From Bacillus sp. FJAT-29790 (GTDB lineage: Bacteria > Bacillota > Bacilli > Bacillales > Cytobacillaceae): 64,000 nt of DNA. Location of the stretch: positions 144,525 to 208,524 of the forward strand of contig NZ_JAHNZZ010000004.1 in the NCBI RefSeq assembly GCF_019039215.1, given 5' to 3'. Shown here piece by piece: positions 1 through 64,000 of the stretch. A program made the position numbers and the translations under genes. Position 1 is the first letter of the stretch. Each line of letters starts with the position of its first letter. The notes beneath the pieces are model-generated. The model made no database searches and was not told the DNA's origin. It worked only from the letters and a program-made list of their open reading frames with translations.

Positions 1-83
1 AAAAGCGCCGGTTTTTTTTATAAGGCTGTTTTCATCAACTTTTGTTGCTTTTGTATAAATCAATTCAATAAAGAGCGTTTAGT

Positions 84-692
84 CACCATAAGAGGAGTTC
101 ATGAGGACCTGAAACTCATCGAAAAAGAAAAACCGGTCGCCATGAAGGGTTCATTAGGACCGGAAACCCCTCGAAAAGGAAAACCCGGTCGCCATGAGGA
201 GTCCATGAGGACCGAAAACCCCTCGAAAAGAAAAACCCGGTCGCCATGAGGGGTTCATGAGGACCGAAAACCCCTCGAAAAGGAAAACCCGGTCGCCATG
301 AGGAGTTCATGAGGACCAAAAACTCATCGAAAAAGAAAACCTGGTCGCCATGAGAGGTTCATGAGGACCGAAAACTCCTCGAAAAAGAAAACCGGGTCTC
401 CATGTGGGGTTCATGAGGATCGGAAACTCATCGAAAAGGAAAAACCAGTCGCCATGAGGAGTTCATGAGGACCAAAAACTCCTCGAAAAAGAAAACCTGG
501 TCGCCATGAGAGGTTCATGAGGAGCGAAAACCCCTCGAAAAGGAAAAACCAGTCGCCATGAGAGGTTCATGAGGAGCGAAAACCCCTCGAAAAGGAAAAA
601 CCAGTCGCCGTGAGCAGTTCATGAGGACCGAAAACTCATCGAAAAAGAAAACCGGATCTCCATGTGGGGTTCATAAGGACCGGAAACTCAAT
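84..692. repeat. 52-bp tandem hairpin repeat array, about 11 copies
   Basis: The core GGTCGCCATGAG (or AGTCGCC, GGTCTCC) recurs at 135, 187, 239, 291, 343, 395, 447, 499, 551, 603 and 655, an exact 52-bp period. Each unit holds an inverted repeat around TTCATGAGGACC. In the unit at 248-276 the arms are GAGGGGTT and AACCCCTC. At 456-484 they are GAGGAGTT and AACTCCTC, so one base pair has changed on both sides. Since 52 is not a multiple of 3, reading frames through it are chance. No gene is supported in 1-756. Confidence 0.95.
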
Positions 693-756
693 ATAAATAA
701 CATAAAGCAACATTCTCTTAGAAATGAGCTTTTTATAAACTGTAAAAATTGCCACA

Positions 757-1158
757 TTACCATTCTCGCTTTATTAGCTGAATTTGCATCTGGATCGCTT
801 TAGTAGCTACCGCTTTCCTTTTTACGTCAAAATTGTACATGTCCAATAACGCCATCTTTAGTTCCGGTGATTCTCGAAGAAGCTGCATAATCAATTCAAA
901 ATCATGATCATCTGGATTCTCCTTCAAGATATAGGCACGTACATCACCTGAAGATTCCCCATTTAATTCTTCGATTAAAAGGGTTTTATCAACCTTATAA
1001 ATATTAGCCAATTGGAGAAGGGTCTGATAGGGCGGGATGATCTCGCCCGTTTCATATTTACTGATCGTCGAACGCGATAGATTCATTAAATTAGCAACAA
1101 AATCTTGACTCCAATTTCGGTCATTTCTTAGCTTTTTCAGTATTTCAGATAATGTCAT
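757..1158 (-). CDS. XRE-family helix-turn-helix transcriptional regulator
   Basis: This encodes a 133-residue cytoplasmic DNA-binding protein. Residues about 1-60 form a Cro/C1-type helix-turn-helix: LSEILKKLRNDRNWSQDFVA, then SRSTISKYETGEIIPPYQTL, the usual XRE recognition-helix pattern. The C-terminal half is acidic and helical and matches no domain I can name. The frame extends upstream to an ATG at 1173, but MTLSEILKKLR at 1158 is a more typical XRE N terminus and is preceded by a GGCGGTGGG stretch; the start is not certain. It is divergent from the unknown gene at 1394, and the pair is flanked on both sides by the same repeat family. Its targets cannot be read from the sequence; self-regulation through the shared intergenic region is a guess. 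Confidence 0.8.
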   Translation of the reverse strand: MTLSEILKKLRNDRNWSQDFVANLMNLSRSTISKYETGEIIPPYQTLLQLANIYKVDKTLLIEELNGESSGDVRAYILKENPDDHDFELIMQLLRESPELKMALLDMYNFDVKRKAVATKAIQMQIQLIKREW

Positions 1159-1220
1159 CGTGCCCACCGCCATTGCATGTTTTCTTTTTAACTTAACGAG
1201 AAAAACAGCGGAAAGGGCTT

Positions 1221-1241
1221 GATGTTACTAGTAATCACATC
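1221..1241. promoter_or_regulatory. Candidate operator (inverted repeat) in the XRE divergent region
   Basis: GATGT and ACATC form 5-bp inverted arms around a TACTAGTA palindrome, between the divergent XRE gene and the gene at 1394. XRE regulators bind such dyads, but nothing else supports this site. Confidence 0.25.
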
Positions 1242-1393
1242 AGTTAACGTGAATGATAATCACAACCGGATAAATAGCTGTCTTTATAACATATTAGGAA
1301 TAAAGAACTAGGAGGGATTTAGTGGAATATGTCGAATTTTAAAATTGGAAATGTAATACCAATATTCTTTTGCGATGAAAAGGAGGAAGTGAC

Positions 1394-1810
1394 ATGATTA
1401 ATCAAGAAGAAAGTGAAATAGCAGGCTCATTGTATTTTAAAGGAGCCCATTCGAAAGGGAATTATTTGAGTATTCATCATCAGCCTAGTTTCTTTGATGC
1501 TCTTCAATTGACAAAACCCCAAGAATCAAAACCTTATCAAAGAATTCCACTTAGTAAAAATACTTCGCTTATTTTCCAATACACTGAGAATTGTTTAAAA
1601 AAGTCTGTCCATTATAAATTTGACTTAAAAAATGGATCAATTCAAATTAAGGAGGCAGACAATCAGGCCGAGCACCGGTTTCTATCATGCTTTTTAATTA
1701 AGGAGGGAAAACGGGTTACATATATGGCGTACCGGCCAAACTGCCCTGAAAAAGCAAAAATTAAAAATCAGCCTCCGACAATTGTGGAATACAAGAGGAT
1801 TGAAGGCTGA
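1394..1810 (+). CDS. Hypothetical protein, 138 aa
   Basis: I do not recognise this protein. It starts at ATG 1394 behind a strong AAAAGGAGGAAG ribosome site, which argues for a real gene. It has no signal peptide and no membrane segment, and it is hydrophilic and basic. The C-terminal part (RVTYMAYRPNCPEKAKI) loosely resembles the decayed fragment at 32777 (IAFRPNRPEWL), but this is too short to prove homology. It lies divergent from the XRE regulator, with the 51-bp repeats directly downstream. A role cannot be assigned. Confidence 0.6.
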   Translation: MINQEESEIAGSLYFKGAHSKGNYLSIHHQPSFFDALQLTKPQESKPYQRIPLSKNTSLIFQYTENCLKKSVHYKFDLKNGSIQIKEADNQAEHRFLSCFLIKEGKRVTYMAYRPNCPEKAKIKNQPPTIVEYKRIEG

Positions 1811-1899
1811 ATGTAGTGTAAAAGATATTAAATTTTTATCTGTTTTCGCAAATATTGTTACTTCTGTAACAGTATGAATCAATTCGAAGAGGAGTTTTC

Positions 1900-2130
1900 G
1901 GCATCAAAAAAGGTTCATGGTGACCGGAATCTTCTCGAAAGGCAAAAATTGGTCAAAGAAGGAGGTCAATCCCATCGGAGAGGCCAGAAATCGCGAAAAA
2001 AGGTAAAAAACAGTCCCCAATCCCACCGATGAGGCCAGAAATCGCGAAAAAAGGTGAAAAACAATCCTCAATCCTATTAATGAGGCCAGAAATCGCGAAA
2101 AAAGATGATAAACAGTCCTCAATGGTGACC
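1900..2130. repeat. 51-bp tandem repeat, three clear copies plus one divergent copy
   Basis: AGGCCAGAAATCGCGAAAAA starts at 1981, 2032 and 2083, a 51-bp period. Just upstream (about 1911-1960) is a diverged copy of the 84-692 unit (GGTTCATGGTGACCGGAA, then CTTCTCGAAAGGCAAAAA). The 51-bp unit itself can be aligned with the 52-bp unit (ATGAGG, GAAA, CGAAAA, AAAAAC). The two arrays are therefore probably one family bracketing 757-1810. The 1811-2302 gap holds no other supported feature. An open frame on the minus strand here exists only because 51 is divisible by 3. Confidence 0.85.
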
Positions 2131-2302
2131 GAAAAGTTATTTTACCGTACGCAGAGTGAAAAAAGATAAGTTTGTAGAAGGAACCGTGAGAGCCGATTGC
2201 CATTACTAGCCCCAATCATTCCGTTACGAAAATAGACTATATGACTAAGATACAATTCACCAATTGAATCCCATTTTACTGTTGTGGATTACGGTTTCAA
2301 GA

Positions 2303-5128
2303 TCAAGATAAATGAACAAGATCCCGCAAATCGACTGTAGATAGCTCGGTAATCCAATTTTCACTTTGGATAATTTGGTCATTTAAGGATTGCTTTTTTT
2401 CGAGCATGGCGTCAATCTTTTCTTCAAGTGTGCCGGTGCAGATCAATTTATGAACGTGGACAAAGCGTTTTTGCCCGATTCGGTAGGCGCGGTCTGTGGC
2501 CTGATTTTCAACGGCGGGATTCCACCAGCGGTCGTAGTGAATGACATGGTTCGCCGCTGTTAAATTCAACCCGGTTCCGCCGGCTTTTAATGACAACAGG
2601 AAGACAGGAAATTGATGTTCCTGGAAGCGGGCAATCATCCGGTCCCGGTCATTCTTCGGCACACTGCCATTCAAAAATGGGACATCAAACCCGAATTTCT
2701 TCTGAATCATCTTGCGGATAATATTGCCCATTTCAATATATTGCGTGAAAATCAGACAGCTTTCGCCCTGTTCAATTACCGCATCGACAAGCTCACTCAA
2801 TTTCTCTAACTTTGCTGAGCGTTCAAGCGGATTCAGCGGCTTTTCTTCCTTCAAATAGAGAGCAGGATGGTTGCAAAGTTGTTTCAAGCGACTCAGCATC
2901 TGCAAGATCAAGCCTTTCCGCTCAAATGTTGAGAGCTTATCAATTTGCTCAAGTGTATCCTTCACAAGCTGTTCGTATAATGAAGCTTGCTCTGCCGTCA
3001 ATGGACAATATTCCTTCTGTTCAAGTTTGTCGGGCAAATTGAGTGCAACGTCCTCATCCTTTTTCGTGCGACGCAGCAGGAAGGGGCGGATGAAAGCTTG
3101 AAGCTGCTGGACTTTTTCCTTATCATCCTCTTTTTCAATCGGCAGAACATACCGCTTTTGGAATTGGCCGAGACTGCCCAAATAGCCGTGGTTCGTAAAA
3201 TCAAAAATGGACCATAGCTCTGATAAACGGTTTTCCATCGGTGTTCCAGTCAGTGCAATATGATGCTTGCCCTTCAATTTCCGAACGGCTTTCGACTGCT
3301 TTGTCTGTGCATTTTTAATATTTTGTGCCTCGTCGATGCTAATGGAGCTCCACTCAATGTCGCAGAAATCGTCTGCATCCATATGGGTCAGCCCATAGGA
3401 GGTAAGGACGACATCAGCTCCCAGCGCTTTCTCGGAAAAAGCTTCTCCCTTGAGGCGATTTCCGCCGTAATGGAGATAGACGTTCAGTTCAGGGGCAAAC
3501 TTTTCGATTTCCTTTTGCCAATTGCCTAATACCGAAGTCGGACAAATGATGAGAGCTGGACCGCTGGCTTTTTCCTGTTCCTTTACTTTTAAAAGATAGG
3601 AAATAAGCTGGATCGTTTTTCCGAGACCCATATCATCTGCCAAACAAGCGCCAAACCCGTACTGGCGCAAAAATAACAGCCAGCTCATGCCAAGCTTCTG
3701 ATAGGGACGGAGCTCCCCTTGGAAACTAGCGGGTACCACTTCGAGCGGGATATTTTTCGTATCGCGGAGTTGTTTCACCATTTGCTTCCACTGGCGGTTT
3801 AACTCAATTTGAATACGGGCAAACGCCTGTGGATTTTCAAACTCATCACCTGGCTCATCATTGCCTGAAAGAAGCTCCTGTTCAATCAAATCGCGCACAT
3901 GAAGGCCTTCTTTTTCCGCCTTCTTCATTAAATCCTGAATATGGCGGACGAAATTGGGATCTAGTTTAATCCAACGTCCGCGAATATAGACGAGGCGCCT
4001 TTTTTCTTCGACCATGTGGCGAAACTCATCTTCTGATAAGTCGACACCGTTCATTGAGATCCGCCAGTCATAATCAAGCATTGCTTGCAGGCCAACAAAT
4101 GATGGGCGATGACTGTTTGCTTGCCCTTTTAGCCGTGCCTTTACTTTCAGGCTAGCGTTCTTCATAGCCTGCCACCAAGAAGGCAGCAGAATTTCGACCC
4201 CAAGTGAAAGCAATGTTTCACTAGCTTCAGTTAAAAAGGTCCACGCCTCATCCTCTGTCAACTGGTTCGCGATCTCCCCTTTATCTCCTGCAAGCCAAGG
4301 AAAAACGTTCAGCCATCTTTGCTGCTCTTTTTCAATCGCCTGTTCATCCTTTTTCCAGCCACGCGGATAATTGGCGAAATCATGCCAATCAACAAGCAAA
4401 TCAGGCTGTTTTTTTTCGCGCAGGAAGATGCTGAGATCCCAAAGACCATTTAGATCTGCAGGCTCCTCTAATTTAAGACCAATTGTAAAAGGAACGTCGC
4501 TTTCCTTCAGGCCAATCCATTCCTGCCAGCTTTCCTCGTCGAAGTAAGCGGCCAGATCACGCGGGGAAAGCTGGTCATTTCGCAGAGCTTTCAGCTTTTC
4601 GCCAAATGCTTCCTTCAACTCGCTATTTCGACCCAGATATGCATCAAGAGCATGATGAAACCAATTCTGAATAAAAGGTTTTACAGCTTGATCACCAACG
4701 GTTTGCTCCCAAAAGGATGAATTGAATTCGCCCACAACCCTGTCAGGCAACGCCCAGCGGAACTGGTCATTTTCCCATGCAGAAAAATCAGGAATCCATT
4801 CCTTTTCCATGATCGTCTCATAGATTGGAAGCCCTGAGGCTAAGCAAATTTGAGCAAGTTCATCCCAATCCCACTCGATCAGCTGGTTGAATCGCTCCTT
4901 TGCAAACAAGGTCACAAGCTGCCAGCCGTTTAGGGAGATATCTTTTTCCCCGACGGGCTGATTTATGCCGAAAAGAGTTCCATAAAAGGATTCTTCATGT
5001 TGATTAAAAAGGAGCTTAACCCAGAGATCGGGATCTAGGAAACGATCTTTTTCATCTTGGGCGGAAAGGTAGAAAAGGTCGGTATCAATATATTGTACTT
5101 TTATTTTTATATATCTTGTTTTAAGCAT
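2303..5128 (-). CDS. ywqA: SNF2-family DEAD/DEAH-box ATPase (YwqA-like)
   Basis: This 941-residue protein is a Swi2/Snf2-type helicase-like ATPase. The N-terminal half (about 1-440) is the bacterial SNF2-associated region. The ATPase core follows: Walker A LADDMGLGKT near 490, DEAQNIKN (motif II) near 590, and LTGTPMENRLSELW (motif III). The C-terminal helicase lobe has FLNGSVPKNDRD, AGGTGLNL (motif V) and DRAYRIGQKR (motif VI). Length and order match the Bacillus subtilis YwqA type. It overlaps the end of the SWIM-domain gene by 8 bp (start ATG 5128, upstream stop at 5121), so the two are translationally coupled. The family remodels nucleic acid-protein complexes by ATP-driven translocation; a DNA-repair role is often proposed but not shown here. 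Confidence 0.93.
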   Translation of the reverse strand: MLKTRYIKIKVQYIDTDLFYLSAQDEKDRFLDPDLWVKLLFNQHEESFYGTLFGINQPVGEKDISLNGWQLVTLFAKERFNQLIEWDWDELAQICLASGLPIYETIMEKEWIPDFSAWENDQFRWALPDRVVGEFNSSFWEQTVGDQAVKPFIQNWFHHALDAYLGRNSELKEAFGEKLKALRNDQLSPRDLAAYFDEESWQEWIGLKESDVPFTIGLKLEEPADLNGLWDLSIFLREKKQPDLLVDWHDFANYPRGWKKDEQAIEKEQQRWLNVFPWLAGDKGEIANQLTEDEAWTFLTEASETLLSLGVEILLPSWWQAMKNASLKVKARLKGQANSHRPSFVGLQAMLDYDWRISMNGVDLSEDEFRHMVEEKRRLVYIRGRWIKLDPNFVRHIQDLMKKAEKEGLHVRDLIEQELLSGNDEPGDEFENPQAFARIQIELNRQWKQMVKQLRDTKNIPLEVVPASFQGELRPYQKLGMSWLLFLRQYGFGACLADDMGLGKTIQLISYLLKVKEQEKASGPALIICPTSVLGNWQKEIEKFAPELNVYLHYGGNRLKGEAFSEKALGADVVLTSYGLTHMDADDFCDIEWSSISIDEAQNIKNAQTKQSKAVRKLKGKHHIALTGTPMENRLSELWSIFDFTNHGYLGSLGQFQKRYVLPIEKEDDKEKVQQLQAFIRPFLLRRTKKDEDVALNLPDKLEQKEYCPLTAEQASLYEQLVKDTLEQIDKLSTFERKGLILQMLSRLKQLCNHPALYLKEEKPLNPLERSAKLEKLSELVDAVIEQGESCLIFTQYIEMGNIIRKMIQKKFGFDVPFLNGSVPKNDRDRMIARFQEHQFPVFLLSLKAGGTGLNLTAANHVIHYDRWWNPAVENQATDRAYRIGQKRFVHVHKLICTGTLEEKIDAMLEKKQSLNDQIIQSENWITELSTVDLRDLVHLS

Positions 5129-6737
5129 CGATTAGCTTACCCCTTTTACATTCTTCCTGGAAGGCACGGAGGCGTTTTGTTTTTTCAAGCAGTGTTTCTA
5201 GGAATAGCTCCCAGTCATCCTGCCGTTTCAGTTTTTTATACAGGGTGCGGAGCTTTTTCATTTTCCGGACAGCTTCGCGGTAATGGTCCCTGCCTCTAAG
5301 TGAGATATGATCATGTATGGAATGATGGTAGAGAGGCAACAGCTTCGCGGGATCCTGCTTTTCGAGCGCTTTAATCCGGTCGTTATGCAGCATGTCAATT
5401 TCATATCCCATAAAAGCATGCAAATCTGCCCACTTATCAAAAGATTTATTATCAAAAAGCGTATATTCATATTCACTATAGCTGTATGGCAATGTTTCAA
5501 TCAGAACTTTTTCATATAAATCCGGACGTCCTGTTGCGGAACAGAACGGCGCAACTGCCTTGATTGCGAGCTTCATGTAACTTGCTTTCGCACGGTAATC
5601 TTCCTGAATAGAAAGATAATCTTTTAATTTTTTGATGAACTCCTCGACATATGGGCCCATTCGTTTCCATTCTTTATGCGAAGTAAAGAGGTCAAGCCAG
5701 TAAAGCAAGTACGGAGTCATCGCAATTTCTGGGACGGTAACAATTCGTAGCGCCATTTCATCATCTCGCTGCAGAATGTGCAGATGGAGGTCACCTACAA
5801 TGATCGGGAAGGTTTTTGGCTCGATCGCCTCTAACTTCTCGATTTCTTTCTTACACCAATCCTTCTTCTGAAAAAAATTTGTCCATAACAAGCGATATAA
5901 ATGAGTCCGCTCATATTCTAGTTCAAAGTCAATCGTCAGCAGTCCCGTTGAGTCATCCTTTAATTTGACAATAAATTCATCGAAGGCAAACGGAAGCGAA
6001 TGAACGGACAGTTTATTCATGACATCGACCGCCTCATCCATCATCGTTTGAAACAGATGGCGGTAATAACGGTGGATCATGTCCTCGGTATGTCCAAGCT
6101 TTATGCTTAATTCCATTAATTTTTTAAAAGAAATCACATAGCCGACAAGCAGATAAAGGAGCTTCCACTCCTGCTCGAAAGGGGCCCCCGCTTTCCAACG
6201 CCGTGTATACACTTGAAAAAGCTCAGGGATGATGAAAGGCTTTGGGTCGCCTTGACCTTCCATAATCGCATCGAAGCTTTCGTTAAAGGTGGCTGTCCAT
6301 CTGTCATAATCTGGTTTTAAGCTGCCGGCTGTTTTCAATAAATCCTTCGCCTTTTGGAGCCCCCACTGTTTGGCTGTATTTTTCTCTTTAATCGGCTGTC
6401 TCCATTCCTCCACCCAATTCGTCACACTTTTTGCGTGTGAAAGGAGCTGAAAAAACACGGCGAGCTGATGGCGGCAAAACCCATCTGCCGGACAAGAGCA
6501 TTCGCTTAAATGAATGAACTCCAGATCCAAATGCACCTTCGCCGGCGTCACATCCTGCACTATCGCAGAAATCCGGTCCCCATCGAAACGTATCTGATAA
6601 ACAAGCCTCTGCCTGAACAACATCAGTCCAATCTGAACAAGCCGCTCATCCTCCCCAGACTCCGCCCGCAATAACCCTAATAAATCCTGAGCCGCAAACT
6701 GCAACGGCTCAACAAACCGTTCGGGAATCATCGTCAT
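5121..6737 (-). CDS. ywqB: SWIM zinc-finger domain protein (YwqB-like)
   Basis: This 538-residue protein carries a SWIM motif, CSCPADGFCRHQ, at about residues 81-92, giving the CxCx(n)CxH zinc ligands. The remainder is helical and has no other recognised domain. It is the upstream partner of the SNF2 ATPase, overlapping it by 8 bp. The same pairing (ywqB-ywqA) is known in Bacillus subtilis, and SWIM proteins commonly accompany SNF2 ATPases, which suggests a nucleic acid-binding or adaptor role. The start is ATG 6737, preceded by GGAGGTCTTTGAT on the minus strand. Confidence 0.88.
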   Translation of the reverse strand: MTMIPERFVEPLQFAAQDLLGLLRAESGEDERLVQIGLMLFRQRLVYQIRFDGDRISAIVQDVTPAKVHLDLEFIHLSECSCPADGFCRHQLAVFFQLLSHAKSVTNWVEEWRQPIKEKNTAKQWGLQKAKDLLKTAGSLKPDYDRWTATFNESFDAIMEGQGDPKPFIIPELFQVYTRRWKAGAPFEQEWKLLYLLVGYVISFKKLMELSIKLGHTEDMIHRYYRHLFQTMMDEAVDVMNKLSVHSLPFAFDEFIVKLKDDSTGLLTIDFELEYERTHLYRLLWTNFFQKKDWCKKEIEKLEAIEPKTFPIIVGDLHLHILQRDDEMALRIVTVPEIAMTPYLLYWLDLFTSHKEWKRMGPYVEEFIKKLKDYLSIQEDYRAKASYMKLAIKAVAPFCSATGRPDLYEKVLIETLPYSYSEYEYTLFDNKSFDKWADLHAFMGYEIDMLHNDRIKALEKQDPAKLLPLYHHSIHDHISLRGRDHYREAVRKMKKLRTLYKKLKRQDDWELFLETLLEKTKRLRAFQEECKRGKLIDA

Positions 6738-6775
6738 ATCAAAGACCTCCTTCTTTGCAGTGTCATTTATGGCAT

Positions 6776-6860
6776 CCTTTTGCGGTGTCCATTTGCGGTG
6801 TCAGGCACCGCTCGTGGACAGATCGCTTAAAATTGTATGTGTGTAACGGACACTGTGTGT
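6776..6860. repeat. Dispersed intergenic repeat (GGTGTCAGGCACC type)
   Basis: GCGGTGTCAGGCACCGCTCG followed by TGGACAGATCGC contains the near-palindrome GGTGTCAGGCACC. Related copies lie at 54825-54950 and inside the 3' end of the TetR gene near 55750. It lies upstream of ywqB and has no coding content. It looks like a mobile REP/MITE-like repeat. Confidence 0.7.
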
Positions 6861-6984
6861 CACTTCACAAAATCAAAAAAAATATCCTTTTATTATAACA
6901 TTTTTTGGGGGTCGCTAACACTGTACAGCCCGTCGATTGTTACAAGTTCGTTACCGGCCATTATTTCCTGTTGTTTTTCAATGT

Positions 6985-7270
6985 AAACTGAACCAGTTTA
7001 AGCTATAATAGAGTGGTTAAAAATGATGGGGGGAAATTCCCTTTCCGAAATGGCTTCGTATGAAAAATACGAGGCGGAGGAAAAAGAGCCTTGGCTATAA
7101 AGCAACAAATCTTTTGGAAATGAGTCTAAAACATAAATCATCCTTCATTCCTAAATGATAGCGCATTTAAACGCTATAATGGTTTCAAATATCGAATTGT
7201 ATTACATTAATGAATGTCGAATAAGTTTACTAAATTTGAAGGTGGTATCGGTGCCGCCAATCGATGAGGA
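6985..7270 (+). promoter_or_regulatory. gtaB promoter, possible operator and long leader
   Basis: A TATAAT box at 7004-7009 lies just downstream of a perfect dyad AAACTG-AAC-CAGTTT (6985-6999), which sits where the promoter spacer would be and could be an operator. No good -35 box is seen. About 270 nt of leader follow, with local hairpins (for example CGTAT-GAAAA-ATACG near 7058-7072) and no open gene. I could not match it to a known riboswitch class. Confidence 0.45.
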
Positions 7271-7281
7271 GGTGGCTGGAC

Positions 7282-8166
7282 TTGAAGATTCGCAAAGCGA
7301 TTATTCCTGCAGCAGGACTAGGAACACGCTTCCTGCCGGCAACAAAAGCACAGCCGAAAGAGATGCTGCCGATCGTTGACAAGCCTACGATCCAATATAT
7401 TGTGGAAGAGGCCGTAAAATCAGGCATAGATGATATAATCATCATCAGTGGGCGCGGAAAACGTGCGATTGAAGATCATTTTGATAAATCATATGAGTTG
7501 GAAGAAACACTTGCGAAAAAGGGTGAATGGGAACGTCTTGAAGAGATTCAGTCGATTGCCAATCTAGCAAACATACATTATATAAGGCAAAAAGAGCCAA
7601 AGGGTTTAGGGGATGCTATTTATTGTGCAAGAAGCTTTATAGGCAATGAGCCATTTGCAGTAATGCTTGGGGACGATATCGTTCAGGCTGAGGTCCCATG
7701 CTTGAAACAGTTGAAAAATGTATACGAACAGCATCAATGTTCTGTGATTGGCGTCCAGCAGGTTCCAATGGAAGACGTATCAAAGTACGGGATCATTGAC
7801 CCGGAGAAACTCATCGCGGATAATGTTTTTCAGTTAAATAGTTTGGTGGAAAAGCCAAGTCAGCAGGACGCTCCATCAAGCTACGCCATTATGGGAAGGT
7901 ATATACTTGAACCGGAAATATTTGATATACTAGAGACTTTGCCGCCTGGAGCAGGTGGAGAAATCCAACTGACAGATGCAATCCGCAAACTCACTAATAC
8001 AAAACAGGTCCTCGCTTACTATTTCGAAGGAGATCGCTATGATGTAGGCGATAAACTCGGATTTATAAAAGCGACAATTGAACTGGGGTTAAAAAGACCA
8101 GATCTCAGGGGCGACCTTTTGCAATATATTCATAAATTATTGGAGCAAGAGAAGGGATCAAAATGA
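7282..8166 (+). CDS. gtaB: UTP-glucose-1-phosphate uridylyltransferase
   Basis: This enzyme makes UDP-glucose from UTP and glucose-1-phosphate in the cytoplasm. The N-terminal signature [15 protein letters not shown] and [10 protein letters not shown] is that of GalU/GtaB nucleotidyltransferases; GDDIV and VEKP follow, as does GEIQLTDAI. The chosen start is TTG 7282 because AGGAGGTGG at 7267-7275 is spaced perfectly for it; an in-frame ATG at 7264 lies upstream of that ribosome site and is unlikely. The product is 294 residues, normal for the family. It is the first gene of a wall-polymer cluster and overlaps ugd by 4 bp (ATGA). The UDP-glucose made here is the substrate of the next enzyme. 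Confidence 0.95.
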
Positions 8167-9476
8167 AGATAACGATAGCGGGAACGGGATATGTTGGACT
8201 CGTAACAGGTGTATGTCTTTCAGAAGTTGGACATCATATCACTTGTTTCGATGTAAACAAGCAAACAATATCCCTCCTAAACAGTGGGGAATCCCCCATC
8301 TATGAACCTGGATTGGAAAATTTGATCCGGAACAACAAAGAAGCAGGGCGGCTTCACTTTACCTCTAATCCGGAGAAAGCTTATGCTGAAGCCGATTGTA
8401 TTTTCATTGCAGTTGGTACGCCTGAAAATGAAGATGGATCCGCTAATTTGCTTTCAATTGAAAATGTAGCGTTGTCCATTTCAAAATATGTTCACAAAGA
8501 TATAACGATTGTCACGAAAAGCACAGTCCCAGTCGGAACGAACGAATGGATCGGCCGCATCATCCAAGAACGAATCCCTAAGGAATATCGAGTAACCGTC
8601 GTATCGAATCCTGAATTTTTGAGAGAAGGGTCGGCCATTTATGATACGTTTAACGGAGACAGAATCGTGATTGGATCAGATGATAGAGAAGCGGGGAAGC
8701 GAATCGAAAAAATCTATGAGCCATTTAACATACCGATCATTCATACGGACATACGAAGTGCCGAAATGATCAAATACGCTTCAAACGGGTTCTTAGCAGC
8801 AAAAATCAGCTTCATAAATGAAGTTGCCAATCTATGTGAGAAAACAGGTGCAAATGTAGAAAAAGTAGCCGAAGGAATGGGTTATGATAAAAGGATAGGA
8901 AATCAATTTCTTCGCGCCGGAATTGGGTTTGGCGGATCGTGTTTCCCGAAAGATACGAAAGCTTTGCAGCATTTAGCAGCTCAATATGATTATGATTTTA
9001 AAATACTGCAGGCGATTATTGATGTAAACAACGTACAGAAAAACTGGCTGTACGAAAAAGCAAAACAGCATTTCGGCAGCTTAAATGGAAAAAAAGCAGC
9101 CGTGCTTGGTTTAGCTTTTAAGCCAAACACAGACGACATTCGTGAGGCTCCGTCATTAGAGCTTATCCAAAACCTACTCTTAGACGAGGCAAATGTGACT
9201 GTTTACGATCCGATTGCAATGAGCAACGTGGGAAAAATTTACGGTTCAAAGCTGCAATACGCCGAATCTGTTAAGGAAGCAATAGAAAACGCAGATGTCA
9301 CGTTCATTGTCACCGAGTGGAAGGAAATCAAGGAATTCCCATTAACAGAAATGAGAAATGGCATGTTAAGTCCAGTTATTTTCGATGGCCGTAATTGCTA
9401 CAGCCTCGAGGACGCAAGACGTCTGAATGTAAAATATTTTTCTATAGGAAGAATGGCTATAAATGAATTCGAATAA
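8163..9476 (+). CDS. ugd: UDP-glucose 6-dehydrogenase
   Basis: This 437-residue NAD-dependent enzyme oxidises UDP-glucose to UDP-glucuronate. The Rossmann nucleotide-binding start is [20 protein letters not shown]. The central dimerisation region contains [13 protein letters not shown], and the catalytic cysteine lies in [16 protein letters not shown]-terminal UDP-binding domain follows ([17 protein letters not shown]). It starts inside the gtaB stop codon (ATGA overlap), so both are one transcript and probably coupled. Related proteins in Bacillus are TuaD and YwqF; context favours wall or capsule polymer synthesis. A glucuronate-containing polymer is inferred, not shown. Confidence 0.95.
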
Positions 9477-9544
9477 ATGTAACGAAATGGCTTGCTCATT
9501 CGTTCTATTATATAGTAGTTAGAAATTTTTCCCGCATAAAAGTC

Positions 9545-9616
9545 AAGCGCAAAAATGCACCAAATATTGTGATTCATAGAGAAATGCTATCATCATTCTA
9601 CATTTTTCGATATAAT
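9545..9616 (+). promoter_or_regulatory. Regulatory region upstream of the second nucleotide-sugar dehydrogenase
   Basis: The 193-bp gap between ugd and the next gene holds a TATAAT box at 9611-9616. Upstream, AAGCGCAAAAATGCACC then ATATTGTGAT (9545-9572) closely matches a stretch at 14544-14566, just before the candidate small RNA at the end of the cluster. A shared promoter or activator site is likely. Confidence 0.45.
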
Positions 9617-9669
9617 AACCTTTAGGTTTAATTAAGTGTGAACCTACCAACGAAAGGAAGAATTATTTT

Positions 9670-10956
9670 ATGACAAAGAAGCTATGTGTAATTGGTCTTG
9701 GATATATCGGTCTTCCGACAGCCGTTATGTTCGCCAATCACGGAGTGAAGGTTCATGGCGTTGATATAAATGAAAAAGCGGTTGCACTCATCCGCAATAA
9801 ACAGCTTCATATAGAAGAAAATGGTTTACAGGACCGTTTGAATACAGCGGTGGACAGCGGTCATTTCACAGTTTCGACTGCACCTGAAGAGGCGGATGTA
9901 TTCATTATTGCCGTCCCATCACCAATCAATGCTGATAAAACAGCAAACCTAGACTATGTGCGTATGGCAACCGAATCCATTGTTCCACTTGTGAAAAAAG
10001 GAAACCTGGTTATTCTTGAATCAACGGTTCCACCGAGAACAGTGGAAGACGTAATGATGCCAGTCCTGGAAAAAACCGGACTTGAGATCGGCACAGATCT
10101 TTACATTTCCCACTCACCAGAACGAGTCATCCCAGGGAAAGTATTTGAAGAGCTTGTGAATAACGACCGAATTGTCGGAGGAATTAATGAAGAGTCATCC
10201 CGCTTAACCGAAGAGCTATACCGCATTTTCGTAAAAGGGAATATTCATATCACAGATGCGACAACAGCGGAAATGGTAAAAATAATTGAAAATACGTATC
10301 GAGATGTAAACATTGCCTTTGCGAACGAGCTTGCGAAAATCAGTGATCAAGTCGGGGTAAATGCCTGGGAAGCGATTAAGCTTGCTAATTATCACCCACG
10401 CGTAAATATCCACCTCCCTGGACCTGGTGTTGGCGGGCATTGTATTGCTGTCGACCCATGGTTCTTAGTTGAACTGCAGCCAGAGCTCGCGAAGATCGTT
10501 CATTTAGCACGAAAAACAAATGACTCCATGCCAGAATATACGGCACGTCAAGTAAAGTCATTTCTTGATAAGAAGAACATTGCCCATGGACGTGTGGCAG
10601 TATTTGGACTTTCCTTTAAAGCGAATATTGATGATATGCGCGAAAGCCCTGCAATGGAAGTGTTGAAGCATTTAGAAGAACTTGGCATTGACTATACAGC
10701 CTATGATCCGCATATAAAAGAAAATAATTTTTCCCGTCAGACGCAGAATATAGAAGAAGCAGTTAAACACGCAGATCTTATTATTGTGTTGACAGATCAT
10801 AATGAATTTAAAGCGATGAATCCAGAAGCATTTGCCGACCAATTGCGTGGAAAGCATATTTTTGATACAAAAAATTGCATTGTCCGTCCTGTATGGGAAA
10901 AAGCGGGCTTCGAAGTCACGGTGCTTGGTGATTCAAAGAATGTCACCACGGTATAA
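9670..10956 (+). CDS. wecC: UDP-N-acetyl-D-mannosamine dehydrogenase-type nucleotide-sugar dehydrogenase
   Basis: This 428-residue protein belongs to the UDP-glucose/GDP-mannose dehydrogenase family. It has an N-terminal Rossmann motif (VIGLGYIGLPTAVMFANHGV). The active-site segment GPGVGGHCIAVDPWFL carries the catalytic cysteine in the WecC-style context GGHCIAVDP rather than the GSCFPKD of Ugd. The C-terminal domain begins near FGLSFKANIDDMRESPAMEV. It most likely oxidises UDP-ManNAc (or a related UDP-HexNAc) to its uronic acid for the wall polymer. Starts at ATG 9670 behind CGAAAGGAAG. Substrate choice is an inference from the active-site sequence and from the WecG-type gene next to it. 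Confidence 0.88.
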   Translation: MTKKLCVIGLGYIGLPTAVMFANHGVKVHGVDINEKAVALIRNKQLHIEENGLQDRLNTAVDSGHFTVSTAPEEADVFIIAVPSPINADKTANLDYVRMATESIVPLVKKGNLVILESTVPPRTVEDVMMPVLEKTGLEIGTDLYISHSPERVIPGKVFEELVNNDRIVGGINEESSRLTEELYRIFVKGNIHITDATTAEMVKIIENTYRDVNIAFANELAKISDQVGVNAWEAIKLANYHPRVNIHLPGPGVGGHCIAVDPWFLVELQPELAKIVHLARKTNDSMPEYTARQVKSFLDKKNIAHGRVAVFGLSFKANIDDMRESPAMEVLKHLEELGIDYTAYDPHIKENNFSRQTQNIEEAVKHADLIIVLTDHNEFKAMNPEAFADQLRGKHIFDTKNCIVRPVWEKAGFEVTVLGDSKNVTTV

Positions 10957-10992
10957 TGAACCGCTGTGATTTCTCTCAAAATAGGTGATGAG

Positions 10993-11700
10993 ATGAAAGA
11001 AAAATTTCTAGGGGTAGACGTTTGTAAACAAAATTATGAACAGTTAACCTCTTCCTTATTGAATGATATCGAACAGAATAAGAAATCCTTTATTGTTGCC
11101 ATTAATCCGGAAAAGATTATGAAGGCCCAGGAAGATCAATCCTTGAAAGAGCTTCTGAACAAGGCTGATTATCAAATTCCAGATGGAATAGGGATCATCA
11201 TTGCCTCTAAGCTTAAAGGCGGGCAAATTCGCGAGAGGGTGACAGGCATCGATATGATGCTTACCCTTTGCGGAGCTGCTGCCAGCCATGGGAAAAAGAT
11301 TTTCCTTTATGGGGCAAAGCCGGGGATTGCCGATAAGGCAAAAATAAAGCTAGAAGAGCGTTTTCCTGGTATTCAAATTGTCGGTGTCATTAACGGCTAT
11401 GAGAAAGATGAGCGGCTGATTGAACAAACAATCAATGAAGCCGACCCCGATATTATTTTTGTCGCTAAAGGAAGTCCGGCACAGGAATATTGGATTTTGG
11501 ATCACATGAATAGGCTCGCACCGAAAGTATATCAGGGAGTAGGCGGTTCCTTTGATGTGATTTCTGGCCGGATTAATCGAGCACCTGAATTATTTCAAAA
11601 ACTAGGGATGGAATGGTTTTACCGGTTAATGAAAGAACCTTGGCGCTGGAAACGCCAGCTGCTCCTTCCTAAATTTTTGATTAAGGTACTCAGGGATTAA
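10993..11700 (+). CDS. tagA: WecG/TagA/CpsF-family glycosyltransferase
   Basis: Members of this family transfer N-acetylmannosamine or ManNAc-uronate to the lipid-linked first sugar in teichoic-acid, enterobacterial common antigen or capsule assembly on the inner membrane face. The family core is visible: AINPEKIMKAQ, then YQIPDGIGIIIASKLKG, GTDMM-like GIDMML, FLYGAKPGIADKA and GSPAQEYWI. The C-terminal membrane-associating tail is GMEWFYRLMKEPWRWKRQ, followed by LLLPKFLI. The frame is open from GTG 10966, but ATG 10993 has AGGTGATGAG directly upstream and gives the usual length of about 235 residues. The gene symbol indicates the family; the exact acceptor is unknown. Confidence 0.88.
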   Translation: MKEKFLGVDVCKQNYEQLTSSLLNDIEQNKKSFIVAINPEKIMKAQEDQSLKELLNKADYQIPDGIGIIIASKLKGGQIRERVTGIDMMLTLCGAAASHGKKIFLYGAKPGIADKAKIKLEERFPGIQIVGVINGYEKDERLIEQTINEADPDIIFVAKGSPAQEYWILDHMNRLAPKVYQGVGGSFDVISGRINRAPELFQKLGMEWFYRLMKEPWRWKRQLLLPKFLIKVLRD

Positions 11701-11714
11701 AGGAAGGAAAAGCT

Positions 11715-13250
11715 ATGTCAAAATTAAAAATTGCAAGCATACTGTTTTTGCTTTCCACTTTCTTTTTGAAGTTTTCCAGCATGATTCGGGATATTGTCAT
11801 TTCAGGCTTATATGGTGACTCCTATATGGCAGATGCTTATTTTGCTGCGATGACGATTCCGAATGCGATTGTCCTTTTTATGCTGACGGGGATGAAGGAT
11901 GCCTTTTTGCCGAGCTATTATAAATACGACCGGCTTGGAAAAGGCTTTTCTCATTTAACGAATATTGTCAAAGGGACATTCTGGATCTCGGCTGGAATCT
12001 CCGTTATTGGAGCGGCTGCGTCCCCATGGATGGTCAAAATCCTTTATCCAGAGTTCGCTCATTTTGAGCAAGGCATTCAAATTGCAGCATGGACGGCTGC
12101 AATTTACTTTTTATCCATCGCGCTAGTAGGCGTGAATGCCGTATATGAAGGATATTTCGACTCTCAGAGAAAGTTCTCCTTTTCGACCTTTTCGCAAACC
12201 ATTGTCGTCTTAACAACGATTTTGTTTGCGTTGATCTTTCATAAATCTTTAAGTATTTATGCTGTTCCTCTGGGCTATTTAGCAGGGACCTTTTTGTCCT
12301 TCCTTGTTAAGCTATTTTATATGACACCGCCGAAGCTTTTAGCCTGGAGACAAAGAATGGACATGCTTGAAATTCGGCAATTTTACTGGATATTCATTCC
12401 TGTCGGATTAACGATCGCTGTTGGGCAAATTAACCTGACAGTCAATATGCTCTATGCTTCAAGGCTTGGAGAAGGGGTTGTTTCCAATCTGAATTACGCT
12501 TTCCGGCTCGTGAATATTCCGCAAGCGATTTTTGGCGTAACGATTGCAACGATTATTTATCCGATTTTAGCAAAAGCGAAATCAGAAGGAGATAGCGGCC
12601 TTTTCAAGCAGGGAATGGAGCGGGGCCTGTCCTTTATGTTCTTATTCCTTGCACCGACGGTCATCGGTATGATGATGCTGATGGAATCAATCGTCCGCTT
12701 AACATATGAGCGGGGGGCATTTACGGAAAGTGCAACCGCCTTAACAAGTGAATACGCGCTATTTTACATTGGCTCAGTCCTGTTCTACAGCATCCAAGCT
12801 GTCGTGGCAAAAGGATTTTACACACTTGAAAAAGGCCATTATATGATGAGAGTCGGTATGTTATCCGTTGTCATCAATATTTTTTCAAACTATATTCTCG
12901 CGAAGCTCATGGGGCCTGCTGGGCTAGCCTTGTCTACTTCAATTGTAGGCTTCATATACTCAGCCATCACTTTTACAACACTTTACAAAATATCCGGCGG
13001 TTTCAATTTGAAATACATCGGGAAAGAATATGCTAAAATTATCGCAGCTGCCGTCCTGATGTATGCTGGACTGACTGGCCTCGGCATCATGGTCACTCCA
13101 GAAAAATGGGGCGACATCCCTTATCTGGCCATTATGATTGCTGCTGGTGCGCTGCTATATTTTGCCGGCTTATATTTATTAAGAGCAGCATCCCTATTCC
13201 AGCTGCTTTCAAGAGGAGGGAAAGAAAAGTCTTCTAAAACAGGGGATTAA
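11715..13250 (+). CDS. murJ: MurJ/MviN-family lipid-linked oligosaccharide flippase
   Basis: This 511-residue polytopic membrane protein is a MOP-superfamily flippase. The N terminus FLLSTFFLKFSSMIRDIVIS with YGDSYMADAYFAAMTIP is typical of MurJ, followed by about 13-14 hydrophobic segments. MurJ-type proteins flip lipid II or related polyprenyl-linked glycans across the membrane. Because it lies between a TagA-like transferase and a Wzy-like polymerase, it may serve the local polymer rather than, or as well as, peptidoglycan. The start ATG 11715 follows AAGGAAGG and is 14 bp after the tagA stop; the next gene begins 4 bp downstream, so these are one operon. Confidence 0.9.
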   Translation: MSKLKIASILFLLSTFFLKFSSMIRDIVISGLYGDSYMADAYFAAMTIPNAIVLFMLTGMKDAFLPSYYKYDRLGKGFSHLTNIVKGTFWISAGISVIGAAASPWMVKILYPEFAHFEQGIQIAAWTAAIYFLSIALVGVNAVYEGYFDSQRKFSFSTFSQTIVVLTTILFALIFHKSLSIYAVPLGYLAGTFLSFLVKLFYMTPPKLLAWRQRMDMLEIRQFYWIFIPVGLTIAVGQINLTVNMLYASRLGEGVVSNLNYAFRLVNIPQAIFGVTIATIIYPILAKAKSEGDSGLFKQGMERGLSFMFLFLAPTVIGMMMLMESIVRLTYERGAFTESATALTSEYALFYIGSVLFYSIQAVVAKGFYTLEKGHYMMRVGMLSVVINIFSNYILAKLMGPAGLALSTSIVGFIYSAITFTTLYKISGGFNLKYIGKEYAKIIAAAVLMYAGLTGLGIMVTPEKWGDIPYLAIMIAAGALLYFAGLYLLRAASLFQLLSRGGKEKSSKTGD

Positions 13251-13254
13251 CGTC

Positions 13255-14520
13255 ATGAAAAAAATTATCCAACAAATGAATCGCATTGATACATTTTCAC
13301 CATATTTCTTTATCCCGTTCATCCTGGTTCTTTATTTTTTTACGAGCCTATTCGATTTTAGTCGATTTGAATATTTTGAAGTCAGAAAGAATGTCCTTCC
13401 TCCATTATTGGTGGGGCTTGCCTCATACTTTGCTGCCGTATACGTAACGGAAAAGAAGAAATGGACATTTCCTTCCTTCGGCTTATCGTTTTTAAAAGGA
13501 AAAATTCTCTGGCTTCTGTATATACTAGGATTTATCGGCTTAGTTGCTTATTTGATTATGCTATTTACTGGGCAAATTGGAATCACGGATGAATCTGTTC
13601 GCCGAAATCTCGATCCGAAGCTGAACTTTTTAAGCGCATTATTATGGTTCGCGGTTATTTTCCTAATCTGTAACCGAGTAGTGAAGGAAAAGGAATTAAC
13701 AAATAAGAAGAAATTCGTCTATGGTGCCATCCTTGCTACGGTATTTGCCTTGTTTATCCTGATGGGCTACCGTACACCAATTGCGATCATGTTCTTCACA
13801 TCGCTTATTGTTTATCATTATATTATTAAAAGAATTAAACTAACTTGGTTTTTAAGTTTCCTATTTATCGTAGGACTTCTCTTTTCTTTATTCGGGTTCT
13901 ACCGGATTGTCTCAGAAGATACAACGAAGGAATTTAATAGCAGGCTAGGCCCAGACGTTGAACGGATGGAAGAAGATATCGATCGAGATCGCATGATTCA
14001 GCGGAAGATGAACGCAACGCCAAAATGGGTTCGTGCGCTCAATAGTGAAAGTGTGACTGGACATATCGTTTTAAGCAAACTGATGGAATACACTGACAAG
14101 GAAGGCTTTTTGTATGGAAAGCTGAACTTTGGTACGTTTGAAGCAGTCCTTCCAGGGAAACATATTTCTCCAAGGAGCCAAATCACGGAAATGGTGAACT
14201 CCCTTAGTATTGAAGAAGGAAAATACATTACACGTCCGGGGAGAACGACAACTCCGACTTATCTTGGCCAGCTCTATGTGGATGGGGGATACATTGCCAT
14301 TGTGATTGGGTTTGCACTTTACGGATTTGTAATCGCCATGCTCTATAATCAAATGCGTGCAACAGGGATTAAATCCTACCAAACGATCGGTTATGCCTTT
14401 GTTACAACCATTTTTATGATATGCCTTCATACAGGCTTGCTAGATTTAATATTTATTCTGATGATTGGCTATGCCATTCTTTCAGCAAGCATTGAACAAT
14501 CAAGAAAGCAAGCTTCTTAA
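13255..14520 (+). CDS. Wzy-like oligosaccharide repeat-unit polymerase (O-antigen polymerase/ligase-type)
   Basis: This 421-residue protein has about 10-11 predicted membrane spans and one large hydrophilic extracellular loop between about residues 220 and 345 (from DTTKEFNSRLGPDVERM to ITRPGRTTTPTYLG). This is the layout of Wzy polymerases and O-antigen ligases. The motif RPGRTTTPTYLGQLYVDGGY near the loop's end resembles Wzy-family loops. It would join undecaprenyl-linked repeat units outside the membrane. It follows the flippase by 4 bp and is the last gene of the operon. The family call rests on topology and context because Wzy proteins are poorly conserved. Confidence 0.8.
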   Translation: MKKIIQQMNRIDTFSPYFFIPFILVLYFFTSLFDFSRFEYFEVRKNVLPPLLVGLASYFAAVYVTEKKKWTFPSFGLSFLKGKILWLLYILGFIGLVAYLIMLFTGQIGITDESVRRNLDPKLNFLSALLWFAVIFLICNRVVKEKELTNKKKFVYGAILATVFALFILMGYRTPIAIMFFTSLIVYHYIIKRIKLTWFLSFLFIVGLLFSLFGFYRIVSEDTTKEFNSRLGPDVERMEEDIDRDRMIQRKMNATPKWVRALNSESVTGHIVLSKLMEYTDKEGFLYGKLNFGTFEAVLPGKHISPRSQITEMVNSLSIEEGKYITRPGRTTTPTYLGQLYVDGGYIAIVIGFALYGFVIAMLYNQMRATGIKSYQTIGYAFVTTIFMICLHTGLLDLIFILMIGYAILSASIEQSRKQAS

Positions 14521-14559
14521 AGAAAGATGGGAAAATAACTGAAAAGCGCAAAATACCAA

Positions 14560-14588
14560 TTGTGATAAATAGGTAACAGTGGTAAAAT
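14560..14588 (+). promoter_or_regulatory. Sigma-A-type promoter for a candidate small RNA
   Basis: TTGTGA (14560-14565), a 17-bp spacer, then TAAAAT (14583-14588). It lies just after the polymerase gene and before a terminator with no gene between. The AAGCGCAAAATACCAATTG stretch immediately upstream matches the region before wecC. Confidence 0.5.
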
Positions 14589-14594
14589 ATATTT

Positions 14595-14690
14595 AACAGA
14601 GAGATTTATTTCCTTCTGCTTTCTTATAATACAATCTCGGTTGGTAGCCCAGAGGGAGAACACCTATCTTGCGGAAGATAGGTGTTTTTT
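14595..14690 (+). ncRNA. Candidate small non-coding RNA (about 95 nt)
   Basis: A promoter-like TTGTGA/TAAAAT pair is followed, about 95 nt later, by a strong intrinsic terminator (14659-14690), and the span has no ribosome site or open frame. GAGATT near 14602 can pair with AATCTC near 14633, giving a helix before the terminator hairpin. I do not match it to a known RNA family. A second TATAAT at 14625-14630 could give a shorter transcript. It could instead be a leader remnant or just the 3' end of the operon. Confidence 0.4.
14659..14690 (+). terminator. Intrinsic terminator after the wall-polymer operon
   Basis: AACACCTATCTT, loop GCGG, AAGATAGGTGTT, then TTTT: a perfect 12-bp stem with a T run. 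Confidence 0.9.
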
Positions 14691-14819
14691 CTTGGGATTA
14701 GTAAATACTGGTGACTATGTGTGGTTCCGGGTGCCCGTAACCACTTTTAAAAGCGAGTTAGTTTTTCTGACAATCTAGCCAGCGCCGTGATTGCGGGGAT
14801 ACGGACAAATCGATGGTAT

Positions 14820-15430
14820 TTTGGAGGAGCAGAAGTGTCCATCAAAGTGCTTCAAACGGACAAATTGGGGTAGAAGTGTCCTCAAAGTACTTCAAACGGA
14901 CAAATCGCTGGCATTTGGGGTAGAAGTGTCCGTTAAAGCGCTTCAAACGGACAAATCGCCGGCATAATGGAGTAGAAGTGTCCGTCAAAGTGCTTTAAAC
15001 GGGCAAATTGTCGGCATTTGGAGTAGAAGTGTCCGTTAAGGCGCTTCAAACGGACAAATCGCCGACATTTTGGGGTAGAAGTGTCCGTTAAAGTGCTTCA
15101 AACGGACAAATCGTCGGCATAATGGAGTAGAAGTGTCCGTTAAACGCTTTCAAACGGACAAATCGTCGGCAATTGGGGTAGAAGTGTCCGTTAAGGCGCT
15201 TCAAACGGACAAATCATCTGCAATTGGGGTAGAAGTGTCCGTTAAAGCCCTTCAAATGGACAAATCGTCGGCATAATGGAGTAGAAGTGTCCGTTAAACG
15301 CTTTCAAACGGACAAATCGTCGGCAATTGGGGTAGAAGTGTCCGTCAAAGTGCCTCAAACGGACAAATCGTCTGCATAATGGAGTAGAAGTGTCCGTCAA
15401 AGTGTTTCAAACGGACAAATTATCGGCTTG
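14820..15430. repeat. 51-52 bp tandem hairpin repeat array, about 12 copies
   Basis: AGAAGTGTCC (with a short variant at 14872) starts at 14831, 14872, 14922, 14974, 15025, 15077, 15129, 15180, 15231, 15283, 15334 and 15386. After the first two copies the spacing is 50-52 bp. Each unit has arms TGTCCGTT and AACGGACA around a loop of about 11 bp (AAAGCGCTTCA type). It fills the gap between the convergent polymerase operon and slaP. Its period matches the 84-692 array although the sequence is unrelated. Confidence 0.95.
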
Positions 15431-15511
15431 CATGATAAGAATTGTCCTTCATCGATGCTATTCCAAAAGGGAAAATCCGCTATAATATAAAAATTAGTGT
15501 TTCTGAAATGC

Positions 15512-15559
15512 AAAAGGGGCATCTCTAAGGCGAAAAGTCGACTTTGAGATGCCCCTTTA
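15512..15559 (-). terminator. Terminator after slaP/secA2
   Basis: AAAAGGGGCATCTC pairs with GAGATGCCCCTTTA, with T tracts on both sides; it lies just past the slaP stop. The loop contains the palindrome AAAGTCGACTTT. It can work in both directions. Confidence 0.85.
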
Positions 15560-15564
15560 ATATA

Positions 15565-16461
15565 TTATTTCTGCGGAGGAAACGCCTTCCACTTACTCAA
15601 ATCCGGTTTTTCCTTCAGTACAAGCTCTTTCGGGAAAATAAATGTCCAAGGTTTGCTTGTGTTTGCTTTCACTTCAAAATTGTCTAGTGCAAATCCGCCT
15701 TTAGCAATCAAATCGCCGGCAGCATCTTCAACAATGAGGGGAAGCTGCTGCAGTGTGAGGTTCTTCTTGCCGCCATTGCGGATCAACATCGTAATATGTA
15801 ATGTCCCATCATCTGCATGATGCGCTTGAATGCCCATAAAGTTTACTTCACCAGCCTTTGGAGGCGTGATATTTTGTACAAGTTGGGCAAGCTTCTCTTT
15901 ATCAGCATCAGCAAGGCTCTTTTCCCAGCTTTCCGCTAAGTCAAGGGAGTGAGGCAGCTGCTCTTTCTTCAACTCAAACGCAAGCTTCCAATCGGTTTGC
16001 GGGATTTCCTCTGCAAAAACATTGCTCTCTTCAAAAATAAACGGCCATGGACGGCTGCTTTCCGCAGGCAGCTCGCCAAGCTGAGAAAGGTCAAAATGCT
16101 GACGTGCCAGCGTTTCGCCGTTCGGTCCGATTAACATAAGAGGCATATCCTTTTCAAACTGGATTCCTTTCGCTAGGCTGTTGCGGACAAACGCAGTTAC
16201 GTATAACTTTCCATCTTCTTTCTTCAATTCAATCCCTGAAAGAGAAATTTGGTTTTCTTTCAGCAGCGGAAGCTCATTGTTTAAAAACTGAAAGTAATAG
16301 CGTTCCTCTTGGCCAATCTCCGCTTCAGGAGGAAAAGATAGAGCCGTTTTTACTTCCCGGTCGGATGAAGCTTCTTCTTCCCCTAATAATTCCTTCGAAT
16401 CAACTGAGCTGTCTGTTCCTTGTTTCTCCATTTTATCTTTGCGGTTAAAAAGTCCAAACAT
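15565..16461 (-). CDS. slaP: Accessory Sec system S-layer assembly protein SlaP
   Basis: This 298-residue protein matches the SlaP type known from Bacillus anthracis, where SlaP works with SecA2 to secrete S-layer proteins. It lacks a signal peptide. Two copies of one domain are visible: the first runs from LNNELPLLKENQISL to SSRPWPFIFEE (about residues 60-150). The second runs from GEVNFMGIQA to NTSKPWTFIFP (about 200-280). Both end in the same S(R/K)PWxFIF motif. The start ATG 16461 follows TGGAGGT. It lies 128 bp downstream of secA2 on the same strand, so the two are probably co-transcribed and share the terminator at 15512-15559. A paralogue lies at 31782. Confidence 0.9.
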   Translation of the reverse strand: MFGLFNRKDKMEKQGTDSSVDSKELLGEEEASSDREVKTALSFPPEAEIGQEERYYFQFLNNELPLLKENQISLSGIELKKEDGKLYVTAFVRNSLAKGIQFEKDMPLMLIGPNGETLARQHFDLSQLGELPAESSRPWPFIFEESNVFAEEIPQTDWKLAFELKKEQLPHSLDLAESWEKSLADADKEKLAQLVQNITPPKAGEVNFMGIQAHHADDGTLHITMLIRNGGKKNLTLQQLPLIVEDAAGDLIAKGGFALDNFEVKANTSKPWTFIFPKELVLKEKPDLSKWKAFPPQK

Positions 16462-16589
16462 CTAATAACCTCCATTAAGTTCTCCAAGATTAAGATCAAC
16501 GGGCATGTGGGGACGACCCTTCTTTCGTGTACTACTTATGCAAGCGAGTGTTCCCCGCATTTTGCTAGTAGGACCATGTCTACCCACCC

Positions 16590-18947
16590 TTATCCCTTTG
16601 TTTCCAATGCTCCAACCAAGTTAGCCATTTGACGGCTGATGTCACGCTCAAGCTCATAATACATTTGTGTAAATAATTCAAGCGCCTCACGCGCATATTG
16701 TCTCATCGGATCTTCCTGACTATAACTGCGCAAACCGACGCCTTCCTTTAGGCGGTCCATTGCATCAATATGTTTCAGCCAGTGGTAGTCGGTTACAGAT
16801 AATAAGAACTGCTTGATCGCCTTGCCGATCTCAGCATTTTCTTTATATTCATCAAGCATTGGCAAGTAAGCATTCATTGCAGCATAAATTGGCTCCGTAA
16901 CCTCATCTAAATCATGAGGATCATTCGGAAAATCAAGCAAGTCATGCGGGAAAATTTGCACGATTCTTTCTTTTAATTTCGTCAGCTTCCACTCTGGTTT
17001 GTCGGCGTCAGCAGGACAACAGCGCTCAATTTCCTCTTTAATATACGATTCAATGGACGCTTTCACAAGCGGAAGCAAATCATCACTTGTTAAAACTTTA
17101 TTCCTTAAATCATACACCGTGTTGCGCTGTAAACTTAGTACATCATCAAGCTTCAGATGATATTCACGGATAGAGAAATTAGCTCCCTCGCAAATACGCT
17201 GCACCCGGTCAATAAACTCATGAATGTTTTTATTGATGATTAGCCCATTCGAGTCGGTTTTAAGCGAGTTGCTCATCTTTTCAACATCGTCTCGCGCAAA
17301 GCGTCGGATCATTTCATCTTCGATCGAAATAAAGAATTCGGAACAGCCTGGATCTCCTTGGCGGCCTGAGCGCCCTTTCAACTGATTATCAATCCGGCGG
17401 GATTCATGCTTTTCTGTTCCGATGACGTATAGCCCGCCAAGCTCAGCGACTCCTTCACCAAGCATAATGTCCGTTCCGCGGCCTGCCATATTGGTGGCTA
17501 CGGTAATCCTGCCTTTTTGACCTGCAAGAGAGATGAGCTGGATTTCCTGTTCGATCGTTTTCGCGTTTAGCAGTTCGAAAGGAAGTTTTTCCTTCCTTAA
17601 GAACTCAGCCACTTTCTCTGACTGGAGAATGGAAGTCGTTCCAATCAAAATAGGCTGGCCCTTTTCGTGCAGTTCTTTCACTCTCTTGATAGCAGCTTCA
17701 TATTTATGCTCAATGGTGTCATATACCTGGTCAGGCAAATCGACACGGATAATCGGTTTGTTTGTCGGGATTTGGACGACATCCATATTATAAATTTGCT
17801 GAAATTCTTTCTCTTCTGTTTTCGCTGTTCCTGTCATGCCTGAAAGAAACGGGTACAGCCGGTAATAGTTCTGAATCGTAATCGATGCCTGTGTTTTATT
17901 TTCTTCAGATACTGCAAGTCCTTCTTTTGCCTCAATGGCCTGATGGAGCCCGTTGCTGAGCGTGCGCCCTTCCATTGGACGACCTGTAAACATATCGATC
18001 AGAAGGATTTTCCCTTCTTTCACAATATAATCGACATCCCTGCTGAACATGACTCGTGCACGCAGCGCCTGGATCATATAATGATAGAGAGTCTGGTGTT
18101 CAAGATCATATAAATTATCAATATCAAACCCGCGTTCAATCCGGGCAATGCCTTCGTCTGTAAAATTGGTTGTTTTCGTTTCGATATCAAAAATAAAATC
18201 AACATCTTCTTTAAACGATTTCGCAATTCTTGCACAGAGGTAGCTCAATTCAGTACTAATCCCTGTTTTGCCGGCAATGATTAGCGGCGTTTTCGCTTCA
18301 TCCACGAGAACACTGTCCACCTCGTCGATGATAGCAAAATGATAAGGTCTCTGTGCACGCTGCCTGATGTCATAAACCATATTGTCACGAAGATTATCAA
18401 AGCCGAATTCGGTTCCAACTCCGTAAGTAATATCCGCTTGGTACGCAAACTTCTTGTGATCCGGCTCCATCTGTGGAAGGTTTAGGCCGACAGTTAGGCC
18501 GAGGAATTCGTGAATCTGTCCAATTAGTTCACGGTCACGTCTAGCTAAGTATTCATTGACAGTAATGACATGAACACCTTTCCCTTCAAGGGCACGCAAA
18601 TAGCTGGGCAAAGAGGCAACGAGCGTTTTCCCTTCCCCAGTAGGCATTTCGGCAATATTTCCTTCCGTTAGCACCATTCCACCGATAAGCTGCACATCGA
18701 AGTGGCGCATGCCAACAACCCGCTTTGCCGCTTCACGGACAACAGAAAAAGCATCTGCCTGAATATCAAAAATGGTTTTACCATTTGCAAGCTGAGCTCT
18801 AAAATAGCCAGTCTTTTCTCGCAGCTCTTGATCGGACAGCTGCTCATATTGCGCTTCTAGCGCATTTATCAATTCTACCTTTTTGTAATACTCTTTAATT
18901 TTTTTATCCTGTTTATCTCCAACAAGCTTTTTAAAATAAGCTAGCAT
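16590..18947 (-). CDS. secA2: Accessory Sec translocase ATPase SecA2
   Basis: This is a SecA-family preprotein translocase ATPase that drives export of selected proteins, typically S-layer proteins and wall hydrolases, through SecYEG. It has DEAD-motor features: MPTGEGKTLVA (Walker A, near residue 100), the IIDEVDSVLVDEAKTPL motif II region, GMTGTAKTEEKEF, and TNMAGRGTDIMLGEGV followed by GRSGRQGDPG. At 785 residues it is shorter than housekeeping SecA, and its C terminus lacks the zinc-binding CxCxSGxxxxxxCH tail, both typical of SecA2. The frame opens at TTG 18965, but ATG 18947 is preceded by GGGGAGAG and starts with MLAYFKKLVG. slaP is downstream; a large subtilase is divergent. Confidence 0.95.
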   Translation of the reverse strand: MLAYFKKLVGDKQDKKIKEYYKKVELINALEAQYEQLSDQELREKTGYFRAQLANGKTIFDIQADAFSVVREAAKRVVGMRHFDVQLIGGMVLTEGNIAEMPTGEGKTLVASLPSYLRALEGKGVHVITVNEYLARRDRELIGQIHEFLGLTVGLNLPQMEPDHKKFAYQADITYGVGTEFGFDNLRDNMVYDIRQRAQRPYHFAIIDEVDSVLVDEAKTPLIIAGKTGISTELSYLCARIAKSFKEDVDFIFDIETKTTNFTDEGIARIERGFDIDNLYDLEHQTLYHYMIQALRARVMFSRDVDYIVKEGKILLIDMFTGRPMEGRTLSNGLHQAIEAKEGLAVSEENKTQASITIQNYYRLYPFLSGMTGTAKTEEKEFQQIYNMDVVQIPTNKPIIRVDLPDQVYDTIEHKYEAAIKRVKELHEKGQPILIGTTSILQSEKVAEFLRKEKLPFELLNAKTIEQEIQLISLAGQKGRITVATNMAGRGTDIMLGEGVAELGGLYVIGTEKHESRRIDNQLKGRSGRQGDPGCSEFFISIEDEMIRRFARDDVEKMSNSLKTDSNGLIINKNIHEFIDRVQRICEGANFSIREYHLKLDDVLSLQRNTVYDLRNKVLTSDDLLPLVKASIESYIKEEIERCCPADADKPEWKLTKLKERIVQIFPHDLLDFPNDPHDLDEVTEPIYAAMNAYLPMLDEYKENAEIGKAIKQFLLSVTDYHWLKHIDAMDRLKEGVGLRSYSQEDPMRQYAREALELFTQMYYELERDISRQMANLVGALETKG

Positions 18948-19189
18948 TTTGTTCTCTCCCCACAACTAAACACTTGCAATTTTTGCAAATTCCTAGAAAC
19001 AGTATACCACTGTTTTTCTTGACTTTCATCTAATGGCAGGGAAGAAATTAAATCCATTTCCCAAAGGGAATTATAGTAAAAAATAATTAAAATGGGAATT
19101 TTTAATAAATTTTAGTTTATTATGTAACTATTTCCATTTGAAATCGTCTATAATAAAGTGAGTCTATTAATCTATTAGGAGGGTTTCAT

Positions 19190-22100
19190 TTGAAGAAATG
19201 GGTGAAGACAGGCCTTTCCATCGGAGCATCTGCTTCTCTTATTATGCCAACCATCGCGTCTGCTGGCACGGTGGATTCATTTGGCAAACTGAAAGACATT
19301 GAAAAACCTGATATTTTAAAGGAATTGACAAAATCAGCGTCAGAACAGAAAATTCTTGCCTTTAAAAAGCAGCAAGAAATGAAAGAACAGCAAAGCAAAG
19401 ATACAATTATCATTAAACACAGCAAGCCGCTTGCCAATTCAGTACACCAGAAAGCAGGGACAACTTTACAAAAATCGATCCCATCCCTTGGCTATGATGT
19501 CGTAAAGCTTCGTAAAGGGCAAAAGCTGAAATCTGTCCTTGCCTATTACTCACAGGTCGAAGGCGTTACCGCCGCATTGCCTAGTGTGCAATATAAGTCA
19601 TTAAGTATGGGCGATCCGAAAAAAAGCGAACAATATCATCATTCTCTATTACAAATTGATGAGGCGTTAAAACTAGCAGGCAATCATAAAGTGACTGTTG
19701 CTGTCATCGACACAGGAATGGATATAAAGCATCCAGAACTGAAGTCGGTGGTTCTGCCTCCATACAATGCGGCTGATCCGGCAAACGGAGCATTTACAGA
19801 TCAGCATGGTACACACGTAGCAGGTATTATAGCAGCTGAAGCAAACAACGGAATTGGTGGGCAAGGAATCAGCCCGAATGCAAAAATCCTTCCGATTGAT
19901 GTATTTAATGGCGGCTGGGGAGCGAGTGACTATGTAATCGCAGAAGGAATTATGTATGCTATTGAAAAAGGCGCAAATGTCATCAATATGAGCCTTGGCG
20001 GCTATATGGAATCCCCGATCTTTGAAGAAGCTGTCCAGAAAGCGATTGATGCAGGCATTACAGTAGTAGCAGCTGCTGGAAATGAATCGTGGGATGAGTA
20101 TTCTTCTCCGGCCTCCTATGATGGGGTTATCTCTGTTGGGGCAACGAATTCAAAAAATGAATTGGCTTATTTCTCGAATTTTGGTCCATCTGTTAATCTG
20201 GTGGCACCAGGGGAAGACGTATACAGCACAGTAATTGACTACTTAAAAGGTTCTTCGTTTATGAGGGCGAGCGGGACTTCAATGGCCTCACCGATGGTTG
20301 CTGGGGTTGCAGCCTTATTAAAATCGAAATACCCAGATTTAAAGCCGCAAGAAGTGAAATATATTTTAGAACAAACAGCCACAGATCTTGGCGAAAAAGG
20401 CTATGACCTGAAATTTGCCCATGGGCTTGTCAATCCTGTCGCAGCTTTAAAATACGACATGAAAAATCTTCCGAAAATGAACTCTTTAACTCAAGAAGAA
20501 AAGCTAGCGAATGCGTTACAACTAAAGGCTAAGGGTGAAGATGTACATACAGGCAAATTCACGAAGCCGGAAGAACGCCATTATTACAAGATTGCTTTAA
20601 ATAAGGGGGAGTTTGTACAGACTGTTCTCGCAGGTACAGACATGTATGACTACTCCATGGAGTTCTCCTTTGTTCCAAACAAAGGCAATGAAGACAAGGA
20701 TAAACCGCTGAAAGTGAATGACACAAAAGCGGGCGGAACGGAAGGATATTTATATAAAGCTGAAGAGGACGGAACGTTACTTATTGAAGTCCGTGATGCG
20801 AACGGCAATTACAGCTTGGATGGAAAATCCGAATATACATTTAAAGCGGAAAAGCTAGCAGAATTGATCGTTGACAAATCTTCAAAAGACAATGTCATTC
20901 CAATTGAAGCTATTCCATATACAAGCTCAGACGATAAAAACGGGCCATTTACGCTAGTTTCTGAGGATGGAGGTCCAGATAAGGACTATTTCTCATTCTC
21001 CGTAGAAGAACGACAAATCATTTCCTTTGATGTGTCAGGTGTTCCGGGCGTCGACTCATCATTAGCACTTTATTTTAAAGATGATTTAGAAATGGAGCGT
21101 CCGCAAGGCCTTCCTTCATATGAGCCGTGGCCATATCCAATGAAATATGCAAATAATGGTGGCAAAAGCGAAGGGGAAAAGCTCGTATTTGAAGCTATTC
21201 CAGGCATGGAATATGTCCTTGAAGTTTCTGGAGAACCAAGTCAGAACTTTTTCTTTGGTTCGTTCTTCTTTGGATTCTTTAAAGAACCAACGCCAAGTGC
21301 GTCAGCGATTCCTTATGAATTAAATGTAACGACACTTGATCTTCCACCAGATGAGGACGGGCTTCCGATCAGAGAAGAACACCTTGAACAAGAATACATG
21401 GATGGAGAAATGACGGAGGAAGCTTATCAAGAGGCGAAGAAAGCGCAATTTGAAAAAAGCGTGGAAGTGATCGTAGAGGGAGATTACTGGCGCATGTTTG
21501 ATCGCGAATATGTAGATCAAATTGTTGAACATGCTGTTCCATTTACAATTGGGAAGGATCAGAAGGGGTATTTCCAATTCGATGGGGACGAGGATTTCTA
21601 TTCTTTCACCTCTGATTCCGATGCGATTTATGAATTCGAATTTGACAAAGCGAAGGATCAGAACCCATGGGCAACAATCTTAGAATATGATGAGAAGAAC
21701 AATGATTTAATCCCGGTTGAATATATTGGCGGGTATTATTTCTTTGGACCACAGCCTGAAATGAAAGCAACAGTTCCTCTTAAAAAAGACAAAAAATATT
21801 TCATTCAGCTGCAAAATGGGAATGGCATTTCAGGTGATCCATATGTCATTAAATCGAAGAATATCATGCCTGTTCCTAAAAATAACAAGAACCCGGATAA
21901 CAATCCACTTCTTGCGCAAATATTAAAGCCTGGGCAGGCAATTGAAGATCACTTAATTTATGGTGGAGATTCAGATTACTACTATTACAAACATCGTGGC
22001 GATGACAAAATCTTCAATCTGCAAGTAACAACGAAGCCATTCACTGATCAGCAGCTGAAGGATTTGCCAAAATCGGTTACGAATGAGCTGATCCCATTCG

Positions 22101-22693
22101 CTTATGTTATTGAAGACACGAATGGCAATATGAAGATAGATCCAGAGGAAGCTGGAAAGGTCATCGATCTTGCAACCTATTACAACGGTTCAGCCTTTTA
22201 TGTGAACGGTTCCTTTAAAGCGAAGAAAGACACCGGTTATTTCGTTCTTACTCATGGCTGGTCATTTGATGGACTTTCTGTTCAACCGTACGAAATCCAA
22301 TTAAATGATTTAACACGTGCAAGCAAACCGAAAGATACTGTCGTAAACAATGTGCCATCAAAGCCACTTAGCTTAAAAGCTGAAAAAGGCCAATTAGTAG
22401 GCAAAGGCTACTTTAATGCCGGCGTGGACTTTGGCGACAAAGACTATTATCAGCTGAATGTAGACAAAAAAGGCACGGCGACAATCACGCTGAAAGCTGG
22501 ATTCACGTTAGATGGAGTTATTAAGGTATATAATGAAAAAGGAACATTAGTCAAAGAATTTGATTACTACGGTGTTGGCGATGATGAAGTCGGCATACTC
22601 ACTCTCGAAAAAGGAAAATACTTTATCGAAATCAGTGAGGCAATGAGTAGGGCTTCAATCATTCCTTATGAATTAACTGTGCAAATTAAATAG
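19190..22693 (+). CDS. Secreted subtilisin-like serine peptidase (S8), 1167 aa
   Basis: The start is TTG 19190 behind TTAGGAGGG. A Sec signal peptide (MKKWVKTGLSIGASASLIMP, cleavage near ASA-GT) is followed by a propeptide-like region to about residue 130. The S8 catalytic domain has Asp174 (VIDTGMD), His206 (HGTHVAG) and Ser364 (GTSMASPMVAG). About 750 C-terminal residues carry several jelly-roll-like PPC-type segments (for example EERHYYKIALNKGEFVQTV and DEDFYSFTSDSD). There is no SLH domain or sortase motif, so retention at the surface is unclear. It is divergent from secA2 and ends before its own terminator; S-layer maturation or turnover is possible but unproven. Confidence 0.9.
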   Translation: MKKWVKTGLSIGASASLIMPTIASAGTVDSFGKLKDIEKPDILKELTKSASEQKILAFKKQQEMKEQQSKDTIIIKHSKPLANSVHQKAGTTLQKSIPSLGYDVVKLRKGQKLKSVLAYYSQVEGVTAALPSVQYKSLSMGDPKKSEQYHHSLLQIDEALKLAGNHKVTVAVIDTGMDIKHPELKSVVLPPYNAADPANGAFTDQHGTHVAGIIAAEANNGIGGQGISPNAKILPIDVFNGGWGASDYVIAEGIMYAIEKGANVINMSLGGYMESPIFEEAVQKAIDAGITVVAAAGNESWDEYSSPASYDGVISVGATNSKNELAYFSNFGPSVNLVAPGEDVYSTVIDYLKGSSFMRASGTSMASPMVAGVAALLKSKYPDLKPQEVKYILEQTATDLGEKGYDLKFAHGLVNPVAALKYDMKNLPKMNSLTQEEKLANALQLKAKGEDVHTGKFTKPEERHYYKIALNKGEFVQTVLAGTDMYDYSMEFSFVPNKGNEDKDKPLKVNDTKAGGTEGYLYKAEEDGTLLIEVRDANGNYSLDGKSEYTFKAEKLAELIVDKSSKDNVIPIEAIPYTSSDDKNGPFTLVSEDGGPDKDYFSFSVEERQIISFDVSGVPGVDSSLALYFKDDLEMERPQGLPSYEPWPYPMKYANNGGKSEGEKLVFEAIPGMEYVLEVSGEPSQNFFFGSFFFGFFKEPTPSASAIPYELNVTTLDLPPDEDGLPIREEHLEQEYMDGEMTEEAYQEAKKAQFEKSVEVIVEGDYWRMFDREYVDQIVEHAVPFTIGKDQKGYFQFDGDEDFYSFTSDSDAIYEFEFDKAKDQNPWATILEYDEKNNDLIPVEYIGGYYFFGPQPEMKATVPLKKDKKYFIQLQNGNGISGDPYVIKSKNIMPVPKNNKNPDNNPLLAQILKPGQAIEDHLIYGGDSDYYYYKHRGDDKIFNLQVTTKPFTDQQLKDLPKSVTNELIPFAYVIEDTNGNMKIDPEEAGKVIDLATYYNGSAFYVNGSFKAKKDTGYFVLTHGWSFDGLSVQPYEIQLNDLTRASKPKDTVVNNVPSKPLSLKAEKGQLVGKGYFNAGVDFGDKDYYQLNVDKKGTATITLKAGFTLDGVIKVYNEKGTLVKEFDYYGVGDDEVGILTLEKGKYFIEISEAMSRASIIPYELTVQIK

Positions 22694-22700
22694 GATAGGA

Positions 22701-22735
22701 GAAAAGTCTAGTATGATGCTAGACTTTTCTTTATT
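22701..22735 (+). terminator. Intrinsic terminator after the subtilase gene
   Basis: GAAAAGTCTAG, loop TATGATG, CTAGACTTTTC, then TTTATT. Confidence 0.85.
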
Positions 22736-22797
22736 CTCCAATTTTCTGTTAAAATATAGATAGTTTAAAAGAATAAAAGAAAAGGAGAAAAATAAAG

Positions 22798-25251
22798 ATG
22801 TTTAAATCAGCAGCAGGAGCATTTGTTTTCCTGTTCGTTTTTTTATTTTCCGGACAGGCACAAGCACATGTCATAGATGAAACAAAATTAAAACAAGCGG
22901 CTGCAAGCTATGAGGATTATTACACCCTACAGCAGAAGTATAAAGGGGAAAGTGGGGTCACCTTTGAAAGCTACAGCTACAAATGGAAATCAATCGAGCA
23001 ACTAAAAGCACTTGAGCAAGAATTATTAGCGAACAAGCATGGACGTGAGCTTTCCTATTTAGGAAAGGTCGTTATTTATCCAGATTACCCTGCCGGAAAA
23101 AATATTCTCGGTCAGTATTATGCCAGTTACGAATACGGTCCGAATGTGATTCGTTATGCGGCTGACCGAAAAATAGAATTATATGGGGGAAATGAACTCA
23201 CGACTCCCGAACAAATGGCAACGACCCTCTCACATGAATACGGTCATCATTTCACCTATTATCATTTAATCGAAGGTGAAAAGGTTCTTCCTGATAACTG
23301 GATGGGTTCCGAATATGCGAAAGCAAGAGGATTAGACAAGCATTCTCAGGCCCACTTAGGGGACGGGGCATATATATGGAATATGGCTGAAATCGTAGCA
23401 GAAGACTATGTCCAGCTTTTTGGGACGGAGAATGCGATTAAGACACATATGCAAATGAATGGCCATATTCAATCTGCATTTGACGGAACAGGGTTAATGG
23501 AGTACTGGGCAACCTTATTGAACGATCATCGTTATTCAGTCGTTTCTCCGATATCAATGTACGTGACAGGCTTTCAAAAGCAATTATCTGAACAGTATGA
23601 TCTACAGCTATACACGAGAAATTTACAAAATCAATCCGCCTATTTGATGGCACAGGATAGCTCATTTACCTATGCCCCTGTCCAATTAACAAGCTGGGAC
23701 CACGTTCCAGAACAGGAAAGCTGGATTCGTTATCGTCAGCTGCCCGCAAGTAAAGCGTGGGTGCTAGATGCATCAAGAGTTGAGGGGATGAGACTTCAGG
23801 CCATTCAGCATCAGCAGGAAGGCTTCAATAGAGGGTCAAAAACGGTAACCCTTAACTATGCGAACATGAATCAATCAATCCAGTCGAAAGAACAAATGAA
23901 TGCGCTTGAAGCGAAACAATATACCATTCCAGAAATTAAAAAAATCCTCAGAGAAACGGCAGTTACTAAGGGCATCCCTGCAGAAATTCTGAAGGCAATT
24001 GCCTATGTAGAAACAGGTTTTAAGCAATTTGATGCGAACGATCAGCCAATCATTGCAGACGATGGCGGAATCGGCATGATGCAGGTGACGATGACCGACC
24101 AAGAGATGAAGAACAAAGGAATCGACAAAGAAAAGCTGAAATGGGATATCCAATATAATATCGAAACAGGTGCGGACATTTTATTAGCAAAATGGAAGCT
24201 TAATATCCCAACGATTAATCACCATGATCCTAATCATCTTGAAGACTGGTATTTTGCCATCATGGCATATAACGGACTCTCGAAGCGAAATGACCCGAAC
24301 ATCAATCAGGGAAAGAAGCCGTACCAAGAAAGAGTATACGATTATATAAGAGGTTTAGGGCAATTAGAAATCGCTGCAACGCCTACGATTGATATTCGCT
24401 ATCCGAATCCGGAAGCGCCAGACTTGATTGTATTTGGTGATCAGCCAAACTATCAGTGGGGTTCGAGTACAAGAACAAAACAGAATTTAAAGGCTGGAGA
24501 CACGGTTTACACGTTCAATTCAAGTGCGTACGCCAATTTAAGAGACGGGGTGGATGGGGCTCTGTCGAGGAAGTTAAATCATTATACCCCATTGCAAATC
24601 ACTAAAGGTCCTTTTGAAACGATCAGCAATCCGAATAATCAGTACGTCATGTACAAAGTAAAGGGTAATGGCTTTGAAGGCTATATGGCATCCTCTAATA
24701 TAATCAAAGCTGAATTAAAGGTTTTTTCAGATATTAATAGGGAGGAAGTAGCCACAGCGGTCGCTTATCTCCAAGTAAGGAATATTATTAATGGCTATCA
24801 GGATGGAACATTCAAGCCGGACAATGCGCTCTCACGTCACAATGCAGCTAAGTTGCTAGTGAATGCATTGAAGCTCAAGCTTCCTGAAGGCTATAAGATG
24901 AAGGCGACTGATATGAGTCCGAATCATCCGGGCTATGAGGACATGCGCATTGCAGAAGCTCACAATCTCATGGGGGATGGAGGAAAGCTTCGTCCAGATG
25001 AGTTTTTATCGCGTTCACAAATGGCATCGATTCTTGTCCGTGCATTCGGTGATTATTATGAGAAGCCAACGAAGGATTATCCCTTCACAGATATTGGACC
25101 GAACACCTATAATTTCGAAAATATGAATACCCTTGCACATAACAAAATCACTATCTCTGATCCATTCAGACCGAATACGTCTGTTACAAGGTCTCAGTTT
25201 GCTTTATTCTTAGAAAGAACCATTCAATTGGTGGAGGGAAAACAAGAATAA
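22798..25251 (+). CDS. Zinc metallopeptidase-like / lytic transglycosylase / SLH surface protein
   Basis: This is an unusual multidomain secreted protein of 817 residues. Signal peptide about 1-23 (ending QAQA). Residues 146-151 are HEYGHH, a zinc-peptidase HExxH motif, with EIVAED (Glu198 or Glu202) as a likely third ligand. Residues about 375-515 are an SLT-type lytic transglycosylase domain with the likely catalytic Glu405 in IAYVETGF and then GGIGMMQVT. A region (about 540-640) resembling an SH3-like wall-binding segment follows. Three SLH domains occupy about 643-810 (NIINGYQDGTFKPDNALSRH and two more). The start ATG 22798 follows AAAAGGAGAAA. It would be bound to the wall polymer by SLH and cut peptidoglycan, and perhaps protein. 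Activities are inferred from motifs. Confidence 0.85.
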   Translation: MFKSAAGAFVFLFVFLFSGQAQAHVIDETKLKQAAASYEDYYTLQQKYKGESGVTFESYSYKWKSIEQLKALEQELLANKHGRELSYLGKVVIYPDYPAGKNILGQYYASYEYGPNVIRYAADRKIELYGGNELTTPEQMATTLSHEYGHHFTYYHLIEGEKVLPDNWMGSEYAKARGLDKHSQAHLGDGAYIWNMAEIVAEDYVQLFGTENAIKTHMQMNGHIQSAFDGTGLMEYWATLLNDHRYSVVSPISMYVTGFQKQLSEQYDLQLYTRNLQNQSAYLMAQDSSFTYAPVQLTSWDHVPEQESWIRYRQLPASKAWVLDASRVEGMRLQAIQHQQEGFNRGSKTVTLNYANMNQSIQSKEQMNALEAKQYTIPEIKKILRETAVTKGIPAEILKAIAYVETGFKQFDANDQPIIADDGGIGMMQVTMTDQEMKNKGIDKEKLKWDIQYNIETGADILLAKWKLNIPTINHHDPNHLEDWYFAIMAYNGLSKRNDPNINQGKKPYQERVYDYIRGLGQLEIAATPTIDIRYPNPEAPDLIVFGDQPNYQWGSSTRTKQNLKAGDTVYTFNSSAYANLRDGVDGALSRKLNHYTPLQITKGPFETISNPNNQYVMYKVKGNGFEGYMASSNIIKAELKVFSDINREEVATAVAYLQVRNIINGYQDGTFKPDNALSRHNAAKLLVNALKLKLPEGYKMKATDMSPNHPGYEDMRIAEAHNLMGDGGKLRPDEFLSRSQMASILVRAFGDYYEKPTKDYPFTDIGPNTYNFENMNTLAHNKITISDPFRPNTSVTRSQFALFLERTIQLVEGKQE

Positions 25252-25254
25252 TTG

Positions 25255-25297
25255 AAAAACCCCCTAGTTCTCATGTTGAGAACTAGGGGGTTTTTAT
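25255..25297. terminator. Bidirectional intrinsic terminator
   Basis: AAAAACCCCCTAGTTCTCA, short loop, TGAGAACTAGGGGGTTTTT: a perfect 19-bp dyad between the convergent genes at 22798 and 25415. Confidence 0.95.
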
Positions 25298-25414
25298 ATG
25301 AAGATAAAAATAAAGAAATCGGCTATTCGCCGATTTCCTCTAATCCCACCTCTTACATCTAACCTCTAGTTTGGTAGCTTGTCCGATTAGATTGCCTATG
25401 TATCCAATAATCTA

Positions 25415-26395
25415 TTAAAATTGCGCTCGATATAAAAACGCAGCAAATTGCGAGCGGGTCACAAACTCTTCAGGCTTAAAGCTGCCATCGTTATAGCCGG
25501 TTGTGATCCCGGAAGCGGCGAGCTTCTGCACATCCTCATAGGCCCAATGGCTTGAATCAACATCAGTGAATGTCTTTGGAGAAGCAGGGGCTTTCAAGTT
25601 ATACGCTCTTGAAATGATCGCTGCCATCTGTCCGCGTGTTAAGGAATCACTTGGTTTAAATTGGTTCGCTCCATTCCCTTTGAAAATCCCCTTCTCAAAT
25701 ACGGCATTGACAACACCGACTGCCCAGTGATTAGAAGAGACATCAGGGAAATTCCCGGAGCGATTGTTCATTTTTAAGCTGAAGGCCTCGGCAAGCATCG
25801 CCGCGACTTCTGCTCTTGTAATGTTATCTTGTGGCATGAAGTAGCTATTCTCGTAACCAAGCACTAAGTCTTCTTTTGCTAATTTATTAACAATTGGGTA
25901 AGCCCAGTGGCTTTCATCGACATCATGGAACTGTCCGATGTTCAAATCATATGAAAGAACACGTCTCGCACCTAAATAGCGCCCTTTCCAGTAATTATCA
26001 TTTAAGCCTGAGATGGAAATCCCGCTGGAAGTGGCCGAATGTATAAACCGTTCGTTTCCTATGTAAATACCTGCGTGTGATACACCGGATCCTAACGTAT
26101 CGAAAAGGACGATATCGCCCGTCCGCAAGTTGTTTCTATCTATAGATGTACCTGTTTTCGCTAAATCCTTTGTTGTTCTCGGCATATTGACTCCTAGTGA
26201 CCGGTATACAGTCTGAATGTATCCAGAACAATCAAAGCCTCTTTCGTCCGTTCCAGCGTATTTATATGGAACACCTATGTATTTTTTGGCAACAGGTAGA
26301 AGCTTGTCATAGTTTGTATTCGCAGAAGCCGTTCCATTTGATAATAAAAATATGGAAAAACACGAAACAATTCCTATTATCGTTCGTCTAATCAT
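25415..26395 (-). CDS. NlpC/P60 endopeptidase with three SLH domains
   Basis: This 326-residue secreted enzyme has a signal peptide (about 1-25, ending ASA). An NlpC/P60 domain (about 30-150) follows with the catalytic cysteine in GFDCSGYIQTVYR, the first histidine in SHAGIYIG and a further His in FIHSATSSGI. Three SLH domains (about 155-326) anchor it: FHDVDESHWAYPIVN, FPDVSSNHWAVGVVN and FTDVDSSHWAYEDVQ, each followed by an FKP/FMP-type LTRGQ/ITRAE/VTRSQ motif. The family cuts D-Glu-diamino-acid bonds in peptide stems, so this is a wall-bound peptidoglycan hydrolase. It is convergent with the preceding gene and divergent from the S-layer gene. Confidence 0.93.
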   Translation of the reverse strand: MIRRTIIGIVSCFSIFLLSNGTASANTNYDKLLPVAKKYIGVPYKYAGTDERGFDCSGYIQTVYRSLGVNMPRTTKDLAKTGTSIDRNNLRTGDIVLFDTLGSGVSHAGIYIGNERFIHSATSSGISISGLNDNYWKGRYLGARRVLSYDLNIGQFHDVDESHWAYPIVNKLAKEDLVLGYENSYFMPQDNITRAEVAAMLAEAFSLKMNNRSGNFPDVSSNHWAVGVVNAVFEKGIFKGNGANQFKPSDSLTRGQMAAIISRAYNLKAPASPKTFTDVDSSHWAYEDVQKLAASGITTGYNDGSFKPEEFVTRSQFAAFLYRAQF

Positions 26396-26684
26396 ATAGG
26401 GAAAAACCTCCTTATTCGAAAAAGAATCAGATATTTTGACGATTTATGTAATATGGGTATTTTAGCATATATTACTAATTTGTTATTTTACAATTACGTA
26501 ACAAAATGATGACTAAATAGATGGGGAGAAGAATAGGCTTGTTTCTATAAGAGATTTGTAATCGCTACACATAAATAATGTGAATTTATTTTGTCATATT
26601 GTCATTACGTTGTGAATATAGTGTAAGTGTTTGGTTTTAATTTTAGGAAAAATACAAATTAGGTAAAAAGATGTTAATAAAGGC

Positions 26685-26712
26685 TTGCTATTTATGCCAT
26701 TTATTGTAGAAT
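26685..26712 (+). promoter_or_regulatory. Likely S-layer gene promoter
   Basis: TTGCTA (26685-26690), a 16-bp spacer and TAGAAT (26707-26712). A second possible promoter begins with TTGTCA at 26591. The predicted transcript has a leader of about 200 nt starting with the hairpin-forming GAGGAATTTCCTC, as is common for abundant S-layer mRNAs. The 26396-26684 part holds no gene. Confidence 0.55.
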
Positions 26713-26758
26713 AATAGGAAAGGTATAGAGGAATTTCCTCAAGGAGGGAATTCTACTG

Positions 26759-26788
26759 GTGGAAAATGACAATCAGTTAAGTGATTGA
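26759..26788 (+). other. Possible leader mini-ORF in the S-layer mRNA
   Basis: AAGGAGGG at 26741-26748 is a strong ribosome site, but the S-layer start lies 170 bp further on. It is followed at 26759 by GTG and nine codons ending in TGA (peptide MENDNQLSD). It could be a translated leader or only a ribosome standby site. The ribosome site also lies in an inverted repeat (AATTTCCTC with GAGGGAATT). Confidence 0.3.
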
Positions 26789-26915
26789 CATTAATTCTAT
26801 AAAATTCTATACTAATATTTGTTAACAAGTTAGTTTAAGAGGACAATACATAGAAATGTAGACTCTTAGATTTTCTTCAATAATTTTCAAGTATAAAAAG
26901 GGAGGAAATATCTCA

Positions 26916-29600
26916 ATGGCTTACCAACCAAAATCTTACCGCAAATTTTTAGCGGGAACAGTAACAGCTGCAGTTGTTGCATCTTCACTAGCTCCTTTAG
27001 CTGGCGCAGAAGCAGCAGCAAAAAAATTCACAGACGAAAATCTTTTCGGTGATCATAAGGACAACATCTATAACGCTGTTGAACTTGGATACATCAAAGG
27101 ATATGAAGATGGTTCTTTCAAACCAAACCAATCAATCACACGTGGTCAAGTTGTAAAAATTCTTGCTCGTACTCTTACTGATGTTGATACAACAGGCGTA
27201 GAGAACTTCTCTGACGTTGTTGGACACAGCGACAAAGAGTTAGTTGACGCTGCTCTTAAAGTTAAGGCTGCAGGTGTTTTCACTGGTAGCAACGGCAAGT
27301 TAAATGCTGCACAAAATATTTCTCGTCAACAAATGGCGAAAGTGTTAGTGAACGCGTTTGATCTTGAAGCTAATGATGAAAAGACAAATATTAAAGATCT
27401 TGATAAAGCGACAGCTGAGTTCCGTCCACTTATCGAGATTCTTGCTCAAAATGGTGTGACTGTAGTAGAGAACTACAACCCAACAGGTGACGTGTCTCGT
27501 GCTCAGTTTGCTTCGTTTGCGATGCGCTCATTAGATGCAGTAAAAGAAGTTGGCCCAACTGTAACAGAAATCTCTGTTATTGACAAAACTTCACTATTAG
27601 TGAAAATCAAAGGCGAAGTAACTGAAGTTTCTGCTGAAGATTTCGTATTCGATGGGGATCTTGAAGTGAAAGAGGCTAAAATCGTAGACGCTCCAGCAGC
27701 TGCGGCAGAAGCTAAATACACATATGTTAAGCTTACTACTTCTGAGCAAGAGGCTGGTAAAACTTATAAACTTGTAAAATTCCAAGGTGCTGAGCTTAAA
27801 AATGCTCCTGTAGTTAAAGTTCCAGCTATTGGTGATTTGAAGGTTACGTCGGTAAGTACGATTACTAAAACAGTTAACGAAGGTACATCAACTACACAAA
27901 GATTACAACTTGCTGTTAATAATCAAACTACTACAACATCAGTAGCTGACCTTGAAAAAGCTGGATATACTGTTGAATTTGTAACTACACAAGATGTATT
28001 TGCAGGTTCTACTCCAAGAAGAAGTGACACTGGAATAGTATCTAGAAGTTCTTTACAAGTTCTAACTGGAGCTGGTACAGAGTTTTTCCAATATAAAGTC
28101 CTTGTCAAGAAAGACGGAGAAGTAGTTGCTGAATCACCATTAAGTTACGTTGATATCGTTGATGAAGATGCTACTACTTTAGTATCATTAAAAGTTACAA
28201 ACGATAATAACGGGGACTTAGAAGTTGAGAGTGGTAAGCTTGCAAGTGACGAACATTATACTTTAGAAGTTTGGGGTAGCCTGTCTTCAGAACCAGGTGT
28301 CTTTGAAGATCTATACACTAATGGTGACACATCGTTCACAGTATCATCATCAAATCCTGCAATCGCTACTGTTACTTCAACTGGTACAATTCAATTTAAC
28401 GGTGGTACGGGAGATGTGACATTTACTGTTACTACCAATGATGGTAAATCTAAATCAATTAAATTCACTGTTCATTCAGGAGAATTAAAAGTTGACGCTT
28501 CAAAAAGTACAGTTGATAAAACTCCATTAAAGTTAGAGCAAGGTGTTGTACAACAATTTGTAGTAACTTTGAGAGACCAATTCGGTGATTTAGTTACTGG
28601 TAAAAATCTTACTAGTGGAGAAATTGAAATTGAAGAAGCAGAAAAGGTAACTGCAGGATCTTCAACTAAACTTACTGATACAGATGAAGCTACAGTACCA
28701 GGCTTTGAAGTTAAAGATGGTCAATATGCATTTGATGTAGAAGCTCAAAATGTAGATGGTAGTGGTGAAATTGAAGTACTATGGGGAGATAACCGAATTG
28801 GCAAAATTCCTGTAACAGTATCTAGTAATTCATTAGCTGCTACTAAATGGTCACTTACAACTTACAACTCTGCATATTCAACAACTATTGATGCAAATGG
28901 TCAAGAAGTCACTGAATTAGCATTTAGAGAGTTAGATCGTAATAATGTAAAAGTATCTGATGATATAACAGGTGATGGATTACGTAATACTAATTACACT
29001 ATTAAGGTTAATGGTAAAACATTAAACGCTGCTAATAAATTATCTGGTATTAGTGAATATGTTGATGTAGATTGGAATTCTGACGGAACAATTTCTATTA
29101 CAGCTTTAAAAGCTGGTTCAGTTAAGATTGAAGTCTTTGAAGGAGAACTATCTAGAGCATCGACTACTATTAAAGTTACTGATTCAAGAACTAAAGTAAC
29201 AGGAGTTACCTTTGAAAGTAATATTCCTAGCATTGTAGATTCTGCGGGTGTAAGCTTATCTGATGTTTTACAGATCACTGGCTTAAAAACAGATTCTTCA
29301 ACTAAAGCAATTGCTTTTGCTAAGGATGCCAACAGTAATGCTTCAAATGGTATCTTATGGGTTGTTGACAGCGAAAATGATGTAGTTGCTAGAGTTCAAT
29401 TACTTGCTACTGGAACTCTAACAGGTGCAGAGTTTGAAACAAATGCTGATGATTACGTTAATAAAATTGTTGCTACTGGATCTGGTAAGAGCGGAACAGT
29501 TGTAGTTCAAGTACACAGAGTAGTTAATGACACTGCAACAGATGCAAAACATTTTGAAGCTGTTGGATCAACTACTATTAAAGTACCACGTTTACCTTAA
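26916..29600 (+). CDS. Major S-layer protein candidate (N-terminal SLH, 894 aa)
   Basis: This is a secreted protein with a signal peptide (about 1-33, LAPLAGAEAAA). Three SLH domains follow at about 36-205: LGYIKGYEDGSFKPNQSITR, a second with GVFTGSNGKLNAAQNISRQQ and a third with NPTGDVSRAQFASFAM. About 690 residues of Thr/Ser/Val-rich beta domains follow, including BIG-like segments (SSNPAIATVTSTGTIQFNGG), as in S-layer arrays. The start ATG 26916 has an AAAGGGAGGAAA ribosome site and a long leader. The size, promoter region and strong codon preference at the 5' end suit a very abundant protein. The nearby secA2/slaP pair probably exports it (inference). An IS remnant follows directly. Confidence 0.88.
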   Translation: MAYQPKSYRKFLAGTVTAAVVASSLAPLAGAEAAAKKFTDENLFGDHKDNIYNAVELGYIKGYEDGSFKPNQSITRGQVVKILARTLTDVDTTGVENFSDVVGHSDKELVDAALKVKAAGVFTGSNGKLNAAQNISRQQMAKVLVNAFDLEANDEKTNIKDLDKATAEFRPLIEILAQNGVTVVENYNPTGDVSRAQFASFAMRSLDAVKEVGPTVTEISVIDKTSLLVKIKGEVTEVSAEDFVFDGDLEVKEAKIVDAPAAAAEAKYTYVKLTTSEQEAGKTYKLVKFQGAELKNAPVVKVPAIGDLKVTSVSTITKTVNEGTSTTQRLQLAVNNQTTTTSVADLEKAGYTVEFVTTQDVFAGSTPRRSDTGIVSRSSLQVLTGAGTEFFQYKVLVKKDGEVVAESPLSYVDIVDEDATTLVSLKVTNDNNGDLEVESGKLASDEHYTLEVWGSLSSEPGVFEDLYTNGDTSFTVSSSNPAIATVTSTGTIQFNGGTGDVTFTVTTNDGKSKSIKFTVHSGELKVDASKSTVDKTPLKLEQGVVQQFVVTLRDQFGDLVTGKNLTSGEIEIEEAEKVTAGSSTKLTDTDEATVPGFEVKDGQYAFDVEAQNVDGSGEIEVLWGDNRIGKIPVTVSSNSLAATKWSLTTYNSAYSTTIDANGQEVTELAFRELDRNNVKVSDDITGDGLRNTNYTIKVNGKTLNAANKLSGISEYVDVDWNSDGTISITALKAGSVKIEVFEGELSRASTTIKVTDSRTKVTGVTFESNIPSIVDSAGVSLSDVLQITGLKTDSSTKAIAFAKDANSNASNGILWVVDSENDVVARVQLLATGTLTGAEFETNADDYVNKIVATGSGKSGTVVVQVHRVVNDTATDAKHFEAVGSTTIKVPRLP

Positions 29601-29615
29601 TAATTAATTAAGACA

Positions 29616-31490
29616 ATAAGGGGGCTGTCCAGAAAGTAAGTTTTGACTGACTTTCTGGCGCCCCTTTCTTTTTAGAAAAACCAAAAAAATGTACAAAAAA
29701 ATCGTCCTATTTTGTAAAATGAAGTTGCCACACCACATTGTAGAAAGGACGATTTTTTATGAGTAACCAAATGATCACTACCGAAAATTATACCACACAA
29801 ATTAGCCAGCCTTAGAAGTAAAAGAATTGGCCCCTACATTCAAATCCTACAATAACCGTCAGGTTCAAGCTATCTTCGATATCTAGGAATTTATACCCGA
29901 ATACCATGTTACACGCAATAGTAGATAAAATGGTTGAGGATGTACCAGATGAACAATTATTTTCTCATTATAAAGGTGGCGGACGAAGTTCCTTTCATCC
30001 GAAAATGATGCTTAAAATCATTCTTTTTGCTTATACTCAAAAGGTTTTTCCTGCCGGGGAATTGCAAAACTGATCAAAGAAAGTATCCCTGCCATGTAGC
30101 TGGCTGCAATGCAACAATCAGATTTCCGGACAATCAATGAGTTCCGTGGAGAACGAATGTAAGCCTTAATGGATGAATTATTCGAAGCAATGATTCTTAA
30201 GTTGATAAAAGAAAAATACATAACCATGGAAAACTACTTTTTGGATGGTACCAAGATCGAAGCCAATGCCAATAAGTATTCTTTCGAATGGAAAAAGGCA
30301 ACTTGAAAATTTGAAGCCCAATTAAAGGGGAAAATTCAAGAAACTCTGGAACACATACATGAATTAACACAATTAGAAGCTGGGCCGGAGGAAAAGAAAA
30401 CTGAGTAAAAGGTAGAGATTTCACCGAACAGGATCTAGAAGTAATTGCTAAAGAAATAGAAGAAAAGTAGAAAAGTTAACGAAAAAAATAGAAAAGGGAA
30501 CAGATACCAAACTCCGTAAGGAGAATCGGCAAGAGCGTAGTAAGTGGAAGAAACCTTTAAAGATGATTTGGGAAAACTTCTTACCGCGACTATCAAAATA
30601 CAAAGAATAAAACAAAATCTTCGGCGACCGTAACAGCTATTCCAAAACGGATAATAGCGCAACCTTTATGCGTATGAAGGAAGATCATATGAAAAATGGG
30701 CAGCTTAAGCCTGGTTATAATGTGCAAATGGGGACAGACAATCAATTTATCTTTTCATCAATGACCTACAGACACACATTGTTTTATCGCACATATTAAG
30801 AAACTGGCAACTACTTCTTTACCGATGCCCAAATCAGTTATTACAGATGCGGGATATGGCGGCGAGAAAAACTATGTATATGTGGTTGGTGGCGAGAAAG
30901 AGCCATGATCTGATTTCCTGATTCCATATTGGTCTTACTTACACGAACAAACACGTAAATACAAAAGGGATATAAAAAATGCAAAAAACTGGACTTATCT
31001 TGATCAAGATGCTTGTTTTATTTGCCTAAATGGCAGAAAAGTTCAATTTGAAAAATATCAAAACAAAAAGAATCAATCCGGATATGAACAATGTTTTATA
31101 ATATACGAATGCGAGGATTGTACAGATTGTCCATTGAAATCCCAATCCACCAAGGCCAAAGGAAACCGTCATGTTCATTGGAATACGGTCTTTAAAGCAA
31201 TGAAAGCAAAGGCAAAGGCATCCTTGAATGTGAAGAACAAACCGCCATCTACGCTAGATGAAAGATTGAAGTAGAAAGCGCGTTCGGTCATTTCGCCGGT
31301 TTTCTCTGCGGGGACTCGATAAGGAGCATGTTGAGTTCGGGATTGTGGCTTTAGGCCACACTCACTGAAAGTAGCAGGTATTCGCCAGCTACTTTCAGAA
31401 GAAAATTCTAAAAGTAAAAAGCTAGTGGAGAAAATCGATTAATTTTCTTCACTAGCTTTCTTTTAGGGACTTATCAGGCAGCCCCCTTAT
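29616..31490. mobile_element. Degenerate IS1182-family-like insertion element
   Basis: ATAAGGGGGCTG at 29616-29627 and CAGCCCCCTTAT at 31479-31490 are perfect 12-bp inverted ends. Just inside both ends lie terminator-like hairpins (CCAGAAAGT with ACTTTCTGG near 29630-29660; AAGCTAGTG with CACTAGCTTT near 31418-31460). No clear target duplication is seen (left flank AGACA, right flank GTGCA). The left hairpin probably also ends S-layer transcription. Confidence 0.85.
29760..31442 (+). pseudogene. Broken transposase, IS1182-type DDE
   Basis: Pieces of one transposase appear in order but in different frames and with stop codons. They are MSNQMITTENYTT (29760), DEQLFSHYKGGGRSSFHPKM (near 29950), DGTKIEANANKY (near 30244), DAGYGGEKNY (near 30846), HVHWNTVFKAMKAKAKA (near 31170) and RQLLSEENSKSKKLVEKID (ends 31442). 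The intact family is about 500 residues. Several frameshifts and nonsense changes make it inactive. Confidence 0.9.
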
Positions 31491-31781
31491 GTGCAGTTCT
31501 AATATTTATTGGGGTTTAGTGAACATCTTTTAAGCAATAAAAACAGAATGATGAACATCTTATTTAAGGTCAAACCATTAATAAGATGTTTTTCTTTTGT
31601 TAAAAAATCGTTTCCGTTAAAAGGAAATATGTTTAGTTATCTCCTAATAATTGAAAATGCGTTTAATCGCTTTTAGCTAAAATATCGTGATATAATAGTA
31701 AAGGTATGTGTATGGAAAAAGTATGACTTACATAGAATAAAATCTCTATGTTTAATTTGAAATATATGGAGGGGTAATATA

Positions 31782-32690
31782 ATGTCTTTATTTTTTAAGA
31801 AAAATAAAAAGGGTGAGCCTAAATTAGATGGCCGTGAAAGTACAATACCTTCTGAGGATTTAGTTGACGCATCCATCGAAAAAAATAAAGAAGATGAGTT
31901 AGTAGAAACTGATTTATCGTTCCATCCTGAATGGAAGGTGTCAACAGAGGACCAATATGTATATAGGTTCTTAAATAATGAATGCCCCCCATTAAAGTTT
32001 GGTGAGATTTCTCTAACAGGCATTAGTATTCAAAAAAAAGATAATAAAGGTTGTGTTGTGACAGCTTTTATTAGAAATGGTGTAGATAGAAGTATACGTA
32101 TAGTAAAGGCTAGTCTAGGACTTTTAGACAGTAAAGACAAGTTATTAGGCAGAAAACTTTTTGATTTCGATGAAATAGGAGAAATACCAGCAAAAAGCAG
32201 TCGACCATGGCAGTTTCATTTTACAAATAAAGATTTATTTACCGAGGAACTTCCTTTAGAGGGATGGAAGCTAGTTTTTTTAATTGAAAAAGAAAAAGGC
32301 AAACATCGACTTGAATTTCATGAAAGTTGGAATAAAACGTTATCAGATGAACAAAAGGAAAATATGCATCGAATCGTAGAATCTATCGATCCTCCTAAAG
32401 AGGGGGAGTTAAACTTTATGGGATTACAAATAAACAAGGTGGATAATGGTGAAATACATGTATTAATGCTTATCCGTAACGGTAGGAAAAACGATGTAAC
32501 CATAGAAAATCTGCCATTACAAATAGAAGATGCCACTGGTAAATTGGTTGCTAAAGGTTCTTTTATTCTGAATCATTTTACAGTAAAGAGCAATACAAGT
32601 AAACCATGGACTATTATTTTTCCACAATCGAATGTTAGAAAAGAAAATCTGGACTTTTCAAATTGGAAAGTAACAGCACTGCATAAATAA
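31782..32690 (+). CDS. Second SlaP-like S-layer assembly protein
   Basis: This 302-residue protein is a paralogue of the slaP product at 15565. Shared landmarks are RFLNNECPPLKFGEISLTGI, SSRPWQFHF, ELNFMGLQINKVDNGEIHV, LMLIRNGRKND, NTSKPWTIIFPQ and a C-terminal SNWKV. The two-domain internal repeat is kept. It has no signal peptide. The start ATG 31782 follows TGGAGGGGT. The coding sequence is visibly more A+T-rich than slaP. No second secA2 is beside it; it stands alone between the IS remnant and the Ig-repeat subtilase. It may serve as an alternative or substrate-specific SlaP working with the same SecA2 (inference). Confidence 0.87.
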   Translation: MSLFFKKNKKGEPKLDGRESTIPSEDLVDASIEKNKEDELVETDLSFHPEWKVSTEDQYVYRFLNNECPPLKFGEISLTGISIQKKDNKGCVVTAFIRNGVDRSIRIVKASLGLLDSKDKLLGRKLFDFDEIGEIPAKSSRPWQFHFTNKDLFTEELPLEGWKLVFLIEKEKGKHRLEFHESWNKTLSDEQKENMHRIVESIDPPKEGELNFMGLQINKVDNGEIHVLMLIRNGRKNDVTIENLPLQIEDATGKLVAKGSFILNHFTVKSNTSKPWTIIFPQSNVRKENLDFSNWKVTALHK

Positions 32691-32710
32691 TACTTAAATT
32701 ATTATTTAGA

Positions 32711-32755
32711 ATAAGAATAGCTAAGCCTTAATTCCAATTACGGAGTTAGGGCTAT
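32711..32755 (+). terminator. Probable terminator after the second SlaP gene
   Basis: GAATAGCTAAGCCTTAA can pair imperfectly with TTAGGGCTATTTC, followed by AATTTTA. Confidence 0.5.
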
Positions 32756-32776
32756 TTCAATTTTAGGAGGAATCAA

Positions 32777-33021
32777 ATGAATATCAGCGAAATAAGTAAT
32801 CCAAAACGTCTAGGTCATTCAGGAAGGAACAGCCTGTTCATAACCGAGAAAACGGGATGGTGTTCGATGATGAGGATGGAACAGAATGGATTGGAGCCAT
32901 TGCCTTTCGACCAAATAGGCCAGAGTGGTTACTCCAGATTCTAGAGGGACACGCGGACAGATCCCTCGCCCCACCAAAAAAACCAGCGAAAAGATTTAGG
33001 CTTGAAAGGAAAGCCTTGTAG
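32777..33021 (+). pseudogene. Decayed small gene of unknown function
   Basis: A good ribosome site (TTAGGAGGAATCAA) precedes ATG 32777, but this frame stops at 32942. From about 32850 another frame reads plausibly as protein (FDDEDGTEWIGAIAFRPNRP, ending LERKAL at 33021), so a frameshift has probably split one gene. Its stop lies inside the terminator hairpin. It lightly resembles the end of the 1394 product. The remaining gap (33047-33208) carries only the upstream region of the next gene. Confidence 0.35.
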
Positions 33022-33046
33022 AGAGTAAAATCTCTGCGAGGCTTTT
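33011..33046 (+). terminator. Repeated terminator, copy 1
   Basis: AAGCCTTGTAGAGA, GTAAAA loop, TCTCTGCGAGGCTTTTT. Near-identical hairpins lie at 38604, 43901 and 48872. Confidence 0.8.
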
Positions 33047-33208
33047 TGTATTTTCAGAAAAGAAGTATGGTAGAATAGAATCGCAACTATTAGACTAGTT
33101 TCGCATATATAAAAATATTGTTAGGAATCGTGTCGAAAAGGATTCTTTTGACACCCCACAAACGGATTAAACCGTTGATATAAGCATTTATAGAGAGAGG
33201 AATGAATT

Positions 33209-36200
33209 TTGATTAAGAAATTATTAGCTTTATTACTAACTACTTTACTAGTTTTTGAAAGTTCCCTGTTTAATGTAACGCAAGTGTTTGCTGAATACCC
33301 TGATAATAGTAGCGAAAAAAAAGTAATAGCTGAGAATACCACAAATACTAACGAGGCAATTGAACAATTAAGTAAAAAATTACAGGATAATATTAAGATT
33401 AGGGTCATAGTTGGTATTAAAGATGGTAGTCAAATGCCGGATGGTATAACGAGCAGTAGGGCGATTGAAAGTGTGCAAAGAAAATTAATAAGGGAATTAG
33501 ATCAGGTGATGGAACTTTCAGAAAGTGAAGTTAAGAAATTTAAAACTATTCCTTTCGCTGTTCTTACTGTTAACAGGGAAGGGTTTGAATCCTTATTACA
33601 AAATCCAAATGTTGTAAGTGTTGAGGAAGATGTCCCCACCCCGCTTTTAATGGCTGAGAGTAATGGAGTAATTGGATCGAATATCGCTTGGGATATAGGA
33701 TTCACAGGTAAAGGTCAAACCGTTGCCGTTTTGGATACGGGTGTAGATAAAAATCATCCTTTCTTAAAAGGTAAAATAGTTTCTGAAGCCTGCTATTCAA
33801 CGAATGAATCTATTTACGGTTCAAAAACACTTTGCCCTGATGGAAAGGAAAAATCTATTGCAACAGGGTCAGGAATGGACTGTAATAAATCGTTTGAAGG
33901 TTGTGGACACGGAACCCATGTTTCAGGAACGGTGGCTGGAAAGGAAACCCCATATTTAGGGAAGAAGTTATCAGGTGTTGCTAAGGATGCAAATATTATA
34001 GCGATTCAAGTATTTTCGAAGTTTCCGAAGTGGGGTGGCGGTTACGAAGTTCTATCATGGTCATCTGATCAAATTTTAGCACTTGAACGAGTTTTTTTAC
34101 TAAAAAATCAATATAACATTGCTTCTGTAAATATGAGTTTAGGAGGGGGAAGTTATTCCACCAATTGTGATGAGCAGGAAAGTGGCTTCTTTGGTAGAAA
34201 ACTCATTATTAACAAACTAACTCAAGAAGGAATTGCTGTAGTCATTGCATCTGGAAACGATGGATTTAAAGATAGTATTTCCGCACCAGCCTGTATTTCT
34301 TCAGCAGTAAGTGTTGGAGCCACTTCAAAAAGTGATGAAGTAGCATGGTTTTCGAATAGTTCTAAAGATCTTGATTTATTAGCTCCTGGAATGAGTATTA
34401 CTTCTTCTGTGCCTGGTTCTAAATATGATTCTTGGGATGGTACTTCCATGGCAACACCTCACGTTGCTGGGGCATGGGCAGTTTTAAAAGAAATGAAACC
34501 TGACGCTACAGTTAATGAAGTGTTAACTTTTCTCCAATCTACAGGAAAGCCAGTTACAGATTATAATGAAATTACTAAATCAAGAATTGATCTTAGTAAA
34601 ATTGGTGAATTTACTCAAGTCGTTGTTTCGTTGTCAGCAGACCCATCAGAAGTGGTTCTAAGCCAAGGTAAAACGAGACAATTAAAAATCACTGCTAATT
34701 ATTCAGACAACACAGATCAAGATGTAACAAATGAAGTTATTTACACGAGTAGCGATACGAAAAGAGCTGTAATAAGCAAAGAGGGGCTTATTACGATACC
34801 GGCAAATGCAACGAATGGAACGGTTGCAATTACTGCTAAGCTTGGAAATCGTTCTGTTGTTATTCCAGTGAAAGTAGAGCAGGAAATTAGAGAAATAAAG
34901 CTTAACCAATCAAGTATTTTACTAGAGTCAGGGAAAACAATATATTTTAAATTAACAGCTAATTATTCAGATGGAAAGATTGTTGATGTAACCCGTTTAG
35001 CGAAATTCGACATCATAAAAGATGGGAATGAGTCCGAACAGCCTAAATCTGTTAAAGAACACTTTACTACAATCAATGGTACATTGAAGGCTTTATCAAC
35101 GGCAGAAAAAGGAACATACACACTAATTGCAAAATATCAAAATAAAGAAACAAGCTCAGAGTTAGAGTACAAGCCTGTATTAACGAAAATTACCGCAGAT
35201 ACTCAAAAGCCCGTGCTAAACCCTGGAAATAAACAACCGTTGAAAATTACTGTCCACTTTTCAGATGGTAGTGAAGAAAATATTACGACAAAAGCAACGT
35301 ATACAAGCAGTAATACACGTCTTGCGAATATAGCTGAAGTAGTTGTAGAAGGTGAACAAGCCAAGGAGTTTATGATAGATATTCCTGAAAACGCATCAAA
35401 AGGAACGGCAAAAATCACTGTAAAATATGGCGGACTTTCTGCGGTTATTTCAGTAACCGTTGAGCCTGAACTATATGAAATAAAGCTAAACCAATCCAAT
35501 ATCCATTTAGAGTTAGGAAGAACTGCAAGTTACAATTTAACAGCAACCTATAGTGATCGTACAAGTAAAGATATAACACGGTTAGCAGAATATGAAATCA
35601 AAAATGCATCTGGAGAGACTATCGCAGATCAGATTACATTAAGCAATGGCATACTGAGAACTCTAAACACCGCAGAAAAAGGGACTTATACAATAATAGC
35701 AAAATATCAAAACAAAGTAGTAAGTGCAGAACTTGAAGTCAAGCCAGTATTAACAAAAATCACCGCAGAGTCTCAGAAGCTAGTATTAAATCCTGGGAAG
35801 ATACATCAATTAAAAATTACCGCACACTATTCAGATAGCAGCACTGAGGTGATTACTACACAAGCTACATACACGTCTAACAATGTGAAAAGGGGAACAG
35901 TTAACGAAAGTGGATTAATTACTATTCTAGCAGATGCAATAAAGGGAACAGTCGATTTCACTGCTAAATATGGTAGTCGCACAGTTGTTGTTTCTGTAAC
36001 AATTGAACCAGAGCTTACAGAAATAGAGCTAGGCCAATCCAATATCCTAATAGAGTTAGGTAGCAATGCTCGATATAAGCTAACAGCAACCTACAAAGAT
36101 GGCACAAGTAAAGACATCACACGCTTGGCAAATTATGAAATTAAAAATGCATCAGGCAAAACCATAACAAATCAAATCACAGCAACTAATGGTACATTAA

Positions 36201-36556
36201 AAGCTTTAGCAACCGCGGAAAAAGGCACGTACACGTTTATTGCTAAATACCAAGATAAAGAAGTAACAGCTGAGTTAGAAGTCAAGCCAGTATTAACGAA
36301 AATCACTACTGAATCCCAAAAAATCACACTAAAACCAAGTAGCACACAACAATTAGATATTACTGCACATTATTCGGATGGAAGTACTAAAGTTGCCACT
36401 TCACAAGCAACTTATACAAGCGGTAATGTAAAAAGGGCAATAGTAAGTGCAGATGGATTAATCACAGTCCCTGCTGAAGCAACAAGAGGAACAGTTAATA
36501 TTACAGTGAAATATGGAAATCGTTCAGTCGTCATTTATGTAACGGTAACGCCTTAA
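33209..36556 (+). CDS. Secreted subtilase with alternating Ig-like repeats, 1115 aa
   Basis: The start is TTG 33209 after AGAGAGAGG. A signal peptide ends near FAEY (residue about 29), then a propeptide. The S8 domain has Asp176 (VLDTGVD), His234 (HGTHVSG) and Ser413 (GTSMATPHVAG). From about residue 470 there are seven Ig-like units in an A-B-A-B-A-B-A pattern of two alternating types. The A type has KITANYSD... TYTSSN...GLITIPA. The B type has IKLNQSNI...YKLTATYSD... AEKGTYT-IAKYQ. The repeat units are very similar, so they expanded recently. No SLH or sortase signal follows; the repeats may reach through the wall. The protein differs clearly from the subtilase at 19190 in its C terminus. 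Confidence 0.9.
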   Translation: MIKKLLALLLTTLLVFESSLFNVTQVFAEYPDNSSEKKVIAENTTNTNEAIEQLSKKLQDNIKIRVIVGIKDGSQMPDGITSSRAIESVQRKLIRELDQVMELSESEVKKFKTIPFAVLTVNREGFESLLQNPNVVSVEEDVPTPLLMAESNGVIGSNIAWDIGFTGKGQTVAVLDTGVDKNHPFLKGKIVSEACYSTNESIYGSKTLCPDGKEKSIATGSGMDCNKSFEGCGHGTHVSGTVAGKETPYLGKKLSGVAKDANIIAIQVFSKFPKWGGGYEVLSWSSDQILALERVFLLKNQYNIASVNMSLGGGSYSTNCDEQESGFFGRKLIINKLTQEGIAVVIASGNDGFKDSISAPACISSAVSVGATSKSDEVAWFSNSSKDLDLLAPGMSITSSVPGSKYDSWDGTSMATPHVAGAWAVLKEMKPDATVNEVLTFLQSTGKPVTDYNEITKSRIDLSKIGEFTQVVVSLSADPSEVVLSQGKTRQLKITANYSDNTDQDVTNEVIYTSSDTKRAVISKEGLITIPANATNGTVAITAKLGNRSVVIPVKVEQEIREIKLNQSSILLESGKTIYFKLTANYSDGKIVDVTRLAKFDIIKDGNESEQPKSVKEHFTTINGTLKALSTAEKGTYTLIAKYQNKETSSELEYKPVLTKITADTQKPVLNPGNKQPLKITVHFSDGSEENITTKATYTSSNTRLANIAEVVVEGEQAKEFMIDIPENASKGTAKITVKYGGLSAVISVTVEPELYEIKLNQSNIHLELGRTASYNLTATYSDRTSKDITRLAEYEIKNASGETIADQITLSNGILRTLNTAEKGTYTIIAKYQNKVVSAELEVKPVLTKITAESQKLVLNPGKIHQLKITAHYSDSSTEVITTQATYTSNNVKRGTVNESGLITILADAIKGTVDFTAKYGSRTVVVSVTIEPELTEIELGQSNILIELGSNARYKLTATYKDGTSKDITRLANYEIKNASGKTITNQITATNGTLKALATAEKGTYTFIAKYQDKEVTAELEVKPVLTKITTESQKITLKPSSTQQLDITAHYSDGSTKVATSQATYTSGNVKRAIVSADGLITVPAEATRGTVNITVKYGNRSVVIYVTVTP

Positions 36557-36617
36557 TCTAGAGGGTGACACGGGGAAGTTATCTGGTACTGTTAAATATC
36601 CCTAATGAAGCAAGTGG

Positions 36618-36660
36618 AAGAGTTATCGCATTTAAAGTGGTAGCTCTTTTCTTTTTGGAG
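36618..36660 (+). terminator. Probable terminator after the Ig-repeat subtilase
   Basis: GAAGAGTTATCGC pairs with GGTAGCTCTTTTC, then a T-rich stretch. The same GAAGAGTTATCGC element forms a terminator at 55809-55844. The rest of 36557-36984 has no supported gene; the open frame 36565-36747 is read through this hairpin. Confidence 0.55.
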
Positions 36661-36984
36661 AAATGGGGCCAACAAGAGACAAGAGAACAAGTCAGTCTCT
36701 TATCTTTCATATATTTACATTTGGTGGAATTGATTCAGTTCCCGTAAAGATAAGTTTCTATTAGGACTTTCTGTTATGTGGTGTACCAATTCAAAGAGGG
36801 AAAAGTGTAGATAGGTTCTAGAAATCGGTGTTAGACACATCTTGTGGATAAAAAGGAGATAGCCATAAAAATGTTTTTTTCATTTTGTTTTATATGGCTT
36901 AAAGATTATGATAAAATACCATTAGATGGATAAAAATTCAATTCTTGGGTGCATAAATAGAGATTTAAAAGGAGGGTTTTGAAG

Positions 36985-38388
36985 ATGAGAAAAATGATGC
37001 CAATGGTTGTATGTGTAAGTCTATTTTTCGTTGGATTGGCTACGCCTATTCATGTTGTGCATGGTTCTGCTCCTATCCTTAGCGGCAACAGCGTAGGAAG
37101 TCCTGAGCATTCACAAGTATCAGCTTTAACAATAGAGGAAGCAATCGATCTGGCTCTATCGAATGATCAAACAATCATTCTTTTAGGCTATCAATACGAA
37201 ATTCTTAAGCTTGACAGAATAATAAGCGAAAATACAATTATTGATCTAGAGGAAGAAATCAGAAATGCAGAAAATTATAGTGCACAACCGACAAACCCGG
37301 ATGTAGTAAGACAAAGTATCATAAAAAATATTCAATCTAAAAATGCTGGAGTTAAGGATAAAAGCTATGGAGAAGAGTGGCCACCTGAGCTGATAGAAGA
37401 AGTGGAAACCTTAACAGCAAGTACAATTCAAGCAAACAGGGCTATAAATGCCCAGAATGCTTCAAGAGCCAGTCAGGTAAAGGATACACTGACTTCTAAT
37501 ATTGATAGTTTAAAAAATGGATTAAAAAATAATGAAATAAACAAGGAAAAAAATCAATTGCAAGTGGCGGAAACGAAGGAAGGAATTCGTTTCATGATAA
37601 AAGGGCGCATTGTCGAGCTTCTAAGTTTAAAAGCAGGCTTGGATTTCCAAGATCAGCATCTTAATCTTTTAAAAGATGACATTAAAAAAGCAGAAACGGA
37701 ATTAAATACGGGAACTGCTTCTTATAATAGTTTAATAAGGTTGAAGAGGGATTTGCAAACCAACGAGCAAGAAAGGGAAAAAAGGCAAAAGCAATATGAT
37801 CTTGAATTAACGCGGCTATTACACGATATTAATTATCCCACAAATAAAAAGGTAGAATTAATCTCACCCAATTTAAAAAACCTTAAAAAAATTAACATGT
37901 CAAAAGTTAATGAAACAAAGGAGAAATTCTTAGCCAATTCATTTGAGTTAAAACGGATAGATCAAGATTTAGCCAAATTAGCATATGATCGTAAACAAAT
38001 AATAAACAAAAGAGATGAAGGGAATTCAGATAACGTTGAAAACTCATATCTTTTGGAGGAAATAAAGCAACAAGAGATTAAGATAAAATTAGAAGAAAAA
38101 AATAAAATCGAAAAAGACCTCCCTAAACAAGTGACAACCATCTATGAAAAAGCAGATGAAGCTTATTCAGATATTATAAATAAACAAACACTAAAAACAC
38201 ACCAAATTGAAGATGAGAGAAATTTAGAAATTCAATACGAGTTAGGCCTTATTTCTTGGCATGACTATAAAAAGGCTAGCTTTTCAACCAAACAAATTGC
38301 ATTTGACGAACTAATGGCAAATTACTCGTACTATCTTAAGCTTAGTGAGATGGAAGCGCTTGAAAGAGGGATTATGTTTTCTAAATAG
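36985..38388 (+). CDS. TolC-like secreted coiled-coil protein
   Basis: This 467-residue protein has a signal peptide (about 1-28, ending VVHG). The sequence ALTIEEAIDLALSNDQTIIL, then GYQYEILKLDRIISEN, is the N-terminal signature of TolC/outer-membrane-efflux family proteins. Long heptad-rich helices fill the rest (about 80-260 and 300-460), including GTASYNSLIRLKRDLQTNEQ, again like TolC helical hairpins. Gram-positive cells lack an outer membrane, so it is more likely a secreted, wall-spanning helical protein. The frame opens at TTG 36979, but ATG 36985 has better spacing from AAAAGGAGGG. It lies among S-layer genes; function unknown. Confidence 0.75.
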   Translation: MRKMMPMVVCVSLFFVGLATPIHVVHGSAPILSGNSVGSPEHSQVSALTIEEAIDLALSNDQTIILLGYQYEILKLDRIISENTIIDLEEEIRNAENYSAQPTNPDVVRQSIIKNIQSKNAGVKDKSYGEEWPPELIEEVETLTASTIQANRAINAQNASRASQVKDTLTSNIDSLKNGLKNNEINKEKNQLQVAETKEGIRFMIKGRIVELLSLKAGLDFQDQHLNLLKDDIKKAETELNTGTASYNSLIRLKRDLQTNEQEREKRQKQYDLELTRLLHDINYPTNKKVELISPNLKNLKKINMSKVNETKEKFLANSFELKRIDQDLAKLAYDRKQIINKRDEGNSDNVENSYLLEEIKQQEIKIKLEEKNKIEKDLPKQVTTIYEKADEAYSDIINKQTLKTHQIEDERNLEIQYELGLISWHDYKKASFSTKQIAFDELMANYSYYLKLSEMEALERGIMFSK

Positions 38389-38413
38389 TGGTAGATTCGG
38401 TGACGCGTAGGGA

Positions 38414-38593
38414 ATGGTGTCACTTCCCAAAGTAAGTGCGATTAACGCTAAGACTTTAGAAGTTAAATTCAACAGAGCTGTTGATACTGAAAAAGCTGTA
38501 TTTGAATTGAAGAAAGACGGTTTCAAGTCTAACTGCAATTGCATAAAGTGCAGTGACGACCCGAAGTTTGTCGAAAGATTAGTAGACAAATAG
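38414..38593 (+). pseudogene. Fragment of an S-layer protein gene
   Basis: The frame reads KVSAINAKTLEVKFNRAVDT then EKAVFELKKDGF, the inter-domain motif found in Bacillaceae S-layer proteins (VSAINAKT-EVKFN-AVDT-KA-F). It then continues with a cysteine-rich tail (NCNCIKC) unlike those proteins and stops at 38593. It lacks signal peptide and SLH domains, so it is a leftover piece of a larger, deleted gene. Confidence 0.65.
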
Positions 38594-38603
38594 ATTGTAG
38601 GTA

Positions 38604-38640
38604 GGCTCTGTGGAGAGAAAATCTCTGCAGGGCTTTTCTT
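38604..38640 (+). terminator. Repeated terminator, copy 2
   Basis: GGCTCTGTGGAGAG, AAAA, TCTCTGCAGGGCTTTTC. Same family as those at 33011, 43901 and 48872. Confidence 0.8.
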
Positions 38641-38822
38641 TTTAGAAGATAACCGAAATTGAAAAAGTACCTCTGCCACACCAGGGATTAATAATAGGTA
38701 TAGAAGTTTAAATCTGCCTCCTCCTAGCCCTCTTGGTACAACAAAGTTCTCATAATCTTCATCTTCACCAAATACAGATTTATATGGATTTAATACCATT
38801 CCTTCTCATCGGTATTAGGTAA

Positions 38823-38963
38823 TTAGAGAGGAAAATTGTTAGCATCACGTACTTGTTCATAAGAATTGATTACTTTATCATTCAAATCAACATTTTTATA
38901 GCCTTTCATATTGTACCCCTTATTTAAACGTGCTCCGTTCAATGCTTTTGATGCCAGAGCTCT
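38823..38963 (-). pseudogene. Gene remnant of unknown origin
   Basis: On the minus strand the frame reads RALASKALNGARLNKGYNMK, then GYKNVDLNDKVINSYEQ, and stops at 38823. It looks protein-like but has no start signal and I do not recognise it. The neighbouring 38650-38800 (minus frame NPYKSVFGEDEDYENFVVPR) also looks like coding debris. Together they suggest deleted genes between the TolC-like gene and the next SLH gene. Confidence 0.35.
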
Positions 38964-39007
38964 AAAAAAGCACTACTCACTTATTAGAGTGAACAATGCT
39001 TTTTTTA
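38964..39007 (-). terminator. Terminator of the SLH gene at 39035
   Basis: Read on the minus strand: AAAAAAAGCATTGTTCACTC, then GAGTGAGTAGTGCTTTTTT. It lies 28 bp past the stop codon. Confidence 0.8.
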
Positions 39008-39034
39008 GATCTACTTATTGTTTGCTATCAGAGA

Positions 39035-40324
39035 CTATTCAACTGGCAAATAACGATCATCCATCACTCTTGCCATAAAAGAAGAAAATTGAGCACGAGT
39101 CACTGGATTGTTTGGTTTAAAGGTATTGTCATTATATCCCGTTGTAATTTTGTTGGCAGCAAGAGCAGAAATATAGTTATGAGCCCAATGTCTGCCTGGA
39201 ACATCTGTATATTCATTATTATTTTTGCCTGTTAGTTCGTAGGCGTTCACTAAAATACGAGCCATCTCATCACGTGTTAATGGATCATTTGGGTTGAACT
39301 TCTGTACATTTGGGTAAATTCCTTCTGCCACTAGAGCAGCAATCGCTCCATATGCCCAATGATTTTTCGGAACATCGGTAAATCCAGGGGCTGGTCGGTT
39401 ATCAGTGTCTAAATAGAGAGCGCGTGCAATCATGGTTGCTGCCTGAGCACGGGACACTGTTGCGTTTGGATTAAAGCTTCCATCCTGATATCCCTTTATG
39501 ATTCCTTGATCCGATAAATACGCGATTTCTTTTACAGCCCAGTGCTTTAAATCAACATCCTTAAATGGCAGCGCATTTACTTCAAAGAAATAAGGCCCAG
39601 TTCCGTAAGACATTTTTAAATAGTAGGATCCAGGATTTAATTTGATGGTATTATCCCAATATTCAAGTGTCCTTATATAATTCTGTTCTGAATCATAAAG
39701 GTTTGTACTGGATGGAAGGTTAAACCCATATAATCCGGCAACCGGGACATCAAATTTAAAATAGTCCACCTCTCTAAAGGTGTCCATAATTGTTTTTAGT
39801 TGGTGGATGTTTGCATAATAACGAGTATTGAGTAAAATTGGGTTTGCAGATTTAAAGTCACCGTTGGGTTCTAATTCGTAGTAAATCGGGTCCGACAGCT
39901 CCACCGTCATTTTGTATGGGAAAACATCATCTGCATAGTTTGCCGTAAGTCTTATCGTATACTCGCCCTTTGGCAAAGCAATTTCATCTTGAATAAAATC
40001 TCTAGAGCTTATGTCATTATGCGTCATTAGAATCTTTTTCTTATTTTCATCAATTAAATCAAAAATCATCACTTCTTCATTTGTATCGACGGTAAACTTA
40101 ATTTTCTTATTTTTATTCAAGACAATTTTGTAAAAGTCTTCCTTACCTTCTAATCCATTCCCCTCTACAGTAGCAAGCACTTTGGCTCCTGCTTGCTTAA
40201 AGGTTAATAGCTTAGGAGATTCAAAGCTAGTTTCTACAGCAATTATCTCTTCTGCATACGCGGGCAATAAAGGCTGGCTTAGAAGCGCAATTCCTGTAAC
40301 TAGTCCAATAAAGTGTTTTTTCAT
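39035..40324 (-). CDS. SLH surface protein controlled by a c-di-GMP riboswitch
   Basis: This 429-residue protein has a signal peptide (about 1-25, LPAYAEE). Two PPC-like beta domains follow (about 35-150 and 150-250), suggested by KEDFYKIVLNKNKKIKFTVD and REVDYFKFDVPVAGLYGFNL. Three SLH domains lie at about 255-425: FKDVDLKHWAVKEI, FTDVPKNHWAYGAI and YTDVPGRHWAHNYI. The start ATG 40324 follows AGGGGGAAAA. It has no catalytic motif I can see; PPC and SLH domains suggest a wall-anchored binding or matrix protein. The leader contains a GEMM-type aptamer and terminator, so its expression should answer to cyclic di-GMP, linking it to a sessile or motile switch. Confidence 0.9.
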   Translation of the reverse strand: MKKHFIGLVTGIALLSQPLLPAYAEEIIAVETSFESPKLLTFKQAGAKVLATVEGNGLEGKEDFYKIVLNKNKKIKFTVDTNEEVMIFDLIDENKKKILMTHNDISSRDFIQDEIALPKGEYTIRLTANYADDVFPYKMTVELSDPIYYELEPNGDFKSANPILLNTRYYANIHQLKTIMDTFREVDYFKFDVPVAGLYGFNLPSSTNLYDSEQNYIRTLEYWDNTIKLNPGSYYLKMSYGTGPYFFEVNALPFKDVDLKHWAVKEIAYLSDQGIIKGYQDGSFNPNATVSRAQAATMIARALYLDTDNRPAPGFTDVPKNHWAYGAIAALVAEGIYPNVQKFNPNDPLTRDEMARILVNAYELTGKNNNEYTDVPGRHWAHNYISALAANKITTGYNDNTFKPNNPVTRAQFSSFMARVMDDRYLPVE

Positions 40325-40370
40325 TTCAAGTTTTCCCCCTAAAATGGTAATAAGTTTTTAACTGCACAAG

Positions 40371-40401
40371 AAAAAGACTATCCTGATTTAAGAATAGCCA
40401 C
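40371..40401 (-). terminator. Riboswitch expression-platform terminator
   Basis: On the minus strand GGCTATTC, loop TTAAATCA, GGATAGTC, then TTTTT. It lies between the c-di-GMP aptamer and the SLH start codon. Confidence 0.8.
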
Positions 40402-40437
40402 CGTTAAAAAGTTATAGAAATTTCCCCTTCTAACAAT

Positions 40438-40516
40438 GGTAACCCGACTGTCATAGATAAAATATATCCTTAGACTCGTAGCTTTGCGTCCCATACTTTA
40501 ATATGGTTTGCCTTTT
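40438..40516 (-). promoter_or_regulatory. Cyclic di-GMP-I (GEMM) riboswitch aptamer
   Basis: On the minus strand the leader of the SLH gene contains, in order, the conserved GEMM-I blocks GGCAAACC, a short hairpin CCATA...TATGG, GGGACGCAAAGCTACGAG, TCTAA, a variable P2 hairpin and CAGTCGGGTTACC. These match the class I c-di-GMP aptamer (Rfam RF01051 type) as I know it: the GACGCAAAGC junction and the CAGTCGGGTT 3' strand are diagnostic. GGCAAACC pairs with the terminal GGGTTACC strand. An intrinsic terminator follows about 40 nt downstream, so transcription is likely controlled by c-di-GMP. The direction (on or off) cannot be judged by eye. Confidence 0.9.
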
Positions 40517-40861
40517 TCATTTGTATAACACTAACTATATTACCATAAAAATCAAAAATAGGAAGTTTGAATTAGGAAAATAGTATTACATAAACTCGCC
40601 ATATAGAGTAAAAATCCTACTTGTAGCCTATTGAATAAAGTTTGATTAAATTATTTAAAAAATAAACTAATTAAACCACGTTTTGTTACGTAGTTTATGG
40701 AAATAGGAGAAATCGCCGATAATCGCCTTTAACCTTAGTTTACATAATCTAATAGGGCTTTTCTTTTTGAGTCCAAAAGGGATTGACGAACAACTTTGTT
40801 AGAATAGTGTAAACGAGCACAATATTTCGATTTTTCTTTTACATTAACCCGGAGGAATCTT

Positions 40862-40935
40862 AAATGAGAAACATAGGGACAGTTCTTACGTATCATCATT
40901 CTTCAATTTTGTCGAAGATTGCTAGATTTGGTTGA
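40862..40935 (+). repeat. Dispersed repeat (GAAACA-AGGGAC-GTTCTT type) with a short frame
   Basis: GAAACATAGGGACAGTTCTT here matches GAAACACAGGGACGGTTCTT at 43866, and both continue to a GTxTCATC block. The copy here follows a good ribosome site (CCCGGAGGAATCTTAAATG) and gives a 23-codon frame ending at 40935. The repeat may have landed just inside a former gene start. Related shorter pieces occur near 48811 and 59292. Confidence 0.55.
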
Positions 40936-40947
40936 AAGTTTAATTAT

Positions 40948-40985
40948 GAACAGGGAGCAGCTAAGTTGGCTCCCTGTTTCTTTTT
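40948..40985. terminator. Bidirectional terminator
   Basis: AACAGGGAGC, loop, GCTCCCTGTT then TTCTTTTTT. It lies between the short frame above and the minus-strand zinc-ribbon gene. Confidence 0.85.
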
Positions 40986-40988
40986 TAT

Positions 40989-41453
40989 TCAAAATTTTGA
41001 AGTGGGGGATTTCTGTCTGACAATGGAAAAAATAGTTTTAACAATATCAGTAGCATAATTATTTGCACTTTCTTTGACTTGTTCAATAGAGTTTTCTGCT
41101 ACGGTTTTTGCAATATCTTTTGCGGCTGATTTTGCTTTATAGCTAATTGAATCTGTATCTTTTGTGTATTTAATTGAATGAAGATCTTGAATTGCTTTTT
41201 CTAAATCCTCTATAACTTGCGCATTTTTCGCCGAAAGTAGCTTTTGAGCTTCCTCTAGTTCTTCATTTTTGAAGAATATATCAAATATTTCTTGTGTTGA
41301 TTTATCATCAAATTCTTGTTGTGGAATTGAAGGCTCATGAACTTCTTTTTCAATTTCGGGTTCCAAGGAATGTGATAAAAATTTATAACCACACTCATGA
41401 CAAAACTTTGATTCTTCAATTCTCTTAGTTCCACATTCAGGACAAAATTTCAT
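40989..41453 (-). CDS. Zinc-ribbon domain protein, 154 aa
   Basis: The N terminus MKFCPECGTKRIEESKFCHE, then CGYKF, gives two CxxC pairs (Cys4, Cys7, Cys18, Cys21), a typical zinc ribbon. The middle is acidic and the C-terminal half is an amphipathic helical region (AKDIAKTVAENSIEQVKESA). There is no signal peptide or clear membrane span, so the protein is cytoplasmic or peripheral. The start ATG 41453 has AAAAGGGGGAACA upstream on the minus strand. The zinc ribbon suggests a nucleic acid- or protein-binding role; the function is not known. It sits alone among surface-protein genes. Confidence 0.8.
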   Translation of the reverse strand: MKFCPECGTKRIEESKFCHECGYKFLSHSLEPEIEKEVHEPSIPQQEFDDKSTQEIFDIFFKNEELEEAQKLLSAKNAQVIEDLEKAIQDLHSIKYTKDTDSISYKAKSAAKDIAKTVAENSIEQVKESANNYATDIVKTIFSIVRQKSPTSKF

Positions 41454-41709
41454 GTTGTTCCCCCTTTTGGTTCACCTTTTCTACATTCACCGCCATAAAG
41501 CATAGCCATTCTCATCCAATTGTTTGGAATTCAAAATCGTAGAATTCATCTCCTATCTTCATATCTTTATAGGTATATAATACCATTTAGAAGCCCGGAT
41601 TGTTGAACAAAGATCAAATATATTCCATTAATTTTAGTACAGTGAGAGCAGGGTCAAAAGGATGTTTTCCGTGTAATGAAAGCGTCTTTTTTGGGACAGT
41701 AAAAGTTAA

Positions 41710-41721
41710 TCAAACGTTTGA
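41710..41721. promoter_or_regulatory. TCAAACGTTTGA palindrome
   Basis: A perfect 12-bp dyad within TTAATCAAACGTTTGAACAA. The same core forms the centre of the 32-bp palindrome at 49082-49113. A shared binding site is possible. Confidence 0.35.
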
Positions 41722-41760
41722 ACAATAAAAACAATCATGATTTTTGCAATCTTAACCAAG

Positions 41761-41857
41761 TATGTAAATGTCGTCGGCTCCATTTCACTGCGCTGGTGAT
41801 TACTACGTACATCAAGGCTTGTTCAACGAATCCGACGACGATTTAGTTTTTACATAG
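41761..41857. other. Inverted-repeat segment, possible MITE or long hairpin
   Basis: TATGTAAATGTCGTCGG at the left is matched by the reverse complement of CCGACGACGATTTAGTTTTT plus ACATA at the right. The arms are GTCGTCGG/CCGACGAC plus TATGTAAA/TTTACATA, interrupted by a few bases. A 29-codon frame from ATG 41768 fills it but has no ribosome site. The rest of 41454-42190 has no supported gene. Confidence 0.35.
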
Positions 41858-42190
41858 AATAAGAATAGGATAATAAAGGGGACTAATCAGGGAAAGGAGG
41901 ACTAAAGAAAAGGGGTCAGACTCCTACTTCTAGAATTCATCGCACTGCAGTCAAAAAAGAAAAAATACTGTCAAGAATTTAAAAGTACATTTTAGATAAG
42001 ACAGCGATTCCAAAGATAATAATTCATCTTATATATTTGTAAAATTTTATAATGTATGTCGTATTTTGGAGATTAATAGTATAATATACTTATTTTAGAG
42101 GTGAAATGAAAAAAAAGTCCTAGTCAAAAGACTAGAGAACTGCGGAAATTTAATTTCAAGAGACTATAATTAAATAGAGGTGAATAAATA

Positions 42191-43843
42191 GTGGTTTTTA
42201 AGAAGAATGGATTATTAAATAAAACTGTTGCACTTGTTCTAACGGCTGCATTGGCTTCTCCTTTTGCTGTATTATCAGATAATAAGGTAAAAGCAGCAGC
42301 TGAGCCAATAACAGGATCTGTTGAATACAGTTTGCTAGATGATGATGGGAAAACTTTTGTCCCATCTGATAAAATAGATTTCAACAATCTTTCCAGGTTT
42401 ACAGGTGGTGTAGTGGATTATACATCCTTATGGGGATACAGGGAAGAAACTGGGAGTTCCAACGATGGAAAGGCTTTAACAAAAGCCTCTCTCGAACCTG
42501 GCAAATATGCAATCACTGCAAAGGTTAGTCCTACAGTAACTGTGACAAGTTTTGTAGAGGTTAAAGCAAGTAGTAAAGCAACAAAGGTTAAAGCAATTGC
42601 GCTTCCTTCTTCGGATAAAGTTGATCAAATGAAATCAGGGAAAATCAGCGGTGTTATTGCTGAGGGCACAACGGTAGTAATTAAAAATAAAGATACTGCC
42701 TGGACAACAAAAACAGACGAGAATGGTAAATTTACTGTATACGTCCCTGCTGGCTCTTACGATATTATTGTTGATTCAGCTACTGGTATGAAAAATAATA
42801 AATACTCTATAAAAGTTCAAGCGGGTCAAAACAACTTGCCGTTTGATGATTTACAGGTTAATACAGTGGTGGATGATACCTTAGGCTTTGAATTAGGAAA
42901 CGACAAAGCCTCTAAGCCTTCAGTAAATCCTGAATCAAAGGAATACAAAGGCAAGGCTGTTCAAAATTCTACGGTACGAGCTTATACTGTTGATGATAAA
43001 GGAAATGTAGATCTCTATACATTGATTGGCGAGACTGTGACTAAAAAGGCAACTGCCTCCTCCACAATTGGAGAATTCTCTATTAAGTTAAAAGAAGCTC
43101 AGCCAGGTAAAAAGATAAAGCTTGTTGTGGAAGATGAGGCACTCAACAGCTATTCACCTATTGGTGAATTGTTTGATAAAGCTTTAGATAAAATTGACCC
43201 TGTATTAGCAGCTGATTCAAAGGCACAAGTGGGAAAAGACGTAAATATTGCATTCGCTGATAAATCAGGTTCATTAGTAACCTCAATAGACCTAGTAGTA
43301 ACATTAAAGGAAGGAACGAATAATCCAATTACTTTAACAAAAATGATAAAAGGAACTGATGGTAAAACGACTGGTGATTACAAAATTACGAGTGGAAAAA
43401 TTACAATCAGTAATCAAACAATCTTAACTAACATATCAGATTTTACAAAGGATACAGTTTTCGATATTACCGTTAAAGCTTCAGGCTTTAAAGATTCAAG
43501 CGTAGAACAAACTGTTTTAGCAGTAAGTGCACCGTCATTAACTGCTTCTGTAGCAAAAGCTACAAATGAGGGTGTAAAACTGACAGCATCAACTAAAGTT
43601 TCAGGAAATACAATTAAATATAAAATCTCTGCAGATTCAATTGAAACCCCAAAATTGTACTCAACAGTAAACGATGCAACAACATTAACAGCAAGCCCAA
43701 CCGATAATATTATAGGTGTAGATGCAACAACGAATAAATATTTAGCTGTTTATGAGTTGGATAAAGATAGTAAGGTTATAAAATTTAAACAAATATTATT
43801 AACTAAAAACAATATTCAAGTAGTTGCTGCAGATGCTCCTTAA
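42191..43843 (+). CDS. Secreted protein with carboxypeptidase-regulatory-like domain, 550 aa
   Basis: The start is GTG 42191 behind AGAGGTGAATAAATA. A signal peptide covers about 1-38 (TAALASPFAVLSDNKVKAAA). Residues about 150-220 resemble a carboxypeptidase-regulatory-like beta sandwich (SGVIAEGTTVVIKNKDTAWT, then TDENGKFTVYVPAGSYDIIV). The remainder is Thr/Lys/Val-rich and likely beta-structured, with a segment (about 340-445, beginning DPVLAADSKAQVGKDVNIAF) like bacterial Ig modules. No SLH, sortase or lipobox signal is present, so how it is held at the surface is unclear. It is an isolated gene between terminators; the function is unknown. Confidence 0.82.
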   Translation: MVFKKNGLLNKTVALVLTAALASPFAVLSDNKVKAAAEPITGSVEYSLLDDDGKTFVPSDKIDFNNLSRFTGGVVDYTSLWGYREETGSSNDGKALTKASLEPGKYAITAKVSPTVTVTSFVEVKASSKATKVKAIALPSSDKVDQMKSGKISGVIAEGTTVVIKNKDTAWTTKTDENGKFTVYVPAGSYDIIVDSATGMKNNKYSIKVQAGQNNLPFDDLQVNTVVDDTLGFELGNDKASKPSVNPESKEYKGKAVQNSTVRAYTVDDKGNVDLYTLIGETVTKKATASSTIGEFSIKLKEAQPGKKIKLVVEDEALNSYSPIGELFDKALDKIDPVLAADSKAQVGKDVNIAFADKSGSLVTSIDLVVTLKEGTNNPITLTKMIKGTDGKTTGDYKITSGKITISNQTILTNISDFTKDTVFDITVKASGFKDSSVEQTVLAVSAPSLTASVAKATNEGVKLTASTKVSGNTIKYKISADSIETPKLYSTVNDATTLTASPTDNIIGVDATTNKYLAVYELDKDSKVIKFKQILLTKNNIQVVAADAP

Positions 43844-43857
43844 CGCGCGCGGGAGGG

Positions 43858-43900
43858 ACACGAGTGAAACACAGGGACGGTTCTTCCGTTTCATCAAAGA
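43858..43900 (+). repeat. Dispersed repeat, second copy
   Basis: GAAACACAGGGACGGTTCTT then CCGTTTCATC matches the copy at 40866. TGAAAC and GTTTCA form short inverted ends. Confidence 0.6.
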
Positions 43901-43942
43901 AAGGCTCCGTGGAGGGTAAAATCTCTGCGGTGCTTTTCTTTT
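43901..43942 (+). terminator. Repeated terminator, copy 3
   Basis: AAGGCTCCGTGGAGGGTAAA then ATCTCTGCGGTGCTTTTC. The similarity with copy 4 (48872) continues for about 50 bp downstream (TCAATTGATT..GCT.ACTTTTATTTT). Confidence 0.75.
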
Positions 43943-44106
43943 TCCTTTTCAATTGATTCGCTGACTTTTATTTTCAATTTTGTCGAAGAATTTAATGTAT
44001 TATAATGGAAAAATATTAGGAGAGTGCGACGGAGTTGGGCAGTGGGCTGGAAAGTGCAAAACGACCTATAAGAAGTGAACCATCAAAAAAAGAGGAAGTC
44101 GGGTAA

Positions 44107-44180
44107 GGAAGAGCTGTTGGAGTTAGGAATATAGGTAAATAGAAGACAGAGAGTAAATATATGAGCTTTCTGTCTTTTTT
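44107..44180 (+). other. 3' end fragment of a duplicated SLH gene, with terminator
   Basis: AGAGCTGTTGGAGTTAG and then TAGGTAAATAGA at 44110-44142 closely match 48780-48812, which is the last codons and stop of the SLH gene at 47231. Here no gene precedes it. AGACAGA pairs with TTCTGTCT and a T run (44144-44180), forming a terminator. The remainder of 43943-44329 holds no supported gene. Confidence 0.5.
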
Positions 44181-44329
44181 TGATGATCGTTCATGTGGAT
44201 GCAAATGGGATCGAATGAGAACAAAAGAGCCAATCTTTAATGAAAGAGATTGACTCTTCTTTTCAGTATTCAGGGATAGGTAATTAGAACTGGGTTGATA
44301 ATATTTTAGGCTTAGCACAAAACCTTAGA

Positions 44330-46684
44330 TCACTTGGAATATGAAACAGGATTAACTTTTTTAATCAATTGTTTCTCTTCTTTTTTCGTAAAATAAATCC
44401 AATTACTAGTAGTTGGGAAGGGTATGAATACATCAGTTGCTAATTCTTGTATAGCCCCACCTTTGACTGGAACTTTTTTTATAGAAGAATAGAAATCCAC
44501 ATAATAGATATAGTTTGAATCTATTTTAATAATAGAGGTTGCATTCGTACGCACCTCTTTTTTAGGATTTTTAGGATCATAGGTTGTTATTTTTTGAGAT
44601 GTACTATTGGTATTAAGTTCTTTTTTATAGATGAAATGATCATTTTCACTAGACACATAATATAGATCATTACCTGAAATAAAAATACTGTCTTTCGAAT
44701 TTTTTGCTAGTACTTCTTTTGAAGTCCCATCAAATTTTATCCTTACCAACGTTTCATCGGATAAATAATAAATCCATCCGTTGTTTATGGTAAGGAGCTC
44801 AGAACAATCCTCAGCCAAGAGTGTTCTCTCTGACTTATTAGGATTGATTATGAGAAGGTCATATTGGCCATTGGCATTATATGAATCTTTGTATACAATG
44901 GTATCTTCTGAAATCAAGAAATTGTTTACCCCATTATACAAAATACTTTTTTTATTATTACCATCCTTTGACATTTTAAAGAAAGAACCAAATTCTTCAG
45001 TGTAGTATAGATCCTTGTCAGAGATAGAAGCTTGACTTACATTGTTAGCTAATAAGACTTTATTGCTTCCATCTAATGAGGCTTTGTATAGTGCCCCTGC
45101 GCCAAAACGCTGATTTTTTGTATCTATGAAAAAGATGTTTGAAGCATCTGTACCGACGATTGTTTTGTACCCAGAACCGATGAGAGAGGTTTGCTTGCCT
45201 TCTGAATCCATTCGATAAAGTGAAGCTCCGTTTTTTGTATACCACAACTGATTTCCGAAAATCTGTAAATTATAACAGTATCCGTTATCTATTTTTTCTG
45301 CTTCATTTAAGTCTGTTATATTTGCTGTATTCTTACTAAGTTTATATAGTGCTCCTTCTTCATCCGTTGTGGTCATGGTAAAATAAATCCAATTATCATA
45401 AATAATAAAGCTTTCAGCCCAAGCATTTTCCACTGAAATGACAGAAGCTACTGAACCTCCGTTAACCTTTATCTTTTTAATGCCTGGATTTCCACTTATT
45501 TTAGGAACAAAATAAATCCAGTCTCCATTTACAAAAAAGGAATTTACTTTTTCATTACTGACTTTTTCGTTTAATGTTCCATCTATTTTCATTTTGTAAA
45601 GGTAGGATTGATTGTCTGTATAGTAGATGATGCCTTTATTAATCGAGAATCCTTCTACATTACTCTTTAATTTTGTCTTATTTTTATAATCGGTAGTAAA
45701 TTTCCATAAGGATTTATCTTCTTCAACATAATAAATCCAACCGTTATCGACTACGAGATTTAAGAAAGTTTCATCTGTATAGATACGGGTATTATTTCCT
45801 TTTTGCTCCACTTTTAAGTTTAGTTCTTTAGGGTTTGAACCGTCTTTATTCATTCTGACTAAAGAAAATGAAGGTACGAATCTTACGCTATAAATATAGT
45901 CCCCATCTATGGCTAGCTTCATATAATAACCGCAAGAAATTTCCTTCTTGCTTGAACCATCTTTATTCATTCGATAAATACAAGATATTAATGATGGAGT
46001 ATCAAGATATTCTAAGGAATAAACATAATCACGATCTTCTACCCGGGTAGAATTGAGGTTTCCAAATTTTCGCTCTTGGAATGTAGTCCCATTATCTTGA
46101 TTTTCTTGCAATATAAATGAATTGATCTCTAAATCAGATAGTCTCTTAAAGAACACGGCTGTTTGAGCCCTTGTCATAGTTCCTGAAGGGTCATATTGCT
46201 CAAGTTTTGAAGTTTTATTATTACTTCGCCCGGTTGTGATTCCTTTTTCGAACATCCAATTAACCGCATCAGCTAAATCAATATTTCTCCCTTGCGTTTT
46301 AGCAAGCATTTGTGCTAAAAGACCACGTGTTACCGGTTTATCTCGTGATTTAATAGATTCAAAGCCATTCAAGGGAAGATTATATTTTTCTGCTGTTTGA
46401 TACAAACCATCAGCCCAGTGTGCAGATTGTGTGACACTTTCTTCTTCCAAATGAAAGTAGCGGATTGTGATGGCTAATAACTGTGCTTCTGTAAGTGTGT
46501 TATTAGGTTTAAAAGTACCATCAGAATACCCTTTTACTAAACTGTTTTCTTGGGCCCAACCAACTTCCTTATATGCCCAAAAATCCATGGGAACATCTTT
46601 AAAAATAATGTTTTGTGCTTCTGCTATAGTGAAATTGAAACTTAGTAAGCACATAAGTAATAGAAAACTAATAATTCTTTTCAT
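44330..46684 (-). CDS. SLH protein with DUF5050-like beta-propeller repeats, 784 aa
   Basis: Signal peptide at about 1-24 (FNFTIAEAQN). Three SLH domains lie at about 26-185: FKDVPMDFWAYKEVGWAQEN, a reduced second unit, and WMFEKGITTGRSNNKTSKLE then YDPSGTMTRAQTA. The rest (about 200-780) is built from many repeats of the type (W/D)IYYV-D..-L(Y/W)K(M/V)..DG(T/S), for example DYIYSVRFVPSFSLVRMNKD, the pattern of DUF5050/low-density-lipoprotein-receptor-like propellers. It is a wall-anchored protein with large propeller(s), probably binding other molecules; no catalytic motif is seen. The start ATG 46684 follows AAAAGGAGATAACA. Divergent from the SLH gene at 47231. Confidence 0.88.
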   Translation of the reverse strand: MKRIISFLLLMCLLSFNFTIAEAQNIIFKDVPMDFWAYKEVGWAQENSLVKGYSDGTFKPNNTLTEAQLLAITIRYFHLEEESVTQSAHWADGLYQTAEKYNLPLNGFESIKSRDKPVTRGLLAQMLAKTQGRNIDLADAVNWMFEKGITTGRSNNKTSKLEQYDPSGTMTRAQTAVFFKRLSDLEINSFILQENQDNGTTFQERKFGNLNSTRVEDRDYVYSLEYLDTPSLISCIYRMNKDGSSKKEISCGYYMKLAIDGDYIYSVRFVPSFSLVRMNKDGSNPKELNLKVEQKGNNTRIYTDETFLNLVVDNGWIYYVEEDKSLWKFTTDYKNKTKLKSNVEGFSINKGIIYYTDNQSYLYKMKIDGTLNEKVSNEKVNSFFVNGDWIYFVPKISGNPGIKKIKVNGGSVASVISVENAWAESFIIYDNWIYFTMTTTDEEGALYKLSKNTANITDLNEAEKIDNGYCYNLQIFGNQLWYTKNGASLYRMDSEGKQTSLIGSGYKTIVGTDASNIFFIDTKNQRFGAGALYKASLDGSNKVLLANNVSQASISDKDLYYTEEFGSFFKMSKDGNNKKSILYNGVNNFLISEDTIVYKDSYNANGQYDLLIINPNKSERTLLAEDCSELLTINNGWIYYLSDETLVRIKFDGTSKEVLAKNSKDSIFISGNDLYYVSSENDHFIYKKELNTNSTSQKITTYDPKNPKKEVRTNATSIIKIDSNYIYYVDFYSSIKKVPVKGGAIQELATDVFIPFPTTSNWIYFTKKEEKQLIKKVNPVSYSK

Positions 46685-47230
46685 AAAGATTGTTATCTCC
46701 TTTTGTTCAACTATGATCTAAAGCTAATTCGTCTTCGTACTCTATTCTACAATTAAACCTTCGGGTTAGGAAGATTTACCTACATTGTCGATGTCAGGTA
46801 GGTTGATTGACTCATAGTACCTGATACCGATAACGAAACCACAACTCGTCTTAATGAGCTACCTCTAAGCAACTACTTTCTCTCATATACGTCCGACACA
46901 TCATTACATTTGTGCGTGTCGCATGTAAGCTTGGAAGAAGGGAGTGATCGCTTACGCTGCAGCTCTCTTTCGTTTATAATTTTCGGAAATTCTTCTTAGG
47001 AAACAAAGAAAACCCTCGCTTAATCCTTAGTTGGTTAAACAAGTGGAAAAACTTAAACCACACATCCTCTCCATTTCATATTCTCTCAAATAATGATATA
47101 ATTTCCATATGTCTGCTATAATGGTAAATAATAGATAACCGTCTAGCACTCTGTTATATGCTTATCATTATGGTTTTCTGTTAATTACCAAATACTAGAG
47201 TTATAGCAAGTAGAATTAAGGAGGAGAAAC
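46685..47230. promoter_or_regulatory. Divergent intergenic region between two SLH genes
   Basis: This 546-bp gap holds no supported gene. A TATAAT box at 47117-47122 with ATGATA at 47093-47098 (18-bp spacer) is a candidate promoter for the gene at 47231. On the minus strand the first 100 bp contain a hairpin CCTAC...GTAGG near 46780-46802. No GEMM-type aptamer was found here. Confidence 0.4.
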
Positions 47231-48802
47231 ATGAGAAAAGTTGGATTTTTAGCTTCCGTTTTTGCTTTAATCTTCGCATTACTTATTCCTGCAGTGAAAG
47301 CGGATGCTGCAACAACATTTAAGGATGTACCTAAAGATTTTTGGGCTGCAGAGGAAATTTATCGTTTTACGGATTCAGGGATTATTAACGGGTATAAGGA
47401 CGGAACGTTTCGTCCGAATCAACCGATTACTCGAGCACAAGCAGCGATTATTTTGGCGGGTGGTTTAGAGCTAGATACAAAGGACCTGTCGTCGATCGCC
47501 TTTAAAGATATAGATAAAGGGCACCATGCTTATGCTGAAATTGCCGCCATTACTAAAGCGGGAATCATGAAAGGAAGTAACGGAGAATTTCAACCGAATA
47601 AGCCATTGACGCGTGCACAAATGGCGATTATTATCACGAATGCTTTCGGGTTTAAAGGCAATCATACATCTTCTTTTAAAGATGTTCCAAAAAACTTTCA
47701 CGCCTATGACCACATTGATGCTATATTTGCCAATCACGTGACTACAGGGTATGAGGATGGTACATTTAAGCCGAATGCACCGACGACACGTGCACAGTTT
47801 TCTGTATTCCTTGCAAAGGCAATTGACAATAGTCAATCTGTGGCTGATTTGTTGAAAAAGGCTTATGACAATGAGCTAGCGATAGAAACATATGCGTACA
47901 AAGGTAGTATGAATCTTGGACTTACGCTCCCAAAATCGCTGCAAAACTCACCAGAAGCTGGTATGATAGCATCCATGCTAAAGGATATCCAGGTTGATAT
48001 TTCTGGATCGTATCAAAAAGATCCAATGTTAATGGATGCTACTGTGGATCTTACGCTTTCAGGAGATATTAAGACGACAATCAGTCTTCCAATGGTAATC
48101 ACGAAAGAGAAAATGTGGATGAAGGTTCCGCAAACACCATTTGCCCCATTACCAGAAGAGTTGAATGGGAAGTTCATTGAGTTTGACATGAAGGAATTGC
48201 AAGAATTACAAGGTCAACCAATTGGTGCGCTTGATATCGATTTACAAACAGAACTTGCCTTAGCGATCAATCATTTATTTCTGGACCAATTTGCTGATGA
48301 CTTCTATAACGTAGTTAAGAGTGATTCAATTAAAGTACCAAGTGATATTCATGTCAAACATGTAGTTAAATTTGAACTAACAAATGAAAATCTACAACCA
48401 TTCGTTGAAACCTTATTCAAGGGATTCTTACCTCAATTCTTTGAATTGCTACAAGAGCCTAAGTATGCGAAAGCACTAGGAATGACCGAAGAGAGTATCG
48501 AAATGGCTAAAGAAGGAATGGCGCATATTACCTCTAACATCGATGAAATTGTAAAAGAAATTAACAACGTATTAGCTATAAACAAGTTCGAAGAGTATGT
48601 CGTAATCAATCAAGACGATTTCATTGCTTATAACTTGATGGATTTGAACCTTGATATTAAAGTGAAAGAAGAAACTTATGGCTTCAAGTTGAGCTATGAT
48701 CAGGCAAAATCCAAAATTAACGAAGCTGTTGAATTCCAGGTTCCAATTCCAGATGAAGCAAATGTTATTTCATACAAAGAGCTGTTGGAGTTAGAACAGT
48801 AG
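47231..48802 (+). CDS. SLH protein with C-terminal lipoprotein-like domain, 523 aa
   Basis: Signal peptide about 1-26 (ALLIPAVKADAA). Three SLH domains are at about 28-200: FKDVPKDFWAAEEIYRF with GIINGYKDGTFRPNQPITRA, FKDIDKGHHAYAEIAAI, and FKDVPKNFHAYDHIDAI with VTTGYEDGTFKPNAPTTRAQ. The C-terminal part (about 205-523) begins DLLKKAYDNELAIETYAYKG and includes a long extended region resembling LolA/LppX-like lipoprotein folds found fused to SLH in Bacillus; it has no catalytic motif. The start ATG 47231 follows AAGGAGGAGAAAC. The tail DNA of this gene is repeated at 44110. A surface role beyond anchoring is unknown. Confidence 0.88.
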   Translation: MRKVGFLASVFALIFALLIPAVKADAATTFKDVPKDFWAAEEIYRFTDSGIINGYKDGTFRPNQPITRAQAAIILAGGLELDTKDLSSIAFKDIDKGHHAYAEIAAITKAGIMKGSNGEFQPNKPLTRAQMAIIITNAFGFKGNHTSSFKDVPKNFHAYDHIDAIFANHVTTGYEDGTFKPNAPTTRAQFSVFLAKAIDNSQSVADLLKKAYDNELAIETYAYKGSMNLGLTLPKSLQNSPEAGMIASMLKDIQVDISGSYQKDPMLMDATVDLTLSGDIKTTISLPMVITKEKMWMKVPQTPFAPLPEELNGKFIEFDMKELQELQGQPIGALDIDLQTELALAINHLFLDQFADDFYNVVKSDSIKVPSDIHVKHVVKFELTNENLQPFVETLFKGFLPQFFELLQEPKYAKALGMTEESIEMAKEGMAHITSNIDEIVKEINNVLAINKFEEYVVINQDDFIAYNLMDLNLDIKVKEETYGFKLSYDQAKSKINEAVEFQVPIPDEANVISYKELLELEQ

Positions 48803-48871
48803 GTAAATAGAGAAGTGACAAGGGGACAAGGTTCTCTGTACTGTAATATGTTAGCATTTAATATAATTGAT

Positions 48872-48912
48872 AAGGCTCTGTTGAGAGAAAATCTCTGCGG
48901 GGCTTTTTTTTT
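48872..48912 (+). terminator. Repeated terminator, copy 4
   Basis: AAGGCTCTGTTGAGAG, AAAA, TCTCTGCGGGGCTTTTTTT. Ends the SLH gene at 47231. Confidence 0.85.
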
Positions 48913-48964
48913 CCTCTTCAATTGATTAGCTAACTTTTATTTTTTACTATTTTAAAAGATTGAT

Positions 48965-49002
48965 AAAAGCAGAGAGTCGATAAGTCATCTCTCTGCTTTT
49001 TG
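48965..49002. terminator. Bidirectional terminator
   Basis: AAAAGCAGAGAG, loop, CTCTCTGCTTTTTG. It can end the minus-strand sigma factor transcript as well. Confidence 0.8.
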
Positions 49003-49081
49003 TGGTGTAGTTAAACAATATTGTTGAAATAATCGCGGGTGTCGAAGGACGAGTTTAGCTCATGAAAATAGGGTCAAACCG

Positions 49082-49113
49082 TTTATATTAATCAAACGTT
49101 TGATTAATATAAA
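49082..49113. promoter_or_regulatory. Perfect 32-bp palindrome
   Basis: TTTATATTAATCAAAC is followed directly by its reverse complement with no spacer. It lies 73 bp past the stop of the sigma factor gene. The central TCAAACGTTTGA repeats at 41710. It could be a strong operator or, as RNA, a hairpin; the flanking AAAAAATTAA is only weakly terminator-like. Confidence 0.55.
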
Positions 49114-49185
49114 AAATTAAGTGATTCTTCGTCATGTTCATTCTTTGGCTAAGGATGCCCTATCTGATGGAAACTTTGCTTTCTT

Positions 49186-49674
49186 TTAATCTCGTATTTC
49201 CAAATTCCCCCGCAATTTCTCCTTAGCCCCTTTCCGCCACGCCTTGACAGCAGACATGGAGACATTTTCTTTCTCCGCTATTTCCTTTACTGTCAAATCT
49301 TCTACACAAGTATACAAAACCCATTTCGTTTGGTTTTCGGTTAATTGATCACAATAGGTTAATAAAAGTTTCACTTCAAAAGGTACTTCGACACAGGGAT
49401 CTTCGATGACTTCCCAAAATTCCTCCTTTGGATAAACACTTCGCTCTTGATACTTATTGCTTTTTGTCATTTCTGTTAAAAGTCTTCCTTTAATATAAGA
49501 GTAAGCGTAATTAGTGAAACTTCCTTTCTCTTGGTTAAAACGTTTCTTCGCGTCCCAAAGTGCGATTAGTCCAAGCTGGAAGAATTCCTCCTGATTTTTG
49601 TAAATGTGTAATGTTCGCATAACCTTATGAATCATCGGTTCGTATTGTTTGGCTAATTGTTCAAAACTCTCCAT
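49186..49674 (-). CDS. Sigma-70-family RNA polymerase sigma factor
   Basis: This 162-residue protein has the two-domain layout of small alternative sigma factors. Region 2 is visible at about 8-70: QYEPMIHKVMRTLHIYKNQE, LGLIALWDAKKRFNQEKGSF, then TNYAYSYIKGRLLTEM. Region 4 is at about 110-158, with LTENQTKWVLYTCVEDLTVK then EIAEKENVSMSAVKAWRKGA forming the helix-turn-helix. There is no anti-sigma gene next to it, which is unusual for ECF-type factors. The start ATG 49674 has a weak site (CTGAAATGAGACCAAA upstream). It may be controlled by other means. Regulon unknown. Confidence 0.88.
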   Translation of the reverse strand: MESFEQLAKQYEPMIHKVMRTLHIYKNQEEFFQLGLIALWDAKKRFNQEKGSFTNYAYSYIKGRLLTEMTKSNKYQERSVYPKEEFWEVIEDPCVEVPFEVKLLLTYCDQLTENQTKWVLYTCVEDLTVKEIAEKENVSMSAVKAWRKGAKEKLRGNLEIRD

Positions 49675-49682
49675 TTTGGTCT

Positions 49683-49874
49683 CATTTCAGGAAGCGCGCG
49701 CTTGCTAGTGTATTCCCGGGTATCTTTAATCTATCGGGAATCCATCAACTTAGCGAACGGGTAAAAGTGGCGATTTCAGCTGAAGTTCGTATCCATTTAA
49801 TCGAAATTCAGTCGAGTTTGGAACAGATTGGGATGAATTTAGCTAATATTAGACAAAATGCAGGTAATTTATAA
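49683..49874 (+). pseudogene. Fragment of an unidentified gene
   Basis: An open frame without a start codon or ribosome site reads LASVFPGIFNLSGIHQLSER, then AEVRIHLIEIQSSLEQIGMN, and ends at TAA 49874. It looks like the C-terminal end of a helical protein; the last 30 residues loosely resemble mobilisation or accessory proteins, but this is too weak to name. It overlaps the 5' flank of the sigma gene. Confidence 0.3.
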
Positions 49875-49983
49875 AAGGTTCAATTCTGGAAGAGAGGACG
49901 CGGGCACGTCTATATGGACCAAGTCTATTTTCAAAAATATTGTTTCAAAGCGTATTTATTAACCTGACCACATAGTTTTTGTT

Positions 49984-50011
49984 TTGCTTAAGTGAAAGGA
50001 TATGGTAAAAT
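49984..50011 (+). promoter_or_regulatory. Candidate promoter upstream of the RND efflux operon
   Basis: TTGCTT (49984-49989), 16-bp spacer, TAAAAT (50006-50011). The leader of about 260 nt to the adaptor gene includes a GCCGGTCAGTTACTGGC dyad near 50200 that could be a TetR-type operator. No gene is supported in 49875-50282. Confidence 0.45.
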
Positions 50012-50282
50012 ATTCCCTGTATAAATAATAAGAACGATATTCTAGGAAGGGAGTTAATGATCAAACTATAAATTCCTCTTGGATTAACTGGTTATACTTG
50101 CAGCGGCACCCTTTTTTTCGGCCGTTTTGTCTATTATACTAACTGATAAAAAGTAAAATAAAGTCAATCATCCTTTTTTTTTGCCTACACAGAACCAGCC
50201 GGTCAGTTACTGGCAGGTAATTAACCGAATGAGCTTGCCCTAAAATTTTGTCCGTACAATATAAGGAGGATTTGAGATTAAG

Positions 50283-51680
50283 ATGAAAAAAATAACTAGA
50301 TTGCTAGGAGCTTTATCCTTTATTGCTGCCTTTAGTGTGATTGCAGGTTGCAGCAATGATAAAGCGTCAACAGAAGAGAAAATAGAGAAGGAAATTCCGA
50401 TTCAGGTTGCGGAAATCCAATATGGTTCTTTAAGTGATAGCAACCGGCTAACTGGTACGATTATTCCCGAATCAGATGTGAAAGTGGTTCCAAAGGCACC
50501 AGGTGAAATCAAGAGAATCATGGTGAAAAAGGGAGATATCGTAAAGGCAGGAGCCGTTCTTGCCCAATTGGATGATTCAGCGGAACGAAATGCGGTCGGG
50601 CAACAGCAAGCTGCATTAAAACAAGCACAAAGCGGCTTGCAAAGCGCACAAAGCGGAAAGGCTAAAGCGGAAATAAGCTATACACAAGCTCAAAGCTCAA
50701 TAAGACAAGCAGAAGCTGCTTTGGCAAATGCGCGTAAATCAAGAGACGATAACTTAGATAATATCGAATTTCAAGTCAAAAATGCGCAGATTGCTTTCGA
50801 TTCGGCCAAGCAAAATTTAGAGCGGATGCAAGCCTTATTTGTAGAGGGACTAATTGCTAAGCAAAATCTTGAAGATGCAGAGAAGGCGGAGAAAAACGCG
50901 AAAAACGCTTATGATCAAGTGCAATTGAATAAAAGTCAGGCTTCGAGTGATATTAGTTTTCAATCATTAGAAGCTTCAATTGATCAAGCACGAATTGGGG
51001 CAAGCCTTGCTCAGTCATCGATTCATGAAGCAGAAATTGGCATCGTACGGGCTCAAGCAGCGGTGGAGCAGGCGCAACTAGCTGTTCAGTCGGCTAGTGA
51101 CCGTTTAGCTGATAAAGTCATCGTTGCAACTGCTTCTGGGGAAATCACGGCTGTTACAGGTGAAGTTGGAGCAATGGCATCCGCCCAGAATCCTTTTGCT
51201 ACCATTGTCTCCATCGACAAGGTGAAAATAAGTGTGAATATCTTACCTACTCAGCTTTCTGCCTTTAAACAAGGTGATTCTGTCAATGTTGAAGTAAGTG
51301 GGACTGATAAGGCTTTTACTGGAAAAATTTCATATGTTTCTGCCATTAGTTCCGGGTCTGGTTTGTTTGCGATCGAGGCAGAAGTAGAGAACAAGGATCA
51401 CGCCATTCGTCCGGGCATGGTCGCCTCCATTATGATGGATGAAGTATTAGTAGATCAATCATTAATGGTTCCATCTGGTGCGGTTATTCAGAAAGCAGGC
51501 AAATCTGTCATCTTTGTCGTTGCTGATGGAAAAGCGGTTCAAAAAGAAGTGGAAGTTGTTCACTATGGTACAGATTCTACGGCTATAACTGGTGAATTGA
51601 GCGAGAAAGAGAAAGTCGTTACTAAAGGCCAAAACCTCCTGCATGATGGAGATCTAGTGAAGATTATGAAGGAGGAATAA
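50283..51680 (+). CDS. RND efflux membrane-fusion adaptor (HlyD family) lipoprotein
   Basis: This 465-residue adaptor has a lipoprotein signal with a lipobox VIAGC (Cys at about 23). A biotinyl-lipoyl-like half at about 55-95 includes VVPKAPGEIKRIMVKKGDIV. A long coiled-coil hairpin spans about 105-270 and is rich in Ala/Gln (AALKQAQSGLQSAQSGKAKA). The second lipoyl half (VIVATASGEITAVTGEVGAM) and a beta-barrel (about 310-465, IRPGMVASIMMDE) follow. It would sit on the outer face of the membrane and couple the RND pump to the exterior. The start ATG 50283 follows AAGGAGGATTTGAG. The pump gene follows 3 bp later, so they form an operon. Confidence 0.92.
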   Translation: MKKITRLLGALSFIAAFSVIAGCSNDKASTEEKIEKEIPIQVAEIQYGSLSDSNRLTGTIIPESDVKVVPKAPGEIKRIMVKKGDIVKAGAVLAQLDDSAERNAVGQQQAALKQAQSGLQSAQSGKAKAEISYTQAQSSIRQAEAALANARKSRDDNLDNIEFQVKNAQIAFDSAKQNLERMQALFVEGLIAKQNLEDAEKAEKNAKNAYDQVQLNKSQASSDISFQSLEASIDQARIGASLAQSSIHEAEIGIVRAQAAVEQAQLAVQSASDRLADKVIVATASGEITAVTGEVGAMASAQNPFATIVSIDKVKISVNILPTQLSAFKQGDSVNVEVSGTDKAFTGKISYVSAISSGSGLFAIEAEVENKDHAIRPGMVASIMMDEVLVDQSLMVPSGAVIQKAGKSVIFVVADGKAVQKEVEVVHYGTDSTAITGELSEKEKVVTKGQNLLHDGDLVKIMKEE

Positions 51681-51683
51681 TCG

Positions 51684-54600
51684 TTGAAACTTATTAAAGG
51701 TTCGATTAATCGCCCAGTCGGAGTCATCATGATTGTGGTGCTTGCTCTATTAGTTGGGGTGGTTGCACTTAGGAATTTAGCCGTGGATCTGTACCCGAAA
51801 TTAGACTTGCCTATTGCCGTTATTGCCACGAGCTATCCAGGTGCAGCTCCACAGGAAGTGGAAGAATTAATCAGTAAGCCGATCGAAGAAGCTGTTGGGA
51901 CAATTGAAGGGCTGGATACGATTCAATCGGTTTCTCAACCCTCATCATCGTTAATTATTATGCAGTTTGACTACGGTAGAGATATAGCGGGTATTTTAAA
52001 TGATGTTAGGGAAAAATTGGACCGTGTTACAGGTCGATTGCCGGAAGATGCGAATTCACCAATGGTGATGAGGATCGATCCGGCAGCGATGCCTGTTCAA
52101 ATCATTAGCGTAACGAGTACGGAGCATAGTCTTAGTGATTTACAATTAATTGCTGAAAATGAAATTCAACCGGAATTTGAGCGAGCGAAGGGAATCGCAT
52201 CTGCCAGCCTTTCAGGTGGGGTAAGACGGGAAATTCGGGTAGATTTGGATCAAGGGAAGCTCGCTAATTTTAAATTGACAGGTTCCCAAGTCGTCCAAGC
52301 ATTACGCGGGGAGAATCGCTCGGTATCTGCCGGTACAGTTGAACGCGGAGGCGAAGACGTCCAATTGCGGATTGACGGGGAATTCACTTCCGTGGAGGAC
52401 ATTAAAAACACAAAAATTAGTTTAGTCAGCGGTGAGACGATTAAAGTAAGTGATGTCGCCGAGGTGGTTGATACATTCCAAGAGAAGACTACGATCTCAC
52501 GTGTAAATGGGGAAGACACACTTACTCTATCAATTATGAAGCAGTCAGATGCCAATACGATATCGGCTGCGAAAGAGGTACAGAAAGTTCTTGATAAATT
52601 AAACAAACAGTTTAAAGAACGTGGTGTAAAACTAACAATGACTGTTGATACATCCACATTTATTTCACAATCAATCAATTCCGTTGTCTGGAATATGATT
52701 ATTGGTTTTGGCTGTGCGATGGTTATTCTCCAGTTATTTTTACAAAATGTTCGAGCCACAATTGTGATTGGGATGACGATGCCATTATCCCTTCTTACCG
52801 CTTTTATATTGATGTACCTTACAGGTGAAACGATCAATACGATATCAATGGGCGGACTCGCGATTGGGATCGGTCTAATGATTGATAATGGAATCGTTAT
52901 TATCGAGAATGTTTTTAAAAGAAAGACGGAAGGAATGCCGATTAAAGAGGCTGCGTTAGTCGGGGCCACTGAATTAGCACCATCGGTTATTGCTGCCACA
53001 TTAACGACTGCGGCGATCTTTGTGCCAATGCTTTTCATTAATGGGATTGTGGCGCAAATGATCCGTCCACTTGCCTTAACCGTCGTCTTTGCGGTAACGG
53101 CCTCGTTAATTGGGTCGCTAACACTACTTCCAATGTTGTCTTCCAAATTATTAGGAAACGTGAAGGAAACAATTGAAGGTGAAGAACGTAAAGGATTGTT
53201 CAATCGGTTATTGAACAGGCTTACTGAAAACTATGTAAAACTGTTGAAACGGGCTTTAAAATTCAGAAAAACAGTTGTTGCCATCGTTGTTGTAACAGCG
53301 CTTGGCAGTTTGCTCCTTATCCCAATCATTGGGTTCCAATTGTCGCCGGATTCTGACAGTGGCGAGATGCAAATTGATATTACGTTAAAAAACGGTACGC
53401 AATTGGCGCAAACAGAAGAAACAGTTAGAGAAATCAGTGATCGCTTATCTAGCTATGAAGATATTATCGATATGACTACGATCACAATAGGTGGAAGTTC
53501 CGGTAACATGTTTGGGGGCGCATCTGGCTCGGATAAGGCGAGTTTTACAATTAAGCTTATCAGCGCGAGTGAGCGGGATATGTCAACAAAGGAATTCATC
53601 GGGGTAGTTGATTCATTACTTAGCGATATTGCTGGTGCTGAGATCATGGTGAAAGAAAATGACCGGGGAATGAGCTCAGGATCACCTATTCAAATTGAAA
53701 TAACTGGTGAAGACCTTAATGTGCTGGGAGATTTATCCCAACAAGTTGTATGGGTATTTGAAGGCGTAGAAGGTACACTCAATGTCAAAAGTAGTGCAGC
53801 AGAAGGACGACCAGAAGTACAAGTCGTTGTGAATCGTGAATTGGCCAGCCAGTACGGATTATCTTATCAAAATGTTATGAATGATGTCAGCCTTGCCTTC
53901 AATGGGCAAGTAGCAACGAAATATAAAGAAGACGGTGATGAGTTTGACGTTAAAGTGTCATTGCCTAAAGAAAGTAGTCAAACGATTCGCGATTTAGAAA
54001 CATTCGTTATCCGTAATAATGAAGGTGTTCTCATTCCAATCACTGCTGTGGCAGAGTTGAAACAAGTTCAAGGCCCAACCGAAATTAACCGAAAAAACCG
54101 GCAGCGTTCAGTTAATGTGACAAGCGATGTAATTGGTCGTAACGCAGTTGAGGTTACAAAAGATATTCATGCTCAACTAGATCAGCTTACTTTACCAGAA
54201 GGGTATGAAATAAGTACAGGCGGAGAAATGGACGATGTCATGGAGCAGTTAACTCAGCTTGGGATTGCGCTAATTCTCGGGATCATTCTTGTTTATATGG
54301 TCATGGCCTTTCAGTTTGAGTCCTTTACTTATCCGTTTGTAATCATGTTCTCCATTCCAACGATGATTATTGGAGCTTTAGTCGGTCTTTTTGTGACGAA
54401 TTTATCACTAACTGTTCCAGCGTTCATGGGGGTCATCATGCTTGCTGCTATTGTGTTGAACAATGGGATCATTCTTGTGGATTATACGAATATCCTGCGT
54501 AGAAGAGGAATGGAGCGAATGGAGGCCCTTATTGAATCAGGTAGAAGCCGTCTTCGACCAATCCTCATGACATCAGTAACAACGGTATTTACGATGATCC

Positions 54601-54809
54601 CAATTGCCATTGCAATTGGTGAGGGAGCTGAAGCGAACCAGCCTATGGCGGTTGTCGTCATATTTGGTTTAATTGCATCTACCGTGCTAACTCTTGTCTT
54701 TGTGCCAGTTATGTACGTATTTATTGATAATCTAGCCGTCAAAATGAAGCGGCTATTTACCCGAAAAAAATCAAAAGAGGTCATTACGGACGAGAGCTTC
54801 AGTGGGTAA
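51684..54809 (+). CDS. swrC: RND-family efflux transporter (AcrB/SwrC-like)
   Basis: This is a 1041-residue resistance-nodulation-division pump with 12 membrane spans in the usual 1+5+1+5 layout and two large extracellular loops. Key features are the start MKLIKGSINRPVGVIMIVVL, the porter region YPGAAPQEVEELISKPIEEA, and the second-half span ILGIILVYMVMAFQFESFTY. GLAIGIGLMIDNGIVIIENV (TM4) holds the proton-relay acidic residue. The start is TTG 51684 behind GAAGGAGGAA. It is about the length of Bacillus subtilis SwrC (YerP), which exports surfactin-like molecules and is repressed by the TetR protein YerO; the TetR gene here lies downstream in the same order of function. Substrate not known; the symbol gives the closest family. 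Confidence 0.9.
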   Translation: MKLIKGSINRPVGVIMIVVLALLVGVVALRNLAVDLYPKLDLPIAVIATSYPGAAPQEVEELISKPIEEAVGTIEGLDTIQSVSQPSSSLIIMQFDYGRDIAGILNDVREKLDRVTGRLPEDANSPMVMRIDPAAMPVQIISVTSTEHSLSDLQLIAENEIQPEFERAKGIASASLSGGVRREIRVDLDQGKLANFKLTGSQVVQALRGENRSVSAGTVERGGEDVQLRIDGEFTSVEDIKNTKISLVSGETIKVSDVAEVVDTFQEKTTISRVNGEDTLTLSIMKQSDANTISAAKEVQKVLDKLNKQFKERGVKLTMTVDTSTFISQSINSVVWNMIIGFGCAMVILQLFLQNVRATIVIGMTMPLSLLTAFILMYLTGETINTISMGGLAIGIGLMIDNGIVIIENVFKRKTEGMPIKEAALVGATELAPSVIAATLTTAAIFVPMLFINGIVAQMIRPLALTVVFAVTASLIGSLTLLPMLSSKLLGNVKETIEGEERKGLFNRLLNRLTENYVKLLKRALKFRKTVVAIVVVTALGSLLLIPIIGFQLSPDSDSGEMQIDITLKNGTQLAQTEETVREISDRLSSYEDIIDMTTITIGGSSGNMFGGASGSDKASFTIKLISASERDMSTKEFIGVVDSLLSDIAGAEIMVKENDRGMSSGSPIQIEITGEDLNVLGDLSQQVVWVFEGVEGTLNVKSSAAEGRPEVQVVVNRELASQYGLSYQNVMNDVSLAFNGQVATKYKEDGDEFDVKVSLPKESSQTIRDLETFVIRNNEGVLIPITAVAELKQVQGPTEINRKNRQRSVNVTSDVIGRNAVEVTKDIHAQLDQLTLPEGYEISTGGEMDDVMEQLTQLGIALILGIILVYMVMAFQFESFTYPFVIMFSIPTMIIGALVGLFVTNLSLTVPAFMGVIMLAAIVLNNGIILVDYTNILRRRGMERMEALIESGRSRLRPILMTSVTTVFTMIPIAIAIGEGAEANQPMAVVVIFGLIASTVLTLVFVPVMYVFIDNLAVKMKRLFTRKKSKEVITDESFSG

Positions 54810-54824
54810 AAACCTAATCGGTGT

Positions 54825-54950
54825 CTTTTTACGGTGTCAGGCACCATATGTGGACAAATTGCGATGTTTGTCTTTTTACGGTGTCAGGCACCATCCGTGG
54901 GCACCATATGTGGACAAATTGCGATGTTTGTCCGCTTGTGGTGGACATAA
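54825..54950. repeat. Dispersed GGTGTCAGGCACC repeat, two tandem units
   Basis: GGCACCATATGTGGACAAAT then TGCGATGTTTGTC occurs at 54840-54872 and again at 54900-54932. GGTGTCAGGCACC precedes or lies within each unit. The same element lies at 6776-6860 and inside the end of the TetR gene. Confidence 0.85.
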
Positions 54951-55096
54951 CGAATAGATAGAGTTATCGCTTCGGTGGGAGCAAACCGAAAACGAATAGG
55001 TGTTCATAGTGACATTAATTTCTTTTAAAAATCCAAAAGCAATAAACTCACAGAAATGTGCCTTTTCCTATGACCGGATTTTGGTTACCAACCGTT

Positions 55097-55155
55097 TAAG
55101 ATATCACAAATGAATCCGGTGTAGGGAAAGGTGTGATCTATCAATATTTTTAAAG
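55097..55155 (+). pseudogene. Remnant of a TetR-type helix-turn-helix
   Basis: The frame at 55103 reads ITNESGVGKGVIYQYF and then a stop at 55151. This matches the recognition segment of the intact regulator just downstream (KKACVGKGTIYEYF). It is a decayed duplicate or the leftover of a second TetR gene. Confidence 0.6.
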
Positions 55156-55179
55156 AAAACCGAGATAGGAGTTATAAAG

Positions 55180-55779
55180 TTGAATAATAAAGTAGATCGG
55201 AAGGATCTTATTTTGCGGGCAGCTTTACAACACTTTGTAGAAGAAGGCTACGACCGGGCAACCATACAAAACATTGCAAAGAAGGCCTGTGTTGGAAAAG
55301 GCACGATCTATGAATATTTTACGAGCAAGGAAGCCTTGTTTGGCGAAGTTGTTTTAACAGGCCTTACCTATATATTCGATGAATTGATGCAAGTCGTAAA
55401 AAGGCCGGGACCGATCTATAGCAAAGTGAAACGATTGTATGAAAAAAATGCACAGCTATTCCATTCTGAGTCTGAATTACGAGCGATCATGTTAAATGAC
55501 TTTGGCAAAATTCCGAAGCAGCTCCATTTGCAGCTGCAAACGATGCAGAAGGAGATGCAAATCCTAGTAGAAAGCAGCTTAAAAGAGGCAATTGATAATG
55601 GTGAACTGAGAAATATTCATCCAGGTATAGCCGCTTCTGTTGTGCTTAACGGACTAAAAGTCATTTACTTTTATCAACTGAGAGAGACAGAGACATATGA
55701 AGAAGTCATTGAACAGCAACTCAAAATTACCTTTAGCGGCTTAGCCGTGCCGGGCACTGTCCGTGGACAAATAAGTTGA
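55180..55779 (+). CDS. TetR/AcrR-family transcriptional repressor
   Basis: This 199-residue regulator has an N-terminal helix-turn-helix (about 8-55): RKDLILRAALQHFVEEGYDR, ATIQNIAKKACVGKGTIYEY and FTSKEALF. The C-terminal ligand domain (about 60-190) is helical. The start is TTG 55180 behind ATAGGAGTTATAAAG. The last residues (LAVPGTVRGQIS) come from the dispersed GGCACTGTCCGTGGACAAAT repeat, so the repeat has supplied the stop codon and altered the natural C terminus. By analogy with YerO-SwrC it probably represses the RND operon and itself, but no operator is proven. Confidence 0.9.
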   Translation: MNNKVDRKDLILRAALQHFVEEGYDRATIQNIAKKACVGKGTIYEYFTSKEALFGEVVLTGLTYIFDELMQVVKRPGPIYSKVKRLYEKNAQLFHSESELRAIMLNDFGKIPKQLHLQLQTMQKEMQILVESSLKEAIDNGELRNIHPGIAASVVLNGLKVIYFYQLRETETYEEVIEQQLKITFSGLAVPGTVRGQIS

Positions 55780-55808
55780 TTTGTGTATGGCTGGAGGACA
55801 ATTAAAGG

Positions 55809-55844
55809 AAGAGTTATCGCTTCAATGGCGGTAACTCTTTTTTT
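55809..55844 (+). terminator. Intrinsic terminator after the TetR gene
   Basis: GAAGAGTTATCGC, loop, GCGGTAACTCTTTTTTT. The same element precedes 36660. Confidence 0.8.
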
Positions 55845-55865
55845 AGTCCTATCATTTACCGTATA

Positions 55866-55905
55866 ATGGGAATTGTTTATCGTGGCTGGTGAGTTATGGA
55901 CACTG
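55866..55905. repeat. Dispersed repeat (TTATCGTG-CTGGT-AGTTATGGA)
   Basis: ATTGTTTATCGTGGCTGGTG then AGTTATGGACA matches 62182-62213. Both copies lie about 190-240 bp before surface-protein genes (56093 and 62426). Confidence 0.6.
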
Positions 55906-56092
55906 CCCGATCTGTCAAGGGCAAATATTGAAGTTCGGATAGATTAGACTATTAGTTAAATAGATAGATAAATTGAAATATGGGGATACGTGACAAGTTC
56001 CTTAATTACATTTGTAGGGTTGGTCCACTTAAAAAAGACCTAATCCAACCGATATAACAAATATATAATATTTTCCAATGGAGGTGTCCCAA

Positions 56093-57730
56093 ATGCCTAG
56101 AAATCTCACTTTTCTATTAGTCATGGCCATTTTTTTATTTTCAGGATTATATACAGCAAGCCCCGCTTCAGCTAATTCGACCATGCAAGGTTTTTTTGTG
56201 AAAGTGACATATGAAGACGATACAGCGGCCGAAAAAAGATTAAAGAGCATTACGATCAAGAATAGTCAGGGAAATGAAACCACGTTACCGATTGACGGAA
56301 ATGCAAAGCTTACGATCAACTCCCTTCCCACAACAATCAATGCATTCAAACAGGGAATGGAAGTCGAGGCAGATGTTTATTTACGTCGAGTAAAAGCACT
56401 TCGTGGCCAATCGGGGGAATCTCAGGGAGAGATTGATCACCGTGAAAAAATTGTAACGGGCACAATCAATCGGATCGATAAAAACGGGAAGTTCCTTTCC
56501 ATTTTACTTGATGATGGAGATTCGAAAACGTATTACTTGAATAATGAAACGGAGATCTTCAAAGGAACAACGCTCGTCGACCTTAGTACGATATATGAAG
56601 GGGACAGGGTCAAACTTCTATTCTCTGAATATGACACGAATTACATCCGTTCAATCGATGTCATTGTCCAAGGAGTAAAAATAGAATCACTCTATAAAGG
56701 AACGATCCACCGTATTGAACCGATCAATAACAAGCTAATTGTGAAGAATGAGCAAGTATTTCAAAACTGGATGTGGCAGCCAAATACTGATAAAAGTAAT
56801 AGCAGCTACAATTTTTCAAGGAAAGTGCCGATATATGTTGGAAATCAACAAATTAAACAAGATCGTCTCCGTTACTATGTCGATCATGATGTTTATTACG
56901 TGACAGTTAGCCAGTTTGGCGAAGAAGTAATAGAAAAAATGGTCGTCAAGCGAATGAATGAACGAACATTCTACGAACCTATGCATTCGGTTAGTATTCT
57001 TCAAAAATGGATTAAGCTAAAAGAAACAGGGTCCATTAACTATCATGATGGAACCATTCTTATTCGCAACGGCCGGCTAGTTGATTCAAATAGTTTACAA
57101 TCGAGCGGATCAGCTTTTGTTGTGACAGATGGGGTTCAAAAAAGTCAGTATGCAAATGTCGTTCACATTACGAATGACGGTTTCCAAAGTCCGAATTTAG
57201 CGAATCACACCATTTATTTCGGACGAATAAGTTCTACTGCGCCATATGAACTGCAACTAAGGAATGCTAAAGAATTATCGAATAATTATTGGAAAGACAC
57301 GAACGTATCGAAGCTTTATTTTAGTAATGATACGGTAGCTGTTAAAGATTCAAGAAACTCGGTGTTACGACTCATTGCTAGAGATGAAATGGAGGACCAA
57401 ATCGATCAATATGGTTATTTCTATGTCTCGAATCAAACAATCGTTGCCGCTCATCTTATTGGAAGGAGTACGCCTGAAGCAAATCTCGTTTCGGTCGGAA
57501 GAATTGACAAAATTGATCAGATTAACCCAGCCATCATTAGTATCCGTAATGTCAGCCAATGGCAAAAAGGTGTATGGATTGAAGCGGGGAAAATTTCAAG
57601 CATCAATATTGAGCAAGCTACGATCATTCGGGATGGTAAAGTTATTACTGTTGAGGAATTAAAAGGTGGGGAACGACTCTATCTCCTACATGAATCGAAA
57701 GTGAAGGGACGCATTCTTTTAGTCGATTAA
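56093..57730 (+). CDS. Secreted protein of unknown function, 545 aa
   Basis: I do not recognise a named family. A signal peptide (about 1-28, LYTASPASA) is clear. The body is made of repeated short beta modules of the form GTI(N/H)RIDKNGKFLSILLDDGD, with TYYLNNETEIFKG and later GTIHRIEPINNKLIVKNEQ. These resemble small OB- or SH3-like barrels. The start ATG 56093 has GGAGGTG at 56081-56087; the upstream ATG at 56078 precedes that ribosome site and is unlikely. It lacks SLH, sortase and lipobox signals. The next two genes encode SLH proteins, so the three may act together on the surface. Confidence 0.82.
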   Translation: MPRNLTFLLVMAIFLFSGLYTASPASANSTMQGFFVKVTYEDDTAAEKRLKSITIKNSQGNETTLPIDGNAKLTINSLPTTINAFKQGMEVEADVYLRRVKALRGQSGESQGEIDHREKIVTGTINRIDKNGKFLSILLDDGDSKTYYLNNETEIFKGTTLVDLSTIYEGDRVKLLFSEYDTNYIRSIDVIVQGVKIESLYKGTIHRIEPINNKLIVKNEQVFQNWMWQPNTDKSNSSYNFSRKVPIYVGNQQIKQDRLRYYVDHDVYYVTVSQFGEEVIEKMVVKRMNERTFYEPMHSVSILQKWIKLKETGSINYHDGTILIRNGRLVDSNSLQSSGSAFVVTDGVQKSQYANVVHITNDGFQSPNLANHTIYFGRISSTAPYELQLRNAKELSNNYWKDTNVSKLYFSNDTVAVKDSRNSVLRLIARDEMEDQIDQYGYFYVSNQTIVAAHLIGRSTPEANLVSVGRIDKIDQINPAIISIRNVSQWQKGVWIEAGKISSINIEQATIIRDGKVITVEELKGGERLYLLHESKVKGRILLVD

Positions 57731-57736
57731 TTTTTA

Positions 57737-57774
57737 AAAAAGGGCATGTAAGCAAATCGCCTACATGCCCTTTT
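57737..57774. terminator. Bidirectional intrinsic terminator
   Basis: AAAAAAGGGCATGTA, loop, TACATGCCCTTTT. It separates the first and second genes of the surface trio, so they are not fully co-transcribed unless it leaks. Confidence 0.9.
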
Positions 57775-57823
57775 CAACAGAGCATTTTGCTGAAAAAAAC
57801 TAGAAAAGGTGACTGCTAATAAT

Positions 57824-59245
57824 ATGGAAAAAACGGTAAAAAAACTCCTCTTTATCATTACGTTCCTATTTTCTCTAGCAATTTTTCCACCTATGATCGG
57901 TGCTAAACCACCTGATTATAATGGTGGGGTTTTAAACGAATATACGTATGAAGAATATTTCTTTTTATCAGGAGAGCCTGTTAAGTTTACTGGGAAAGCA
58001 ACAGTAACGGAGAAGGAAGCCAAGAATCAGATAACGACTACATACCGCTTTAATCTCCAAGATTCTAAGGGTGATAAGCTATCACGTAGTGTTGTGTATG
58101 TAACAGACCGCCAAGAGCGGGAGGACAAAGGGCAGACGACTTTCCAAACGTCGGTGAGAAGCTACTCAGAGAAAGTAACAGTGGGTAAAGACAATTATTC
58201 ATTAGATGATTTTCAATTTTCGCAAGGGACGATTAGTGATAACCGCCCTGCCTCGGATTACTATTCAGGGAATATCGTCGGCCGCAAGATTTATAAAAAG
58301 AATTCAAATGAACTCATTACAGTTCACATAAGTGGTCGAAATATGGGTTATAAAAATTTCTGGGGTGCAACAGAAACACAGTTTATAGATTATGAAATTG
58401 AATCCAATCAAGGAAAAGCCTTTATTACTAGCAAAGTATCAGACAGTAAGACAAAATCACTCCAATATGAACCACATGATCCCTCCTTATCTAGCTTTAT
58501 TGGGGGGCATGCTGTCATTAGCCGATCAAACATGATCGGGGAGTATACGTATAATATTCCTTATAGTAGAAGTAAAGAGGAAGGGACAGTCCACCTTTCT
58601 CAAGAAATGGTTCCAACCATTGACCGCTTAATCGTCCCTAAATTTCGTGACTTAGCGAACAATTGGGCAAAGGATGATATTGAACGTTTATATTCATTAG
58701 GAGTATTTGATGAATCAACGCAATTTTTCTCACCTAATACGCCGATGCTTCGATATCAATTTACCGTCGGTGTGTTAAAAGCCGTTAATATTCGGGTTAT
58801 GGAACAACAAGCGAACAAAAATGCACCTAGAAAAGCAATCTTTAGCGATTTAGATCCAAAGGATCGAGATTATTTATATATTGAGAGTGCGGTTGAGAAA
58901 GGAATTATCACTGGAACAACAAACGCAACATTTAAGCCAAATAGCCCAATTAGTAGAGTACAAGCAGTCGCCATTCTTGTGCGTGCGCTAGGAATGGAGG
59001 GACGTGCACCTAGTCCTAATTATCGAACAAATTTCGTTGATAACGATAAAATCGAAGACTGGGCAAAGGACAGTGTGTACGTCGCAGCAGAACTCGGACT
59101 AATTAAAGGGGATAATCAAAACCGATTTAATCCGAATCAGCCACTATCAAGGGCTCAAGCGTCTGCCCTTATTATCCGTTTTCTTGACTTCTTAGAAAAT
59201 GATTTAAAACAAAACTATCGGGATGACATGCTCTTTTTTAACTAG
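57824..59245 (+). CDS. Secreted protein with three C-terminal SLH domains, 473 aa
   Basis: Signal peptide about 1-28 (LAIFPPMIGA). The N-terminal domain (about 30-275) is a beta-rich region that I do not recognise, with YNGGVLNEYTYEEYFFLSGE and PVKFTGKATVTEKEAKNQIT. Three SLH domains (about 285-455) follow: FRDLANNWAKDDIERL, FSDLDPKDRDYLYIESAVEK with GIITGTTNATFKPNSPISRV, and a third with GLIKGDNQNRFNPNQPLSRA. The frame opens at GTG 57809, but AAAGGTGA would then overlap it, so ATG 57824 is chosen. The gene stands between an unknown secreted protein and a VWA-SLH protein; a joint surface function is inferred. Confidence 0.88.
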   Translation: MEKTVKKLLFIITFLFSLAIFPPMIGAKPPDYNGGVLNEYTYEEYFFLSGEPVKFTGKATVTEKEAKNQITTTYRFNLQDSKGDKLSRSVVYVTDRQEREDKGQTTFQTSVRSYSEKVTVGKDNYSLDDFQFSQGTISDNRPASDYYSGNIVGRKIYKKNSNELITVHISGRNMGYKNFWGATETQFIDYEIESNQGKAFITSKVSDSKTKSLQYEPHDPSLSSFIGGHAVISRSNMIGEYTYNIPYSRSKEEGTVHLSQEMVPTIDRLIVPKFRDLANNWAKDDIERLYSLGVFDESTQFFSPNTPMLRYQFTVGVLKAVNIRVMEQQANKNAPRKAIFSDLDPKDRDYLYIESAVEKGIITGTTNATFKPNSPISRVQAVAILVRALGMEGRAPSPNYRTNFVDNDKIEDWAKDSVYVAAELGLIKGDNQNRFNPNQPLSRAQASALIIRFLDFLENDLKQNYRDDMLFFN

Positions 59246-59466
59246 ACTTTGTTAAGCAATATTGTTGGTAGACGTACGGGATTGATTTACGAGAAACGGT
59301 TCTTGCCTTCGCTATGGAAAGTTTTTTTTAGGCTTACAGGATTATTTGTGCCGACGAAAACATTGGGATGTAGTGTATGTGGGGCAGGGGCTATCCTCGT
59401 GCCCCTCTGTCCCACCAATGGGAAGATGGACCTGTCCCTTTATCCCGCTGCGTGCCTCTAAAGAAA
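59245..59466. other. Gap with GGGGCAGGGGC...GCCCCTCTGTCCC repeat-like sequence
   Basis: The gap before the VWA gene has an inverted repeat GGGGC(A)...GCCCC near 59380-59407 and CCTGTCCC pieces similar to other intergenic repeats (near 32949 and 48815). An open frame reads through it into the next gene, but no ribosome site supports a start here. Confidence 0.4.
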
Positions 59467-59477
59467 GGATGAAAATA

Positions 59478-61820
59478 ATGAATGATTTTAGAAAAAGGGC
59501 GGTTTCTCTTTTCTTTATCCTGCTATGCATGATCTTGGCTCTTCCGGGAAAGGGCAGTGCAGCAAGCCCGTTTAAGGACGTGAATAATGAACACTGGGCC
59601 TATCCTGCGATTGAGTGGGCATATAATAAAGGATTAATAAAAGGATACCCTGATGGGACATTTGCACCGAATCGAACGTTAACAGAAGCCCAATTTGCGG
59701 CCATTCTAACGCGCTATGATTGTTCGAATACTTCTTCTCTACAGGCAGCGCCAGGTGAACATCATGCATCAGGCATTTATCGATATTTATTAAGCAAAAA
59801 TATTCCACTTAACGGCTATACGAACTTGAAAGCCCGTGACGAACCGATTACACGCGGGTTAGTTGCGCGGGTAATTGCTGCATTCGAAGGGTCCGATCTG
59901 AGTGAACCTTATGCTGTGCAAAATATGTATTTAAGAGACTTGTCGACGGGATCAACTGGCAAGAAGGATTACAAGGATTATCGTGCTGATCGCACGATGA
60001 CCCGGGCGGAAGCGGCCGTTTTTTATAACCGTCTTTCTAAGAATGGGAGTTGTTGGATGTCAGGGTTAGCGTCGAAAGCAGGGGGAAGAGATGACAACCG
60101 AATCGAGTTGCCACCGAATTTCTTTGGGGATGATGCGATGATCTTTCCTCCGCCGGAATTAAAGCCACAGCCAAAACCACCGATCATTTCAATACCTTAT
60201 GATTCGAGATTAGAGGATTTGGATATCGAGAAACCGTCACTCATTGCAAATGGTGTCGATTCTTCGTTCATCACTTTAATGTTGAAAGACTGTTACGGAG
60301 GATCGATTCCTGAAGAGAATTCTTTAACCTTTCAAGTAACTTCTAAAGCGGGGGAGCTTCATAGCGGCGATCCGAACGATCACTTTTATTATCAAGAATT
60401 CGATGAGAAGGAATATGAAAAAAACCCAAATGCCACCCTTTATAGCTCGAACTTTTCAACCGATGGGTCCAACTTAACGATAAAAGTAACGGCCCCCCGA
60501 TCGAAAAAGACTGTAACAGATACAATCTCTTTTCGAATAAATGATGAAACAAAGAATTCTGAAAATATGTCTTGCTATCAAAAGCCTGTCACCGTCCAGT
60601 TAGAATATGTTCCGCAAGCGGAGCTTCGAATCGAAACAACAAGGGAGAATAATATTTTACTAGCAGACGGCAGATCAACGATGACTGTGACAGCGAAGAT
60701 TGTACGTCCAGGTGGTCAAGTCATTTCGGATTTTAATGGGCGCGTTCTTTTTCGTTCGTCCAAAGGGGCTAATTTATCGACTCGAGAAGCATCTTTTTAT
60801 AATGGTGAGGCGAGTACAACTTTAACATCATTGTGGTCGACACAACTTGAGACAGATGAGATTCGAGCGGAAATTGTTCAGGTCGACTCGCGGTATAAAG
60901 ATGAAGTCGCATCGTTATTAAATAAAACGCATCGGTATCAAGTCGTTTATGATCCGGAAATTAATTTGAATAATAGTTGTCTACGAGGGGATATGGAAGT
61001 CGCATTTATTATTGACTCTTCCGGGAGTATGAAAAGAAGTGATCCGGAGCGTTTGCGTGTTTCAAAATCAAAAGAGTTTATGACGAATTTAAACGCCCCA
61101 AGTAATATTGCTGCTCACTTTGACTCTCGGGGTAATTTACTATACCCAACATCCGATTCAGTGTATTGGGTAAGACCAACCCTTGACTCGGTTCGACAAT
61201 CAGGCGGAACGAATATTGCACAAGGAATGGAAGTGGCATTTAATCAATACAGCAACAATTATCCGAAAATAGCCATCCTTTTAACCGATGGGAAATCAAA
61301 TGAACGTCAAGTCAAGCAAATGCTTCTGAGAGCACGAGCAGAACAAATCAAAATTTTCACGATCGGACTAGGAAGCAAAACGCAACTGAACGAAACGCTT
61401 TTACAGCAATTGGCTTATGAAACAGGCGGAGAATATTATCATGTGACCGAAAATATCCATATTGGTTCAGCATACCAGTCCATTCTTAACGAAGTTACAT
61501 GTGATATCCCAGCTCCAAGCTGCTCTTACTCAGACCAAATGTTTATTTCACCAACACTTGAATATACAAGTACAGACTTCTATATGAATACGTATATTAA
61601 CGAAAATTGTGGGGAAATCGCTCGGGTCCTTCTCCGTTTTCATTCATTTGATGGAAACATTGATTACGAGTTAGTCCACAGAGGGCAAAACTATTACGCT
61701 CTCAAAAAAAGCATGAACGAAATTTCCGAACTACTCCTGTATCAAGGAGGAACTTTCCTAGCCTATGACTTGAATGGCTATTTAGTCGGCCAAAAATCGG
61801 TCAGATCTACATCACGTTAA
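59478..61820 (+). CDS. SLH-anchored protein with von Willebrand factor A domain
   Basis: This 780-residue secreted protein begins at ATG 59478 with AAGAAAGG upstream; an in-frame ATG at 59469 is too close to it. Signal peptide about 1-30 (GKGSAA). Three SLH domains lie at about 30-190 (FKDVNNEHWAYPAIEWAYNK, GLIKGYPDGTFAPNRTLTEA, then two diverged). An invasin-like Ig domain is at about 380-480 (LRIETTRENNILLADGRSTM). The VWA domain is at about 508-680, with the metal-site motif Asp513-x-Ser-x-Ser (IIDSSGSM), GGTN and LTDGKSN. An unknown C-terminal tail follows. VWA domains bind proteins through a metal ion, so this is a likely wall-bound adhesive or scaffold protein. Confidence 0.9.
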   Translation: MNDFRKRAVSLFFILLCMILALPGKGSAASPFKDVNNEHWAYPAIEWAYNKGLIKGYPDGTFAPNRTLTEAQFAAILTRYDCSNTSSLQAAPGEHHASGIYRYLLSKNIPLNGYTNLKARDEPITRGLVARVIAAFEGSDLSEPYAVQNMYLRDLSTGSTGKKDYKDYRADRTMTRAEAAVFYNRLSKNGSCWMSGLASKAGGRDDNRIELPPNFFGDDAMIFPPPELKPQPKPPIISIPYDSRLEDLDIEKPSLIANGVDSSFITLMLKDCYGGSIPEENSLTFQVTSKAGELHSGDPNDHFYYQEFDEKEYEKNPNATLYSSNFSTDGSNLTIKVTAPRSKKTVTDTISFRINDETKNSENMSCYQKPVTVQLEYVPQAELRIETTRENNILLADGRSTMTVTAKIVRPGGQVISDFNGRVLFRSSKGANLSTREASFYNGEASTTLTSLWSTQLETDEIRAEIVQVDSRYKDEVASLLNKTHRYQVVYDPEINLNNSCLRGDMEVAFIIDSSGSMKRSDPERLRVSKSKEFMTNLNAPSNIAAHFDSRGNLLYPTSDSVYWVRPTLDSVRQSGGTNIAQGMEVAFNQYSNNYPKIAILLTDGKSNERQVKQMLLRARAEQIKIFTIGLGSKTQLNETLLQQLAYETGGEYYHVTENIHIGSAYQSILNEVTCDIPAPSCSYSDQMFISPTLEYTSTDFYMNTYINENCGEIARVLLRFHSFDGNIDYELVHRGQNYYALKKSMNEISELLLYQGGTFLAYDLNGYLVGQKSVRSTSR

Positions 61821-61849
61821 AATGTGAATAAGGAAAAAGCGGCCCCGTG

Positions 61850-62040
61850 AATAAATTGAAGTGGCCCCAAAAAGTTAGACACGGTTATTTCATCAGGCAG
61901 CTTGCCCAAAATGAGTTCGGTATTGTACCGGACTCATTTTAATTTTGCCTTCATCCGTTTATGGCCAATTTTTGATTTGATCGTTTATCCGCGAAATCCG
62001 TCATATATCCCCGATAATGTACGTTCATAGCTATGAGGTT
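61850..62040 (-). mobile_element. Remnant of an IS3-family insertion sequence
   Basis: On the minus strand the frame SPVQYRTHFGQAA followed by TGA (61893-61895) is the usual C-terminal end of IS3/IS150-type transposase B. A dyad (AAAATGAGTTCGGTA with TACCGGACTCATTTT) overlaps it. AAAAAGTTAGACACGG at 61869-61884 is the typical element end. The body upstream in the transposase sense is not recognisable. The rest of 61821-62425 holds no gene apart from the repeat at 62182-62213. Confidence 0.7.
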
Positions 62041-62181
62041 GCCCTTGATTATCTGCTGAATTGGTTATATTTATACCGAATATAAAATAAGAATTTTATA
62101 AAAATTATCATTAACAACCTACTCTTGTCATGGTACTAATCAATTGGAATATTCAAGGGGACACGAATTTTAAGGGGTTCC

Positions 62182-62213
62182 CATTTGCTTATCGTGTCTG
62201 GTAAGTTATGGAT
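62182..62213. repeat. Dispersed repeat, second copy
   Basis: ATTTGCTTATCGTGTCTGGT then AAGTTATGGA; see the copy at 55866-55905. Confidence 0.6.
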
Positions 62214-62425
62214 ACAACTATATTTTTATGGAAAAGGGTACTCTATTAACCCATTTTTGCTAAGGATCACCCATTAATACCATGTTTAACCGGTATGATT
62301 CTATAAACTTACTGTGTTAGTATATTTTTCATAGGTAAGCAAAAGCGATCGTAGATGCTGATTATTTACCTTAATGCTTTTTACTAAAGAATAGATTATT
62401 CGTATACATAGGGGGAACAATAATA

Positions 62426-64000
62426 GTGAGTAAAAATACTAACATGAGTAAATTTTTGGCAAGTTCTGTAACAGCTGCATTAGTTGCTTCTGCAGTAGCA
62501 CCATTGGCAAGTGCATCTGGCACATTCCCAGACGTACCTGCAAATGATGATCATGCTGCTAATATTGAAAAAGCCGTGGAACTTGGTTTAATCAAAGGAC
62601 AAAATGGTCTATTTATGCCTAATAAAGACATCTCCCGTGGCCAAGTCGCAAAAATTATTGCTCGATACCTTGGGGATGTTGACACTACGGGAACAGAGCA
62701 ATTCAAAGACGTATCTACTCAAGTGGATGCTGAGCTTGCTGAGTCAGCATTAGTTGTTCGTGCAGCGGGTGTTTTCACTGGTTCTAATGGAGCTTTCAAT
62801 CCAGGAAAAAACATTACTCGTCAAGAAATGGCATCCGTTCTTGTTCGTTTATTCGGACTGGAAGATCTTGCGAATAAAGAATCAGCAGTAACGGATAATG
62901 ATACTGCTTGGGAAGTACATCGTGCTAACATTAATATTCTTTCAGAAAATGAGATTACTAAAGTAGAGAAATTTAACCCTTTAAACAATGTGACTCGTGC
63001 TCAATTCGCTTCATTCATGATTCGCTCTATTGAGAATGCAGAAAAAGAGCCAGAGCAAGAAGTGACTGTTTCTTCAGGGATTGCTGGTTTCATTCTTGAC
63101 GGTGGCAAGGCTGTAGAGAATGCAAAAGTATTAGTAGGAGGAGAAACGGCTACAACTGATTCAAAAGGACACTTTAAACTTCTTAACGTACAGCCTGGTA
63201 CACAAAAAGTGACCATTCAAGCAGAAGGATATGAAAATGTTGTCGTATCTGATGTAGTTGTTTTAAAAGATGAAGTTTCTTCTTTTAACCAAAATATTGC
63301 AACTTCTAAAATTGATACTTCTGCAATTGAAGTTTCAGGTATGATCATTGATAGAGAAACTGGAGCTGGAATAGATGAGGCTGCAGTTACGCTTGAAGCC
63401 TATCATGCAGAAACAAAAACTTGGGTAACAGTGGCAACAGACACTACTAAAACTGGGGCATATAGTATCGACCAAACGGCTGCAAACCAAGTGTTGAAAT
63501 TAGGTGCAGAATACCGACAAACTGTAAAAAAAGCTGGATATAAAGATTTCGTTCAAACCATTACTTTAGATAACCAAAAAGTAGTGAATGCACTAAAAGG
63601 GATCAAAATGGATGAAATCGCTTCAATCGACATTGATGGAACTGTGGCGGATGCAGCTGGAGCTAAAGTGAAAAATGCGACTGTAAAAATTTCTGATGCA
63701 GACGGAAAAGTAAAAGCTTCTGTTACTACAGATGCAAACGGTCATTACACTGCAAAAGGTATTCAATTACTAAGCGGTACTTATAATGTAGTAGTTGACG
63801 ATACTTTATCTGCTGTTTCTTATACAGAGTTTGCAGTTACCGAAGGAACAAATGCTACTCATAACGTACAACTTGAAAAAGGTAATAAAATTACGGCAAC
63901 GATCGGTACGGAATCACTTAGTGATGTTTTTGGAGCAAAAGCTTCTGATGCTGATAAAGCAGTTTATCATTTAGAATTGTTAAGCGGAAAAACAGTTATT
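62426..64000 (+). CDS. S-layer-like SLH protein, partial (continues past the window)
   Basis: The frame is open from GTG 62426 (after GGGGGAACAATAATA) to the window end, 525 codons with no stop. Signal peptide about 1-33 (FLASSVTAALVASAVAPLAS). Three SLH domains (about 34-205) closely follow those of the S-layer protein at 26916: GQVAKIIARYLGDVDTTGTE beside GQVVKILARTLTDVDTTG, and GVFTGSNGAFNPGKNITRQE beside GVFTGSNGKLNAAQNISR. The rest differs: repeated carboxypeptidase-regulatory-like beta modules (GFILDGGKAVENAKVLVGGE, then TDSKGHFKLLNVQPGTQKVT), at about 215-290, 310-385 and 400-480. A second, distinct S-layer or coat protein is likely. Confidence 0.87.
   Translation, partial: MSKNTNMSKFLASSVTAALVASAVAPLASASGTFPDVPANDDHAANIEKAVELGLIKGQNGLFMPNKDISRGQVAKIIARYLGDVDTTGTEQFKDVSTQVDAELAESALVVRAAGVFTGSNGAFNPGKNITRQEMASVLVRLFGLEDLANKESAVTDNDTAWEVHRANINILSENEITKVEKFNPLNNVTRAQFASFMIRSIENAEKEPEQEVTVSSGIAGFILDGGKAVENAKVLVGGETATTDSKGHFKLLNVQPGTQKVTIQAEGYENVVVSDVVVLKDEVSSFNQNIATSKIDTSAIEVSGMIIDRETGAGIDEAAVTLEAYHAETKTWVTVATDTTKTGAYSIDQTAANQVLKLGAEYRQTVKKAGYKDFVQTITLDNQKVVNALKGIKMDEIASIDIDGTVADAAGAKVKNATVKISDADGKVKASVTTDANGHYTAKGIQLLSGTYNVVVDDTLSAVSYTEFAVTEGTNATHNVQLEKGNKITATIGTESLSDVFGAKASDADKAVYHLELLSGKTVI

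Follow-up and report, generated by a model that had tools for sequence, protein, structure and literature searches.

A probable c-di-GMP-I riboswitch upstream of an SLH-protein gene in Bacillus sp. FJAT-29790 and its predicted linker relay to a terminator

Here we describe a c-di-GMP-I (GEMM-I) aptamer, an intrinsic terminator and a gene for an SLH protein, which follow one another in this order on the minus strand of a 64,000-nucleotide stretch of DNA from Bacillus sp. FJAT-29790 (hereafter the window), with a predicted linker helix between the aptamer and the terminator. The arrangement is a real and probably working riboswitch of a known class placed before an unusual target. Class membership together with folding points to control of the SLH gene by c-di-GMP, and it is from such modelling that we infer ligand binding, the direction of switching and the size of the effect. 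We favour, with moderate confidence, a riboswitch of the transcription-termination type in which high c-di-GMP would turn the SLH gene off. A fuller proposal stands at about an even chance: one of about 20 SLH-anchored proteins would be under a motility-type OFF riboswitch, by which c-di-GMP would cut off one particular wall protein during the change to sessile life, through a relay of two base pairs in the linker (aptamer CC to terminator-foot GG) on a platform common to the chemotaxis-receptor leaders of the clade. A search of the literature on c-di-GMP or GEMM riboswitches and the S-layer or SLH proteins, which covered titles and the beginnings of abstracts and had most subscription papers outside its scope, returned no RF01051 element before an SLH gene. 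Apparently, a known riboswitch class is here joined to an unreported type of target gene.

Aptamer and leader

When the 64-kb window was scanned against 4227 Rfam families, RF01051 matched over its full length (model positions 1-87 of 87) with 83.3 bits and an E value of 6.5e-15, the gathering score of the family being 35 bits. A sequence-only reading of this DNA had recognised three GEMM-I blocks on the minus strand and had asked for this covariance-model search; the blocks read as quoted and the search bore the assignment out. No other Rfam family reached its own gathering score in the window, and a laxer scan of positions 16000-64000 added only five further rows, all of them sRNA families under their gathering scores. 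RF01051 had no match in any of 14 control genomes. The coordinates of the features are collected in Table 1.

Table 1. Features of the leader and of the gene behind it, in window positions
Feature	Position	Strand	Basis
c-di-GMP-I (GEMM-I) aptamer	40435..40522	-	cmscan RF01051, full length
14-bp linker hairpin	40398..40439 (5' strand 40439-40426, 3' strand 40411-40398)	-	predicted fold
Intrinsic terminator hairpin GGCTATTCTTAAATCAGGATAGTC	40376..40399	-	pattern scan
T5 tract of the terminator, then CTT	40371..40375	-	sequence and pattern scan
AGGGGG 10 nt upstream of the ATG, likely ribosome binding site	40335..40340	-	read from sequence
SLH gene, 429 aa	39035..40324	-	Pfam SLH match

The conserved core of RF01051, with its main contacts and helices, is retained in the aptamer, and its score is among the two best for this family in the genome (83.3 and 83.1 bits). 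By alignment and index mapping, the ligand-contact nucleotides G20, A47 and C92 of Vc2 have their equivalents in G40511, A40485 and C40439; in Bc1 the same three are G11, A38 and C81 (excerpt of PMC11218506). The aptamer is thus like the family in its full-length match, core and contact positions, but differs from it in its target, an SLH gene, and in its P2 loop, which is UAAA instead of the usual GAAA. A GNRA tetraloop on P2 together with a receptor in P3 is usual in the family, although the model does not demand it. In a survey of 127 parsable aptamers out of 149, GAAA was found in 122 and UAAA in three. The UAAA loop could lower the affinity for c-di-GMP. P1 shows scant canonical pairing past one G-C pair.

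The distance from the aptamer match to the ATG at 40324 is 110 nt, exactly the spacing first proposed, and the terminator that had been placed between aptamer and gene was recovered there by the pattern scan, as a hairpin followed by T5; this placement is judged by sequence. Counting both strands, the scan found two terminator-like sites in 441 bases, where shuffled sequences gave 0.2 on average. The terminator, which begins 35 nt after the end of the aptamer match and does not overlap it, has a stem energy of -8.1 kcal/mol with its GG foot and -4.1 kcal/mol without it. Between the two lies the linker hairpin, with a predicted energy of -14.2 kcal/mol and a z of -4.5; none of 200 dinucleotide shuffles was equally stable. 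The outer CC of this hairpin (40439-40438) is common to the aptamer, being the C92 equivalent and the C of P1, and its outer GG (40399-40398) is common to the terminator. A scan of the leader region found no sigma-70-like promoter on the minus strand.

The gene behind the riboswitch

The 429-aa protein carries three SLH stretches at its C-terminus (PF00395, 150.9 bits, over the Pfam cut-off), and this part is similar in sequence to the SLH portions of the Sap and SbsB structures. Its N-terminus is hydrophobic and by eye resembles a signal peptide. The protein had been described as having SLH and PPC domains. The SLH part of this description stood, the PPC part less so, the N-terminal part scoring 15.8 bits (E 0.026) against PF04151, whose cut-off is 25.9. 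Because the score is below the cut-off, yet distant relatives of this part (L215, L220), like L006, do pass it, we call the N-terminal half PPC-like, a weakly supported label, and not a clean PPC domain. No orthologue of the 429-aa gene was found. Its N-terminal half had distant relatives only, with a match in five of 36 genomes of the genus (best other identity 27%) and in 18 of 397 genomes of the order, our own genome included in both counts. At 12 loci with SLH relatives, no Rfam family reached its gathering score.

SLH genes and c-di-GMP in the genome

The 47 Pfam SLH matches of the genome (4.55 Mb in nine contigs) were grouped into about 20 loci; a single contig carries 18 of these. Nine SLH genes, by the same grouping, lie in the window, one of them near its end. 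There is a single RF01051 match in the window, so the claim that no other SLH gene there has such an aptamer holds; it extends to the genome, where the aptamer is found at only one of the about 20 SLH loci and this gene is indeed singled out. A tie between c-di-GMP and S-layer composition had also been suggested. This overreaches: with one SLH-anchored protein of 429 aa among about 20 loci, the claim on S-layer composition should shrink to that one protein.

Besides the SLH leader, the genome has four RF01051 matches, three of them upstream of MCP genes and one upstream of the gene for a CheY-like protein of 119 aa. Nine GGDEF matches, eight of them over the cut-off, suggest that the genome is able to make c-di-GMP. 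A search of the genome for c-di-GMP-II riboswitches found none, a result that shows little since the control genomes also gave none. In the CheY leader (L012 9594-9745), a stretch 3' of the aptamer is by eye complementary to the 5' part of the aptamer, and the vicinity shows no T tract; this suggests control at the level of translation. One of the three aptamers before MCPs, at L014 7927-8021, is degenerate (31.7 bits, below the gathering score); it has GGGTACAAAGC in place of GACGCAAAGC and is missing the usual CGCAA block.

Several other loci were recorded. The contig of the window also has three flagellin matches (C4:277-285 kb) and a match to the pyruvyl transferase family (C4:253448), a family which we take to be linked to CsaB. 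Next to the SLH gene cluster lies the gene for a SecA-like protein of 791 aa (window 16590-18965), which might serve surface proteins as an accessory SecA. Window positions 36979-38388 and 50283-54809 encode an outer-membrane-efflux-like protein (OEP), an HlyD-like protein and an RND permease, in a seemingly Gram-positive genome with SLH proteins. An SLH match at G000:C6:36735-37283 has an internal stop codon.

Folding of the leader and direction of switching

Folding ensembles were calculated for a transcript ending at the terminator, with three energy sets at three temperatures (nine settings). In the unconstrained ensemble the 14-bp linker helix was formed and the GG was then missing from the terminator foot; with the aptamer pairs imposed, the GG was freed and the terminator was completed. 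The probability of the terminator foot was 0.05-0.45 in the free ensemble, 0.93-0.995 with the aptamer imposed and 0.90-0.99 with only the two C blocked, the same shift being seen in all nine settings. The free value varied with the energy set (Turner 2004, 0.05-0.10; Turner 1999 and Andronescu 2007, 0.32-0.45), and with Andronescu 2007 the inner pairing of the linker was 0.52-0.64 free and 0.17-0.19 with the aptamer imposed. The linker helix is thus a predicted antiterminator that has sequence in common with both the bound aptamer and the terminator, through its CC and GG, and that leaves the terminator core free to form. This core was folded at 0.82-0.998 without ligand. Because it forms in both states, switching may be partial, altering the strength of the terminator and its spacing to the T tract and not acting in an all-or-none manner.

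The sequence-only reading had named no direction of control. Since imposing the aptamer frees the GG and completes the terminator, c-di-GMP is expected to turn the gene off. In the ligand-free state, the two C that end the aptamer would pair with the two G of the terminator foot by way of the linker hairpin, leaving a short terminator (-4.1 kcal/mol) two bases off the T tract, so that RNA polymerase would read through more frequently. With ligand, one of these C would contact c-di-GMP and the next would close P1; the two G thus released would complete a terminator of -8.1 kcal/mol, flush with the T tract, and transcription would stop. On this view the SLH protein would be made in the motile state, when c-di-GMP is low, like the chemotaxis genes behind the other aptamers of the genome.

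Two other pairings were considered and dropped. A first candidate antiterminator, in which the 3' end of the aptamer pairs with the 5' arm of the terminator in another register, had pair probabilities of at most 0.001 and was replaced by the 14-bp linker. Pairing of the A-rich 5' end of the aptamer with the T tract, which appeared in folds of long transcripts, was set aside on the reasoning that, when the decision is taken, the T tract should not yet have left the polymerase.

The ease with which the terminator core folds without ligand also bears on a different reading, in which binding of c-di-GMP is poor or is not coupled to termination, and the leader attenuates transcription almost constitutively. 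Bc1/mcpE of B. thuringiensis offers a precedent: it is likewise a c-di-GMP-I aptamer with downstream terminators and a chemotaxis target, as in other leaders of this genome, but it has two terminators and reportedly fails to respond to c-di-GMP in vivo (excerpt of PMC11218506). We consider an attenuator of this kind unlikely here, for although the UAAA loop would also fit it, the main contacts and helices are kept, the score is one of the genome's two best and the linker greatly exceeds its shuffles in stability.

Comparison with other leaders

The SLH leader was compared with a sample of 149 of the 163 RF01051 matches in 41 genomes (our own, with all five of its matches, and 40 relatives) and with a further sample of 40 leaders among the matches listed, one per genome, 34 of them from outside the order, taken with about 4 kb each (two shorter). 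Both samples are biased toward strong matches. Among the 149 riboswitches, the aptamer of the window was the only one with an SLH gene as its first ORF, as judged by an SLH model built for this analysis, and no SLH ORF was present in the first five ORFs of the 40 further leaders. SLH ORFs were found within 5 kb, further downstream, at three other riboswitches (G028, G012 and G009). They were rejected as targets: in G028 a hairpin with T5 (by eye) separates the SLH gene from the first gene, and in G012 and G009 other ORFs intervene. An MCP-like ORF was among the first five in 24 of the 149 leaders and in 14 of the 40.

A terminator-like hairpin was found within about 330 nt in 118 of the 149 leaders, a count taken irrespective of gene starts and of shuffles, in which some are likely spurious. 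In 13 of these 118 the hairpin overlaps the end of the aptamer, an ON-like anatomy, and with an insulated aptamer the foot probability fell by at least 0.15 in five of the 13. The other 105 leaders comprised 23 that gained at least about 0.15 (OFF-like; 21 of them with a T tract within 150 nt) and three that lost as much, the rest changing less.

Of the 53 leaders whose terminator is separate and lies at a distance of 8-100 nt, 13 have a CC:GG relay of at least three pairs, the SLH leader and 12 others; G000:C3:37926, which would be the fourteenth, uses pairs other than CC:GG and was left out of this count. The two most extreme linkers were those of G028 (z -4.6) and the SLH leader (-4.5), each with no equally stable sequence among 200 shuffles, and in seven of the 13 the z was above -1.1, these linkers being little or no more stable than shuffles. 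Judged by gene layout, six of the 13 seem to be orthologues of one another. When the linker halves of the 53 leaders were cross-paired (53 x 53), each half of the SLH leader had its own partner as the best of 53. For the whole set, orthologous leaders included, 14 of 5000 permutations paired as well as the matched halves. An MCP was among the first five ORFs in ten of the 12 other relay leaders, as the first listed ORF in L074, L140 and L151 and as a later one in L112, L077 and L080; the two besides this MCP group were G028, before an HTH protein (L095), and G025:C21. When the three MCP leaders of our own genome were folded in this manner, the values moved little or not at all (0.88 to 0.99, 0.97 to 0.99 and 0.99 to 0.99), which counts against the OFF reading.

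Nine of the 13 overlap-type leaders were annotated. Five of these (L075, L094, L106, L137 and L186) precede genes of c-di-GMP metabolism with GGDEF and/or EAL domains, and the other four precede an HD-domain protein with a kinase-like ATPase, CheW, a large fn3 protein and one protein without a family; none precedes an SLH gene. A review calls targets of this sort rare (excerpt of PMC6366702).

Two further observations were made in these samples. In L195, L203 and L211, the aptamers carry GGTACA and GTCACAAAG (by eye), and the C-G pair beside the G20 equivalent seems to be replaced by U-A in a compensatory change. The small protein behind the c-di-GMP-I aptamer of L124 (G001:C1:999669) reads by eye like SinI, and several other genomes of the genus show ORFs laid out in a similar way.

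Discussion

Surface proteins behind c-di-GMP-I riboswitches are known with both signs of control. In B. thuringiensis, Bc2/cap is an ON switch before an adhesin gene (PMC4933901), and CbpA, a collagen binder, is under such a switch (PMC7423583). Bc3-5, before a cell-surface protein operon, are described as switching on (PMC4759541). Like the leader described here, Bc2/cap (cbpA) is a c-di-GMP-I riboswitch that includes a terminator and lies upstream of the gene for a cell-surface protein; it differs in being an ON switch and in its target, a cell-wall-anchored collagen-binding protein, with no mention of SLH in the available excerpts. In C. difficile, class I riboswitches act as OFF switches (PMC6200980, PMC6366702, PMC5270738); Cd1/flgB, zmpI and CD630_27970 are like the favoured reading in turning expression off by termination, and the target of CD630_27970, a calcium-binding adhesion protein, is a surface protein too, but their target genes are others and the excerpts name no SLH gene among them. 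An RNA element upstream of SLH genes has been described as the SLH motif, a candidate riboswitch for which the authors name c-di-GMP as a possible ligand (excerpt of PMC6429828); it is a separate motif of Synergistaceae, Clostridia and Negativicutes and not RF01051.

By these Bacillus examples, the riboswitch before the SLH gene might be an ON switch like Bc2/cap, with the SLH protein as an adhesin of the sessile phase. The clade does contain leaders of the overlap anatomy (13 of 118, only five of the 13 losing at least 0.15, as would be predicted for ON), but the terminator of the SLH leader lies clear of its aptamer, imposing the aptamer strengthened its foot in every setting, and the annotated overlap-type leaders favour GGDEF and/or EAL genes, none having an SLH target. 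We therefore think an ON switch rather improbable. That the element senses another cyclic dinucleotide, for example 3',3'-cGAMP, is very improbable: some GEMM-I variants do bind cGAMP, but specificity for cGAMP versus c-di-GMP follows A versus G at the G20 equivalent, which is G here, and GGDEF proteins are encoded in the genome.

If the preferred reading, an OFF switch working by termination, is true, SLH-anchored surface proteins would join the targets of c-di-GMP riboswitches, and one of them would be tied to the motile state. The advance would lie in a new target gene and a neat platform and not in a new kind of system. The anatomy, in which a terminator either overlaps the end of the aptamer or is connected to it through a relay helix, may provide a testable rule for telling ON from OFF leaders in Bacilli.
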